DNA from: Caldimicrobium sp.
Lineage (GTDB): Bacteria > Desulfobacterota > Thermodesulfobacteria > Thermodesulfobacteriales > Thermodesulfobacteriaceae
Assembly: GCA_025060015.1 (NCBI GenBank)
Contig: JANXDB010000067.1
Span: forward strand, 1 to 49,715
Reading direction: 5' to 3'
Length of the DNA stretch: 49,715 nt
The translations under genes were made by a program, and so were the position numbers. The notes below the pieces were generated by a model, which saw nothing but the letters and a program-made list of their open reading frames with translations, did not search any database and was not told where the DNA came from. Numbering within the stretch: the stretch's first letter is position 1; every line of letters begins with the position of its first letter. Shown piece by piece: positions 1 through 49,715 of this stretch.

Positions 1-150
1 GATTTGTTCTTCAGGGACCAGAGAGAGCTGAGAGAGATCTAAGTGGGGAAGGAGGTCCTTTGGGAGAAACTCTTGAAGGAAGGCCTTAAGATTTTCAGGG
101 TCTTTGAGGATTGCCTTGGCATAGAGATCATAGGCCTTAAGTTCAGCCAT
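1..150 (-). CDS. Rpn/YhgA-family nuclease (putative transposase-like), N-terminal part only
   Basis: Reading from the ATG at 150 toward the window edge gives 50 codons with no stop, so this is the 5' part of a gene that continues past base 1. The peptide begins MAELKAYDLYAKAILKDPEN and continues with FLQEFLPKDLLPHLDLSQL. The pattern of a conserved aromatic/charged start, then 'DPE..KAFLQEFLP' and 'LDLSQLSL', is the usual N-terminus of Rpn (recombination-promoting nuclease, PD-(D/E)XK superfamily, formerly Transposase_31) proteins. The catalytic residues would lie beyond the edge, so activity cannot be judged. No strong Shine-Dalgarno sequence is seen upstream. The identification is by recall of the family pattern, from a short piece. 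Confidence 0.6.
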   Translation of the reverse strand, partial: MAELKAYDLYAKAILKDPENLKAFLQEFLPKDLLPHLDLSQLSLVPEEQI

Positions 151-602
151 AAAGAGAATATAGAGGAAATCTGTTGAGAAGACAAGAGATAAAGAGTAGA
201 AAAAGGGGAGGTGGTGAAGGGTGTATAAAAGGGGATTCCCTATCAAAGATAGGCTCATCGATTGGGGACCAGTTGAAAGAATCCTTATACTTTGAGAGCC
301 CAAGAGAGACTTAAGAGCAAGAGTTTTGAGTTGATAAGTGGAAAGTTGGTAGATGGAAGATGTGTTAACTCATTGGGAGGAGTTAAAGTTAAGGAGTAGA
401 GGTTAGTAGGTAAGAGAGCTTATCAAGAGGTGACTTATAAAGAGGTGAGAAAAAATAGTATGGATTAGTGGAGCTAAAAAGATTTATATTGAGATTAAGA
501 TGATTTTTGGAAGATTTATAGAGGATAAAAGAAGGCGTATTTCTATAAAGGGATTATATTAGTGAATTTTTATTTTAACAGACACGTTTTTACGCATTTA
601 AC
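151..602. other. Gene-free stretch, strongly purine-rich on the + strand; possible decayed transposase near 485-560
   Basis: No frame stays open for a convincing gene on either strand and no tRNA-like or terminator structure is visible. The + strand is unusually rich in A and G. The only coding echo is a + frame around 482-559 that includes FGRFIEDKRRR (506-538); this resembles TGRFIEREKRRRR in the transposase remnant at the right end of the window. A 9-bp direct repeat (AAGAGGTGA at 425 and 440) is probably chance. Confidence 0.5.
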
Positions 603-630
603 TTGACTTTAAACACTCTTTGTATATATA
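603..630 (+). promoter_or_regulatory. Candidate sigma70 promoter for the adh-acd-etfBA cluster
   Basis: TTGACT at 603-608, a 16-nt spacer, and TATATA at 625-630. The predicted transcript start is near 637, leaving a leader of about 50 nt before the ATG at 686. The box position also argues against the ATG at 620, which lies inside this promoter. Confidence 0.6.
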
Positions 631-685
631 TAGCAAAAATGATTACTTTTTGCTGTATAAGGGAATTCTCTATAACAGGGTCGGC

Positions 686-1708
686 ATGAAAGCCTGGGCC
701 ATTCAAAAAACAGGTAGGATTGGAGAAGATACACTGAAGTTTACGGAGTTTAAAGAGCCAGATATATCTCCAGGGGAGATACTTCTTAGAGTCAAAGCCT
801 GTGGGGTATGTCATACGGAGCTTGATGAGATTGAAGGTAGACTTAAGCCCTCTTTTTTACCCATAATACCTGGCCATCAAATCGTGGGAGAGGTCGTTGA
901 GGTTGGACCTGGGGTTAGTAAGTTTGAGGTTGGTGATCTTGCAGGAGTGGGTTGGATTTTCTGGGCCTGTGGAAACTGTGAATTTTGTATTAGTGATCTT
1001 GAAAATCTCTGTCCAAACTTCAAAGGAACAGGGCTTGATGCCCACGGAGGCTATGCTGAATATTTCAAAATAGAAGAAGACTTTGCCTTTAGACTTCCAT
1101 GCTCCATAGCTCCGGAAGAGATAGCTCCTCTATTCTGTGCTGGAAGCATCGGATATAGAGCTCTCAGATTGGCATCAATTAGAGATGGCCATATCCTTGG
1201 TCTTATTGGTTTTGGCGCCTCAAATCACCTGGTGTTAAAAATGGCAAAGAGGCTTTATCCCTCGTCTCCGATTTTTGTCTTCACGAGAAATCCTAAGGAA
1301 AGAGAACTAGCCTTATCACTTGGAGCGGACTACGCAGGTGATCTTCATAACCCACCACCAGATCCTCCTTATGCAATTATTGATACCACCCCTGTTTGGA
1401 AGCCAGCTTTTTACTTTTTGAGATTTTTGAGACCTGGTGGTAGGCTCATCATCAATGCCATAAGAAAGGAGGAAATAGATAAGGATTTTTTGCTTGAGAT
1501 CTCCTATGAGAGAGATCTCTGGCTTGAAAGGGAGGTTAAGACAGTTGCTAACATAACAAGAAGGGATATTCAGGAATTTTTGGATTTTGCCATAAATACT
1601 TCACTAAAACCAGAGATAGAGGTATATAGTTTTGATGAGGCAAGGCTTGCTCTTATAGATATAAAAAATCGAAAAATCAGAGGTGCTAAAGTTTTAAAAA
1701 TGGAATAG
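686..1708 (+). CDS. Zinc-dependent alcohol dehydrogenase, AdhA-like (MDR superfamily)
   Basis: Predicted 340-aa cytoplasmic medium-chain dehydrogenase that interconverts an alcohol and an aldehyde with NAD(P)(H). Visible motifs are KACGVCHTELD (catalytic zinc Cys42), PGHQIVG (His64, with Gln in place of the common Glu), and the structural-zinc set CGNCEFC plus a fourth Cys (Cys95, 98, 101, 109). A third catalytic-zinc Cys candidate lies in PLFCAGSIGYRAL. A Rossmann fold starts near ILGLIGFGASNH. The in-frame ATG at 620 would add 22 unrelated residues and lies within the promoter, so the ATG at 686 is preferred; a weak AGGG precedes it at 677. It leads a same-strand cluster with an acyl-CoA dehydrogenase and etfBA. 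Substrate is unknown. Confidence 0.88.
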   Translation: MKAWAIQKTGRIGEDTLKFTEFKEPDISPGEILLRVKACGVCHTELDEIEGRLKPSFLPIIPGHQIVGEVVEVGPGVSKFEVGDLAGVGWIFWACGNCEFCISDLENLCPNFKGTGLDAHGGYAEYFKIEEDFAFRLPCSIAPEEIAPLFCAGSIGYRALRLASIRDGHILGLIGFGASNHLVLKMAKRLYPSSPIFVFTRNPKERELALSLGADYAGDLHNPPPDPPYAIIDTTPVWKPAFYFLRFLRPGGRLIINAIRKEEIDKDFLLEISYERDLWLEREVKTVANITRRDIQEFLDFAINTSLKPEIEVYSFDEARLALIDIKNRKIRGAKVLKME

Positions 1709-1742
1709 AATTATAGGGATTATCTTACCCAGGGGTGCCCAT

Positions 1743-2894
1743 ATGATGGATTATTTCTTCACAGAAGAACAAAGGATCCTCATAGATCTTGTGAAAAGAA
1801 TAGGGGAGGAATACATAAGGCCCAAAGCTCTCTTTTGGGATGAAAGGGAAATTTATGATCCCCTTCCCATAAAGGCCCTTGCGGATGCAGATCTCTTTGG
1901 AATCATCGTTCCCAAGGAGTATGGAGGCTTAGGGATGGGAGTAATGGAGATGTGCTTAGCAGTGGAGTGGCTATCCTATTTTTGTGCAGGAGTTTCAACT
2001 ACCTATGCTGCCTCCTTTCTAGGAGCTTATCCTATAATACTCTTTGGTAGTGAGGAACAGAAGAGTAGGTATTTACCAAAGATAGCCAAGGGTGATAGCC
2101 TTTGTGCCTTTGCCCTAACAGAACCTCAGGCAGGAAGCGATGCCTTTGCCATAAAAACCACTGCCAAAAGAGAAGGAGATCACTATGTTTTAAACGGAGT
2201 GAAACAGTGGATAACTAATGGTGGACTTGCTGATATTAATGTTGTCATAGCCATTACAGACCCGAGTAAAGGTTCAAGGGGTGCCAGTGCTTTTATCATA
2301 GAAAAGGGTGATTTGGGGTTTACCGTGGGAAAAAAGGAGAAAAAGCTTGGTTTAAAGGCTTCAGTAACCACCGATTTGATCCTCAACAACTGTAAAATTC
2401 CCCGTGAAAGGCTTATTAGTAGAGAGGGAATGGGTTTTGTTGTGGCCTTGAAAACTCTTGATTATGCTAGATGTGGTGCAGGGGCTCAGGCCTTGGGGAT
2501 TGCCCAAGCTGCCATGGAGGTCAGTCTCAATCATGCCAAGAGAAGAATTCAGTTTGGTCAACCTGTATACAATTTTCAGGCTGTAAGCCATACCTTTGCA
2601 GAGATGGCTATGAAACTCGAATCATCAAGGGCGCTAGTCTATAGCGTAGCAAGGTATATTGACAGTGGTGCCAAAGATTTTTCAGGCGCATCAGCTATGG
2701 CCAAATGCTTTGCTACAGATCAAGCCATGTGGATAACAGAGAGGGCTATTCAAATGATGGGTGGCTATGGATATATGCGCGATTATCTGCCTCAAAAACT
2801 CCTTCGCGATGCCAAGTGTTTACAGATATACGAGGGCACAAATGAGATTCAGAGAAATGTCATAGCAAGAGAATTGGCAAAAGTCTATAAATAG
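1743..2894 (+). CDS. Acyl-CoA dehydrogenase
   Basis: 383-aa FAD flavoprotein introducing (or, run in reverse, reducing) an alpha,beta double bond in an acyl-CoA thioester, with electrons exchanged through ETF. The family features are in order: an alpha-helical N-domain, the flavin-contact segment FALTEPQAGSDA, the KQWITNG strand, and the C-terminal YEGTNEIQRNVIAREL, whose first Glu (about residue 364) is the usual catalytic base. Length matches short-chain/branched-chain enzymes. AGGGG at 1731-1735 serves the start; ATG at 1743 and 1746 are both possible. etfB begins 15 nt after the stop, so this enzyme and the ETF are very probably partners. Chain-length preference cannot be read from the sequence. 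Confidence 0.93.
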   Translation: MMDYFFTEEQRILIDLVKRIGEEYIRPKALFWDEREIYDPLPIKALADADLFGIIVPKEYGGLGMGVMEMCLAVEWLSYFCAGVSTTYAASFLGAYPIILFGSEEQKSRYLPKIAKGDSLCAFALTEPQAGSDAFAIKTTAKREGDHYVLNGVKQWITNGGLADINVVIAITDPSKGSRGASAFIIEKGDLGFTVGKKEKKLGLKASVTTDLILNNCKIPRERLISREGMGFVVALKTLDYARCGAGAQALGIAQAAMEVSLNHAKRRIQFGQPVYNFQAVSHTFAEMAMKLESSRALVYSVARYIDSGAKDFSGASAMAKCFATDQAMWITERAIQMMGGYGYMRDYLPQKLLRDAKCLQIYEGTNEIQRNVIARELAKVYK

Positions 2895-2909
2895 GATGGG
2901 GAGAAAGAG

Positions 2910-3719
2910 ATGGAAAGAATCATAGTCTGTATCAAGGGTGTTCCTAGGCCAGGGACTGTTAAGGTTGATCCAGAAACTCACACTCTTAAAAGGGAGTCTG
3001 CAGAGCTGATTCTCAATCCACCAGATAGGGCAGCCCTTGAGATGGCAATGAGACTCAGAGAAAGATATGGAGTTGAGGTTGTGGTGATGTCAATGGGGCC
3101 ACCAAATGTAGCACCACTTCTAAAAGAGGCCTTTGCCCTTGGAGCTGATGAGTTAATACTTTTATCAGATAGAGCCTTTGCTGGTGCTGACACCTTGGCA
3201 ACAAGCAGGGTCCTTGCTCAGGCTATAAGAGGGCTTACTCCCTTTAGCCTGGTAATCATGGGTTTAAAATCTGTTGATGGTGAAACAGCCCAGGTGCCAC
3301 CCGAAACCGCAGCTATTCTCAATTTGCCTTCGGTGATAAATGTTATAGATATTAGCTACTCTAATAACAGGTTCTATCTGACGAGAGAGACCAACTACGG
3401 AGAAGAGGAATTAGAGGTTGAGCCACCTTTGATTATAAGCATGAACCCTAAGCTTGAGTATTTCAGACCACCTTCTCTGAAAAGACTTCTTCAGGCAAGG
3501 GATTTATCCTTTAAATCAATGACTGCCCAAGATCTCAACCTGGCTGAGGACCTTCTTGGTCTTAAGGGTTCACCAACTCAAGTAGCTGGAGTCTTCGAAA
3601 AGGTCTTTTCTCAGAGGGGAGAAGTTTGGAAAGGAGAACCAGAGGAGTTAGCAGATAAACTTATTAACCTATTAAGGGAAAAAGGGCTACTTCAAAAATT
3701 AGCACTAATAAACAGGTGA
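2910..3719 (+). CDS. etfB: Electron transfer flavoprotein beta subunit
   Basis: 269-aa beta subunit of the ETF heterodimer, which carries electrons between acyl-CoA dehydrogenases and the respiratory or redox pool. The N-terminus MERIIVCIKGVPRPGTVKVD and the nucleotide-loop signature VDGETAQVPPETAAILNLP are diagnostic. About 20 residues longer than the common length through a C-terminal helical tail. It lies 15 nt after the acyl-CoA dehydrogenase and 10 nt before etfA. Whether this ETF is the bifurcating type cannot be decided by eye. Confidence 0.95.
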   Translation: MERIIVCIKGVPRPGTVKVDPETHTLKRESAELILNPPDRAALEMAMRLRERYGVEVVVMSMGPPNVAPLLKEAFALGADELILLSDRAFAGADTLATSRVLAQAIRGLTPFSLVIMGLKSVDGETAQVPPETAAILNLPSVINVIDISYSNNRFYLTRETNYGEEELEVEPPLIISMNPKLEYFRPPSLKRLLQARDLSFKSMTAQDLNLAEDLLGLKGSPTQVAGVFEKVFSQRGEVWKGEPEELADKLINLLREKGLLQKLALINR

Positions 3720-3729
3720 GGTCTGATCT

Positions 3730-4704
3730 ATGCATAATCTCATAATAGCCTTCGGAGAGGTTTACCAAAACAAGATCAATCCTGCAAGTTTAGAAATTTT
3801 GACTCCACTTTGGGAGATCTCCCGAGCCCTTCAAAAAGGACTATCTCTCTTGATTTTAACCGATAATTTTAGCAAATTAGATGAAGATATAGACCTAAAA
3901 AAGGCTCTTTGTGATGAGATTTTAGTTGTTGAAAATAGGGAATTGGCTGAATTCAAGGACGACTTGTATAGCAAAGTAATCAGCTCAGTGATTACCCATT
4001 TAAATCCCTATGGAGTGTTTTTTCCTGCCACATTACAGGGTATGGCCCTTGCTCCCAGAGTGGCGGGTGAATTGGGAGTTGGACTTTGTGCTCATGTAAA
4101 TGCCCTGGAACTGGAAGATGACAAACTCATAATGATTAGACCAACCTATGGAGACAATATAATGGCAAAGCTTTTCTCAAAATCCTTTCCTATTATGGCA
4201 ACTCTATCCTTGGGTGCTTTTAGTATTAGAGAAAAGGGTGAGAAACCTATTATCAAGAAGTTTGATTTACCTGAGGATTTTGATTGGAGTAGCAAAATCA
4301 GGGTCAAAAAATTAAAAGCCACAAAGAAAGAAATGAATAGATTAAGTGTGGCCAAGGTTGTGGTTGCAGGAGGTTTGGGGCTGAAGAGTAGAGAAAACTT
4401 TCAAAAGCTCTTTGACCTAGCAGAAGCCTTAGGAGGGGAGGTTGGAGCTACAAGACCTGTTTGTCATGCAGGTTGGGTGGAAGAGGATAGAATGATCGGA
4501 GTTAGCGGGGTTTCAGTGAAGCCCAAGCTTTATCTTGGTTTTGGGATCTCTGGGGCGATTCAGCATACTGTTGGGATGGAGAATTCAGAATTCATTATCG
4601 CTATTAACACCGATGAAGGAGCACCCTTAATAAAGATGGCCCATATTTCCCTTATTGGTGATGCTGAAAAAATACTTGATTATCTCTTAAAAAGGTTGAA
4701 ATAG
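3730..4704 (+). CDS. etfA: Electron transfer flavoprotein alpha subunit
   Basis: 324-aa partner of EtfB. The N-terminal half is the ETF fold with GVFFPATLQGMALAPRVAGE. The C-terminal half is the FAD-binding domain, with KPKLYLGFGISGAIQHTVGM and IIAINTDEGAPLIKMA, both standard for ETF-alpha. Last gene of the adh-acd-etfBA cluster. Its stop codon directly abuts the stop of the opposite-strand Mut7-C gene, with no room for a terminator between them. Confidence 0.96.
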   Translation: MHNLIIAFGEVYQNKINPASLEILTPLWEISRALQKGLSLLILTDNFSKLDEDIDLKKALCDEILVVENRELAEFKDDLYSKVISSVITHLNPYGVFFPATLQGMALAPRVAGELGVGLCAHVNALELEDDKLIMIRPTYGDNIMAKLFSKSFPIMATLSLGAFSIREKGEKPIIKKFDLPEDFDWSSKIRVKKLKATKKEMNRLSVAKVVVAGGLGLKSRENFQKLFDLAEALGGEVGATRPVCHAGWVEEDRMIGVSGVSVKPKLYLGFGISGAIQHTVGMENSEFIIAINTDEGAPLIKMAHISLIGDAEKILDYLLKRLK

Positions 4705-5178
4705 CTAAGTCTTTATCAATTTCCTAAATTTTCGTTTAATTCTCTTTATATGGTCTCCCTCCCAGTAGAGTTTATCACACCTTGGGCAGTAATTAAAATC
4801 TCGGTATCGTTTCCAGACCTTTGGAGGGATACGATCATGAAACTCCTCTTTTTTCGCAGGCAGAAGCCTCTCGCCACAGATAGTGCATATGTCAAGAGAT
4901 AACTCAGCTTTTAGCCCTAACTTATGAATAAGGAAGAATAGTTGGGCGCTGAGAGACTCTCTGGGAAGAAGTAAGTAGCGTAGACCAGCCTTTTCTAAGA
5001 GCTCAGCTGTTACCAAACTGGTAATCAGAAAAATTTTATCCTTATAAGTGATGATCTTGTCTGGGGTAATCTTACCCTTTTCCAAGATCGCCTCGTAGCC
5101 CAAAAAGCGAAGCCATTTAGCTAATCCCGAAAGAGAGGCCTCTAAGTAAAAGCTGAGATGCCTTTTTTTCTTGGACAT
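4705..5178 (-). CDS. Mut7-C RNase domain protein, likely catalytically degenerate
   Basis: 157-aa small protein with the Mut7-C layout: an N-terminal PIN-like half (SLSGLAKWLRFLGYEA) and a C-terminal zinc ribbon with two Cys pairs, Cys98/Cys101 (CTICGERLLP) and Cys131/Cys134 (CPRCDKLYWEGDHIKRI). The 'CP.C.K.YW.G.H' ending is a strong family mark. Family members usually carry an Asp in the first strand and an 'LTRD' segment. Here these read FYLEASL and LITSLVTAEL, so the acidic nuclease residues look replaced. Function of the family is a predicted RNase; this copy may only bind RNA. It faces etfA tail to tail. Confidence 0.82.
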   Translation of the reverse strand: MSKKKRHLSFYLEASLSGLAKWLRFLGYEAILEKGKITPDKIITYKDKIFLITSLVTAELLEKAGLRYLLLPRESLSAQLFFLIHKLGLKAELSLDICTICGERLLPAKKEEFHDRIPPKVWKRYRDFNYCPRCDKLYWEGDHIKRIKRKFRKLIKT

Positions 5179-5202
5179 AGTTGTATCTTAAATTTATCAT
5201 AT

Positions 5203-5229
5203 ATTATAGATATGGGATACTATTTTCAA
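5203..5229 (-). promoter_or_regulatory. Weak promoter candidate for the Mut7-C gene
   Basis: On the minus strand, TTGAAA (5229-5224), a short 15-nt spacer and TATAAT (5208-5203), about 30 nt upstream of the ATG at 5178. The -10 box is perfect but the spacer is shorter than normal. Confidence 0.35.
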
Positions 5230-5640
5230 TCTTTAAGGTGAACATTGAACTCATTTAATAGGCTTTCACTAAAAGGGATAATGCCTTAGCTATATGTGAT
5301 GAGGTTGCTTGCGGATTTACCGGGGACAAAAGATTGCAAAAAGATTATGTATTTCTCCTGATTTAGCACCGGTAAGTGAGTGAACAACCTGGGAATAGTT
5401 AGAAGAAAAGGAGGGATGTGGTGAGGAGGTCACCAGGCAGATCAAGCTTAATAGAGAGATATGATTTAAGTGAGATTTATAGCCGGGAATTTAGAGGGGC
5501 TGAAAATGGTTTCTAAGAAGCTTTGGCATAGTGCATTGGAGGTTTTGTAAGAGTTGAAAAGGAGATGGAGTCCTTTATAGCTATTAATTGTTAATCAAGA
5601 AAAAATAAGTTTAATTAAGTAAAAAAATCAAAATTAATAC
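5230..5640. other. Gene-free stretch with short open pieces, possibly a decayed gene
   Basis: No intact gene. Two + strand pieces look coding-like: 5262-5366 (contains RDNALAICDEVACGFTGDKR) and 5418-5516 (GTG start, 32 codons, with AAAGGAGG just upstream, reading RRSPGRSSLIERYDLSEIY). A third, stop-interrupted piece follows up to about 5591 in the same frame as the second. I do not recognise a family. These may be remnants of one gene broken by mutations, or chance. Confidence 0.4.
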
Positions 5641-5648
5641 AAAATATC

Positions 5649-5660
5649 TCCCTTAAGGGA
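5649..5660. promoter_or_regulatory. Perfect 12-bp palindrome upstream of the dsr promoter (candidate operator)
   Basis: TCCCTTAAGGGA, centred about 20 nt upstream of the dsr -35 box. It is flanked by AAATAT (5642-5647) and ATATTT (5663-5668), which extend the symmetry with a 1-nt offset. Position and symmetry suit a dimeric activator or repressor site. It does not match the HcpR or Rex motifs I know. Confidence 0.5.
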
Positions 5661-5672
5661 AAATATTTAGGC

Positions 5673-5700
5673 TTGACAAATGAAAAGTGAGTTATATACT
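5673..5700 (+). promoter_or_regulatory. Strong sigma70-type promoter of the dsr operon
   Basis: TTGACA (5673-5678), 16-nt spacer, TATACT (5695-5700); among the best promoter matches in the window. Transcription should start near 5707, giving a leader of about 36 nt. This excludes the in-frame ATG at 5680 as the dsrA start. Confidence 0.8.
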
Positions 5701-5742
5701 AAAAGTTTACAAAAATTTACAAAAAAATGTGGGGAGGTTGCT

Positions 5743-7041
5743 ATGGGAGAGGTTAAAAAACATGAGACACCGTTGATGGATGATTTAAAGTCTGGCCCCT
5801 GGCCGAGTTTTGTTGATGACATTTATAATTACGCTGAGAAGAAGAAAAAACAAGCTTGTTTTGACATTATGGGCCAGATGGAGCTTTCTTACAAAAACAG
5901 AGAGACCCATTGGAAGCATGGTGGAATAGTTGGTGTCTTTGGATATGGTGGTGGGGTAATTGGAAGGTATTCAGATCAGCAGGAGATGTTTCCCTCTATA
6001 TGGGCCTTTCATACAGTCCGTGTAAATCAGCCCGCTGCTAAATGGTATCATAGTTCAGCTCTCAGGAAGCTCTGTGACATGTGGGATCATAGAGGAAGTG
6101 GAATTGTTAACTTTCATGGATCCACAGGAGATATAATTCTTCTTGGAACTGTTACAGAGCAGTTAGAGTACATCTTTTATGATCTTGGTCATCAATTGAA
6201 GATGGACCTTGGTGGATCTGGTTCTAACCTGAGAACTCCTGAGTGCTGTATGGGTATGTCAAGATGTGAGTGGTCCTGTATTGATACCCAGGATATAATT
6301 TATGAGCTCACCATGGCTTTCCAAGATGAGCTTCATCGTCCTGCATTTCCATACAAATTCAAAATCAAAGTCTCTGGTTGTCCAAACGACTGTGTGGCTG
6401 CTATTGCGCGTTCTGATTTTTCTGTCATTGGTACCTGGAGAGACAAAATCAAAATAGACCAAGATGCTGTAAGGGCCTACGTGGGCGGTGAGCTTAAACC
6501 CAATGCCGGTGCTCATAGTGATAGAGATTGGGGTCCCTTTGACATAAAAAAGGAAGTCATAGATCTTTGCCCCACTAAATGTATGTTTTGGGATGAAGGA
6601 CAGAAGAAGTTGTATATAAATGATGCCGAGTGTAACAGATGTATGCACTGTATAAATGTTATGCCAGAAGCTCTTTGGCCTGGAGATGACAGAGGTGCCG
6701 TAATTCTAATGGGAGCTAAAGCTCCAATCTTAGACGGTGCTCAGCTTTCAACAGTCATCATTCCATTTATGAAACTTGAACCACCATATGATAATCTGAA
6801 GAACCTTCTTTATAAAGTTTGGGACTACTGGATGGAACACGGAAAGAACCGTGAAAGACTTGGTGAAACTATCCAGAGGATTGGCTTGAATAGGTTTATC
6901 GTGGATGTATTGGGGCTAAAACCTCTACCTCAGCATGTGAAGGAGCCTCGTTCCAATCCCTACATCTTCTGGAAAGAGGAAGAGGTAGAGGGTGGATGGA
7001 CAAGGGATGTTGCTGAATTTAGAAAACGTCACCCTGCCTAA
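5743..7041 (+). CDS. dsrA: Dissimilatory sulfite reductase alpha subunit
   Basis: 432-aa alpha subunit of the cytoplasmic A2B2 enzyme that reduces sulfite, using sirohaem and [4Fe-4S] clusters and delivering sulfur to DsrC. The sirohaem-cluster motifs are ECCMGMSRCEWSC (Cys169-x5-Cys175) and SGCPNDCVAAIARSD, followed by IGTWRDKI. The inserted ferredoxin domain carries CPTKC and then CNRCMHCINVMPEA. Length fits the family. GGGGAGG at 5731 sets the ATG at 5743; the upstream ATG at 5680 lies in the promoter. dsrB follows after 36 nt. It is the reductive-type arrangement with dsrD; no dsrC, aprAB or dsrMKJOP is in the window. Confidence 0.98.
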   Translation: MGEVKKHETPLMDDLKSGPWPSFVDDIYNYAEKKKKQACFDIMGQMELSYKNRETHWKHGGIVGVFGYGGGVIGRYSDQQEMFPSIWAFHTVRVNQPAAKWYHSSALRKLCDMWDHRGSGIVNFHGSTGDIILLGTVTEQLEYIFYDLGHQLKMDLGGSGSNLRTPECCMGMSRCEWSCIDTQDIIYELTMAFQDELHRPAFPYKFKIKVSGCPNDCVAAIARSDFSVIGTWRDKIKIDQDAVRAYVGGELKPNAGAHSDRDWGPFDIKKEVIDLCPTKCMFWDEGQKKLYINDAECNRCMHCINVMPEALWPGDDRGAVILMGAKAPILDGAQLSTVIIPFMKLEPPYDNLKNLLYKVWDYWMEHGKNRERLGETIQRIGLNRFIVDVLGLKPLPQHVKEPRSNPYIFWKEEEVEGGWTRDVAEFRKRHPA

Positions 7042-7077
7042 TTTTAGAATAAAAATTTTATGATAAAGGAGGAAACC

Positions 7078-8304
7078 ATGAGTGAAAGACCAGAAAGACC
7101 AGATCCAATTTACTCACAGCCCTATGATCCAACTTTGGCTGAGAAGCTTTACAATCCTCAAAAGCCAATGGAAAACAGAGTTACTGATATCGGCCCCCCA
7201 CATTATTGGCAATTTCTTCCTCCTGTTATTCAGAGAAATTACGGTAAATGGAAATCTCATGAGATACTCCAACCAGGTGTTATAAAATACAAATCACAAA
7301 CAGGAGAGGTTGTTTATGCTGTACGCTGCGGAACCCCTAGACTTGAATCCACTGATTATGTCCGTGAGATCTGTGAAATAGCAGATAAATACTGCGATGG
7401 TTATGTCCGTTGGACAACTCGTAACAATGTAGAGTTCCATGTGACTGATGAAGAAAAGCTCAGAGCCCTCTTGGAAGATCTGAAGGGCAGAAAAATGCCA
7501 GGAGGTTCCTATAAGTATCCTGTAGGTGGAACCGGAGCCTCTGTTACTAATATCGTTCATACCCAGGGTTGGATTCATTGTCATACACCAGCAACGGATG
7601 CATCTGGTGTAGTTAAGGCCATTATGGATGAACTTTTTGAATACTTCCAATCTCACAAGCTTCCAGCTCAGGTGAGATTGGCCTTGGCCTGCTGCTTGAA
7701 CATGTGCGGTGCTGTTCATTGCTCCGACATCGCGGTGGTTGGTATTCATAGAAAACCACCTCTCGTTGAGGATGAGAGATTAGAGAAGGTTTGTGAAATT
7801 CCACTGGTTATTGCCTCCTGCCCCTTAGGAGCTATTAAACCAGCAACAGTTGAGGTGGGTGGAGAAAAGAGAAAATCAGTGAGAGTTAACGTGGATCGTT
7901 GTATGTTCTGCGGTAACTGCTACACCATGTGTCCTGCAATGCCTATTTCAGACGGCGAGGGTGATGGCTTAGCATTGGTGGTTGGTGGAAAGGTTTCTAA
8001 CAGGATTACTCCTCCAACATTCTCCAAGGTTGTAATTCCCTTTATTCCCAATGAACCTCCTCGCTGGCCAACCACGGTCAAATGGATCAAGAAGATACTT
8101 GAAATCTATTCTCAGAATGCCAGAAAGTATGAAAGAGTAGGTGATTGGATCCAGAGAATTGGATGGGAGAGATTCTTTGAGTTAACTGATATTCCATTCA
8201 CATGGCATTTAATTGATGACTACAGGCTTGCCTATGATACCTATAGAACTTCAGTACATTTTAAATTTACCAGCCATGTAGAAACTGTAACAGAATTTGA
8301 ATAA
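7078..8304 (+). CDS. dsrB: Dissimilatory sulfite reductase beta subunit
   Basis: 408-aa beta subunit, carrying the catalytic sirohaem with DsrA. Landmarks are the invariant [17 protein letters not shown] (about 161-177), the cluster motif [19 protein letters not shown] (about 204-222), then CPLGAI and the ferredoxin segment [16 protein letters not shown] (Cys275, 278, 281, 285). AAAGGAGG at 7065 fixes the ATG at 7078 rather than the in-frame ATG at 7060. Somewhat longer than many DsrB proteins through its N-terminal arm (about residues 1-40). Second gene of the dsr operon. Confidence 0.98.
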
Positions 8305-8327
8305 TAAACAAAAAGGAGTGAAAAGAT

Positions 8328-8585
8328 ATGGACAAGGAAGCATTAAAACAAAAGATCATGGAAGTTTTTCAGAAAAAAGCTGGTGGAGCAGGAAAGAGCA
8401 AAATCTATCTTAAGGATTTACAAAGAGAGATTCCTGATGCCAATCCTAGAGATATTAAAAATGCCGCAAATGAGCTGGTAAAAGAGGGAAAACTGGAATA
8501 CTTCTCAACAGGTAGCACTGTTATGTATGGACTACCTGGTGTTGGCATGGGACTAGAAGCAGGAATGGAGAAACCAGAAGAATAA
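8328..8585 (+). CDS. dsrD: DsrD, small activator of dissimilatory sulfite reductase
   Basis: 85-aa winged-helix-like protein immediately downstream of dsrB, with AAAGGAGTG as ribosome site. The sequence runs through KSKIYLKDLQREIPDANPRD and the ELVKEGKLEYFSTGSTVMYG wing, typical of DsrD. In sulfate reducers DsrD binds DsrAB and raises its activity, so its presence marks a sulfite-reducing (rather than purely sulfide-oxidising) Dsr system, although disproportionating relatives also keep it. Last gene before a strong terminator. Confidence 0.95.
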   Translation: MDKEALKQKIMEVFQKKAGGAGKSKIYLKDLQREIPDANPRDIKNAANELVKEGKLEYFSTGSTVMYGLPGVGMGLEAGMEKPEE

Positions 8586-8595
8586 CATTAAATAT

Positions 8596-8624
8596 ATGGG
8601 GGCTATTGAAGTGCCCCCATTTTT
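8596..8624 (+). terminator. Rho-independent terminator of the dsr operon
   Basis: Perfect 8-bp stem ATGGGGGC / GCCCCCAT (8596-8603 with 8613-8620), a 9-nt loop, then a T-run to 8624. It lies 11 nt after the dsrD stop. Confidence 0.9.
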
Positions 8625-8661
8625 AACAAATAATACATCTTTATACACAAAATATTGAACG

Positions 8662-8673
8662 TAATACGTATTA
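8662..8673. repeat. 12-bp perfect palindrome in the dsrD/tatA gap
   Basis: TAATACGTATTA lies between the dsr terminator and the tatA stop, where neither neighbour needs a promoter. No role is evident. The rest of 8625-8788 is AT-rich with no gene. Confidence 0.3.
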
Positions 8674-8788
8674 AATTCATCACCGTTTATCAAGATCACC
8701 AATGAAAATATAAAAATTTAATGAATTTTAATAAAGGATGAGCATTGAGATATTATAAGGTTAAGAGGTATTATAGTAAAAATAATTT

Positions 8789-9016
8789 TTACCCTTTTTT
8801 GGCCTCAGCTGGTTTTTCTTCTGCTTTATTTTCCTTTTTATTTTCTTCAAGTTTTTTGATATCCTCTGAGACATCGGCCTCTTTTAGGGTATCCCTAAAG
8901 GATCTGATACCCTTACCAAGGCCTGCACCAATCTCAGGTAATTTTTTAGCACCAAAGATCAAAAGTGCCAAGAAAAGTATGATAAATAGTTCTTGTCCAC
9001 CGAGGCCAAAGGGCAT
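8789..9016 (-). CDS. tatA: Twin-arginine translocase subunit TatA/TatE
   Basis: 75-aa single-span membrane protein that forms the Tat pore. A short N-terminal hydrophobic helix (ELFIILFLALLIFG) is followed by the hallmark hinge FGAKKLPEIGAGLGKGIRSF and an amphipathic helix, then a charged Glu/Lys-rich tail. AAGGAGG precedes the start. It sits 7 nt after tatC; no separate tatB is seen, so this is a minimal TatAC system, as in many thermophiles. It would export the folded molybdoenzyme encoded nearby at 15385-16587. Confidence 0.93.
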   Translation of the reverse strand: MPFGLGGQELFIILFLALLIFGAKKLPEIGAGLGKGIRSFRDTLKEADVSEDIKKLEENKKENKAEEKPAEAKKG

Positions 9017-9023
9017 TATTTAA

Positions 9024-9755
9024 TTACCTCCTTATATTGTAAATTTTGATTAAGATTATACCCACTTCATATAGAACTGTCAAGGGCAAAGCCAACAAAA
9101 TCTGGTTTAGAGGATCAAACCCTGTGGTTACTATGCTTGCCAAGATAAAAGAGATGATAACGGCATAGGGCCTAAAACTCTTTAACTGAGCCAAGCTTAC
9201 CATTTCCATTTTATAAATCAAAAAAATCACAGAAGGAATTTGAAAAAATATGCCGAATGTTAGTAAAATCTTTAATAAAAAATTGATGTATTCTCTCAGA
9301 TAAGGTTTAAAGACCAGAAATTGCTCACCGAATGAGTAAAGAAACTTAAGTATAAAAGGTAAAAACAGAAAGAAGGCTACGATGTCTCCTATTAAAAAAG
9401 AGAATGAACTTAGAATAATGGCAGCCTTAAGCCATTTTTTTTCCTGAGGATAAAGTCCAGGCGCAATGAATTTCCATATTTGATAAATAATGTAAGGACT
9501 TCCCAATATGAAACCTAAGATAACGGAAATTTTAATCTGGTTGGAAAATACCTCAGGTAGGGTTTTGAAGTAGACCTTGGGAGCTTCCTTTAAAAAAGGT
9601 CTCAAAGGATTTATCAAAAATTCAATAATGTGATCCGTATATATGTAGACTACAATGCTTGATATGAGCCAGCCAACTAGAGCTCTTATGAGAGTGATTC
9701 TAAGTTCTAAAAGGTGTTCAATAAAGGGTTGTTTCTTTTCTTGAATTTCAGCCAT
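9024..9755 (-). CDS. tatC: Twin-arginine translocase subunit TatC
   Basis: 243-aa polytopic membrane protein, the receptor for twin-arginine signal peptides. The N-terminal cytoplasmic motif PFIEHLLELRITLIRAL holds the conserved Glu and Arg. Six hydrophobic segments follow, with SPYIIYQIWKFIAPGLYPQEKKW in the first cytoplasmic loop as in other TatC proteins. The start overlaps the last 8 nt of the transketolase gene, indicating translational coupling. Confidence 0.95.
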   Translation of the reverse strand: MAEIQEKKQPFIEHLLELRITLIRALVGWLISSIVVYIYTDHIIEFLINPLRPFLKEAPKVYFKTLPEVFSNQIKISVILGFILGSPYIIYQIWKFIAPGLYPQEKKWLKAAIILSSFSFLIGDIVAFFLFLPFILKFLYSFGEQFLVFKPYLREYINFLLKILLTFGIFFQIPSVIFLIYKMEMVSLAQLKSFRPYAVIISFILASIVTTGFDPLNQILLALPLTVLYEVGIILIKIYNIRR

Positions 9756-11694
9756 TCACAAGATTTTCCATAGCCCTTGCTATGGAGTAAGCATCAATTC
9801 CAGAGAGTTTGAAAAGTTCAGATGGGCTGCCCGAGGAACTTGGAGCCTTATGTCCTAATAAAACCGTTTTGGTTTTGATACCCCTCTGTCCAAATAAGGA
9901 TGTTATTTTGGAGCCAAGTCCTGTATCCACATAGTGATCTTCAACTACCACTATATGATACAGTTCACTTGCCTTGATTAAATCATCTTCTGGTAGAGGC
10001 TTGATAGATGCTATATTTAACACAGATACCTTTATATTCTTCTCCTTAAGAATTTGCCAGGCCTTTATGGCTTCAGCTGTGGTATTGCCATAGGTAATTA
10101 TAACCCCATGGTCACCATGCCTTAACCAATCTCCTTTACCAGGGGTAAAGTTGTAGTTGGTATCAAAATAGGGGGTTCCGTCCACCTTGGTTACTATGGG
10201 AACCTTAGATCTGCCCATACCAACAAAGATGTTGCCTGGTCTCAGGGCAACATTTCTTATGATGTGATCTGTCTGGTTTGGATCTGCAGGCATGTATATT
10301 TCAAAATCGTGAAGGCTAAGTAGGAGGCCTAAGTAATCTATGCATTGATGGGTAGGCCCATCCTCACCAACGTCTGTTCCTAGATGAGTGCAGACTACCT
10401 TTAATGAACATTTGTTTAGGGTGTTGAGTCTTAATTGATTATAAACCTCATCGATCCCAAAAACGCCAAAGGTGGAAAAGAAGGTTAAAAAACCCTCCTT
10501 AGAGAGGGCACCAGCAACAGAGGCAGTGTGGTGTTCCTGGATGCCTGACTCGAAAAAGGCATGAGGCGAGTATTTTTTAAAATCAGTCATCTTAACAGAA
10601 CTTTCCAAGTCACAGGTGAGGCCAAGTATGAGAGGTGGTTCTCCTGGGACATTGTTAACCTGTGCTAATTTTAGAAGTGCCCATCCAAAGGCTGATCTAC
10701 AGTCTGTTTTTGTGTCCGAGGAATATATAGTTTGTTCCGCAGGTGTTATAGAAACCGATAAAGCTTCATGAGGCTGATGGGGGAAGGAAACTTTGTAGCT
10801 TTTTCTTTTTTCCTTGAGAATATCTATTTCTGTTGGGTCAAAGCCCAATTCTATTAAAGCTTTTTTTGCTAAATCCTCTGGCAATGCAGAACCATGCCAT
10901 TTAGCATCATTCTCTATGAAGGAGATACCCTTTCCCATAACAGTATGGGCTAAGATTACAGTTGGTTTGGATGGATCATTAGTTTCTCCTTTTACTGCCC
11001 GTCTGAGTGACTGAAAGATTTCCTGAAAGTTATGGCCATCTATTTCAATTAGGTTCCAGTTGGTGGCGAGTATTTCCTCCTTTATCATTTGAGGCATAAC
11101 TTTATGTATGTCTCCACCAATCTGAAGTTTGTTATAGTCTATTAGAACTATTAAATTGTTTAATCCATACTTGACAGCCCAACGTCTTGCCTCAATGACT
11201 TGCCCTTTTTGTTGTTCCCCATCGCCCATTAGACAATAAACCTTATTAGGTAGCCTCTTTAATTTCAGGGCCATGGCCATTCCGCAGGCTGCTGATAACC
11301 CCTGTCCCAAGTTACCGGTATTCCACTCTACTCCAGGCACTGCCTGTTCGATATGTCCAGCAAAGGCAGAGCCTGCCCTACGAAATTCCATTAAGAAGGG
11401 TTCTTCAGGAAAGAAACCATATTCACAGAGGACGCTGTAAACCCCGGGGCTTATATGTCCATGACTCACAATAACCCTATCCCTTTCAGGGGAACGAGGC
11501 TTCTTTGGATCCACTTTGGCCAGGGAATAGACAACAAGAAGTAAGGACAGAGAGGACAGAGAGCCTCCGGGATGTCCGGAACCAGCAAGGGTTGTAGCTA
11601 AAATTATCCTTCTAGCGCATCTTCTAAAGGATTCATGGAAAAACTGCACTTCCTCTGGAGATAGAAATTCTCTATCAAGTGAAAGCTTAAGCAT
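9748..11694 (-). CDS. tkt: Transketolase (full-length)
   Basis: 648-aa thiamine-diphosphate enzyme moving two-carbon ketol units between sugar phosphates. The N-terminal domain has SGHPGGSLS (about 39-47), the ThDP motif GDGEQQKGQ (157-165) through Asn188, and KWHGSALP. The middle Pyr domain includes FESGIQEHHTASVAGAL, whose Glu is the catalytic activator. The C-terminal domain ends about residue 648. The sequence deviates from the E. coli type and could be a fusion of the split archaeal-style halves. AGAGGAGC precedes the ATG. Between ilvN and tatC on the same strand. Confidence 0.9.
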   Translation of the reverse strand: MLKLSLDREFLSPEEVQFFHESFRRCARRIILATTLAGSGHPGGSLSSLSLLLVVYSLAKVDPKKPRSPERDRVIVSHGHISPGVYSVLCEYGFFPEEPFLMEFRRAGSAFAGHIEQAVPGVEWNTGNLGQGLSAACGMAMALKLKRLPNKVYCLMGDGEQQKGQVIEARRWAVKYGLNNLIVLIDYNKLQIGGDIHKVMPQMIKEEILATNWNLIEIDGHNFQEIFQSLRRAVKGETNDPSKPTVILAHTVMGKGISFIENDAKWHGSALPEDLAKKALIELGFDPTEIDILKEKRKSYKVSFPHQPHEALSVSITPAEQTIYSSDTKTDCRSAFGWALLKLAQVNNVPGEPPLILGLTCDLESSVKMTDFKKYSPHAFFESGIQEHHTASVAGALSKEGFLTFFSTFGVFGIDEVYNQLRLNTLNKCSLKVVCTHLGTDVGEDGPTHQCIDYLGLLLSLHDFEIYMPADPNQTDHIIRNVALRPGNIFVGMGRSKVPIVTKVDGTPYFDTNYNFTPGKGDWLRHGDHGVIITYGNTTAEAIKAWQILKEKNIKVSVLNIASIKPLPEDDLIKASELYHIVVVEDHYVDTGLGSKITSLFGQRGIKTKTVLLGHKAPSSSGSPSELFKLSGIDAYSIARAMENLVNG

Positions 11695-11748
11695 GATTGT
11701 GCTCCTCTGAGGGATTAGTTGAAAAGTTTAACCTGAGCTTAGTGAAAA

Positions 11749-12246
11749 TCAAGCATTTTTCTTTTCTCTCTTCATAGCTATGGTTCCTGTCCTAACAATT
11801 TCTTTAATACCAATAGGCTGCAGAAGTTCTATGACAGCTTCAAGCTTATTTTTATCACCTGTCACCTCTATGACATAGGTTCTTGGTGTGACATCAACAA
11901 TTTTAAGCCTGAATATTTCACATATTCTGAAGATCTCTTCGCGATTTTCCTTTTCTGCTCTGACTTTAATTAAAGCCATCTCTCTCTCTACATAGTCACC
12001 TTCTTCTGTAACATCAACAACTTTGTATACATCTACTAAACGTCTAAGTTGTTTTATGATCTGTTCAATTATTTGGTCATCTCCTCTGGTGACTAAGGTT
12101 AGATGGGAAAGAGTGGGATCTAAAGTTTCAGCTACACAGAGGCTATCTATATTAAACCCTCTACCGCTAAAAAGACCGGCAACGCGAGCCAAGGTGCCTG
12201 GTGTATTTTCGACAAGAACTGAAAGAGTGCATTTTCTCTCTGACAT
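11749..12246 (-). CDS. ilvN: Acetolactate synthase small (regulatory) subunit
   Basis: 165-aa regulatory subunit that activates the catalytic subunit and confers feedback inhibition by valine. An ACT domain spans about residues 5-75 (CTLSVLVENTPGTLARVAGL, then GRGFNIDSL). A second half covers 80-160 with VEREMALIKVRAEKENREEI, the standard layout. GGGAGGAAAAAG precedes the start. It follows ilvB after 15 nt, so the pair is co-transcribed. Confidence 0.97.
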   Translation of the reverse strand: MSERKCTLSVLVENTPGTLARVAGLFSGRGFNIDSLCVAETLDPTLSHLTLVTRGDDQIIEQIIKQLRRLVDVYKVVDVTEEGDYVEREMALIKVRAEKENREEIFRICEIFRLKIVDVTPRTYVIEVTGDKNKLEAVIELLQPIGIKEIVRTGTIAMKREKKNA

Positions 12247-12261
12247 ATCTTTTTCCTCCCT

Positions 12262-13953
12262 TTATACCAAAATCATTTCAGTGGTGGCCTTTCCAGCAGG
12301 AACCATGGGGAAAACTCCCTCTTCAGGGGATATTATTACATCGAGAATAACTAATTTGTCCATTGATAAGATCTGTTTCAGGGTGGGTTCAACTTCTTGA
12401 GTCTTAGTTATTCTTATTCCCATTGCTCCATAGGCTTCGGCTATTTTGACAAAATCTGGGATGGTGGTAAATTTGACTGCAGAGTATCTCTTTTCATAAA
12501 AGAGTTCTTGCCACTGTCTCACCATGCCTAAGAAGCCGTTGTTGAGAATTATGATTTTGATGGGCAGCCTCTGGTCCATGGCTGTTGCCAACTCTTGAAT
12601 ATTCATCTGAATTGAACCATCTCCAGCAATATCTATTACCAACTTTCCAGGATTTCCCATTTGAGCTCCAATGGAGGCTGGAAACCCAAATCCCATGGTA
12701 CCAAGACCACCGGAACTGATTAAGGTGCGAGGATATTTAAACTTGTAGAATTGAGCTGTCCACATCTGATTCTGTCCAACTTCCGTGCAGATGATGGCAT
12801 TTCCCTGGGTTAGTTCATAAAGTTTCTCCAGAACGTATTGCGGTTTTATGTAGTTTGGATCTTCCTTGTAGGATAGGGGATATCTCTTTCTCCATATATC
12901 GATCTGGTCCCACCAGTCTTTGTATCTCTCTTTGAAATACTTTTTAGGTTTACCTACCGCCTTTATTAATTCCAAAAGTCTTTCTAAACTTCTCTTACAA
13001 TCACCAACAATTGGCACATCTACCTTGACATTCTTTTGAATAGATGTGGGATCTATGTCTATGTGAATAATTTTGGCGGATGGTGCAAAGGCATCTACCC
13101 TTCCAGTGACGCGATCGTCGAATCTAGCTCCTACGGCAAGGAGGACATCACTGTTGGCCACTGCCATGTTAGCAAAATAGGTTCCGTGCATCCCTAGCAT
13201 ACCCAGGGATTGATCATGATCACCAGGGAAGCCGCCTAATCCCATAAGAGTCATGGTCACAGGTAGGTTTAATCTTTCCGCTAATTCCCTGACCTCTTCA
13301 GAGGCACCGGAGGAAATTACTCCTCCTCCTATGAGAAACACAGGTCTTTCTGCCTTTTCAAGTAATTGATAGGCTCTTTCAATTTGTTTTAAATGGGGCT
13401 CATAGGTGGGATTATAACTTCTTAATTGAATTTCCTCAGGATAGTCAAACTCTCCCTTGGCTTGCTGGACATCCTTTGGTAGATCAACTAGCACAGGTCC
13501 GGGTCTGCCTGTGCGAGCAATATGAAAGGCTGCTTTTAGAATTCTGGGCAGATCTTCTACTCGCTTGACTAGGAAATTGTGTTTTGTTATAGGTCTTGTA
13601 ACACCTGTGGTATCAACCTCCTGGAAGGCATCGTTTCCAATGAGTTTTGTTGGAACTTGTCCTGTTAATACCACCATAGGTATTGAGTCCATGTAAGCTG
13701 TGGCAATGCCAGTTACAGTATTGGTAGCGCCAGGTCCAGAGGTTGCTAAGGCTACACCAACCTTTCCTGTAGATCTAGCAAATCCATCAGCAGCATGTGC
13801 TGCCCCTTGCTCATGGCGAACCAACACATGACGCACCTCATCCGTTTTGTAAAGTTCGTCGTATATGTCAATAACCGCTCCCCCTGGATAACCAAATATA
13901 ACCTCTACCCCCTCTCTCTTTAGAGCCTCAACCACCATCTTGGCGCCTCTCAT
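12262..13953 (-). CDS. ilvB: Acetolactate synthase large (catalytic) subunit
   Basis: 563-aa ThDP- and FAD-dependent enzyme making acetolactate or acetohydroxybutyrate, the first common step of branched-chain amino acid synthesis. The catalytic Glu is in [13 protein letters not shown]; other marks are [11 protein letters not shown] in the FAD domain and [15 protein letters not shown] for ThDP-Mg. The ATG at 13953 ([15 protein letters not shown]) agrees with the family N-terminus. A TTG at 13965 in the same frame has the better-placed AAGGAGGG and cannot be excluded. Only 1-13 nt separate it from the DUF465 gene, whose 3' end holds that ribosome site. Confidence 0.96.
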
Positions 13954-13966
13954 TGTCTCTCCCAAC

Positions 13967-14188
13967 TTAACTTCCCTCCTTTTGGTATTTTTTTATCAAA
14001 TCAAAAATTCGCTCCTTTAAATATAATTTTTCTATTTTGATCTGTTTTTCCCTGATCTCTTCTTCAGGCGTAAGATAGGGTCTTTTAACGAGGTCCTCTA
14101 GTTCCCTTTCCAAGTTTTGGTGTTTTTCAAAAAGTGCTCTGATATCTTCGTGTTTCTCTGCAAAGGTTTTTACCAATTCTTTATCCAT
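13967..14188 (-). CDS. DUF465 (YdcH-like) small coiled-coil protein
   Basis: 73-aa highly charged helical protein with the DUF465 pattern: an N-terminal helix [21 protein letters not shown] and a second helix [25 protein letters not shown] ending in the common 'LK.RI..ll..' form. Function of the family is unknown. Two ATGs are possible. The AAAGGGGG box sits only 1-2 nt from the first (14194) but about 7-8 nt from the second (14188), so 14188 is chosen. Directly upstream of and coupled to ilvB. Confidence 0.75.
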
Positions 14189-14254
14189 AGCCATACCCCC
14201 TTTATGTTATTTGAAATTTTAAATCCTGCGATAATTTGTGAAAAATTTCTTGAT

Positions 14255-15013
14255 TTAAGCTTTATGAACATCCTTTAAAGTTGTTATAGCCCTCAGTAGT
14301 TCTATAGGAAGTGGGAATACGATAGTTGAGTTCTTTTCTGTTGCTATTTCAGTTAGTGTTTGAAGATAACGGAGTTGGATGGTAATGGGATTCTCTGCCA
14401 TGATTTTAGCTGCTTCAAGGAGTGTCTTTGAGGCTTGATATTCTCCATCGGCGCTTATTATCTTCGCTCTTCTCTCTCTTTCTGCCTCTGCCTGTTTTGC
14501 CATAGCTCTTTTCATCTCCTCAGGAAGATCTATTTCCTTAATTTCTACTTTGGAGACCTTTACACCCCAAGGCTCAGTCTCTGCATCCAAGATCTCCTGT
14601 AGTTTTAAGTTGAGTTTCTCTCGCTCTGCAAGGATCTCGTCAAGTTCTGCCTGACCACAGATACTTCTTAAAGTGGTTTGAGACAACTGACTAGTGGCAT
14701 AGTAATAGTCTTCTACTTGAAGAAAGGCTTTATCAGGATCCATTACCCTAAAGTAAACCACAGCACTCACCCTGATGGATACATTGTCTCTGGTAATAAC
14801 CTCTTGGGGAGGCACATCAAGGGTTACGGTTCTGAGATCAATCTTTCTCATTTTATCTATTACAGGTATAAGAATAATGAGACCAGGCCCTTTGACCTTG
14901 TGAAATTTTCCTAATCTCAGAACCACTGCCCTCTCATATTCATTTATAATTTTGATTGAAGCCTGTAGGAATAAAAGTATTATTAAAACTATAAAAATTA
15001 AGGATAATCCCAT
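14255..15013 (-). CDS. Stomatin/slipin-type SPFH (band 7) membrane protein
   Basis: 252-aa membrane-anchored SPFH protein thought to organise membrane microdomains or help quality control of membrane proteins. An N-terminal hydrophobic segment (about 3-20) precedes [20 protein letters not shown], the band-7 domain with [18 protein letters not shown], and a Glu/Ala-rich coiled coil including [18 protein letters not shown]. Closest to the slipin group. No NfeD-type partner gene lies next to it. GGAGGTGAAGCT precedes the ATG, and a good promoter lies 50-80 nt upstream. Confidence 0.92.
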
Positions 15014-15063
15014 AGCTTCACCTCCATTAATTTAAAAGTTTTATCACAATGTATTTTTTAATG

Positions 15064-15092
15064 AGTTTACTCAAGGGGAATATAAAAGTCAA
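15064..15092 (-). promoter_or_regulatory. Promoter of the SPFH gene
   Basis: Minus-strand TTGACT (15092-15087), 17-nt spacer, TAAACT (15069-15064). Transcription would start near 15057, about 44 nt before the ATG at 15013. The -10 box overlaps a small inverted repeat GAGTTTACTC (15063-15072). Confidence 0.55.
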
Positions 15093-15110
15093 GGATAAAA
15101 ATGAATAGGC

Positions 15111-15395
15111 CTATTTTTCACCAAAGTGTTTATAGAGGTATTCAATAATAAGTATTCTCTCTTGAGGGGTGATGGGAGCGCCCCATCTTATCATTCTATC
15201 TACTATCTCCTCCCAGCCTAGTCTATTCAATCGCTGATTAACAACAATATCAATTCCATGACATATATTACATCTGCTAAGGATTAAGTCTTTTCCGGTA
15301 TCCTCAGGCAAGGAAAACCCTTGAAGATAAGTAAAGGATGCCATCGCCATCATTAAGATGAAACCTGTTATAAATACAAAATACCTAAACCACAT
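15111..15395 (-). CDS. Monohaem c-type cytochrome, SorB-like partner of the sulfite dehydrogenase
   Basis: 94-aa exported or membrane-anchored cytochrome. An N-terminal hydrophobic segment (about residues 5-24) is followed by one haem site CNICH (Cys42, Cys45, His46). The segment GWEEIVDRMIRWGAP supplies Met68 as a plausible distal ligand, and ERILIIEYLYKHFG is the usual C-terminal helix of SorB/SoxD-like cytochromes. It starts inside the end of the molybdoenzyme gene: ATG at 15395 overlaps by 11 nt, and a TTG at 15404 is an alternative. It probably takes electrons from that enzyme in the periplasm. Confidence 0.8.
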   Translation of the reverse strand: MWFRYFVFITGFILMMAMASFTYLQGFSLPEDTGKDLILSRCNICHGIDIVVNQRLNRLGWEEIVDRMIRWGAPITPQERILIIEYLYKHFGEK

Positions 15396-16587
15396 ATACG
15401 CCAACCATGTCTATAGCGTTGTAAAGATAACCATCTTGATTCCATAGGGGTAAAATTGGTTGAGATCTGCCGCGGTTATCAGTTGCTTTACTGATAATTG
15501 TGTAGTAACCCTTTTGTGGAGGTTGCCACTCGTACATCCAACTACACCAGACATATTTACCTTCATCTCTGACAATTTTTGCCTTATGCCAGGATCTCCC
15601 GCTATCTGTGGAGACTTCAACTTTCCTAATGTGTCCTTCTCCTGTCCAAGCATAACCTTTGATAACAATTTTTTCTCCACTTATTCTGCTTTCGGGGAGC
15701 GGACTAGTTATTATGGATTTCACATCTAGTTCTGTAAGGACAAACATGTCCTTGGGAGATAGTTTAGTCCCGGGTTTTGTTTGATAGAGGGGGTGCCTGT
15801 ATTTGTCCACCATGTAAAAGCCATCGTATTCCCTATCACTAACGGTAATGTTGATCAACCATTTAACTGAAGCTGCTCCTCCCCATCCCGGTACTAAAAC
15901 TCTCAGCGGGTAACCATGATAAATAGGTAGGGGTTTGCCGTTCATTTCATAAACAAGCAAGGTTTCAGGACTAAGTGCTTTCTCTATAGGGATACTTCTT
16001 CTAAAATCTGGAGAATTAGGGGTAAAAGGCTCATCAGCTCCATCAAAGATGACATGTTTTGCTCTGTCTGTTATACGAGCCTTCTCCAAAACATCCTTTA
16101 ACCTAACGCCTTTCCATAGGGCTGTACCAATTCCTCCCTTTTTCCATTGGTTGCCTGAGGCTTTGGGTTCAAAGAAACTCCTCCCATTACCATAACATTC
16201 TAAGGTTATCAAAGATTCAACTTCCTTGAATTTTTTTAAATCCTCCATGGTTAGATTGAGGGGATTTTTAACCTCACCGGTTATAGTTAATTTCCAATCT
16301 TTTAGACTTAGCTCAGGCATAGAGGTATTATTTCTCACAAAAAATAACTCATTTGGTGTGATAAAATGTTCAAAGCCCTCTGGTGGCATCTCGAGAACAA
16401 TTGGCTTTCTGGAAAGTACAATCATCTTTTCCTTACCAGGAAAAGTCTGTGGCTCAGGAGCAGATTCCTTGACCTGGGCCAAGAGTTTGTCAGGAAGAAT
16501 TTCTGTGGAGAGAAACAAAGCCCCACTGATTTGGCCCAAGGTTCTTAGAAAACGCCTTCTTTCCGTGAGAAAGTTTTGCTCTTTCAT
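15385..16587 (-). CDS. Tat-exported molybdopterin sulfite dehydrogenase (sulfite oxidase family, SorA/SoxC-like)
   Basis: 400-aa periplasmic molybdenum enzyme. A Tat signal is present (TERRRFLRTLGQISGALFL, Arg pair 10-11 with RxFL). The mature part has the molybdopterin domain with Mo-ligand Cys131 in LITLECYGNGRSFF, then GAADEPF-like DGADEPFTPNSPDF and HGYPLRVLVPGWGGAASVKW. The C-terminal dimerisation (Ig-like) domain includes VEVSTDSGRSWHKAKI. These are standard sulfite oxidase/dehydrogenase features. The overlapping downstream cytochrome gene indicates a SorAB-type sulfite:cytochrome c oxidoreductase. A SoxC-like or other substrate role is possible since no other sox genes are seen. AAGGAGAAAAAGT precedes the ATG. 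Confidence 0.87.
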   Translation of the reverse strand: MKEQNFLTERRRFLRTLGQISGALFLSTEILPDKLLAQVKESAPEPQTFPGKEKMIVLSRKPIVLEMPPEGFEHFITPNELFFVRNNTSMPELSLKDWKLTITGEVKNPLNLTMEDLKKFKEVESLITLECYGNGRSFFEPKASGNQWKKGGIGTALWKGVRLKDVLEKARITDRAKHVIFDGADEPFTPNSPDFRRSIPIEKALSPETLLVYEMNGKPLPIYHGYPLRVLVPGWGGAASVKWLINITVSDREYDGFYMVDKYRHPLYQTKPGTKLSPKDMFVLTELDVKSIITSPLPESRISGEKIVIKGYAWTGEGHIRKVEVSTDSGRSWHKAKIVRDEGKYVWCSWMYEWQPPQKGYYTIISKATDNRGRSQPILPLWNQDGYLYNAIDMVGVYVV

Positions 16588-16706
16588 ACTTTTTCTCCTT
16601 ATATATCGAGGTTTATAATTTATATTTTTTTCAAAAAATAAAAAATGTCAATATGAAATTTTAGCTGTTGTTTTTTTTGAGGAATTTTGTTATTCTTTTA
16701 GAAGAC

Positions 16707-17249
16707 ATGCAAAGGATACTCTTTGTACTGACACTGGGATTTATCATTTTTTTAGGCTGCCGCGATATTCATGCCTTAACTCTCAAGGAGATTCAGACCA
16801 AAGTCACTCCTGAGGGGTTTTTGGTAGTTAGTGCCATGTTTCACAATTTCCCCACCCAAGAGCTATTGCTTTCTCTAAAGAGACAAAAGGGAGAGATCGT
16901 TGTTATTTATGAGTTTGAGGTTCTTAGGGATAGAAGGCTTGGTGCAGATCTTCTTCAAAGAGAGATTTACTTTCAGAAAGCTGGATATATTCCTGAGAAA
17001 AATCAATACTTTTTTGAGGATAATTGGGATAAGATCCTCTATAATTCTGCTGAAGAGGTTATCCCAAAGCTTTCCTTTCTCTCCTCCTATCCCCTTGATG
17101 TGAGGGCACTTCTTCCTATATCGTCAGGGACATACCTGTTAGTAAAGGTCACCCTGCGATATCGAACTCATCTCAATGAAGATCTCCGCAACACTTCTAA
17201 GGAGAGAGAGGTAATCCTAAAAACCGCCAAAAGGCATGCTCTTTACTAA
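16707..17249 (+). CDS. DUF4390 exported protein, partner of the NtrY-like kinase
   Basis: 180-aa protein with an N-terminal signal peptide (MQRILFVLTLGFIIFLGC, then a likely cleavage after IHA). The body is beta-rich with the DUF4390 pattern GFLVVSAMFHNFPTQELLL, YEFEVLRDRR and LLVKVTLRYRT. The family is of unknown function and commonly sits directly before NtrY-type sensor kinases, as here, where the two genes overlap by 14 nt. An ATG at 16668 would extend the protein by 13 residues; the ATG at 16707 gives a clean signal peptide. A periplasmic sensing or accessory role for the kinase is an inference from position. Confidence 0.75.
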   Translation: MQRILFVLTLGFIIFLGCRDIHALTLKEIQTKVTPEGFLVVSAMFHNFPTQELLLSLKRQKGEIVVIYEFEVLRDRRLGADLLQREIYFQKAGYIPEKNQYFFEDNWDKILYNSAEEVIPKLSFLSSYPLDVRALLPISSGTYLLVKVTLRYRTHLNEDLRNTSKEREVILKTAKRHALY

Positions 17250-19326
17250 GAGAATCTCTCTAAAGTTTACGGTCGCTCTCTCACTTTTGGTCCTTTTTGT
17301 CCTTGGACAGTATCTACTTTACAGAAGTAATTGGTTAGACTGGTCCCAAAAAAACTTCTTACTTTTTGTACTAATACAAATAGACCTTCTGGTGCTTCTT
17401 TTTCTTTTGTACTTAATCTTTCGTTATCTTTTTAGCATCTTTTGGGAGCTAAAGGGGAGGAAGATTTCACGAAGTCTAAAATACAAGTTGATGTTAGTAT
17501 ACCTCTTATCAATTACCTTTCCAGCCTTTATCTTGATTTTAGGTGGCTTCGTTTTTTTGAAGAAAGGCCTTGACTACTGGTTTGAGGATTTCCATTCCTC
17601 TCAAATTATAGGCAACCTCTTAAGGGAAGAGGACTACTTAAGGGACATTGAGGGAGATCTTCTGGTTAAGGCCTACAAAATCAGAGACGAATACATTACC
17701 AGGGTTGATACCATAAGAAGTAAAGACTTAAGAGAGAAATATCGTTATTTCATGCAACTTGACTCCATTGAAGTTTATAACCTTCAGGGTGAACTATTTA
17801 AGAAAACCTACTCTTCACAAATGGATGAGAAACCGGGCATATCTCCCACTATCATAGAGGAACTTCTTCGGGAAAGAAAACCGAAAACCTTTGGACAATC
17901 ATACAATTCCAATCTTCTGCTTAGGGCCTTTATTCTGGTCCAAGATGCCAGGGGGAATCCCTACATACTGGCTATAGGAAAATTGGTAGATCCACAAAAG
18001 ATTTTGAATTTATCAAGGGATGGCAGATTTTATAGTAAATACCTAAATTTTTTCCTATTTCTCTCCCTTTCTATACTTTTCTTTTTAATTCTCTTTCTTG
18101 GTATATGGGTGGGAAATAAGCTAGGGAAGAGACTTACAGAGCCCTTAGATAGTCTCATAGTTGCCACCCAAAAACTGTCTCAACGTGATTATGATTTGGA
18201 GAGCCTTCCACTTACAACCTCTCAGGATGATGAAATTGCTCGTCTCATAAATTCTTTTCATAAGATGGCAGAGGAGATAAGGAAATACGAAGAAACCCTT
18301 AAGAGATATAATCATTACTTAGGCGGTGTCTTAAATGCCCTTCCTGTGGGTATACTTATTGTCAAAGAGAATCTGGAGCCCTTTTTTCAGAATCAAACCT
18401 TGAAAAAATGGTTCGAGTCCACACCCCTTGTCGAGTCTGAGTTTCTGGTGGAAAAACTCTCTCTCAAAGAATATCTGAAAGGAGAGTACTTCAAGGGTTC
18501 TGATTTATCTGACCCTTTTTACAGGGTCTTTCACCTTACAGATATAGAAAAGGACTTGTTTTTAGGTGTCACCTTCATGAGACTGGAGATTTTTGAGGAG
18601 CCCCTGTTTCTGCTTATTATTGAGAACCTCCAGGAAAAGGAGATTCTTAAACGACTTTCTCTCTGGAGAGAGGTTGCTGTCAAGATCGCTCATGAAATAA
18701 AGAATCCTCTTACTCCTATCAAACTCTCCATAGAAAGACTGCAGAAACGCTTGGCTGAGGAACCTCTCTCAGAGGAAAAGAGGTCATTACTTGAAAAGAC
18801 TGTGGCTGTTGTTAATCATTACATTGAAGAGTTGAGAAAGCTTGCCCTTGATTTTTACTACTTCTCTCAAAGGCCTTCCCCTGAGAAAGGAAAAGTCAAT
18901 CTGATTGCCAATCTTGAAGAGGTCTTAGAGCTCTATCGTCTCGCCTATCAGGATGTAGAAATCATACTGATTCCCTGTGATGAAATCAAAGGAGAGGTTT
19001 TCATAAAGGGGGATTCCTCTCAGCTAAAGAGGGTTTGGATAAACCTTTTGGATAATTCTATTAAGGCTATCCAGGAACGTGGAAAGATTCAGATAAAAGT
19101 TGAGGAAGTTCCCGAGGGGATACAGGTTATCTTCGATGATTCAGGTCCCGGGTTTAAGGAGGAAGTCTCAGAGGCCTTTAATCAGAGGGATTTTCAGGCT
19201 TTACAGAAACTGGGCACAGGACTTGTTATCATCGCAGGTGTCGTAGAGTTAAATGGTGGCTGGATATCCTTGGAGAGGAACCCTTTAGGTGGTGCAAGAT
19301 TTAGGTTGGTATTCCCCAAGATTTAG
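17236..19326 (+). CDS. NtrY-like membrane sensor histidine kinase
   Basis: 696-aa kinase. Several hydrophobic segments occupy the first 95 residues, followed by an extracytoplasmic region (about 100-265), another membrane segment (about 268-293), a HAMP linker (about 293-345) and a PAS-like region (about 355-460). The HisKA box KIAHEIKNPLTPIKLSIERL holds phospho-acceptor His486. The ATPase domain has the N-box LLDNSIKAI and DDSGPGFKEE. Architecture matches the NtrY family. No response regulator follows; its partner must be elsewhere. The 3' end overlaps the opposite-strand rluB by 42 nt. AAAAGG lies next to the start. Confidence 0.93.
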   Translation: MLFTKRISLKFTVALSLLVLFVLGQYLLYRSNWLDWSQKNFLLFVLIQIDLLVLLFLLYLIFRYLFSIFWELKGRKISRSLKYKLMLVYLLSITFPAFILILGGFVFLKKGLDYWFEDFHSSQIIGNLLREEDYLRDIEGDLLVKAYKIRDEYITRVDTIRSKDLREKYRYFMQLDSIEVYNLQGELFKKTYSSQMDEKPGISPTIIEELLRERKPKTFGQSYNSNLLLRAFILVQDARGNPYILAIGKLVDPQKILNLSRDGRFYSKYLNFFLFLSLSILFFLILFLGIWVGNKLGKRLTEPLDSLIVATQKLSQRDYDLESLPLTTSQDDEIARLINSFHKMAEEIRKYEETLKRYNHYLGGVLNALPVGILIVKENLEPFFQNQTLKKWFESTPLVESEFLVEKLSLKEYLKGEYFKGSDLSDPFYRVFHLTDIEKDLFLGVTFMRLEIFEEPLFLLIIENLQEKEILKRLSLWREVAVKIAHEIKNPLTPIKLSIERLQKRLAEEPLSEEKRSLLEKTVAVVNHYIEELRKLALDFYYFSQRPSPEKGKVNLIANLEEVLELYRLAYQDVEIILIPCDEIKGEVFIKGDSSQLKRVWINLLDNSIKAIQERGKIQIKVEEVPEGIQVIFDDSGPGFKEEVSEAFNQRDFQALQKLGTGLVIIAGVVELNGGWISLERNPLGGARFRLVFPKI

Positions 19327-20031
19327 TTCTTTTTTTAAGGCAGAAATCTCCACCCCGGTGAGAGGCCTAACCTCTCCAGGGTTAAGATTTTCAAGCTTTA
19401 AAGGTCCTATGGCTAACCTCTTTAATTTCATAACTCTGTAGCCAAGTGCACCGAAGAGACGCTTCAAAAGATGATATCTTCCCTCTATTACAGTTATTTC
19501 AACATGGGTTCTCTCTCTGTTAAGGATTTTAACGCTTGCAGGTCTGGTCATTCCCTCCTTCAAGGGGATGCCTCTTTCAATTCTTGATCTATCCTCTTCC
19601 AAAAGCCCTTTGTCAAGGATGATCTCGTAGATCTTGGGAAGTTTCCACTTTGGATGGGTAATTCTGTGAGCTAATTCTCCATCGGTAGTAAGCAGAATAA
19701 GACCCTCTGCATCTTTGTCCAATCTTCCTGCTGGAGAGAGATCCCTTAAACCCGGTAGGTCCTTAGGCAAGAGATCAAAAATGGTCCGTTGCGGATCTTT
19801 GTGGGATGTTATGAACCCTTTTGGTTTGTAGAACTTGTAGTGATAATCTATGGAGATCTTTACTTCTCTGTTCCCAATCAGTATTTCATCTCTTTCAGGA
19901 TCTATTTTTAGAGAAGGATCTTTGACGGTAATTCCATTAACAGATATCTTCCCGCTTTTAATTAGTTTAAGAGTTTCCCTCCTTGAACCAAGACTTGCCT
20001 TGGCTAAAAAACGGTCAAGTCTAATTTTCAT
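19285..20031 (-). CDS. rluB: 23S rRNA pseudouridine synthase, RsuA/RluB family
   Basis: 248-aa enzyme modifying rRNA uridine. An S4 RNA-binding domain covers about residues 1-60 (IRLDRFLAKASLGSRRET). The catalytic motif AGRLDKDAEGLILLTTDGEL contains Asp105. The ending GYRVMKLKRLAIGPLKLENL, then RPLTGVEISALKKE, is typical. Start is the ATG at 20031, which forms an ATGA overlap with the polA stop; a TTG at 20037 would be the alternative. Family assignment is solid; whether it acts on 23S (RluB) or 16S (RsuA) RNA is a best guess. Confidence 0.9.
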   Translation of the reverse strand: MKIRLDRFLAKASLGSRRETLKLIKSGKISVNGITVKDPSLKIDPERDEILIGNREVKISIDYHYKFYKPKGFITSHKDPQRTIFDLLPKDLPGLRDLSPAGRLDKDAEGLILLTTDGELAHRITHPKWKLPKIYEIILDKGLLEEDRSRIERGIPLKEGMTRPASVKILNRERTHVEITVIEGRYHLLKRLFGALGYRVMKLKRLAIGPLKLENLNPGEVRPLTGVEISALKKELNLGEYQPKSCTT

Positions 20032-22637
20032 TTGCAATCAGCCCAAGATTTGCCATAGGAGACATTTACCTTTAGTGGGATGCGGAGTTTAAACTCCAAA
20101 CCAAAGTGAGAAAAGGGATCTTCCATGATCTGCCTAGTCATATTGATAATTTCATCTAGCTCCTTTTCTGGAACTTCAAGAAGTAGCTCATCGTGAACTT
20201 GTAGGACAATCTTGCTTTCAAAAGCTTTTTTTTCTAAGTTTTCAAAGAGAACAACCATAGCTGCCTTGATTAAGTCAGCGGCAGAGCCCTGAATTGGTGT
20301 ATTTATGGCCATTCTTTGCCCTAGCTCTCTGATATTCTTATTAGAACTGAATATCTCCGGTAGGTAACGCTTTCTACCCACTAAGGTTGTCACATAACCA
20401 TTCTCTCTGGCGAAATTGATGGTATTTTCTATAAAGTCCTTTACCTTGGGGTAACGAGAAAAATATCTTCTGATATAGGCATCAGCGGAGGCTACATCAA
20501 TTTTAAGCTCTCTACTTAATCCGTAGGGGCTCATACCATAGGCAATACCAAAATTAATTACCTTGGCTATGCGTCTCATCTCAGGAGTCACCTTGTCAGG
20601 GGTTGTTCCAAAGACCTCGCAGGCAGTGTAACTGTGAATATCCTCACCCAGTTCAAAGGCCCTTTTGAGATTATCGTCCTCGGAGAAATGAGCTAATATC
20701 CTAAGTTCTATCTGGGAATAGTCTAAACTTACTAATAGGCTTCCTTCCCCGGCAATGAAGGCCCTTCTTATGGCCACACCTTCCTCTCCCTTCACAGGAA
20801 TATTCTGAAGGTTGGGTTTTTGAGAACTAAGTCTTCCCGTTGCCGTTCCCGTTTGGTTAAATTCCGTGTGAAGTCTACCAGTTTTGGGGTTCACCTCCTT
20901 TAAGAATACGTCCACATAGGTACTTTTAAGTTTGTAAAGGGTTCTGTATTGAAGAAGTAATGGAACGATGGGATGGTGCTCAGAGAGTTCTTCTAAAACC
21001 TCTGCATCGGTGGAAGGTAGATCACCTTTGGGGGTCTTCTTTATCCTCGGAAGCCTCAGCTTCTCAAAGAGAAGCTGGGCTACCTCCTGACTTGATCGAG
21101 GATTGAAAACAGTGCCGGCAAGGTTGTATAATTTATCTTCAATCTCCTTTATTCTGCTTATAAATTGACCATTCAGATCTTTGACATATTCTAAATCAAT
21201 TAGCATACCCTGTTTTTCCATGTGATAAAGAACCTTGCTGAGAGGTATTTCAACTGATTCTAGCCATTTACTCAAGCCCTCCTCATTTGTCCTTCTCTTA
21301 AGGTCTTCTCCTAGTTTAAGGAGTCCATAGACCTTTATACTCTGGATTTTGTGGTCTTGAAGGGTTGTGGTTTTGATGCTGTCTTTGTTAAAAGTGAGGT
21401 CTAAGTGTTCAGAGATTAGGGTTTCAAGTTCGTAGTTCTTAAAGCCAGGATTTAAGAGGTAGCTTGCTAGCTTCACATCGAAGGGTTGCTTCAGATCTCT
21501 TTCAAAGGCCTTTATAAATCTCTTATAATCGCAGATAAAAACCTCTCGGCCTTTGAGTAGATCCACTAACTCAGCACCAATTTGGGCTGTGTAGCAGGTC
21601 TCCTGATCAAAGGCTAGATAACACCTGATGGCAGTTTTTTCAAATAAGCTCTTAGGGATACTCTCTTGAAAATGGAGAGCTAAAGGGTCCTTGGGGTGCA
21701 GTTCAAGGATTTTGCAGAGTTCAATGGGTGTTAGTTCCTTAACGGTTATTTGAGGATGGTCTTCAGGGAAAGGAAACTCTCTTAAGAATTTTCGAAACTC
21801 AAGTTCTTTGAACAGCCTCTTTAATTCCCGGTAGTCTGGTGTTTTCAGTCGATAAAAGTCAAGATCAAGGGAGGGGAGGGGGCTATCTTCCCTTAGTCTC
21901 ATCAGTTCAAGGTTTTGAAAGACCCGATCTTTATGCCTTAAAAGGTTTTCTCTTATCTTTGGCGATTTTATCTGATCCAAGTGATCATAAAGGTTGGTCA
22001 AGGTGCTATATTTAGTGATAAGTTCCTTTGCAATCTTTTCACCTACACCTGGCACACCTTTTATGTTATCACTTAAATCGCCAGCTATGCTTCTAAAATG
22101 GGGAAAGACTGAGGGGTTGAACCCGTATTTCTCTAAGAATCCATTGAGATCCACAAGAGTCTCTCTTATGGGATCATAGGCGGAGACTCGATCATCTATA
22201 AGAGATAGGAGATCTTTATCTGGAGCTATCATGATTATAGGAAGTGAAAACTTCTTTATAAAAGTTGCCATTAGATCATCTGCTTCAAAGCCCTCTGCAG
22301 AAACGAGAGAGATGCCAAGGGCTGAAACGATTTTTTTGATATAGGGTATTTGAATCTTTAGATCCTCTGGCATAGGGGGTCGTGTGGCCTTGTAATCTTC
22401 ATACTTAATGTGTCTAAAGGTGGGAGCCTTTTCGTCCATGAACCAAACTAATATCTCTGGTTTCCACTCACGGAGAATCTTAAGGAGCATCTGGGTTACG
22501 CCAAAGATGGCCTTTGTCGGTAGTCCCTTGGTGGTTGCTAAGTAGCCTGGTATGGCATAGTAAGCTCTGTAAATAAAGGAAGAGCCGTCAATTAAGACTG
22601 CCTGTCCAGAGTAAATACTATCCTTCTCTTTACCCAT
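20028..22637 (-). CDS. polA: DNA polymerase I with 5' nuclease and degenerate proofreading domain
   Basis: 869-aa repair/replication polymerase. The 5'-3' nuclease domain (1 to about 290) is complete, with VLIDGSSFIYRAYY, GFEADDLMAT, APDKDLLSL and GVPGVGEKIAKEL. In the 3'-5' exonuclease region (about 300-470) the usual 'DTET' strand reads LALHFQESIP and the other acidic motifs are absent, so proofreading is probably lost, as in Taq polymerase. The polymerase domain is intact: SSQKPNLQNIPVKGEEG, SLDYSQIELRILAHFS, RRIAKVINFGIAYGMSPYGL and VHDELLLEVPE. It overlaps the upstream TPR gene by 8 nt and the downstream rluB by 4 nt. Confidence 0.97.
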   Translation of the reverse strand: MGKEKDSIYSGQAVLIDGSSFIYRAYYAIPGYLATTKGLPTKAIFGVTQMLLKILREWKPEILVWFMDEKAPTFRHIKYEDYKATRPPMPEDLKIQIPYIKKIVSALGISLVSAEGFEADDLMATFIKKFSLPIIMIAPDKDLLSLIDDRVSAYDPIRETLVDLNGFLEKYGFNPSVFPHFRSIAGDLSDNIKGVPGVGEKIAKELITKYSTLTNLYDHLDQIKSPKIRENLLRHKDRVFQNLELMRLREDSPLPSLDLDFYRLKTPDYRELKRLFKELEFRKFLREFPFPEDHPQITVKELTPIELCKILELHPKDPLALHFQESIPKSLFEKTAIRCYLAFDQETCYTAQIGAELVDLLKGREVFICDYKRFIKAFERDLKQPFDVKLASYLLNPGFKNYELETLISEHLDLTFNKDSIKTTTLQDHKIQSIKVYGLLKLGEDLKRRTNEEGLSKWLESVEIPLSKVLYHMEKQGMLIDLEYVKDLNGQFISRIKEIEDKLYNLAGTVFNPRSSQEVAQLLFEKLRLPRIKKTPKGDLPSTDAEVLEELSEHHPIVPLLLQYRTLYKLKSTYVDVFLKEVNPKTGRLHTEFNQTGTATGRLSSQKPNLQNIPVKGEEGVAIRRAFIAGEGSLLVSLDYSQIELRILAHFSEDDNLKRAFELGEDIHSYTACEVFGTTPDKVTPEMRRIAKVINFGIAYGMSPYGLSRELKIDVASADAYIRRYFSRYPKVKDFIENTINFARENGYVTTLVGRKRYLPEIFSSNKNIRELGQRMAINTPIQGSAADLIKAAMVVLFENLEKKAFESKIVLQVHDELLLEVPEKELDEIINMTRQIMEDPFSHFGLEFKLRIPLKVNVSYGKSWADCK

Positions 22638-23202
22638 TTGTCATCTCTATCTCCTCAATATTCCTAAGAGCACTTTCAAGTAGTTTAGTTTGCTCAATAG
22701 CCCCCATACCCTTGAAGATTTTTAAGGCAAGTTCATAGGCTTCCTTTGCCGAGTGGTAATTTCCTTTAAAGGTATATACATCGCCTAGCCCTGCAAGGGC
22801 TCTCCCTGCTCGATGTGGGTCTCTGTATTTTTCAGCAATTTCAAGAATGCGGTAGAGATAGGGGAGCATCCTCTCATAGTCCCCCTTTTCCCTGTAAACA
22901 AAGCTTATCTTTTCTGCAATAATGCTGGTGCTGATTTCATCGTCAAAATTTTCACATATATCCAAGCAGGCCTTATAGGCCTTTAAAGCGTGGTCATACT
23001 TTTGTCTGAGATGATAGATATCTCCTAGCTTTTCAAGGACGTTTGCCATGTCAGGTAAGCTACCTAACTGCTGGAATATCTCCAGAGCTTCTTCATAATG
23101 TTGTAAGGCATCAAGGGTGTTTCCCTTAGTCCAGGCTTCGTAAGCCTTTTTACATAGATCTCTGGCAATTTGTTCTGCTTCCCTGTCTTCCTTAGCGTTC
23201 AT
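22630..23202 (-). CDS. TPR-repeat protein
   Basis: 190-aa helical protein made of tetratricopeptide repeats: AYEAWTKGNTLDALQHYEEA, VLEKLGDIYHLRQKYDHALK, ISFVYREKGDYERMLPYLYR and GLGDVYTFKGNYHSAKEAYE. It has no signal peptide and no catalytic domain. It is likely a protein-interaction scaffold. AGGAGATG precedes the ATG. The stop overlaps the polA start, and a zinc-ribbon/HEAT gene lies just upstream on the same strand. Partner unknown. Confidence 0.85.
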   Translation of the reverse strand: MNAKEDREAEQIARDLCKKAYEAWTKGNTLDALQHYEEALEIFQQLGSLPDMANVLEKLGDIYHLRQKYDHALKAYKACLDICENFDDEISTSIIAEKISFVYREKGDYERMLPYLYRILEIAEKYRDPHRAGRALAGLGDVYTFKGNYHSAKEAYELALKIFKGMGAIEQTKLLESALRNIEEIEMTNG

Positions 23203-23225
23203 AATTCATCTCCTGTTTTTTAGAG

Positions 23226-24311
23226 TTACCCTTTGAAAAGGGCGCTGTATTCTTCCCAGAGTTTGCTGGTTGATACTTTTCGGTAGGTGAAGGTCTCATA
23301 ATCGAAGATCTCTACTTCCGCTTCTTTCAGTTTGACTCCGTAAGAGAGAAGTTCAGGACCATTTAAATGGCTGAAGAGCTTGATTATGATTGCTTGATGG
23401 GAAGGTGGACTATTTTCAAATATCCCCAATAGTTTTAGGTAGGGACCTTTTTTTATCATAGAAGGGTTATATTCAGCAATTCTCAGTAAAGCTTGAAGTA
23501 CATACCCTCTGTATTCAGGAGCTGATAGAAAGGCAAAGAGTTTTTCTACGAAGTATTGATATCTTGGTGCTGTTTCGCGGAGAATCTCTCCAACGGCTTC
23601 AATAGCCCCCCAGGGAGAGGCGGCAGAGTCTGCACTGGCATAAAGAAGCCTCCGAATTAGATCTAAAATTCTATTGGGATCCTTGGAGGCATAGATTTTA
23701 GATGCTTTACCAAGTAATAGGGCTGCTTTCTTTCTCAGAGACTCTTCAGGATGATAAAGTAGCTTTTGGACCGTTTGAAGATTAAGAGGTTCGCCTAAGA
23801 TAAATTTCAAAGCCTCATCCAGAAGATCTTTTATAATTAGCTCTTCCAACTCTCTACGGTTTAATCTCCTTAGGTAGTCTTTTTCGACCTGTGAAATAGT
23901 AGAAAGACATTCCTCTCCCCTACTGGTTCTCTTTCGGTCCTTTGCCTTGAGTTCTTCTAAATCTTCAGCAAGTTTTACAAAACAAATAGCTCCTCTTATT
24001 TTTCTTCCCTCGTAATAGGGTTCTCCGGGAATGCAATGAGTGACAGGATCATAGTTTTCTATCCAGATCTCCTTGTAATCCTCCTCTGGAATAAGATCCA
24101 AGGCCAGATCTAAGTCTTCTCCGCAGGCTATGCGCAGGGCCTCTAAAAAAACGGCGCCTCTGCTAAAACCAGTGGCATCAAGAACATATACTGAACCGCA
24201 TTCGCAGATTCCTCCCTCATGCTCTGAAGAGCTGATGGGTAAATAGGTGGGTTTACCTACTATAGTTCCACAGAAGGGACATCTTGGAGGCTTAGGTATT
24301 TTAAGCTTCAT
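23226..24311 (-). CDS. Zinc-ribbon plus HEAT-like repeat protein of unknown function
   Basis: 361-aa protein I do not recognise as an enzyme. The N-terminus has two cysteine pairs in a zinc-ribbon arrangement, CPFCG (Cys11, Cys14) and CECGS (Cys36, Cys38). Next is a conserved-looking block VLDATGFSRGAVFLEALRIA and LDLALDLIPEEDYKEIWIEN. From about residue 165 on it is made of helical repeats such as LLYHPEESLRKKAALLLGKA and SPWGAIEAVGEILRETAPRY, resembling HEAT/PBS-lyase repeats. It recalls uncharacterised proteins of sulfate reducers (DVU0298-like), with low certainty. The start at 24311 overlaps the upstream TPR gene by 11 nt; a start at 24395 would add 28 unrelated residues. A coupled unit with the TPR genes. 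Confidence 0.7.
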   Translation of the reverse strand: MKLKIPKPPRCPFCGTIVGKPTYLPISSSEHEGGICECGSVYVLDATGFSRGAVFLEALRIACGEDLDLALDLIPEEDYKEIWIENYDPVTHCIPGEPYYEGRKIRGAICFVKLAEDLEELKAKDRKRTSRGEECLSTISQVEKDYLRRLNRRELEELIIKDLLDEALKFILGEPLNLQTVQKLLYHPEESLRKKAALLLGKASKIYASKDPNRILDLIRRLLYASADSAASPWGAIEAVGEILRETAPRYQYFVEKLFAFLSAPEYRGYVLQALLRIAEYNPSMIKKGPYLKLLGIFENSPPSHQAIIIKLFSHLNGPELLSYGVKLKEAEVEIFDYETFTYRKVSTSKLWEEYSALFKG

Positions 24312-24906
24312 AGAGAAGTTTTTCGAATTCGGGATTAACAGGATAACCATGGCTTTTTGCTCTGAAAAAATATTCTCTAGCCTTATCTTTTTCACCTTTA
24401 TAAAAATAGGCCACTGCTAAGTTGTTGTAAATTGAGAGAAGTTGTGGAGCAATGTCTTTTGCCCTTTCTAAGAGATCTATGGCCTCATCCCAGCGTTCCT
24501 GTCCAATATATACAGTAGAAAGGTTGACGTAGGGAGAGGGATTTTGAGGTTTAATCTCTATAGCTTTCAGATAACACTTTTCTGCCTCCTTTATATGACC
24601 TAACTGAAATTCTATCAGACCAAGGTTATTCCAGGCCTCAAAGGAGTTTGGATGGAATTTAAGGGTGAAGGTAAAGGCCTTTTTAGCTTCTTCTAGCTCC
24701 CCTTCCTGAGCAAGAATAACTCCCAAGTTTATCATGGCCTCAAAGTGATAGGGATCTAATTTGAGAACCTTCTTGAAAGTCTCCTTTGCCTCTTGCAATT
24801 TTCCAAAATTAAGATAAGCTATGGCTAAACGATGTTGAGCCCAAACAGCTTGAGGGTTTTCTGTGGCCTCTTTTTCCAAAATTTTTAAAATTTCTTCATT
24901 TTTCAT
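24301..24906 (-). CDS. TPR-repeat protein
   Basis: 201-aa protein of about five tetratricopeptide repeats, for example LAIAYLNFGKLQEAKETFKK, NLGVILAQEGELEEAKKAFT, NLGLIEFQLGHIKEAEKCYL and NLAVAYFYKGEKDKAREYFF. There is no signal peptide. TAGGAGGC sits at the right distance from the ATG at 24906; the longer reading from 24960 adds a hydrophobic stretch that overlaps the opposite-strand mltG start and lacks such a site. First gene of the TPR/zinc-ribbon/TPR/polA/rluB string, which suggests a shared scaffold or housekeeping role. Confidence 0.87.
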   Translation of the reverse strand: MKNEEILKILEKEATENPQAVWAQHRLAIAYLNFGKLQEAKETFKKVLKLDPYHFEAMINLGVILAQEGELEEAKKAFTFTLKFHPNSFEAWNNLGLIEFQLGHIKEAEKCYLKAIEIKPQNPSPYVNLSTVYIGQERWDEAIDLLERAKDIAPQLLSIYNNLAVAYFYKGEKDKAREYFFRAKSHGYPVNPEFEKLLYEA

Positions 24907-24947
24907 ACCAAGCCTCCTATCTTTGAGGTAAAAGAATAATACAAAAA

Positions 24948-26042
24948 ATGAAGTTCTCAAGAGATAAGAAAGTTACCATCACTCTGCTCCTGATCTTTCA
25001 TCTCTTTCTTTTTATGGGGCTCTACTTAGAGGGTCTGGAACCTGTAAGCTCTGACAAAAGGTCCTTAACTAAAATCATAGAAATACAAAAGGGTGAAGGC
25101 ATTATATCCATTGCCGTAAAACTAAAGAGAGAGGGTCTTATAAGAAGTGTCCCAGTATTTATCATTGAGTCCCTAAGAATGGGTGTGCATAGAGAGTTTA
25201 AAGCTGGCGAGTATGCTCTTTATCCTCACCATAGCCTTCGTGAGATCTTAGATATCCTTGCTAAAGGTAAGGTTTATCTTCATAAGGTTACTATTCCCGA
25301 AGGATCAACCCTTTGGCAGATAGCTGAGACCCTTGAAAGGGAAAAAATCTGCTCTAAAGAGGATTTCATCAAGTGGGCTGAAGATCCCAAGTTTATAAGA
25401 GATCTCGGATTACCTGGGCCTACTGCAGAGGGCTATCTCTTTCCCGAGACCTATTTTTTTGCCAAAGATACTCCTCCCTCGGTGGTAATAAAGGTCATGA
25501 CTGATAAATTCATGGAGGTGTGGAGAGAGTTAGAGGATTTGGTGGATAGAAAGGATCTCACCTTAAAAGAGGTGGTAATTCTTGCTTCCATTGTAGAGAA
25601 AGAAGCCTTTTATGAGGCAGAAAAGCCTGTGATTGCTGGGGTTTATTTTAATCGCTTAAAAAGGGGTATGCCCCTACAGGCCGATCCAACCATTAACTAC
25701 GCACTGAAAAAATTTAGGAGACTCACATATAAGGACTACTACGGAGTTAAAAGCCCCTATAATACCTATTTGAATCCAGGTTTACCGCCTACCCCTATAG
25801 GCAATCCTGGTAGAGGAAGCCTTCTTGCAGTTTTAAAACCAGCCAAAGTGCCCTATCTGTACTTTGTAGCTACTCCAGAAAAAAGACATGTCTTCTCGAA
25901 AACCTATAGGGAGCATCTCACTGCTATCAATAAAATCAGAAATTCTTCAAAAGTGGATGTCACAAGGTTTGAGAATGCTACCTCTTTTATCAATAACAAG
26001 GTGTACCTCGATGAAGCTGACACCAAAGATGGTAAAATCTAA
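24948..26042 (+). CDS. mltG: Endolytic murein transglycosylase MltG
   Basis: 364-aa inner-membrane enzyme that cuts nascent peptidoglycan and limits glycan length. One N-terminal membrane segment (about 9-26) is followed by the LysM-like part (IEIQKGEGIISIAVKLKREG) and the YceG domain: GYLFPETYFF, ILASIVEKEAFYEAEKPVIA (catalytic Glu), GVYFNRLKRGMPLQADPTI and SPYNTYLNPGLPPTPIGNPG. The usual end at HVFSKTYREH is followed by about 37 extra residues that overlap the opposite-strand rsmA by 53 nt. The ribosome site is weak. A divergent TPR gene starts 41 nt upstream. Confidence 0.94.
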   Translation: MKFSRDKKVTITLLLIFHLFLFMGLYLEGLEPVSSDKRSLTKIIEIQKGEGIISIAVKLKREGLIRSVPVFIIESLRMGVHREFKAGEYALYPHHSLREILDILAKGKVYLHKVTIPEGSTLWQIAETLEREKICSKEDFIKWAEDPKFIRDLGLPGPTAEGYLFPETYFFAKDTPPSVVIKVMTDKFMEVWRELEDLVDRKDLTLKEVVILASIVEKEAFYEAEKPVIAGVYFNRLKRGMPLQADPTINYALKKFRRLTYKDYYGVKSPYNTYLNPGLPPTPIGNPGRGSLLAVLKPAKVPYLYFVATPEKRHVFSKTYREHLTAINKIRNSSKVDVTRFENATSFINNKVYLDEADTKDGKI

Positions 26043-26754
26043 GAACCTCATCTATTGCCAATCCCTCAGCCCTTTGTTCTCCTCTTATTCCAGCTTCCTT
26101 TAACAGAGTGTTTGGAAATTTCTTTTTCAACATCTTCCTTTTTTGTTGATATAGATGGGTCAAAAATCCTTTGTAAAGGTCCATGTCAACTATGCTAGTC
26201 TTGGGATTTAGAGTTAATCTCAACAGGGAGGAGGTCACCTTTGGAGGTGGCAAAAAAAATCTCGGTGGGATACTCATCAGGTATTTAATGTCATAAAAAG
26301 TCCAGATGAAAAGAGAAAGCCAAGACTTTCCAGATAGCCATTTTTCTGCCACCTCTTTTTGAACCAGAAACAGAGCCAAGGGAATCAGACGATGATGATA
26401 GATGACATTTTCCGCAATCAGGCTTGCCACGTTATAAGGAAGATTACCAAGCACCTTGATTCTCTCTTCATGGAGTTGTGAGTAGTCAAAGTCGGTAGCG
26501 TCAGCTTGAATAATCACTGCTCGAGCATCCTGCAGAGTTTCTCGCAGGTGAGCAATCATGTCTGTGTCAAATTCCAAGAGATAGATCTTCTTAAAGGGGT
26601 ATTTTAGGATCTCTCTTGTTAGATTACCAGTGCCAGGACCTATTTCTAAGAGGACGTCATCCTCTTTTATCTCAGCCAATTTTGCTATTTGAGCCAATAT
26701 TCCCGGTGATATCAGTAGGTGTTGACCCAGGGATTTTTTGAGTCTTGGCCGCAT
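25990..26754 (-). CDS. rsmA: 16S rRNA dimethyladenosine transferase KsgA/RsmA
   Basis: 254-aa S-adenosylmethionine enzyme that dimethylates two adenosines at the 3' end of 16S rRNA. Motifs in order are KKSLGQHLLI, LEIGPGTGNLTREIL, YLLEFDTDMIAHL, KVLGNLPYNVASLI (the NLPY motif) and PPPKVTSSLLRL. Only 2 nt separate it from the upstream universal-stress gene. The C-terminal coding end overlaps the mltG 3' end on the other strand. Confidence 0.96.
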   Translation of the reverse strand: MRPRLKKSLGQHLLISPGILAQIAKLAEIKEDDVLLEIGPGTGNLTREILKYPFKKIYLLEFDTDMIAHLRETLQDARAVIIQADATDFDYSQLHEERIKVLGNLPYNVASLIAENVIYHHRLIPLALFLVQKEVAEKWLSGKSWLSLFIWTFYDIKYLMSIPPRFFLPPPKVTSSLLRLTLNPKTSIVDMDLYKGFLTHLYQQKRKMLKKKFPNTLLKEAGIRGEQRAEGLAIDEVLRFYHLWCQLHRGTPCY

Positions 26755-26756
26755 CC

Positions 26757-27635
26757 TTAAGGGACGATGAGGAGAGGGATCTCAGAGCGATGAAGTAGAC
26801 TTTTGGTGAGACTTCCCACAAGGATAGATTCCAGTAAGCCCTTGCCAGTCTTTCCTATGGCAATCAGGGTAGACTCTTTTTCCCTTGCATAGGCGATAAT
26901 CTCTTTACTGGGATCTCCTATTCCCAAAAAAATACTACACTTCAGGTTATGAGCCTGAAAATCTTTTAGCACTTGACAAAGTTTTGCTTTTTTCTCTTCT
27001 TCTATGCGATTGAGGGCTTCTTCTGTTGAAGCTTCAAAGGTTCCTTCTTTAAGGATGTGAACTATAAAGATCTTTTCTATTAGATCCTTAAAGTTGAGTA
27101 GAAAATTGATAGCCCTCTTTGAAGGTGCTGAAAAGTCAGTAGCAAACAAGGGTTTGGTAAAGACCTTGGTGTTTTCTCTTTGAAAGATCTCACCATTGAT
27201 CTCAAAGTGGACTATCTTTCGATAGACAAGAACAGGTATATTACTTCTGCTTACGATCCTTTCAGAGATCTCTGGAATAAGGTGATAAGTAGATCTTTTT
27301 CTACCTATCACTAACAAGTTTGCTTTCTCCTCTTCAGAAACCTGTAAGATTTTTGCCACAGGCTCACCTATCTCCACCATGACTTTGACCTTAAATCCCC
27401 TTATTTGAAGCTCTTCTTCCCATTCTTTGAGTCTGAGCCTTGCCCCCTCTGATAGCTCTAAAGCCCTTTCTTTTAGATAACCTCCAAAGGGAACATAGGC
27501 CACCTCTTCACGGGGTATAACATGAAGTAAAATGATCTCCTTTAAACCAACTTTTTGTAATTCTGTAAGTTCTAGCAGGGTCTGATAGTCATCTTCTCGG
27601 AACTTAGTGGTAAAGAGTATTCTCTCTATAGCCAT
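26757..27635 (-). CDS. Tandem universal stress protein (two UspA domains)
   Basis: 292-aa protein with two UspA folds, about 1-140 and 160-292. Each ends in the family's nucleotide-loop region: LVIGRKRSTYHLIPEISERI in the first and LIAIGKTGKGLLESILVGSL followed by SEIPLLIVP in the second. The second fits the ATP-binding pattern G-x2-G-x9-G(S/T), here modified. It is 4 nt after the NhaD-type antiporter gene and shares its promoter, so the two may respond to the same ionic or stress cue. Confidence 0.88.
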   Translation of the reverse strand: MAIERILFTTKFREDDYQTLLELTELQKVGLKEIILLHVIPREEVAYVPFGGYLKERALELSEGARLRLKEWEEELQIRGFKVKVMVEIGEPVAKILQVSEEEKANLLVIGRKRSTYHLIPEISERIVSRSNIPVLVYRKIVHFEINGEIFQRENTKVFTKPLFATDFSAPSKRAINFLLNFKDLIEKIFIVHILKEGTFEASTEEALNRIEEEKKAKLCQVLKDFQAHNLKCSIFLGIGDPSKEIIAYAREKESTLIAIGKTGKGLLESILVGSLTKSLLHRSEIPLLIVP

Positions 27636-27639
27636 CTCT

Positions 27640-28989
27640 CTATACCCTGAAAAAGATGATTGTAATCAAGAGGAAAAGGGGTGATAGAAGGGGAAGGGAG
27701 TATTTAAACAGATAGCCAAAGAAGGTTGGCATGAAGACTCCCTTTTCCTCTGCGATGGATCTCACAATGAAGTTAGGGGCATTACCGATATAGGTAAGGG
27801 CACCAAAAAATACTGCCCCACAGGAAATGGCAAGGAGATAGTTGGGTCTCTCCAGAATCAATAGACGAAGGGCCTCTTTGACCTCTAAATCAGTATAAAA
27901 GTGACCTAAACAGGAGCTGAGTAGTGTCAAGTAGGTTGGGGCATTGTCTAAAAAGGCGGATAATAGGCCTGTGATCCAAAAATAGTGGATGGGAGTGGTT
28001 AAGTTTTCTGTTATGGATCTAAGTGGTCCTTCCTTTCCAGCTTGCAGTATGCTTAGAGCAGGAATCATAGAGATAAATATGCCAAAGAATAGAATGGCAA
28101 CCTCCTTTATGGGAAAAAAGGTAAATTCGTTTTTGTCTCTGATGTCTTGAGATGTCAGGCTGTAAGATAGAATTCCCATTATAATCAAGATAATATCTCT
28201 AAGCCATTCTTGAAGGGGTCTATCGATTCCGAGGAAGGTGATGGATGGAAGATGAAAATTTCCACTGAAAAGAATGGCAATGGGAACTCCGATAAGAAAG
28301 ATTATATTGTGAAAACCTTTGATTGTAAAGGAGTAGTTGTTTTCATTCACTACCTCCTTGGGTAATTCCTTCGAATAGAGATGACGATCAAAGAGATAGA
28401 AAATGAAAAGTAGAGAAGCGGTGCATAGAATCATTGGATAGAAAAGATTTAGGGTCCAAAAAAAGGGTACCCCTTTTAGGTATCCTAAGAACAGAGGAGG
28501 ATCTCCCAAGGGAGTGAGTGAGCCTCCAATGTTTGAGACCAAGAAGATGAAAAACACGACAAGATGCGTTTTACTTCTTCTGTTGGCATTAGCCCTTAGA
28601 AGGGGTCTAATAAGGACTACCGAGGCTCCGGTAGTTCCCATAATTGAAGCAAGCCCAGTTCCTATAAGAAGATAGAGCGTGTTAAAAAGAGGCCTTCCCG
28701 AGAAGCTGCCTTGAATGTATATGTTTCCGGAGATAACATAGAGGGTACCAAGCAAGATGATAAAAGGGATATACTCCGCAAGAAATACATGGAGTAAAGT
28801 GTGGGTGGTTTCTGAGGGAAACCATATCCACAGAGGTATGGCTGTAATTACAGCCCAAAAAAGGGATATCTTACCATAATGTCTGTGCCAAAATCTCGGA
28901 GCTAAGAGCGGAAAAAGGGCAATAGAGAGGAGCATGCCTAGAAAGGGCAAAATACTGAAAACTGGTAATTCTTGTCCAGGAAGAGCCAT
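27640..28989 (-). CDS. NhaD-type sodium:proton antiporter (ion transporter superfamily)
   Basis: 449-aa membrane protein with about 11 hydrophobic segments. Characteristic pieces are TLYVISGNIYIQGSFSGRPL, GTTGASVVLIRPLLRANANR, FLVSNIGGSLTPLGDPPLFL, LSAFLDNAPTYLTLLSS and ALTYIGNAPNFIVRSIAEEKG; the last two are the NhaD/CitMHS_2 signature with the DNAP and GNAPN motifs. It probably moves Na+ against H+, though a dicarboxylate role cannot be fully ruled out. Its predicted transcript begins only about 3 nt before the ATG, with no ribosome site. It heads nhaD-like/usp/rsmA. Confidence 0.85.
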   Translation of the reverse strand: MALPGQELPVFSILPFLGMLLSIALFPLLAPRFWHRHYGKISLFWAVITAIPLWIWFPSETTHTLLHVFLAEYIPFIILLGTLYVISGNIYIQGSFSGRPLFNTLYLLIGTGLASIMGTTGASVVLIRPLLRANANRRSKTHLVVFFIFLVSNIGGSLTPLGDPPLFLGYLKGVPFFWTLNLFYPMILCTASLLFIFYLFDRHLYSKELPKEVVNENNYSFTIKGFHNIIFLIGVPIAILFSGNFHLPSITFLGIDRPLQEWLRDIILIIMGILSYSLTSQDIRDKNEFTFFPIKEVAILFFGIFISMIPALSILQAGKEGPLRSITENLTTPIHYFWITGLLSAFLDNAPTYLTLLSSCLGHFYTDLEVKEALRLLILERPNYLLAISCGAVFFGALTYIGNAPNFIVRSIAEEKGVFMPTFFGYLFKYSLPLLSPLFLLITIIFFRV

Positions 28990-28998
28990 GGTGATTAA

Positions 28999-29027
28999 AT
29001 TATATATTATCTAAAACAAAGAGTCAA
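28999..29027 (-). promoter_or_regulatory. Near-consensus promoter of the antiporter-usp-rsmA operon
   Basis: Minus-strand TTGACT (29027-29022), 17-nt spacer, TATAAT (29004-28999). Predicted start about 28992, only 3 nt before the ATG at 28989, implying a leaderless or nearly leaderless mRNA. Confidence 0.7.
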
Positions 29028-29030
29028 AGC

Positions 29031-29058
29031 TTGAACTTTTAGAAGTCTTTGCTATATT
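29031..29058 (+). promoter_or_regulatory. Promoter of the PpiD/SurA-like gene, back to back with the antiporter promoter
   Basis: TTGAAC (29031-29036), 16-nt spacer, TATATT (29053-29058). Its -35 box is 3 nt from the -35 box of the divergent antiporter promoter, so the two polymerases should compete for binding. Confidence 0.65.
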
Positions 29059-29086
29059 CTTAAAAAATCAGGGATGAGATCAAAGG

Positions 29087-30880
29087 ATGTTTGACTTTCT
29101 CAGAAAGGGCGCTACTTCCATCTTTGCCAAGTTCTTTCTTGCTGTAATCGTCATAGTCTTCATTTTCTGGGGTATCGGAACCTTCACCACCTCAGATAGT
29201 GAAACCATAGCTGAAGTTAATGGAGAAAAGATCAGTCTTAGAGATTTTCAGGAATTCTACAACTTCAAACATCTGCAATTAAGACAGACCCTTGGGGATA
29301 TCTCCGAGGAAGATCTCAAGAAGATGAAGTTCAAGGAATCCGTACTCGATGAACTTATCCAGATGAAGATTTATCATCAACTGTCTAAAGATCTAAAGAT
29401 TAAAATCACCCCTGAAGAACTTCAATTTGCCATTTCTCAGATACCTTTTTTTAGGGAGGGAGGGGCCTTTGATCAAAGAAGGTATCATACCTTTCTAAGA
29501 GAGGTTGGTCTTACCTCAAAGGCCTTTGAAAAACTACTTGAGACTGATCTCATAAAGCAAAAGATTTATGGTTTACTCACAGCACCTATAATAGTCTCAA
29601 AGGGAGAGGTAGAAGACTTTTATCGGTTTCAAAATCAGAGGGTCACTCTTATGGAATTTTATCTCACAAAAGAAGCCTGCGAAGGTTTGATTCAATACAC
29701 CGACAAGGATTTGGAAAATTACTTTTTAGCTCATAGGGATCGCTATGTAGAGGAGGAAAAACTTAAATTAACCTACCATTTTCTTCCTTTTAAAGGGGAA
29801 ATTGATATATCAGAAGAGGACCTAAAAAGGTACTATCAGCAAAACTTTGCCAGATTTAGGGAGCCCTTCAAAGTTAAGCTTAGAAGGATTTTAATTCCTG
29901 GAAGGGATGAAAACTCCCTAAAAAAAGCACAAGAGATAAAGGGTCAATTGAGAGATTTAAGGGACTTTTCCAAATTTAAGGCGGAAAAGGGTGAGTGGTT
30001 CGAGGAACAGGCTTTGCCAGAGGAGGTTAAATCTCTTGTGAAAATGGCGAAAAAGGGCGATATCTTAGGTCCCATCCTTAGTAGCCATGGCTACTTAGTC
30101 CTTGGCATTGAGGAGGTTCAGCAAGAGCGATTTCAAAGATTTGAAGAAGTGAAGGACAAAATTGGCAAGGAATTAAAGGAAACAAAGATCAAGGAGAAAA
30201 TAAGAGGCGTAGCTAATGAATACTATACTCAGATAGTTAAAGAAAATGGGTTAGTAAATTGGGCTAAGAAAAGTGCCCAGAAATTAGAAGTGACGCCATA
30301 TTTAGCAAAAGACGATGTAGCCAAGCTCTTTCAGTCTCGAGAAATAGCCCAAAAACTCTTTAAGCAAAACAAGGGAGACTATCTATCTCCGATAGAGACA
30401 GAAAAAGGTATGTATTTAGTAGAGATAGTGGAAAAAACCACCAAGAGGAATCTGACCTTTGCAGAGGCTAAAAATTTCGTAAAGGCTGATTACCTAAGTG
30501 ATAGGGGCAAGGCTCTTTGTGAAGAACGTGCCCAGGATTTGATTAAAAAGGGTAGAACTATTGAGGAGCTTAGGATCTTAGCCAAAGGGTCTGGGTTTTC
30601 TGTTAGAGAGAAAACCCTTCTCAGAAAGGATTTACCTGAAGAGCTGATTAACAAGGGAGCACCAGGAATTTATGATCAACCTATCATAAAAGATGGAGAG
30701 ACAAAGATCTATTTTCTTGTAAACATCGAGCAGGATTCTAAACCTATCCCTGAAAATGAATTTCAGCTTCATAGGGATATGCTTTTAGAGTTGAAAAGAC
30801 AGGATTTCATGGACAGATTTTTAAATTCTTATAGAAAGAAGGCCAAGATAAAAGTTTACCCGCTGTTTCAGCAGATATAA
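29087..30880 (+). CDS. PpiD/SurA-type periplasmic folding chaperone (parvulin-like)
   Basis: 597-aa protein anchored in the inner membrane by one segment (about 14-34, FAKFFLAVIVIVFIFWGIG) with the rest in the periplasm. A SurA-N-like chaperone domain follows (IAEVNGEKISLRDFQEFYNF). A central parvulin-like region runs about 225-330, ending LGPILSSHGYLVLGIEEVQQ. A second partial rotamase-like segment lies at about 410-450. The layout is that of PpiD, which helps outer-membrane and secreted proteins fold. Whether the isomerase site is active is unclear. carB starts 57 nt later. Confidence 0.85.
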   Translation: MFDFLRKGATSIFAKFFLAVIVIVFIFWGIGTFTTSDSETIAEVNGEKISLRDFQEFYNFKHLQLRQTLGDISEEDLKKMKFKESVLDELIQMKIYHQLSKDLKIKITPEELQFAISQIPFFREGGAFDQRRYHTFLREVGLTSKAFEKLLETDLIKQKIYGLLTAPIIVSKGEVEDFYRFQNQRVTLMEFYLTKEACEGLIQYTDKDLENYFLAHRDRYVEEEKLKLTYHFLPFKGEIDISEEDLKRYYQQNFARFREPFKVKLRRILIPGRDENSLKKAQEIKGQLRDLRDFSKFKAEKGEWFEEQALPEEVKSLVKMAKKGDILGPILSSHGYLVLGIEEVQQERFQRFEEVKDKIGKELKETKIKEKIRGVANEYYTQIVKENGLVNWAKKSAQKLEVTPYLAKDDVAKLFQSREIAQKLFKQNKGDYLSPIETEKGMYLVEIVEKTTKRNLTFAEAKNFVKADYLSDRGKALCEERAQDLIKKGRTIEELRILAKGSGFSVREKTLLRKDLPEELINKGAPGIYDQPIIKDGETKIYFLVNIEQDSKPIPENEFQLHRDMLLELKRQDFMDRFLNSYRKKAKIKVYPLFQQI

Positions 30881-30937
30881 TTTAGGAGACCAGGTCTTCT
30901 ACCTATAATTGGAAGAGAAAGAGAGAAAGGGGGATTT

Positions 30938-33900
30938 ATGCCAAAACGCACTGATATAAAGAAAATTCTTATCATAGGGTCAGGTCCCATAGTCATCGGA
31001 CAGGCCTGTGAGTTTGATTATTCAGGTAGTCAGGCCTGTAAAGCCCTAAGGGAAGAGGGCTATGAAGTAGTTCTTATAAATTCCAATCCTGCAACAATCA
31101 TGACTGATCCTGAAATGGCAGATAGAACCTATGTAGAGCCCCTTGTGCCTGATGTGTTGGAATACATTATCAAAGATGAGCGTCCTGATGCCATTCTTCC
31201 CACCCTTGGTGGACAAACAGGACTTAACTTGGCTTTTGATCTTGCTAAAAGAGGAGTTTTAGAGAAATACGGAGTTGAACTCATCGGTGCTAAGGCTTCT
31301 GCAATTGAAAAGGCAGAAAGTAGAGAACACTTTAGAAAGGCCATGGAAAACATAGGCTTAAAGATTCCCAGGAGTGTTATTGTTCACTCTGTTTCTGATG
31401 CTGAAAGGGCAGTAAAAGAAATTGGCTTTCCGGTTATAGTTCGGCCCAGTTTTACCTTAGGTGGTACCGGTGGAGGAGTGGCTTATAACATCGAGGAACT
31501 GAGAGAAATCGTAGCCAGTGGACTAGAGGCCTCTCTTATTCATCAGGTGATGTTGGAGGAGTCTGTTCTTGGTTGGAAGGAGTTTGAGCTTGAGGTGATG
31601 AGAGACTTTAAGGACAACGTGGTGATAATCTGTTCTATAGAGAATTTTGATCCCATGGGGGTGCATACCGGAGACTCTATCACCGTTGCGCCAGCTCAGA
31701 CTCTGACGGATAGGGAATATCAGAGGATGCGCTCTGCAGCTCAGGCAGTTATACGAGAAATCGGCGTAGAAACCGGCGGATCTAACATTCAGTTTGCTAT
31801 CAATCCACAGAACGGAGATATGGTAGTTATAGAGATGAATCCCAGGGTTTCTCGTTCCTCTGCTCTCGCAAGCAAGGCCACTGGATATCCTATAGCCAAA
31901 ATAGCTGCAAAACTTGCCGTTGGTTATACCCTTGATGAGTTAGCTAATGACATAACAAAGGAGACCAGGGCAGCCTTTGAACCAACCATTGATTATGTGG
32001 TGGTAAAAATACCCCGCTTTACCTTTGAAAAGTTTCCTGAATGTAAAGATGAGTTAACTACTTCCATGCGTTCTGTGGGTGAGACCATGGCCATTGGTCG
32101 CACCTTTAAAGAGGCCCTACAAAAAGCCATTGCCGGTTTAGAGGTGGGTAGATTTGGTTTCGGAGCCGATGGTAAGTCTCCCTCAGACAGAGGGGAAACC
32201 CTACCTAAGGAACTTATTATAGAGAAAATATCAAGACCAAACAGTCAGAGAATCTTTTACCTTAGAGAGGCCTTTAAAGCAGGCTTTAGTATCGAGGAGA
32301 TTTACAAGCACAGTTTCATCGATCCCTGGTTTCTCTATCATTTAAAGGAAATCTATGAGAAAAGTGAGGAGATCAAGGGCAGAGATCTAGAGAGCCTCTC
32401 TGAAGAAGAACTAAGAGAACTAAAACAATTTGGCTTTACTGATTATCAAATAGCCTTTCTTACCAACCACAAAGAAGAGGAGGTTAGGAAAAGACGTCTA
32501 GCCTTAGGAGTCAAACCTACTTATAAACTCATTGACACCTGTGCGGCAGAATTTGAAGCCTATACACCCTATTTTTACTCAACTTATGAAGTGGAGAATG
32601 AGTCCAGAGCAAGGCTTAGTCAGAGAAAGAAGATCATTATAATTGGTGGAGGCCCCAACAGAATAGGGCAGGGGATAGAGTTTGACTACTGCTGTGTGCA
32701 TGCCATTAAAGCCCTAAGGGAGTATGGCTTTGATGCCATAATGATAAACTCTAATCCTGAGACAGTCTCCACTGATTATGATGTCTCTTCGAGACTTTAC
32801 TTTGAGCCCCTTACCTTAGAACATGTCCTCAATATCTATGAGGAGGAGAATCCAGAGGGGGTAATCGTCCAATTTGGTGGACAAACTCCATTAAACCTAA
32901 GTATGCCTCTATACAAGGCAGGAGTAAAGATTCTTGGGACTTCACCTATAAATATTGACAGAGCAGAAGATAGAGAGAAGTTTGAGGCACTTTTGCAAAA
33001 GCTCAACCTAAAGAGACCATCTGCAGGTACTGCCCACACTGAAGAGGAAGCCTTAGAAGTGGCTGAGAAATTGGGTTATCCTGTGCTAATCAGACCCTCT
33101 TACGTCCTTGGTGGACGAGCCATGAGAATAGTCTATTCTAAGGAAGAGCTCCTACAGTTCATTGAGAGTGCAGTAAAGGTCAATCCTGAACATCCCATAT
33201 TGATTGACAAATTTTTGGAGGATGCTACTGAAGTAGATGTAGATGCCCTCTGTGATGGAGAGATGGTAGTGATAGGTGGTATAATGGAACATATAGAGGA
33301 GGCAGGTATTCATTCGGGAGACTCAGCCTGTTTCCTTCCCCCTGTTAACCTGTCAAAGCCCATCCTTGAAGAGATAAGAGAGGCTACTAAAAAATTGGCT
33401 TTGGAGCTTGAGGTTAAAGGTCTGATAAACATTCAGTTTGCCATTAAAGATGAGGAGCTTTATGTTTTAGAGGTCAATCCCAGAGCTTCAAGGACAGTGC
33501 CCTTTGTGTCTAAGGCCATAGGTGTTCCCTTAGCAAAGCTTGCCACCGGGATTATGATCGGTAAAACTTTAGAAGAACTAGGGTTTACAAGAGAGGTTGT
33601 TCCCAAGTACTATTCCGTAAAAGAAGTGGTCTTTCCCTTCAAGAGATTTCCAGGTGTTGATGTAATCCTCGGTCCTGAAATGAAATCCACTGGTGAGGTC
33701 ATGGGAATTGATCTTGATCCCTCTCTAGCTTATGCTAAAGCTCAATTTGCAGCAGGAATGAGACTACCCTCTCAAGGTAAGGTTTTTGTATCCGTTAAGG
33801 ACGAGGATAAACCCCTTGTTGCAGACATCGTTAAAAGGCTGGAACAGATGGGCTTTGAGATCCTTGCAACAGAAGGCACCGCTAAATATATGCGAGAATT

Positions 33901-34195
33901 TGGCATTAAGGTAAAGGTGGTTCCAAAGATATCCGAAGGTAGAAGACCCAATATCTTGGATTACCTCAAGAATCGTGAAATCGCTTTGATGATAAACACT
34001 GCTAAAGGTAAGATAAGCAAACTCGATGCCTATTTGATAAGAAGATATGCTATGGAACTTGATATTCCCTATGCTACTACCCTTGCAGGAGCAAGGGCCA
34101 TGGTTTGCAGTATCAGGAGACTTCGTGAAAGGTCCTTCTCCTTCTCCCCTCTGCAGGACTACTATAAAACTCTTGATTATCGGTATTACAGATAG
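30938..34195 (+). CDS. carB: Carbamoyl-phosphate synthase large subunit
   Basis: 1085-aa enzyme that makes carbamoyl phosphate from ammonia (supplied by CarA), bicarbonate and two ATP for arginine and pyrimidine synthesis. It has the duplicated ATP-grasp architecture: the first half starts [20 protein letters not shown] and the second [23 protein letters not shown] loops include [11 protein letters not shown] and [10 protein letters not shown]. The C-terminal allosteric MGS-like domain (about 940-1085) ends the protein. AAGGGGG precedes the ATG. carA is not in the window. Length is normal. Confidence 0.98.
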
Positions 34196-34272
34196 AGACC
34201 TATCGAGACCACCGAGTGTAATAGGGGTAGGTTTCTGTTGGTTGGAGTCCTAGGTTGCTCTCTGTTGTGGAG

Positions 34273-35064
34273 CTACACATAGATTATCTCCCCAGAATTT
34301 ACCTCAATTAAACCTTCATCAGTTGAGATTATCAAGCCCCCCCTAGAGGATATACCACATGCCATACCAACCACTCCCTCCTCTTCATCTAAATTGTAAC
34401 CATAGAAAACACATCGGTGCAATGAGTCTGAAAAATTTAAAAAGTCTTCCACTATTTTATTGGGATTATCTTTCTCTTCTTCTAAAATTCTCTTTTCATA
34501 GAGCCATAGTTCATGATAATAATGATTTAAAGAGGGTAATAGAAGTTCAAGAACTCTTAATGGGGATATTTCTTGACCAAGGAGGGTTTTCAAATTAACA
34601 GCAGGTAGTCCTGGGGGGAGAGTGTTATTGACATTAAGTCCGATTCCCACTAAATACCACTCATGCCATTTCTCTATCAATACCCCTGCTAATTTCCTAC
34701 CACGATGATGTAGATCGTTTATCCACTTTACATAAATTTCCTCCAGTTGAAGCTCTCGCACGGCCTTTCCTAAAGCCACACCGAAGAGAAGACTGAAAAG
34801 ACCTGTTAATTCAGTTAAAAACTCTTCGTACAGGGAAATGGTTAACCAAAGACCACCTTTATTTGCAATCCAAGTCCTGTTAAAACGTCCCTTGGCTTTG
34901 GTGATTTCATCAGTTATTATTATTCTTCCATGGGCGCCTCTGGGATAGGCGTTTATAAGCTCTTTGGCCTTTTGAAAGCCGCTCTCTAAAATAGAAAAAT
35001 GCCAGATCTCCCCACCTATTACCGTGGGGATCCTTTGAGAAGAGTTTTCCTTTAAGCTGGCCAC
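34273..35064 (-). CDS. birA: Biotin-protein ligase (BirA catalytic type)
   Basis: 263-aa enzyme that attaches biotin to carrier lysines through biotinyl-AMP. It lacks the DNA-binding domain of E. coli BirA. The core has TKAKGRFNRTWIANKGGLWL (a variant of the GRGRxGRxW loop) and VKWINDLHHRGRKLAGVLIE (KWPND variant), then LVGIGLNVNNTLP and a C-terminal SH3-like domain ending GLIEVNSGEIIYV. GTG start at 35064, overlapping the preceding gene by 13 nt. Its place next to the carrier-like and carboxylase genes suggests it is tuned to that carrier. Confidence 0.9.
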   Translation of the reverse strand: MASLKENSSQRIPTVIGGEIWHFSILESGFQKAKELINAYPRGAHGRIIITDEITKAKGRFNRTWIANKGGLWLTISLYEEFLTELTGLFSLLFGVALGKAVRELQLEEIYVKWINDLHHRGRKLAGVLIEKWHEWYLVGIGLNVNNTLPPGLPAVNLKTLLGQEISPLRVLELLLPSLNHYYHELWLYEKRILEEEKDNPNKIVEDFLNFSDSLHRCVFYGYNLDEEEGVVGMACGISSRGGLIISTDEGLIEVNSGEIIYV

Positions 35065-35711
35065 TCTTCCTTAATTCTCTGGATGATTCTCTCCAAATAG
35101 GGAAGGTCTTCTACTGGACACAATCCTATGAGAGGAGCATTACTGGGGACAATTTCAAAAGGCTTGAAATAAAGACGGTATATCACGAAGGTTCCCCTCT
35201 CCCTTAGATGAATCGGGGTTTCTCTTTTCATAAAGGTCATAGTCAAAAGCTCGCTTCCCTGCTTTACAGTTACCTTTCCCAAACCCTCTTTCTCAATCTG
35301 CTTTGCAAGTTCAGGATTGATGATATATCTTGCTGTTTCAGGAGCTTTTATTACGAAGAGGGTGGAAAGTAAGATTTCAGAGATTATCTCCTCTTGAGTA
35401 AGGGCATGTTTTATTTCAAGCACCGTTTCAAAGGCTTCAACAAATTTGTTTAGAAACTCAAAGCGGATATTTTGAACTACTCCGTTGTAGTTGGAACTGA
35501 TAATCTTGGGATTTTTTTCCCTCTCTAAGACGAATAAAGGAGATCCAGGTTTTTCAAGCCACTTACCCCTTGGTCCAGTAACCTCCATACCCTCTTTAAC
35601 CTTAAATTCTATGATCTTGCCTGTGTGAGGTGTTTTAACGGGGTATATTTTGTATGGATTAGCTTTTAATTTTTGAATCATTTGAGTTAGTTGCTGAAAA
35701 TCAATCTTCAT
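35052..35711 (-). CDS. Divergent biotin/lipoyl-carrier-like protein of the acetyl-CoA carboxylase locus
   Basis: 219-aa protein. Residues about 20-100 align without gaps to the biotinyl domain: VKTPHTGKIIEFKVKEGMEV, then PLFVLEREKNPKIISSNYNG, then VVQNIRFEFLNKFVEAFETV. In place of the normal E-A-M-K-M it reads E-R-E-K-N, keeping a lysine (Lys66) at the attachment point. The C-terminal half (about 105-219) is unrecognised and has no clear motif. It lies between the fused carboxyltransferase (5-nt gap) and birA (overlap). It is either a biotin carrier with an altered acceptor site or a former one. Identification is by my own alignment by eye. Confidence 0.6.
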   Translation of the reverse strand: MKIDFQQLTQMIQKLKANPYKIYPVKTPHTGKIIEFKVKEGMEVTGPRGKWLEKPGSPLFVLEREKNPKIISSNYNGVVQNIRFEFLNKFVEAFETVLEIKHALTQEEIISEILLSTLFVIKAPETARYIINPELAKQIEKEGLGKVTVKQGSELLTMTFMKRETPIHLRERGTFVIYRLYFKPFEIVPSNAPLIGLCPVEDLPYLERIIQRIKEEWPA

Positions 35712-35716
35712 GGGTT

Positions 35717-37933
35717 TTACCTATAGTAGAGGTTTGGGCCTCCCATAGTTAATAGGGCAAAGAACAGTTTTTTTCTCAATTCTCTTCTGTCCCAGATGCC
35801 CTGTATATGCCCTCTTTTGAGTGCATTTTCTACGCTGTGATAATCTGGAGGTACTGGTTGTCCTGTGGTCTCTAAGATAACCCTTGGTCCAGCAAAACCA
35901 AGTCTAGTGGATTTTAGAGCAAATTGATAGGGAGCTGATCCCAAGAAACTTGCAACTGGTCCTGCATAGGAATTGTTATCGTAGACTACAAGGTAGAGGC
36001 CCCCGCTATCTACATAATCTCTTACAGCCATGGTGCATCTTGGCATCTGCACCACCCCAAGAGTGCCTTCGTGAATTCTTATCCCACCGGTGGTGTGAAC
36101 TAAACTTAAAAAGGGCCTTCTTGTGAGTTTAGCAAGCTCTATGGCTCTGATGAACTTCTCGCCCTCAGCTACCCCCACTGTGCCCTGCCTGAAGTCGGCA
36201 ACAAGCATAATTGCTACTATGGAAATTCCACCGATCTTTGCCTCAAAGGAGAGAAGTGAGGAGTTCAAACCAGTCTCTTTACGTGCGGCTTTCAGTTTCT
36301 CGGCATAGCCTTCAAAGTTAAGGGGATTGCTTGAGCTAAGCTCTTCATTGAAAAACTTAACACTGTCCCTGTCAAAGATGTTGTTCAAGTACCAGTTATA
36401 TTCCAGTGGAAAATGATACCCACAGGTAGGACAAACACCGCAGAACTCTCCATAGAGATCAGGGACCCAAAGGTCTGGACATCCGTATTTTTCTGCCTGT
36501 GGACAGGTGACTGTTCTGTCCTGAAGGGCAAGGGGGCTCTGATACATAGAACTATCAACGTCTATCTCTGCTAAAGCCCTAACCTTAGGCCTGATCTTCT
36601 TTCCCACTATTAGGTTGTAAACACTCTTGACAGGATCAGAAACTGGTTTCATAAGCACTGTGGACTCACTGAGCAACTCATCTAAGAACTTTTTAAAGGT
36701 CTTTTGTCCCTTCTTTAAAACTTGATATTTGAATTCATAGGCAAGACTTTGAGTTATTTTAGCACCTCTTTCGGTGAGAGATTTAAATATGCCCTTGGAT
36801 TCTAAAACCGCCCACTGACTCATTTTGCGATATTTCTCCCATCTATTTTCCATGAGGATCTCCTTTTCGTCCTCGGAGAGTTCCCAGTTGACAAAATATT
36901 TGAAGGATTCGGTGTTTTGTTTTGAAAGGGCGTAACGCCTAAGAAGTTTGATGCTTCGTGTCTGTAAGACTATCTGATCTGTGGCTTTTATGAGCTCAAA
37001 TTTGAGTCTTTTGAAGAATTCGTAGTCCTTTCTTCTGGCTCCAAGTGGTGGCTCAGGGACTACTCTGTCAATAGTCCCAAGTTTAAGATTATCCTGGGCT
37101 GTGAGCTTTAGGGCCACAGCCATTTTTTCAACCAACTCTCTTGGAGGCCTTTCGTCACGAAGCTTAGCCTCAATCGCTGCTCCACCCTCAGGGCTTATGA
37201 CAGAGTAATAACCTTTCTCACTCATCAGTCTGAAATCTGTGAGTCCAATAGCCTCTGCTCCACCTGAACCTCCCTCGGATATGAAAGATACCGTAGGTAC
37301 TTCAAGCTTGCTGAGGTAATATAGATTTCTCGCGATCTGTTGAGCTGCTCCGGGATAATCCTCTATGGGATATGCTCCAGGGGTAAAGATGAAAAAGTGA
37401 ATAGGAATACCCTCAGTTTCAGCCATCTTCATGTATCTCAAGGCCTTTTCATTGCCCCAAGGGGTGGCACTACCACCTCTTCTATATTCCTCTCCCTGTC
37501 CCTTTTCATGGCCAATTACCATAACTTGATGGAAGTAAACTTCATTGCCTACCCTTCTGCTTATCAGGGCCTTAGCACACACGATGGCAGGATCAATGTT
37601 GAGTTCTCCCTCCCCACCAAGTTCCACATAGTTATCATAGACATTTTCCAAAATATCCATCAAAGTGAATCTCTTAGGATGCCTCACGATCTTAACTATT
37701 TCATAGGGAGTGAGTGTTTCCTCTGCTTTGAGCAGGATCTGATCTACAGTCTCCTTGGTTTTTTCGTAAAAGGCCTTGATCTCTGATGGAGAAAAATCAT
37801 AAAAATTAGCGCAGATTTCGTTTATTTTATTCACATATTCCTTGATGTTAAGAAAATCCTCACCTTTGATATCTTTTATATACTCTGCCGTGTCCAAGAG
37901 ATCTCTCAGGGCTTTATGAAGCTCTATCTGCAT
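35717..37933 (-). CDS. Fused acetyl-CoA carboxylase carboxyltransferase (AccA-AccD order)
   Basis: 738-aa fusion. The N-terminal part (about 60-310) is AccA-like: HPKRFTLMDILENVYDNYVE, VMVIGHEKGQ, FTPGAYPIEDYPGAAQQIA and SEGGSGGAEAIGLTDF. A helical linker (about 310-460) follows. The C-terminal part (about 465-738) is AccD-like with a zinc-finger set (CPQAEKYGC and CGVCPTCGYHF), VAEGEKFIRAIELAK and GAPYQFALK-like segments. The AccA-first order is the reverse of the common AccDA fusion; similar proteins occur in sulfate reducers. It transfers CO2 from carboxybiotin to an acyl-CoA, most likely acetyl-CoA for fatty acids. Lies 12 nt after accC. Confidence 0.88.
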   Translation of the reverse strand: MQIELHKALRDLLDTAEYIKDIKGEDFLNIKEYVNKINEICANFYDFSPSEIKAFYEKTKETVDQILLKAEETLTPYEIVKIVRHPKRFTLMDILENVYDNYVELGGEGELNIDPAIVCAKALISRRVGNEVYFHQVMVIGHEKGQGEEYRRGGSATPWGNEKALRYMKMAETEGIPIHFFIFTPGAYPIEDYPGAAQQIARNLYYLSKLEVPTVSFISEGGSGGAEAIGLTDFRLMSEKGYYSVISPEGGAAIEAKLRDERPPRELVEKMAVALKLTAQDNLKLGTIDRVVPEPPLGARRKDYEFFKRLKFELIKATDQIVLQTRSIKLLRRYALSKQNTESFKYFVNWELSEDEKEILMENRWEKYRKMSQWAVLESKGIFKSLTERGAKITQSLAYEFKYQVLKKGQKTFKKFLDELLSESTVLMKPVSDPVKSVYNLIVGKKIRPKVRALAEIDVDSSMYQSPLALQDRTVTCPQAEKYGCPDLWVPDLYGEFCGVCPTCGYHFPLEYNWYLNNIFDRDSVKFFNEELSSSNPLNFEGYAEKLKAARKETGLNSSLLSFEAKIGGISIVAIMLVADFRQGTVGVAEGEKFIRAIELAKLTRRPFLSLVHTTGGIRIHEGTLGVVQMPRCTMAVRDYVDSGGLYLVVYDNNSYAGPVASFLGSAPYQFALKSTRLGFAGPRVILETTGQPVPPDYHSVENALKRGHIQGIWDRRELRKKLFFALLTMGGPNLYYR

Positions 37934-37945
37934 AGTCTGTCCACT

Positions 37946-39331
37946 TTAAATAAATTGGTATATGAAGTTTAGATTTTCTCGCAGAAACTCTATGTTTGTA
38001 AGGAGTGTTTCACCCTTTGGGGTTTGTCCTTCAATTTTTATATCATCAAGAAAGATTTTACTCTTCTGAAGTAGATCCTCCAGATTCTCTGCATAAATTA
38101 TGGCTAAGGCAAGATTAGGGTCAAACTGGGTAGGGATGGTGTAAGGGGTATCCTGAGGGACATGAGTTCTCATGGTAAGCCAAGGCTGGGGAGTGTATTG
38201 AAATCTGTTTATGGTACCACTAAGGGGAACAAAGCCCCTCCTAGTGTCCTCAGCTATAAGGCGAAATTCTAAACTCATACCTCTAAAGTTGATATCACTT
38301 TGAGTATATCCAAGGTTATCTCCCATGGCCACTCGTATCTGTTCTCTAATAAGATTTACTGGTTTGTCCTTTATGAAGGATATCTTAGCCGAGATTTCGT
38401 TTTCCACCTGTATTCTTGTGTTAACTTCCATGAGGTAATACTTACCCTCTGGGGTGATAAGCCACTCAAAGGTTCCCACGCTATCATAGTTAAAGTGTTT
38501 AGCAAGCTTAAGTGAATACTCTATAATCTCTCTCTCGATCTTCTCTGGATCAAAGGCGTATCTATACTTAGAACAGAAACCAGGTGCAAGTTCAATTCTC
38601 TTCTGTTTAAAGGGGCTTTGGATGGTGCAGTTTCTTGTTCCAAAATGGACATATTCCCCTTTTTTACTGCCTAAAATCTGGACCTCTAAGTGTTGGAATC
38701 TGGGAATTTTTACTTCAATTATCACTCCCTCTTCACCAAAGAGTCTTTTAGCATAGGCTCTGATCTTTCTAAAGACAGGTCTAATTTCCTCTAAAGTTTT
38801 AACCTCTTCAATTCCCATTCCACCGCCACCTGCTACCGCCTTGATAAGAAAGGAAATCTCTTTGAAGCCCTGAGCCTCTGCCTCTTCCAAAAGATCCTCT
38901 GCCTTGAACTCAGCGTCGATTTCGTTGTAAAGAGGCTCAATTGTTCCTGGAATAACGGGTATACCCAATTCATGAGCAACCCTTTTCATATAGAGTTTGT
39001 TTCCAAGATCTCTAATGGCCTCCCAGGAGGGTCCAATCCAGATCAGAGGTCTCTCTCTTTTGACCACTCTTCGTGCAAAACGATAGTTCTCTGAGAGAAA
39101 GCCATATCCAGGGTGAATGGCGGTACAGTTTTCTTCATCTGCCACGGCAAGGATATCGTTCATATCCCTGTAATCTGAGATGCGATACTTTTTTTTAGCC
39201 AAGCGCACATGCAAAGACTCCTCGTCTTCCTTAGTGTAAAGGGCTACATAGTCCAACTTTAACTGGTCGCAGGCTTCTATAATACGAAGAGCAATCTCTC
39301 CTCTGTTTGCGATGAGGACCTTGTCTTTCAT
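37946..39331 (-). CDS. accC: Biotin carboxylase, divergent type
   Basis: 461-aa ATP-grasp enzyme that carboxylates biotin. Recognisable parts are KVLIANRGEIALRIIEACDQ, IHPGYGFLSENYRFARRV, FLIKAVAGGGGMGIEEVKTL and the active site GTFEWLITPEGKYYLMEVNTRIQVE. Several E. coli AccC positions differ: the QRRHQK block reads QSPFKQKRIELAP and VEHPVTE reads VENEISA. The core Glu/Asn/Arg residues of EVNTRIQ remain. It belongs with the fused carboxyltransferase and carrier-like gene; together they form an SRB-style ACC. Confidence 0.9.
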   Translation of the reverse strand: MKDKVLIANRGEIALRIIEACDQLKLDYVALYTKEDEESLHVRLAKKKYRISDYRDMNDILAVADEENCTAIHPGYGFLSENYRFARRVVKRERPLIWIGPSWEAIRDLGNKLYMKRVAHELGIPVIPGTIEPLYNEIDAEFKAEDLLEEAEAQGFKEISFLIKAVAGGGGMGIEEVKTLEEIRPVFRKIRAYAKRLFGEEGVIIEVKIPRFQHLEVQILGSKKGEYVHFGTRNCTIQSPFKQKRIELAPGFCSKYRYAFDPEKIEREIIEYSLKLAKHFNYDSVGTFEWLITPEGKYYLMEVNTRIQVENEISAKISFIKDKPVNLIREQIRVAMGDNLGYTQSDINFRGMSLEFRLIAEDTRRGFVPLSGTINRFQYTPQPWLTMRTHVPQDTPYTIPTQFDPNLALAIIYAENLEDLLQKSKIFLDDIKIEGQTPKGETLLTNIEFLRENLNFIYQFI

Positions 39332-39348
39332 TTCATTTTGACCATAAG

Positions 39349-40671
<1,323 letters not shown>

Positions 40672-40717
40672 TTACTATATTTTACTGAAAATAAAAGATT
40701 TTCATCCCACTTCTTAC

Positions 40718-42505
40718 CTACTTATCCCAGCCAGGCAGAAGATGGAGCTCTAAGATCTGTTCGATGTTTACCGCACTGGGTGCCCCGGTGAGCAAACACT
40801 GCCCTCTTTGGGTCTTAGGAAAGGCGATTACTTCACGGATACTTTTTTTTCCTAGCATCAACATAATGAGTCTATCAAGCCCAAAGGCCAGTCCTCCATG
40901 TGGAGGAGCCCCGAATTCCAGTGCCTGAAGTAAGAAGCCGAACTTCTCCTCTGCTTCCTCCTTGGAGATACCTAGTATCTGGAAGATCTTTTCCTGGAGA
41001 TCCCTTCTGTGAATACGGATACTACCTCCTCCAATCTCAATTCCATTGAGGACGATATCGTAGGCTCTGGATCTGACTTTTAGAGGCTCAGTATCCAAAA
41101 GATCTAGATCTTCAAGCTTAGGGTGAGTAAAGGGGTGGTGCATAGAAACGAGTCTATTTTCTGTATCATCCCATTCAAATAGAGGAAAATCAACGATCCA
41201 GGTGAATTGGAAGGTTTTTTCTGGAATCAATGAGAGTTTCTGAGCCAAGTTAAGTCTGAGCTCTCCTAAGATGTGACGGGTGACTTTGGCTTCATCTGCT
41301 ACGAAAAACAGGGTTGCTCTTTCCTCGCTTAGGTCAAAGACCTCCTCAAATTTCGTGAGTATAGAGGGCTCAAAAAATTTTACAATAGGTGAAACCCATT
41401 TTTCTTCAAGTTGTGAGGCTTCCTTATTGTACTTAATCCAGGCAAGACCTTTAGCACCCAAGTTCTGAGCAAGTTGGGTAAGCTCCTCTATTTCTTTACG
41501 TGAAAAGTGAGCAGGCGCCTTGATTCCGTTAACTATTCCTCCCCTTTCAAGGGCTGAACGAAAGACCTGAAAATTAGAAACCCTTGCCAGCTCTGATACA
41601 TCCCTCAACTCTAAGGAAAATCTAAGGTCTGGCCTATCAGTTCCATATCGAGAGATGGCCTGTTCAAAACTCAAACGAGGAAAAGGTGTACTTATGGTTA
41701 TCCCCAGGTTTTGTTCAAAGAGGAAACTTAGTAGATTTTCTACCAACTGTTGAATATCTTCCTCTTTGATAAAGCTCATCTCTAAGTCAAGCTGGGTAAA
41801 TTCAGGTTGCCTGTCTGCCCTTAGGTCTTCATCTCTGAAACAACGCACTATCTGAAAATATCTTTCAAAACCTGCAATCATAAGGATTTGTTTGAAAAGC
41901 TGGGGAGATTGAGGGAGGGCATAGAATTTTCCAGGATATAGTCTACTGGGCACTAAATAATCCCTTGCTCCCTCTGGAGTGCTTTTAGTTAGATAGGGTG
42001 TTTCGATCTCCACGAACCCCTGCCTATCGAGAAATTCCCTTATGCTCTGATTAATCTTGTGTCTAAAGATAAGTGGTTTGTGACCATTCAAAGCACGCAT
42101 CTCTAAATAGCGATACCTAAGCCGTGTGGCTTCTGAGACTTCAGAAAGGTCTTCATCCATGGGGAATGGCGGGGTTATTGAGGTATTGTGTATCTCTAAA
42201 TCCTTTCCTACCAGTTCTACTTCTCCAGTTGGAATCTTGGGATTTTCCATACCTGGTGGCCTTCTTCTAATAACTCCTCTTATACTTACAGCAAATTCGT
42301 TTCTTAAGGAATCTGCTAACCTGTGAATTTGAGGATCAATCCCTTCCTCAAAGACCACCTGTAAAATTCCACTGCGATCTCTGAGATCAAGAAAGATTAC
42401 TCCTCCATGATCTCTTCTCCTGAGAATCCATCCACAGACGGTAACTTCCTCTCCAACCATATCTGTGTGGATCTCCTCTATAAAGTGGGTCCTTTTTAGA
42501 TTCAT
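40718..42505 (-). CDS. aspS: Aspartyl-tRNA synthetase, bacterial type
   Basis: 595-aa class II synthetase. N-terminal OB-fold ([20 protein letters not shown]) binds the anticodon. The catalytic core has [40 protein letters not shown] (motif 2) and [15 protein letters not shown] (motif 3). The bacterial GAD insertion is present at about 290-420. GGAGG sits just before a GTG (42508) and the ATG at 42505; the ATG has the better spacing. It follows tatD with no gap. The archaeal-type non-discriminating form is excluded by the GAD domain. Confidence 0.97.
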
Positions 42506-42508
42506 CAC

Positions 42509-43291
42509 TTAACCTCCGTAGTCATTGAATTTGAAAAATTTTATGGCATTGGCAGTAGTTTGCTCGGCCACTTCCTCCAAGGAAAGGGCCTTTAGCTCTG
42601 CTAAACACTTAGCGGTATGTATCAAAAAGGCAGGCTCATTTCTCTTCCCCCTCATGGGTACCGGTGAGAGGTAAGGGCAGTCTGTCTCAAGAACAATCCT
42701 ATCAAGAGGAATATATTTTGCGGCCTCTCTTAAGCCAAGGGCTTTATCAAAGGTGATCACGCCTGGTAAAGATATAAGGGAGTTAAAATCGAGAAGTTTT
42801 TGTGCTACTTTTTTTTCCGAGGTAAAGCAGTGAAAGAGGAGTGGTAGATCATGAAAATTTTTTAAAAGATCAATGGCTAAATCCCAAAAGGCAGAATCTC
42901 CTCTTAAATGGAGGATTACCGGTTTATCGTACCTCTCAGCAAGAAAGAGTAGATTTTCAAGATGAAGGATTTGCAGGTCCTTTGGAGAGTACTCCTTAAC
43001 AAAGTCGAGGCCAACTTCTCCTAAGGCTAAAGCCAAAGGTAGATTCTCTTCGATCCATCGATAGTCTTCGTCAGTCAGTTTTTTGACATCATGTGGATGA
43101 AAGCCGAGGGCAACATCAATGAGGTCAGGATACTCCCTTTTTATCTCCAAAGCCTTTAAACCGGTCTTCCTATCAATACCAACAACTAAGATTTTGATTA
43201 TTCCCGCATTTTTTGCCCTTTCAATGACCTGGGGAAGATCTTTTTTAAACTCCGGAAGGTTTAGGTGCGCGTGGGTGTCAACTAGTCTCAT
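42509..43291 (-). CDS. TatD-family metal-dependent hydrolase/DNase
   Basis: 260-aa TIM-barrel hydrolase with the metal ligands in DTHAHLNLPEF, the Glu of ALGEVGLDF, HLRGDSAF and HCFTSE, and the Asp of LETDCPYLSPVPMRGKRNEP. This is the TatD DNase/quality-control family; substrate here is unproven, and it is unrelated to Tat export. The start forms an ATGA overlap with the upstream permease gene, and aspS begins right after the stop. Confidence 0.93.
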   Translation of the reverse strand: MRLVDTHAHLNLPEFKKDLPQVIERAKNAGIIKILVVGIDRKTGLKALEIKREYPDLIDVALGFHPHDVKKLTDEDYRWIEENLPLALALGEVGLDFVKEYSPKDLQILHLENLLFLAERYDKPVILHLRGDSAFWDLAIDLLKNFHDLPLLFHCFTSEKKVAQKLLDFNSLISLPGVITFDKALGLREAAKYIPLDRIVLETDCPYLSPVPMRGKRNEPAFLIHTAKCLAELKALSLEEVAEQTTANAIKFFKFNDYGG

Positions 43292-44097
43292 TTTGTGCTT
43301 AAAAGGAATAGCCCAAAAAGATACAGACTCATAAATATAATAGCAGATGCAGAAAAGGGAATATCAAGAAAGATGGATAGGAAGAATCCACCTGCCAGTG
43401 CTAAGATGTTAAGTAAAGCAATTGTTGGTATGGCGTATCTGAAGGCAGGTGAGATTCTGAGTGCAAAGGCTGTGCCAAAGATATAAAAGGAGGAAACCAG
43501 TAGGACCCCCATGAGTTTTACTCCGATCAGTATCTGAAGGGTGACCAAAAGAAGAAGAGAAAGATCGCTTCTCTTGAAGTTTAATCCCGGGATCTCCCTA
43601 TCTATACAGCTGGTTAACCACAATGGAAAGTGTTTTTTATAGATAAATATAGTGATTGTTAGGACTATGAATCCCTCTATTGCATCCTTCTTATCCACCA
43701 TGATCAGAGAGCCGAAGAGATAGTTTAAAAGGGTAGCATCGTATTGGGAGCTAATGCTTGCAAGAAAAAGGGCTAAGCCTAAGAATAAATGGGTAGTAAG
43801 AGAGGTAGCACTATCTTCATATAGTTTAAGAAAGGCTTTGAAGATATGAATTAGGCCTGATATCATAAGAGTGATAAGGAGAAGGAAAGGGAAATGTAGA
43901 ATATTGGGGATGTATGAGCTAAGTAGGGTTAGACATATAAGTGAGAAGAGCAAGAGATGGGTTAAGGCATGGGGGAAAAGGGCATTTCTCTTGAGCACTA
44001 AAAAGGTAGAGGTAAAACTTGATGACAGAGCAAAGGTCCCTCCTGCCAAAAGTCCCCATTTAAAGAGGTCTAAATAGGTAACTATGGATTCCATCAT
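43288..44097 (-). CDS. ABC-3 type metal-ion transporter permease (ZnuB-like)
   Basis: 269-aa inner-membrane protein with about eight hydrophobic segments, beginning DLFKWGLLAGGTFALSSSFT and including VLKRNALFPHALTHLLLFSL and VGVKLMGVLLVSSFYIFGTA-like blocks (here LIGVKLMGVLLVSSFYIFGT). These match the ZnuB/MntB permease family for Zn2+ or Mn2+. The ATG at 44097 overlaps the ATPase stop (TGATG), implying coupling. No substrate-binding protein gene is adjacent. Confidence 0.87.
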   Translation of the reverse strand: MMESIVTYLDLFKWGLLAGGTFALSSSFTSTFLVLKRNALFPHALTHLLLFSLICLTLLSSYIPNILHFPFLLLITLMISGLIHIFKAFLKLYEDSATSLTTHLFLGLALFLASISSQYDATLLNYLFGSLIMVDKKDAIEGFIVLTITIFIYKKHFPLWLTSCIDREIPGLNFKRSDLSLLLLVTLQILIGVKLMGVLLVSSFYIFGTAFALRISPAFRYAIPTIALLNILALAGGFFLSIFLDIPFSASAIIFMSLYLFGLFLLSTK

Positions 44098-44816
44098 CAC
44101 CAATGACAGTGTTCAATCTTGTGAAAATTAAACCAGTATACTTCTCTCTCTGCAAAGAGGCAAAAATCTTCGTGTTCACCGTGAAAGTACAACTTATGGT
44201 TTAAACAGGCAACCTTGTTAACCTCCTTGGTTATTAACCAAGTTTCATGGGTGATCAGAATGATAGTGAGGCCCTTTTGATGAAACTCTGAGAGTATCTT
44301 ATAAAAGATCTCCTGTGATACAAAGTCTAAACCTACAGAAGGTTCATCCAAAATGAGAACCTTAGGTTTCGTGGAAAGAGCTCGCACCAGATAAACCCTC
44401 TGTAGTTGTCCGAAGGAGAGGTGATAGATCTTTTTAGAGAGATGCTCCTTTATACCAAACCTCTCACACAAGTGAGATAGATGATCTTTATCAACCCTTA
44501 ACTTGTACCAAAGAAAGGGAAGTTCGAGGAATTCTCCTACAGTGAGGGGATTCATCAGGTTTATCTCCTGACCTGCCCTCTGAGGAACATAACCCACTTT
44601 ATACCACTCTTTGAAGGTTTCCAATGGTTTATCCCAAAGGTAAATATTCCCTTTGTTTGGTTTCAAAAAACCGAGGATACATCTGATTAGAGTGCTCTTC
44701 CCGCCTCCATTGGGACCGATAAGCGCAAGGAAATCTCCCTCCTTTATTTCAAGATTGATATCCTCCAAGATCGATTTTCCATCGAGAGATAGATATAAAC
44801 TCTCTATCCTAAGCAT
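44097..44816 (-). CDS. ABC transporter ATPase for metal ions (ZnuC-like)
   Basis: 239-aa ATPase energising the permease next door. Walker A GPNGGGKSTLIRC, signature LSFGQLQRVYLVRAL, Walker B KVLILDEPSVGLD and switch His ILITHETWLI are all present. The C-terminus is rich in His and Cys (HGEHEDFCLF, HKIEHCHW), as expected for a zinc or manganese system. The ATG at 44816 overlaps the mazG stop by 8 nt and has GAGG upstream; the start at 44849 would add 11 residues lying inside mazG. Confidence 0.92.
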   Translation of the reverse strand: MLRIESLYLSLDGKSILEDINLEIKEGDFLALIGPNGGGKSTLIRCILGFLKPNKGNIYLWDKPLETFKEWYKVGYVPQRAGQEINLMNPLTVGEFLELPFLWYKLRVDKDHLSHLCERFGIKEHLSKKIYHLSFGQLQRVYLVRALSTKPKVLILDEPSVGLDFVSQEIFYKILSEFHQKGLTIILITHETWLITKEVNKVACLNHKLYFHGEHEDFCLFAEREVYWFNFHKIEHCHW

Positions 44817-45612
44817 TTTCCTCGTTTTTAAGGTTATTCCAAATTTCATCCATTTCTTCCAAAGTCATCTCCTCAAGGCTTTTTCCTTGTCTCTTAACCA
44901 TTGACTCCATTTTTTTGAAACGGCTTTCAAATTTATTAACTGCCTCTTTTAGCGCTTCTTCTGGATTTATCTTTAGCTTTCTTGCGAAATTTGCCACACT
45001 GAAAAGGAGATCTCCGATCTCTTCGCTTAGTTTCTCCGTTGAGGAACTATGAAGAACCTCCTTTATCTCTCTTAATTCCTCATAGATTTTATCCAAAACA
45101 TCTTCAGCTTTTTGCCAATCAAATCCTACTCTTGCTGCTCTCTCCCCAACTCTATAGGCCTTTTGAAGGGAGGGCATTCCCCTAGGTATATTTCCTAACA
45201 CAGACTCTCCTTTGCCTTCTTTTTCCTTTATCCTCTGCCATTGTCTAACGACCTCTTCGGCATCACTAGCTGAGGCTTCACCAAAAACATGGGGATGTCT
45301 ACTTATCATTTTATTAAAGGTTAAAAAGAGGAGATCCTTCAATTTAAAGGCACCTTTTTCTTCGTAGAGAAAAATAATGAAAAGAAGGATAAACAGCAGA
45401 TCGCCTAGTTCTTCCTTTATCTCCTCTTGATCTTCTCTATCCAGAGCCTCCAAGACTTCATAACACTCCTCAAGAAGGTATTTTTTCAAGGTCTGTGGGG
45501 TTTGTTTTTTATCCCATGGACAGCCCCTTTCTCCCCGAAGCACCTCAATTATGTCAATAAGCGAGGATAGATCGCCCTTGGTGTTGAAATAAAATTTTAA
45601 GGTCTCACCCAT
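44809..45612 (-). CDS. mazG: MazG nucleoside triphosphate pyrophosphohydrolase
   Basis: 267-aa enzyme hydrolysing NTPs, including damaged or stress nucleotides, to NMP and pyrophosphate. Both MazG domains are visible: the first with RGERGCPWDKKQTPQTLKKY and EECYEVLEALDREDQEEIKE (EExxE/ExxD metal site), the second with KLSEEIGDLLFSVANFARKL. The ATG at 45612 with GAGAAG upstream is preferred to a GTG at 45624. First gene of a tightly packed minus-strand string reaching birA. Confidence 0.94.
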   Translation of the reverse strand: MGETLKFYFNTKGDLSSLIDIIEVLRGERGCPWDKKQTPQTLKKYLLEECYEVLEALDREDQEEIKEELGDLLFILLFIIFLYEEKGAFKLKDLLFLTFNKMISRHPHVFGEASASDAEEVVRQWQRIKEKEGKGESVLGNIPRGMPSLQKAYRVGERAARVGFDWQKAEDVLDKIYEELREIKEVLHSSSTEKLSEEIGDLLFSVANFARKLKINPEEALKEAVNKFESRFKKMESMVKRQGKSLEEMTLEEMDEIWNNLKNEENA

Positions 45613-45628
45613 GTTACTTCTCACTGAG

Positions 45629-45657
45629 ATTGTAATTATGAGTTAAGCATAGGACAA
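45629..45657 (-). promoter_or_regulatory. Promoter upstream of mazG
   Basis: Minus-strand TTGTCC (45657-45652), 17-nt spacer, TACAAT (45634-45629), start near 45622, 10 nt before the ATG. The rest of the 45625-45846 gap shows no gene or clear structure. Confidence 0.5.
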
Positions 45658-45846
45658 GGTAACACTGTGGTCTTTTTTGGTAATTGTCCCTCATAGGTCA
45701 AGGTATGGAGAAAGATTCCTTTGAAAGTCCAGAATGAGCATTTTTTAGCTGTAGGACTGACCAAAATGAAGTATCTCTGCAGATAATTTTAACAAGGGCT
45801 GAGAATTCCTCTCCCTACTCAAAATAAGAACTCACTTACAAAGCCA

Positions 45847-46350
45847 TTAAATGTTACAACTTGCCTGAAATTTTTTCATTATATGGGGGATTAATCCTCC
45901 ATCGTCAAGAATATTTCTCATAAATTCTGGAATGGGTTTAAATTTGAAGAGTTTCTTCTTTGTTTTATTGCGGATTTCACCCTTTTCAATGTCTACCTCC
46001 AGAAGATCACCGGTTTCTGTCTCTCTAACTGCCTCTGGACATTCGATTATAAGTAAGCCGGTGTTGAAGGCATTGCGATAGAAGATCCTTGCAAAGGATT
46101 CAGCAATGACGCAGGACACACCAGAGGCCTTTATGGCAATGGGAGCATGCTCTCTTGAGGAACCACAGCCAAAATTTCTACCTGCAACTATTATATCTCC
46201 CTTTTTGACCTTTTTTGGAAAATCAGGATCAGCATCTTCCATACAGTGTTTAGCAAGTTCTGCTGGATCCGTAGTATTGAGATATCTAGCAGGGATTATG
46301 ACATCGGTGTCTATGTTATCTCCAAATTTCCAGGCTTTTCCTTTAAGCAT
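45847..46350 (-). CDS. leuD: 3-isopropylmalate dehydratase small subunit
   Basis: 167-aa swivel-domain subunit of the leucine-pathway isomerase. Typical motifs are [38 protein letters not shown] and [17 protein letters not shown]. The short length and [11 protein letters not shown] form match the bacterial/archaeal two-subunit type rather than the long E. coli LeuD. AAAAGGAGG precedes the ATG. 15 nt after leuC, so the two form one operon. Confidence 0.96.
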
Positions 46351-46365
46351 AGGTTGTCCTCCTTT

Positions 46366-47673
46366 TTAATTCTCTTTTGCCTTTAAGCCAAGCTCCTCTG
46401 GGGTGCCGATATAACCCAAAACCGCTGAGGCAGCAGCCACTGCTGGACCTGAGAGATAAACCTCACTTTCAGGATGTCCCATTCTGCCAACAAAGTTCCT
46501 ATTTGTAGTAGCCACGGCCTTTTCCCCCTTGGCCAGGATGCCCATGTGACCTCCCAAACAGGGACCACAGGTGGGAGGAGACACAATAGCACCTGCCTCA
46601 AGGAAGGTATTTATTAGACCTTTTCTCAGGGCTGTCCGGTAGATCTCCGGTGTGGCAGGAATTATAATACATCTCACGTTGGGATTAACTCTACGTCCTT
46701 TTAGGATTTTAGCTGCCATTGCTAAATCTTCGTATCTACCATTAGTGCAGGATCCTATGACCACCTGGTCTATGTAGATCTTCTGAGGGAGGTCTATTAC
46801 CTTTTTAACATTAGAGGGAAGATGTGGAAGGGCTACTACTAAATCTATTTGAGACACATCATACTCTCGTACATCTTCACAGGGAGCTAAGATATCAACC
46901 TTAAAGATGGTCGGCTCTTTTGAAAGACGATTTTTCAAGAATTTTAAAGTCTTGTGGTCTACCTCCATGAGTCCCACCTTTCCACCAGCCTCGATAGCCA
47001 TGTTTGCCATGGTGAATCTATCGGCAAGAGAGAGAGACTTAACTGCCACTCCTACGAATTCCATAGCTTTGTAAAGGGCCCCGTCTACACCTATATCTCC
47101 TATGGTGTAAAGGATAAGATCCTTTCCGGTAACCCAGGGACGAAGTTTGCCGTAGTATACAAATCTTATGGTCTCAGGCACTTTGAACCAGGTTTTTCCT
47201 GTGATCCATGCAGCAGCAAGATCAGTAGAGCCCACCCCAGTGGCAAAGGCTCCAAGGGCACCATAGGTGCAGGTGTGACTATCGGCACCAATGACTATGT
47301 CACCAGGGGCTACAAGACCAAGCTCGGGCAGTAGTGCATGCTCTATACCACAGACTCCACCTTCGTAATAGTGCTTTATACCGTATCTTTTGGCAAACTC
47401 CCTGCAGATCCTTACTTGCTCTGCGCTTTTGATATCTTTATTTGGTGTGAAATGATCCATAACCAGGGCGATTTTCTCTGGATCAAAGACCCTATTCATA
47501 CAGGTTTCCTCAAAAATTTTTATAGCTAATGGTGCAGTAATGTCATTTGCCAAAGTCAAATCCACAGGTACCTCTATGAGCTCTCCCGGTTCCAGGTATG
47601 GAACACTAAGTTTGTGAGCTAAAATCTTCTGAGCAAGGGTCATGGGCTTTCTTTTTTCTAATGCTTTTTTCAT
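46366..47673 (-). CDS. leuC: 3-isopropylmalate dehydratase large subunit
   Basis: 435-aa [4Fe-4S] aconitase-family subunit interconverting 2- and 3-isopropylmalate. Cluster cysteines are in VIGSCTNGRYEDLA and TCGPCLGGHMGIL; substrate and acid motifs include VMDHFTPNKD, IGADSHTCTYGALGAFATGV and TNRNFVGRMGHPESEVYLSG. Of the archaeal/thermophile length class. A homoaconitase or dimethylmalate role cannot be excluded, but pairing with leuD favours leucine synthesis. AAGGGG precedes the ATG. Confidence 0.95.
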   Translation of the reverse strand: MKKALEKRKPMTLAQKILAHKLSVPYLEPGELIEVPVDLTLANDITAPLAIKIFEETCMNRVFDPEKIALVMDHFTPNKDIKSAEQVRICREFAKRYGIKHYYEGGVCGIEHALLPELGLVAPGDIVIGADSHTCTYGALGAFATGVGSTDLAAAWITGKTWFKVPETIRFVYYGKLRPWVTGKDLILYTIGDIGVDGALYKAMEFVGVAVKSLSLADRFTMANMAIEAGGKVGLMEVDHKTLKFLKNRLSKEPTIFKVDILAPCEDVREYDVSQIDLVVALPHLPSNVKKVIDLPQKIYIDQVVIGSCTNGRYEDLAMAAKILKGRRVNPNVRCIIIPATPEIYRTALRKGLINTFLEAGAIVSPPTCGPCLGGHMGILAKGEKAVATTNRNFVGRMGHPESEVYLSGPAVAAASAVLGYIGTPEELGLKAKEN

Positions 47674-47713
47674 TATTCAACCCCTTTCCCGTTTTTTTCC
47701 AATTGAATTTAAA

Positions 47714-47763
47714 ATAATACTTTCCTTTTTTTTTATTGCAATATTAAAGATCTCTTTTATTAT
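47714..47763. promoter_or_regulatory. Symmetric bidirectional promoter for leuCD (-) and the DUF523 gene (+)
   Basis: The self-complementary TTGCAA (47736-47741) can serve as -35 for both directions. On the plus side a 16-nt spacer leads to TATTAT (47758-47763); on the minus side a 16-nt spacer leads to TATTAT (47719-47714). The geometry is exactly mirrored. The leuC leader would be about 34 nt, with a ribosome site. The DUF523 mRNA would start about 3 nt before its ATG. Confidence 0.55.
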
Positions 47764-47772
47764 TCATCTTCA

Positions 47773-48681
47773 ATGAAGCCAAGGTTACTCATAAGTTTAT
47801 GCTTCCAAAGCCCTGCGAGATACGACGGTGGGCTGGTGAGGGATCCTTTTGTTGATAAACTAAAGGCCTTTGTCGAGCCCATCTACTTTTGTCCGGAAAA
47901 GGCTTTGGGTTTAGGGGTTCCAAGAGCGAAGATAAGGATAGTTATCCAGGATGGCAAAAAGAAACTTGTCCAGCCGGAGAGTGGTAGAGATCTTACCGAG
48001 GAGATGGAAGCTCTCATTAATGGCTATATATCTTCACTTGAGGAGATAGATGGTGCCCTTTTGAAGAGCAAATCTCCTTCCTGTGGGGTCGGTTCAGCTA
48101 AGTTTTTCAAAGGAGAGACTTACTTGAAAAGGGGAAATGGATTCTTTGCTGAAGCTCTGAAAGAGAGGTGGCCGAGCTTACCACTCACAGATGAGGGTTT
48201 ACTTAGGGATAGGAGTATAAGATATCATTTCTTAAGCAGCATCTTCTCTTTGGCAGAATTCAGGAGAGTAAAGGAAGCTAAAAACCCCTCTCAATTTGTG
48301 GAATTTCATACTTTGCACAAGTTTCTGCTTAAAACCTTTCACGAACCTCTATTTAAGGAACTAGGGCAAATAGTTGCCCATGGAACAAAGACTCTTGAGG
48401 AAAAGATCAATCTCTATCAAGAGAGTCTCCTTAGATGTCTTACTTACAAACCAAGTAGATCAAGACATGTAAATACTCTCTATCACCTTGCTGGATATTT
48501 TACAAAAAGGATTTCGCAAAGGGAGAAAAACCACTTGCTTGGTTTAATTGAAAAATTTCGCCATGGAAAGGTAGATTTAATAACTGTTCTTGAGCTCTTG
48601 CGAGGCCTTGCTTTTAGATTCGAGGAAGATTATATCTTAAAGCAAAGATATTTAAATCCCTTTCCGGATGAGCTCTTTTGA
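47773..48681 (+). CDS. DUF523-DUF1722 fusion protein (TudS-like iron-sulfur domain)
   Basis: 302-aa protein. The N-terminal DUF523 domain (1 to about 145) has three conserved cysteine sites: SLCFQSPARYDGG, YFCPEKALGLGVPRAKI and SKSPSCGVGSAKFF. In characterised DUF523 proteins (TudS, thiouracil desulfidase) such cysteines hold a [4Fe-4S] cluster. The C-terminal DUF1722 (YbgA-like) domain (about 165-302) has VEFHTLHKFLLKTF, and HVNTLYHLAGYFTKRISQRE. Overall role unknown; a sulfur-removing or cluster-carrying enzyme is possible. No ribosome site is visible ahead of the ATG, in line with the predicted leaderless transcript. Confidence 0.85.
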   Translation: MKPRLLISLCFQSPARYDGGLVRDPFVDKLKAFVEPIYFCPEKALGLGVPRAKIRIVIQDGKKKLVQPESGRDLTEEMEALINGYISSLEEIDGALLKSKSPSCGVGSAKFFKGETYLKRGNGFFAEALKERWPSLPLTDEGLLRDRSIRYHFLSSIFSLAEFRRVKEAKNPSQFVEFHTLHKFLLKTFHEPLFKELGQIVAHGTKTLEEKINLYQESLLRCLTYKPSRSRHVNTLYHLAGYFTKRISQREKNHLLGLIEKFRHGKVDLITVLELLRGLAFRFEEDYILKQRYLNPFPDELF

Positions 48682-48682
48682 T

Positions 48683-48889
48683 CTAACTCTCCTCAAGGAG
48701 GTTTACCTTAAATTCCTGAAGAATTTTCATGATCAAAGGCTTCTCAGTTGAGAAAAACCAGATCTTTGCTAAAGCTATTTTTGGATCTTTTATGGTTAAA
48801 ACAGCTAAATGATCATACCCCTCGAGGATGAATTTAAGTTTAGCAATCTGTGAAGGATCAATTTCAAAGAGGATCCAGGAAGATCTCAC
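48683..48889 (-). CDS. DUF4911-like small protein
   Basis: About 68 aa, with ILFEIDPSQIAKLKFILEGY, DHLAVLTIKDPKIALAKIWF and a short C-terminal helix, resembling DUF4911 proteins of unknown function. The reading frame is open up to a TTG at 48925, but 48895-48922 is a terminator hairpin, so a start after it is more likely; GTG at 48889 is chosen, without a clear ribosome site. The gene faces the DUF523-DUF1722 gene with stops 1 nt apart. It may be made by read-through from the cold-shock gene. Confidence 0.6.
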   Translation of the reverse strand: MRSSWILFEIDPSQIAKLKFILEGYDHLAVLTIKDPKIALAKIWFFSTEKPLIMKILQEFKVNLLEES

Positions 48890-48894
48890 AATAG

Positions 48895-48922
48895 CCAAAA
48901 GGGAAGAGGAAAACCTCTTCCC
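48895..48922 (-). terminator. Terminator of the cold-shock gene
   Basis: On the minus strand, stem GGGAAGAGG / CCTCTTCCC (9 bp, perfect) with a TTTT loop, followed by TTTTGG. It is 21 nt after the cold-shock stop and overlaps the 5' end of the DUF4911 frame. Confidence 0.75.
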
Positions 48923-48943
48923 CAAGGATTGTCATGAAGAGTT

Positions 48944-49195
48944 TTAGCCTTCTCGTTTACTTTGGGTTCTTCTGGGTCTTTCAAAGTTGCTCTCATCAAG
49001 GACCTTAACTTTAGAGGCCTGTTCTCCTTTTGGTCCCTGAATTACTTCAAACTCCACCGTTTGACCCTCTCTAAGGGTTTTGAACCCCGGCATGTCTATG
49101 GCAGAAAAATGCACAAAGACATCCCCTCCGTCGTCCTTAGAGATGAACCCATAACCCTTCTTCTCATCGAACCACTTGACCTTACCTCTAAACAT
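48944..49195 (-). CDS. Cold-shock-domain RNA chaperone (CspA family)
   Basis: 83-aa single OB-fold protein. RNP-1 and RNP-2 motifs are present as KGYGFISKD and DVFVHFSAI, after the start [14 protein letters not shown]. Residues 67-83 ([16 protein letters not shown]) form a basic tail beyond the usual 66-70 aa, likely aiding RNA binding. AAGGAGG lies at normal distance. The upstream region to about 49262 is AT-rich and may hold a long leader; no clear promoter was chosen. A thermophile member of a family that melts mRNA structure. Confidence 0.95.
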
Positions 49196-49312
49196 TTAAC
49201 CAAACCTCCTTAAAATAAATTTACCCTGTCCTCAGCCTACACTAAAAAAATTTTTTGTAAAGAGGGTGTATTGGTCCATAGGATTTTAGACTGAGGGTAA
49301 TTCTCGTTAAAT
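49196..49312. other. Upstream region of the cold-shock gene
   Basis: No gene. A poor -35-like TTTACA (minus strand, 49261-49256) and inverted pieces TACCCTGTCCTCAG / CTGAGGGTA are seen, but nothing I would call a promoter with confidence. Confidence 0.4.
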
Positions 49313-49715
49313 TTATAACAAATCCACTCTAGAGGCGATACATTCCCAAGCCCAAAACTTACTCCAAAAGTCCCTCCCACTCCTGCTCGATAAATGACTA
49401 CTCTTCATAGGCAAATCTACTTGCCACATCCTTCGCCTCCTCTTCTCCCTCTCAATAAACCTTCCCGTCTTTTCATAATAACTAAAGCTTCTTCACTACC
49501 TCGCCTCACACTTACCCCCTTTCTTTCAAATACTTTATTATCCTTCCAATCGTAGATACTGACACCAAAGCTATACCCCTCTTACTGCAAAATCTATCCA
49601 CCAAGGGTTTAAGCTTCTTCTTGCGAGGATGTTTTCTCCTGTAACTCAGGATAAATTATATTACCTCTTTTCGCCACCTCTTTGAGCATTTCCTTTTTGG
49701 TAAATAGTGGCCTCT
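49313..49715 (-). pseudogene. Frameshifted remnant of an integrase-type (DDE) transposase, runs off the right edge
   Basis: Read on the minus strand, consecutive pieces in different frames add up to a typical integrase-core transposase. RPLFTKKEMLKEVAKR (frame 1) shifts to ILSYRRKHPRKKKLKPLVD and VSVSTIGRIIKYLKERG (frame 2, with one stop just before it). A slip in a G-run (49515-49519) leads to VRRGSEEALVI (frame 3), then YYEKTGRFIEREKRRRRMWQ and VDL (frame 4), ending at a stop at 49313. The helix-turn-helix 'SVSTIGRI' and the first catalytic Asp segment 'WQVDL' are the landmarks. The rest of the catalytic domain is missing. Dead mobile element, IS481/IS3-like in flavour; exact family not determined. 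Confidence 0.75.

Follow-up and report, generated by a model that had tools for sequence, protein, structure and literature searches.

Gene content and layout of the locus

The stretch of DNA analyzed here, 49,715 nucleotides from Caldimicrobium sp. (contig JANXDB010000067.1), is referred to as the window, and the genome to which it belongs as the window genome. It contains a cluster of four open reading frames (ORFs), all on the minus strand, in the order biotin carboxylase (BC), carboxyltransferase (CT), biotin carrier, and biotin protein ligase (BPL) in the direction of transcription (Table 1). The BC and CT genes are separated by 12 bp and the CT and carrier genes by 5 bp, and the carrier and BPL genes overlap by 13 bp. 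A preliminary description of this DNA had already delimited and named the four genes; the ORFs were confirmed, and the names were supported by Pfam and NCBIfam matches. The nearest named relatives of the locus were found in Caldimicrobium and other Thermodesulfobacteriaceae.

Table 1. Features of the four-gene cluster, with positions in the window
Feature	Position	Strand	Basis or remark
Biotin carboxylase (AccC-like, 461 aa)	37946-39331	-	Catalytic residues intact
Fused carboxyltransferase, AccA part ahead of AccD part (738 aa)	35717-37933	-	PF03255, TIGR00515
AccA-like half of the fusion, approx. residues 30-335	36929-37846	-	PF03255 and TIGR00513
AccD-like half with four-Cys cluster, approx. 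residues 477-738	35720-36505	-	TIGR00515
Biotin carrier, two barrel-sandwich domains and C-terminal helix (219 aa)	35052-35711	-	AlphaFold2 model; family in 23/148 genomes
Carrier N-terminal degenerate biotinyl-type domain, approx. residues 20-104, R-E-[RK]-N hairpin	35400-35654	-	PF00364, AccB profile alignment
Lys66 codon, acceptor proposed in the preliminary description	35514-35516	-	Residue variable among relatives
Carrier C-terminal biotinyl-type domain, approx. residues 118-200, probable carrier domain	35112-35360	-	AlphaFold2, Foldseek, PF00364 in homologue
Lys162 codon, predicted biotin attachment site, M-K-R	35226-35228	-	Invariant Lys; hairpin tip
Second biotin protein ligase (263 aa), loop KAKGRFNR, site KWIND	34273-35064	-	TIGR00121

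Directly upstream of the cluster, purA, aspS, and a TatD-like gene occupy positions 39349-43291 on the same strand, and the cluster may therefore belong to a longer transcript. The distance from purA to the carboxylase gene is 17 bp, and the adjacency of purA to the cluster is retained across Thermodesulfobacteriaceae. A 148-aa ORF antisense to the carboxyltransferase gene (37340-37786, plus strand) is probably spurious.

Biotin carboxylase and carboxyltransferase

The equivalog scores of the window proteins for accA, accC, and accD were far under the respective cut-offs; for the BC, TIGR00514 gave 319 bits against a cut-off of 626. The best solved relative of the BC was the small subunit of 2-oxoglutarate carboxylase. 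The BC had been described as divergent close to the active site, and this was borne out for the blocks QSPFKQK and VEN, which depart from standard BCs. The catalytic residues are nonetheless kept, and K116, K164, H214, Q243-K244, E289, E302, N304-R306, E310, and R357 were invariant in 16 relatives.

In the CT, PF03255 (ACCA) matched residues 30-327 and TIGR00515 (AccD) residues 499-724 of one chain. The catalytic motifs of the CT, as well as the cysteines C477, C485, C501, and C504 of the AccD half, were invariant in 61 relatives. The fused protein was the sole CT match in the window genome. In one other genome (G040), a second pair of fused CT and BC was observed (L192:838-3084 and 32-817) besides the carrier-adjacent pair.

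Domain structure of the carrier

Residues 25-84 of the carrier matched the Biotin_lipoyl family (PF00364; 27.2 bits, cut-off 22.1). In a profile alignment, LEREKNP fell on the biotinyl site EAMKL of AccB, with Lys66 on the biotinyl lysine, as the preliminary description had aligned it. No match of the AccB equivalog TIGR00531 to the carrier was obtained up to E=1, and a PDB sequence search with the carrier gave nothing significant.

In the AlphaFold2 model of the carrier (mean pLDDT 92.3, alignment of 51 relatives), a helix (5-17) precedes the first barrel (strands 20-103); a linker helix leads to the second barrel (strands 119-199), and a final helix (200-216) follows. Lys162 was placed at the tip of the hairpin between strands 154-160 and 163-168, which is the position of the biotinyl-lysine. 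When the C-terminal half was folded alone, its best PDB match in Foldseek was the BCCP of Pyrococcus horikoshi, with a target-normalised TM of 0.73-0.83; E. coli BCCP was matched as well, with a TM of about 0.7. The probability of these matches was 1.00, and the E-values were modest (about 2e-4). In the profile alignment, M-K-R of the carrier fell on M-K-L of AccB. The C-terminal half of the window carrier itself had no Pfam match, and that of a homologue (L082) exceeded the Biotin_lipoyl cut-off (26.7 vs 22.1 bits). An unbiased genome search with the carrier-family profile also matched two large biotin-enzyme frames, solely via positions 132-193; the match in G107 was to a 660-aa frame that was also picked up with the Biotin_lipoyl family. 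The C-terminal domain, previously called unknown, was thus recognized as a second biotinyl-type barrel by AlphaFold, Foldseek, profile alignment, and Pfam in a homologue.

Judged from sequence and model together, the carrier consists of two biotinyl domains, of which the N-terminal one is degenerate and the C-terminal one looks active, with M-K-R and not M-K-M. The two halves resembled each other weakly in an internal profile comparison (probability 6), and a recent duplication is therefore not claimed.

Conservation of the candidate acceptor lysines

Relatives of the carrier were collected by searching 148 genomes of the phylum with the whole protein and without use of the motif, and 23 were obtained. 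Lys66 had been put forward as a surviving acceptor under a new E-K-N rule, with its invariance among homologues as a check. It was not conserved: residue 66 was K in 6, R in 13, and G in 4 of the 23 relatives, and the E-K-N rule therefore fails. A further 80 loci were used for position 66 only; since MKR was part of the pattern by which they had been selected, the invariance of that motif in these loci was not counted as evidence. Together with the window protein, they had R at position 66 in 51 cases, K in 19, N in 5, G in 5, and Q in 1.

Lys162 was the sole invariant lysine (23/23 relatives), within the motif M-[TS]-x-M-K-R-[DE] (consensus M-S-x-M-K-R-D; LTMTFMKRETPI in the window carrier). 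Invariance extended to M161, so that a methionine precedes the hairpin-tip lysine as in biotinyl domains, and to the following residue, which was R163 in all 23 and not the second Met of canonical MKM. The biotin acceptor is very probably Lys162 in the C-terminal half, as indicated by this conservation and by the modelled hairpin. At the hairpin of the N-terminal domain, R64 and N67 were invariant, and the surface of this dead hairpin is therefore probably selected for something other than biotin. The N-terminal barrel, with its biotin site lost, probably serves a docking or structural role.

Distribution across genomes

The carrier and the fused CT co-occurred in exactly the same 23 of the 148 genomes, and the carrier-family profile search gave no further full-length case. 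No separate AccA or AccD was found in these 23 variant genomes. AccB over the cut-off was found in 0/23 of them vs 29/125 of the others, and four variant genomes were without an AccB-like match of any kind. Family and protein searches underlie these genome-wide absence calls. The completeness of the window genome is 99%. A normal AccB elsewhere in it, which the preliminary description had named as evidence that would count against the locus, was searched for and not found, and the locus is left standing on this point.

The only other biotin-type carrier of the window genome was an SMKM domain in a PycB/OadA-like protein on contig C59, the gene of which adjoins a more typical biotin carboxylase. 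Further PF00364 matches were limited to this domain and a membrane-fusion-like protein. FabD is present in the window genome, and malonyl-CoA is therefore needed. Two small Biotin_lipoyl proteins were observed in the variant genome G145 (158- and 172-aa frames, L193 and L194), and they could serve other carboxylases.

Second biotin protein ligase

The window BPL has the catalytic (PF03099) and C-terminal (PF02237) domains and scored 91.5 bits for TIGR00121, over the cut-off. Residues G27-R28, R31, and K92, which include the Arg of the ATP/biotin loop and the KxAG Lys, were invariant in BPLs of this type. The window genome encodes two BPLs and two biotin carriers. The other BPL, encoded on contig C45, is extended at the N terminus by a part resembling a DNA-binding domain and has GRGRMNR and KWPND; the window BPL is without the extension and without the canonical motifs GRGRxGR and KWPND, having KAKGRFNR and KWIND.

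BPLs of the window type were monophyletic (support 100/100), and a profile of the clade gave 230-295 bits for its members in the 148 genomes, with the next match at 143. Members were present in 18/23 variant genomes, usually beside the carrier, and in 0/125 others (Fisher p 5e-19, to be taken as indicative in view of the relatedness of the genomes and of the use of clade members to build the profile). In many Desulfobulbales-type loci, the carrier and ligase genes are adjacent with BC and CT elsewhere in the genome (the arrangement seen at L090:7848-9647 and similar loci), and a functional link between carrier and ligase is thereby suggested. Such a link is not obligatory, since G029 and four f40 genomes have the M-K-R carrier with a canonical BPL only, and the ordinary BPL must suffice there. 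Of the co-inherited set of carrier, ligase, and carboxylase proposed earlier, the exact co-occurrence of carrier and CT and the separate BPL clade were thus supported; strict pairing or co-evolution of carrier and ligase was not upheld in view of these five genomes.

Most likely, the adjacent second BPL biotinylates the M-K-R carrier and the canonical BPL serves the M-K-M carrier. Alternatively, the canonical BirA would biotinylate both carriers, and the adjacent ligase would be redundant or have another role. The five variant genomes with a canonical BPL alone point this way, and so do the single BPL that serves all carriers in most organisms (PMC3199775) and the BCCP of Chloroflexus aurantiacus, which is accepted by the BirA of both E. 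coli and C. aurantiacus (PMC11077971). This alternative is nevertheless considered unlikely, because the second ligase is confined to variant genomes, usually stands beside the carrier even where BC and CT are elsewhere, and has retained its catalytic residues. Full separation can be suggested only tentatively, and is rather doubtful: the second clade (xKGRFxR, [KR]W[IV]ND) would recognize M-K-R only and the ordinary BPL M-K-M only, giving two insulated channels, and the N-terminal barrel would have been repurposed to dock the fused CT.

The lysine of KWPND was replaced by Arg (RW[IV]ND) in the ligases of Thermosulfurimonas and of Desulfobulbales-type loci (L075, L077, L090, L116, L134, and others). 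Loss of the catalytic lysine in these ligases was considered and rejected, as the adenylation lysine of BPL is located in KxAGxLVE (PMC2384007) and is kept. In G129, a BPL of the second clade was found inside an 874-aa frame (L191:1351-1995), possibly a fusion, away from the carrier.

Proposed function and alternatives

The locus can be read with good confidence as a divergent acetyl-CoA carboxylase (ACC) that replaces the standard AccABCD in the window genome and in part of the phylum, with biotin on Lys162. The organism is thermophilic, and many of its sulfur-metabolizing relatives appear to begin fatty-acid synthesis with this type of enzyme as well. Acetyl-CoA is the presumed substrate, as suggested by the presence of FabD and by the fact that no other AccA or AccD was found. 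By homology and conservation, the window ligase (or BirA) would attach biotin to Lys162, the BC would load CO2 onto the carrier biotin, and the C-terminal barrel would swing to the fused CT, which would convert acetyl-CoA to malonyl-CoA for fatty acids. The N-terminal barrel would probably dock or orient the carrier.

Carboxylation of another acyl-CoA or of a 2-oxo acid is improbable. It would fit the BC score under the AccC equivalog cut-off and the 2-oxoglutarate carboxylase subunit as the nearest solved structure of the BC, but the CT is of the AccA/AccD type, the variant genomes have no other AccA or AccD in the searches made, the window genome has FabD, and the more typical BC stands beside the PycB/OadA-like gene on C59. 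Still less probable is a carrier that acts as a non-biotinylated structural or regulatory subunit, with an unrecognized small BCCP doing the work. The atypical M-K-R, in which the second methionine is missing, and the two small Biotin_lipoyl proteins of G145 would agree with such an arrangement; the invariance of Lys162, the nature of the other PF00364 matches in the window genome, and the four variant genomes devoid of AccB-like matches speak against it. Biotin on Lys66, attached by a co-evolved ligase and with the C-terminal half as an extra domain of unknown kind, agrees with the alignment to AccB and with the Pfam match of the N-terminal half alone, but is refuted as a family rule and scarcely credible for the window carrier, since relatives with R or G at this position have otherwise the same CT, BC, and usually ligase, and the sole invariant lysine sits in the C-terminal barrel.

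Comparison with known systems

The same four activities as in the E. coli-type AccA/AccB/AccC/AccD enzyme are predicted for the locus, with homologous BC and CT halves and a separate carrier. The locus differs in the fusion of AccA and AccD with AccA first, in the two barrels and the M-K-R site of the carrier, and in the second BPL, which is usually beside the carrier. The ACC of C. aurantiacus is likewise a lineage-specific rearrangement of heteromeric ACC parts, in which a single BCCP with E-x-M-K-M is joined to BC and the CT subunits are not fused (PMC11077971), whereas in the window the fusion concerns the CT, and the carrier is a free protein with two domains. P. horikoshi BCCP (2d5d, 5gu8, 2ejf) shares the fold of the C-terminal half and the lysine at the hairpin tip, but has one biotinyl domain and is 27-30% identical to that half (Foldseek).

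Non-canonical residues flank the biotin lysine, as in the carrier, in Sulfolobus tokodaii (AMKS) and Aquifex aeolicus (ALKV), both as cited in PMC3048393. E. coli BirA does not biotinylate the S. tokodaii site, and strictness of a BPL for its own carrier is already known (PMC3048393). Neither M-K-R nor a degenerate second domain is described in that paper. One BPL per genome was reported as the rule, with rare exceptions (PMC3199775), and the genomes with two BPLs depart from this pattern.

Non-canonical biotin sites, a carrier-strict BPL (PMC3048393), and rearranged ACCs (PMC11077971) are thus known; no description of the double carrier, the AccA-first fusion, or the BPL clade was found in the open-access literature. 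The committed precursor of fatty acids is the product of ACC, and the locus broadens the known architectures of this enzyme by combining apparent dead and live biotinyl domains in one carrier, a reordered CT fusion, and, in most genomes with the carrier, a BPL lineage of its own. The M-K-R carrier and its ligase suggest themselves as a candidate pair of tag and ligase for orthogonal biotinylation.
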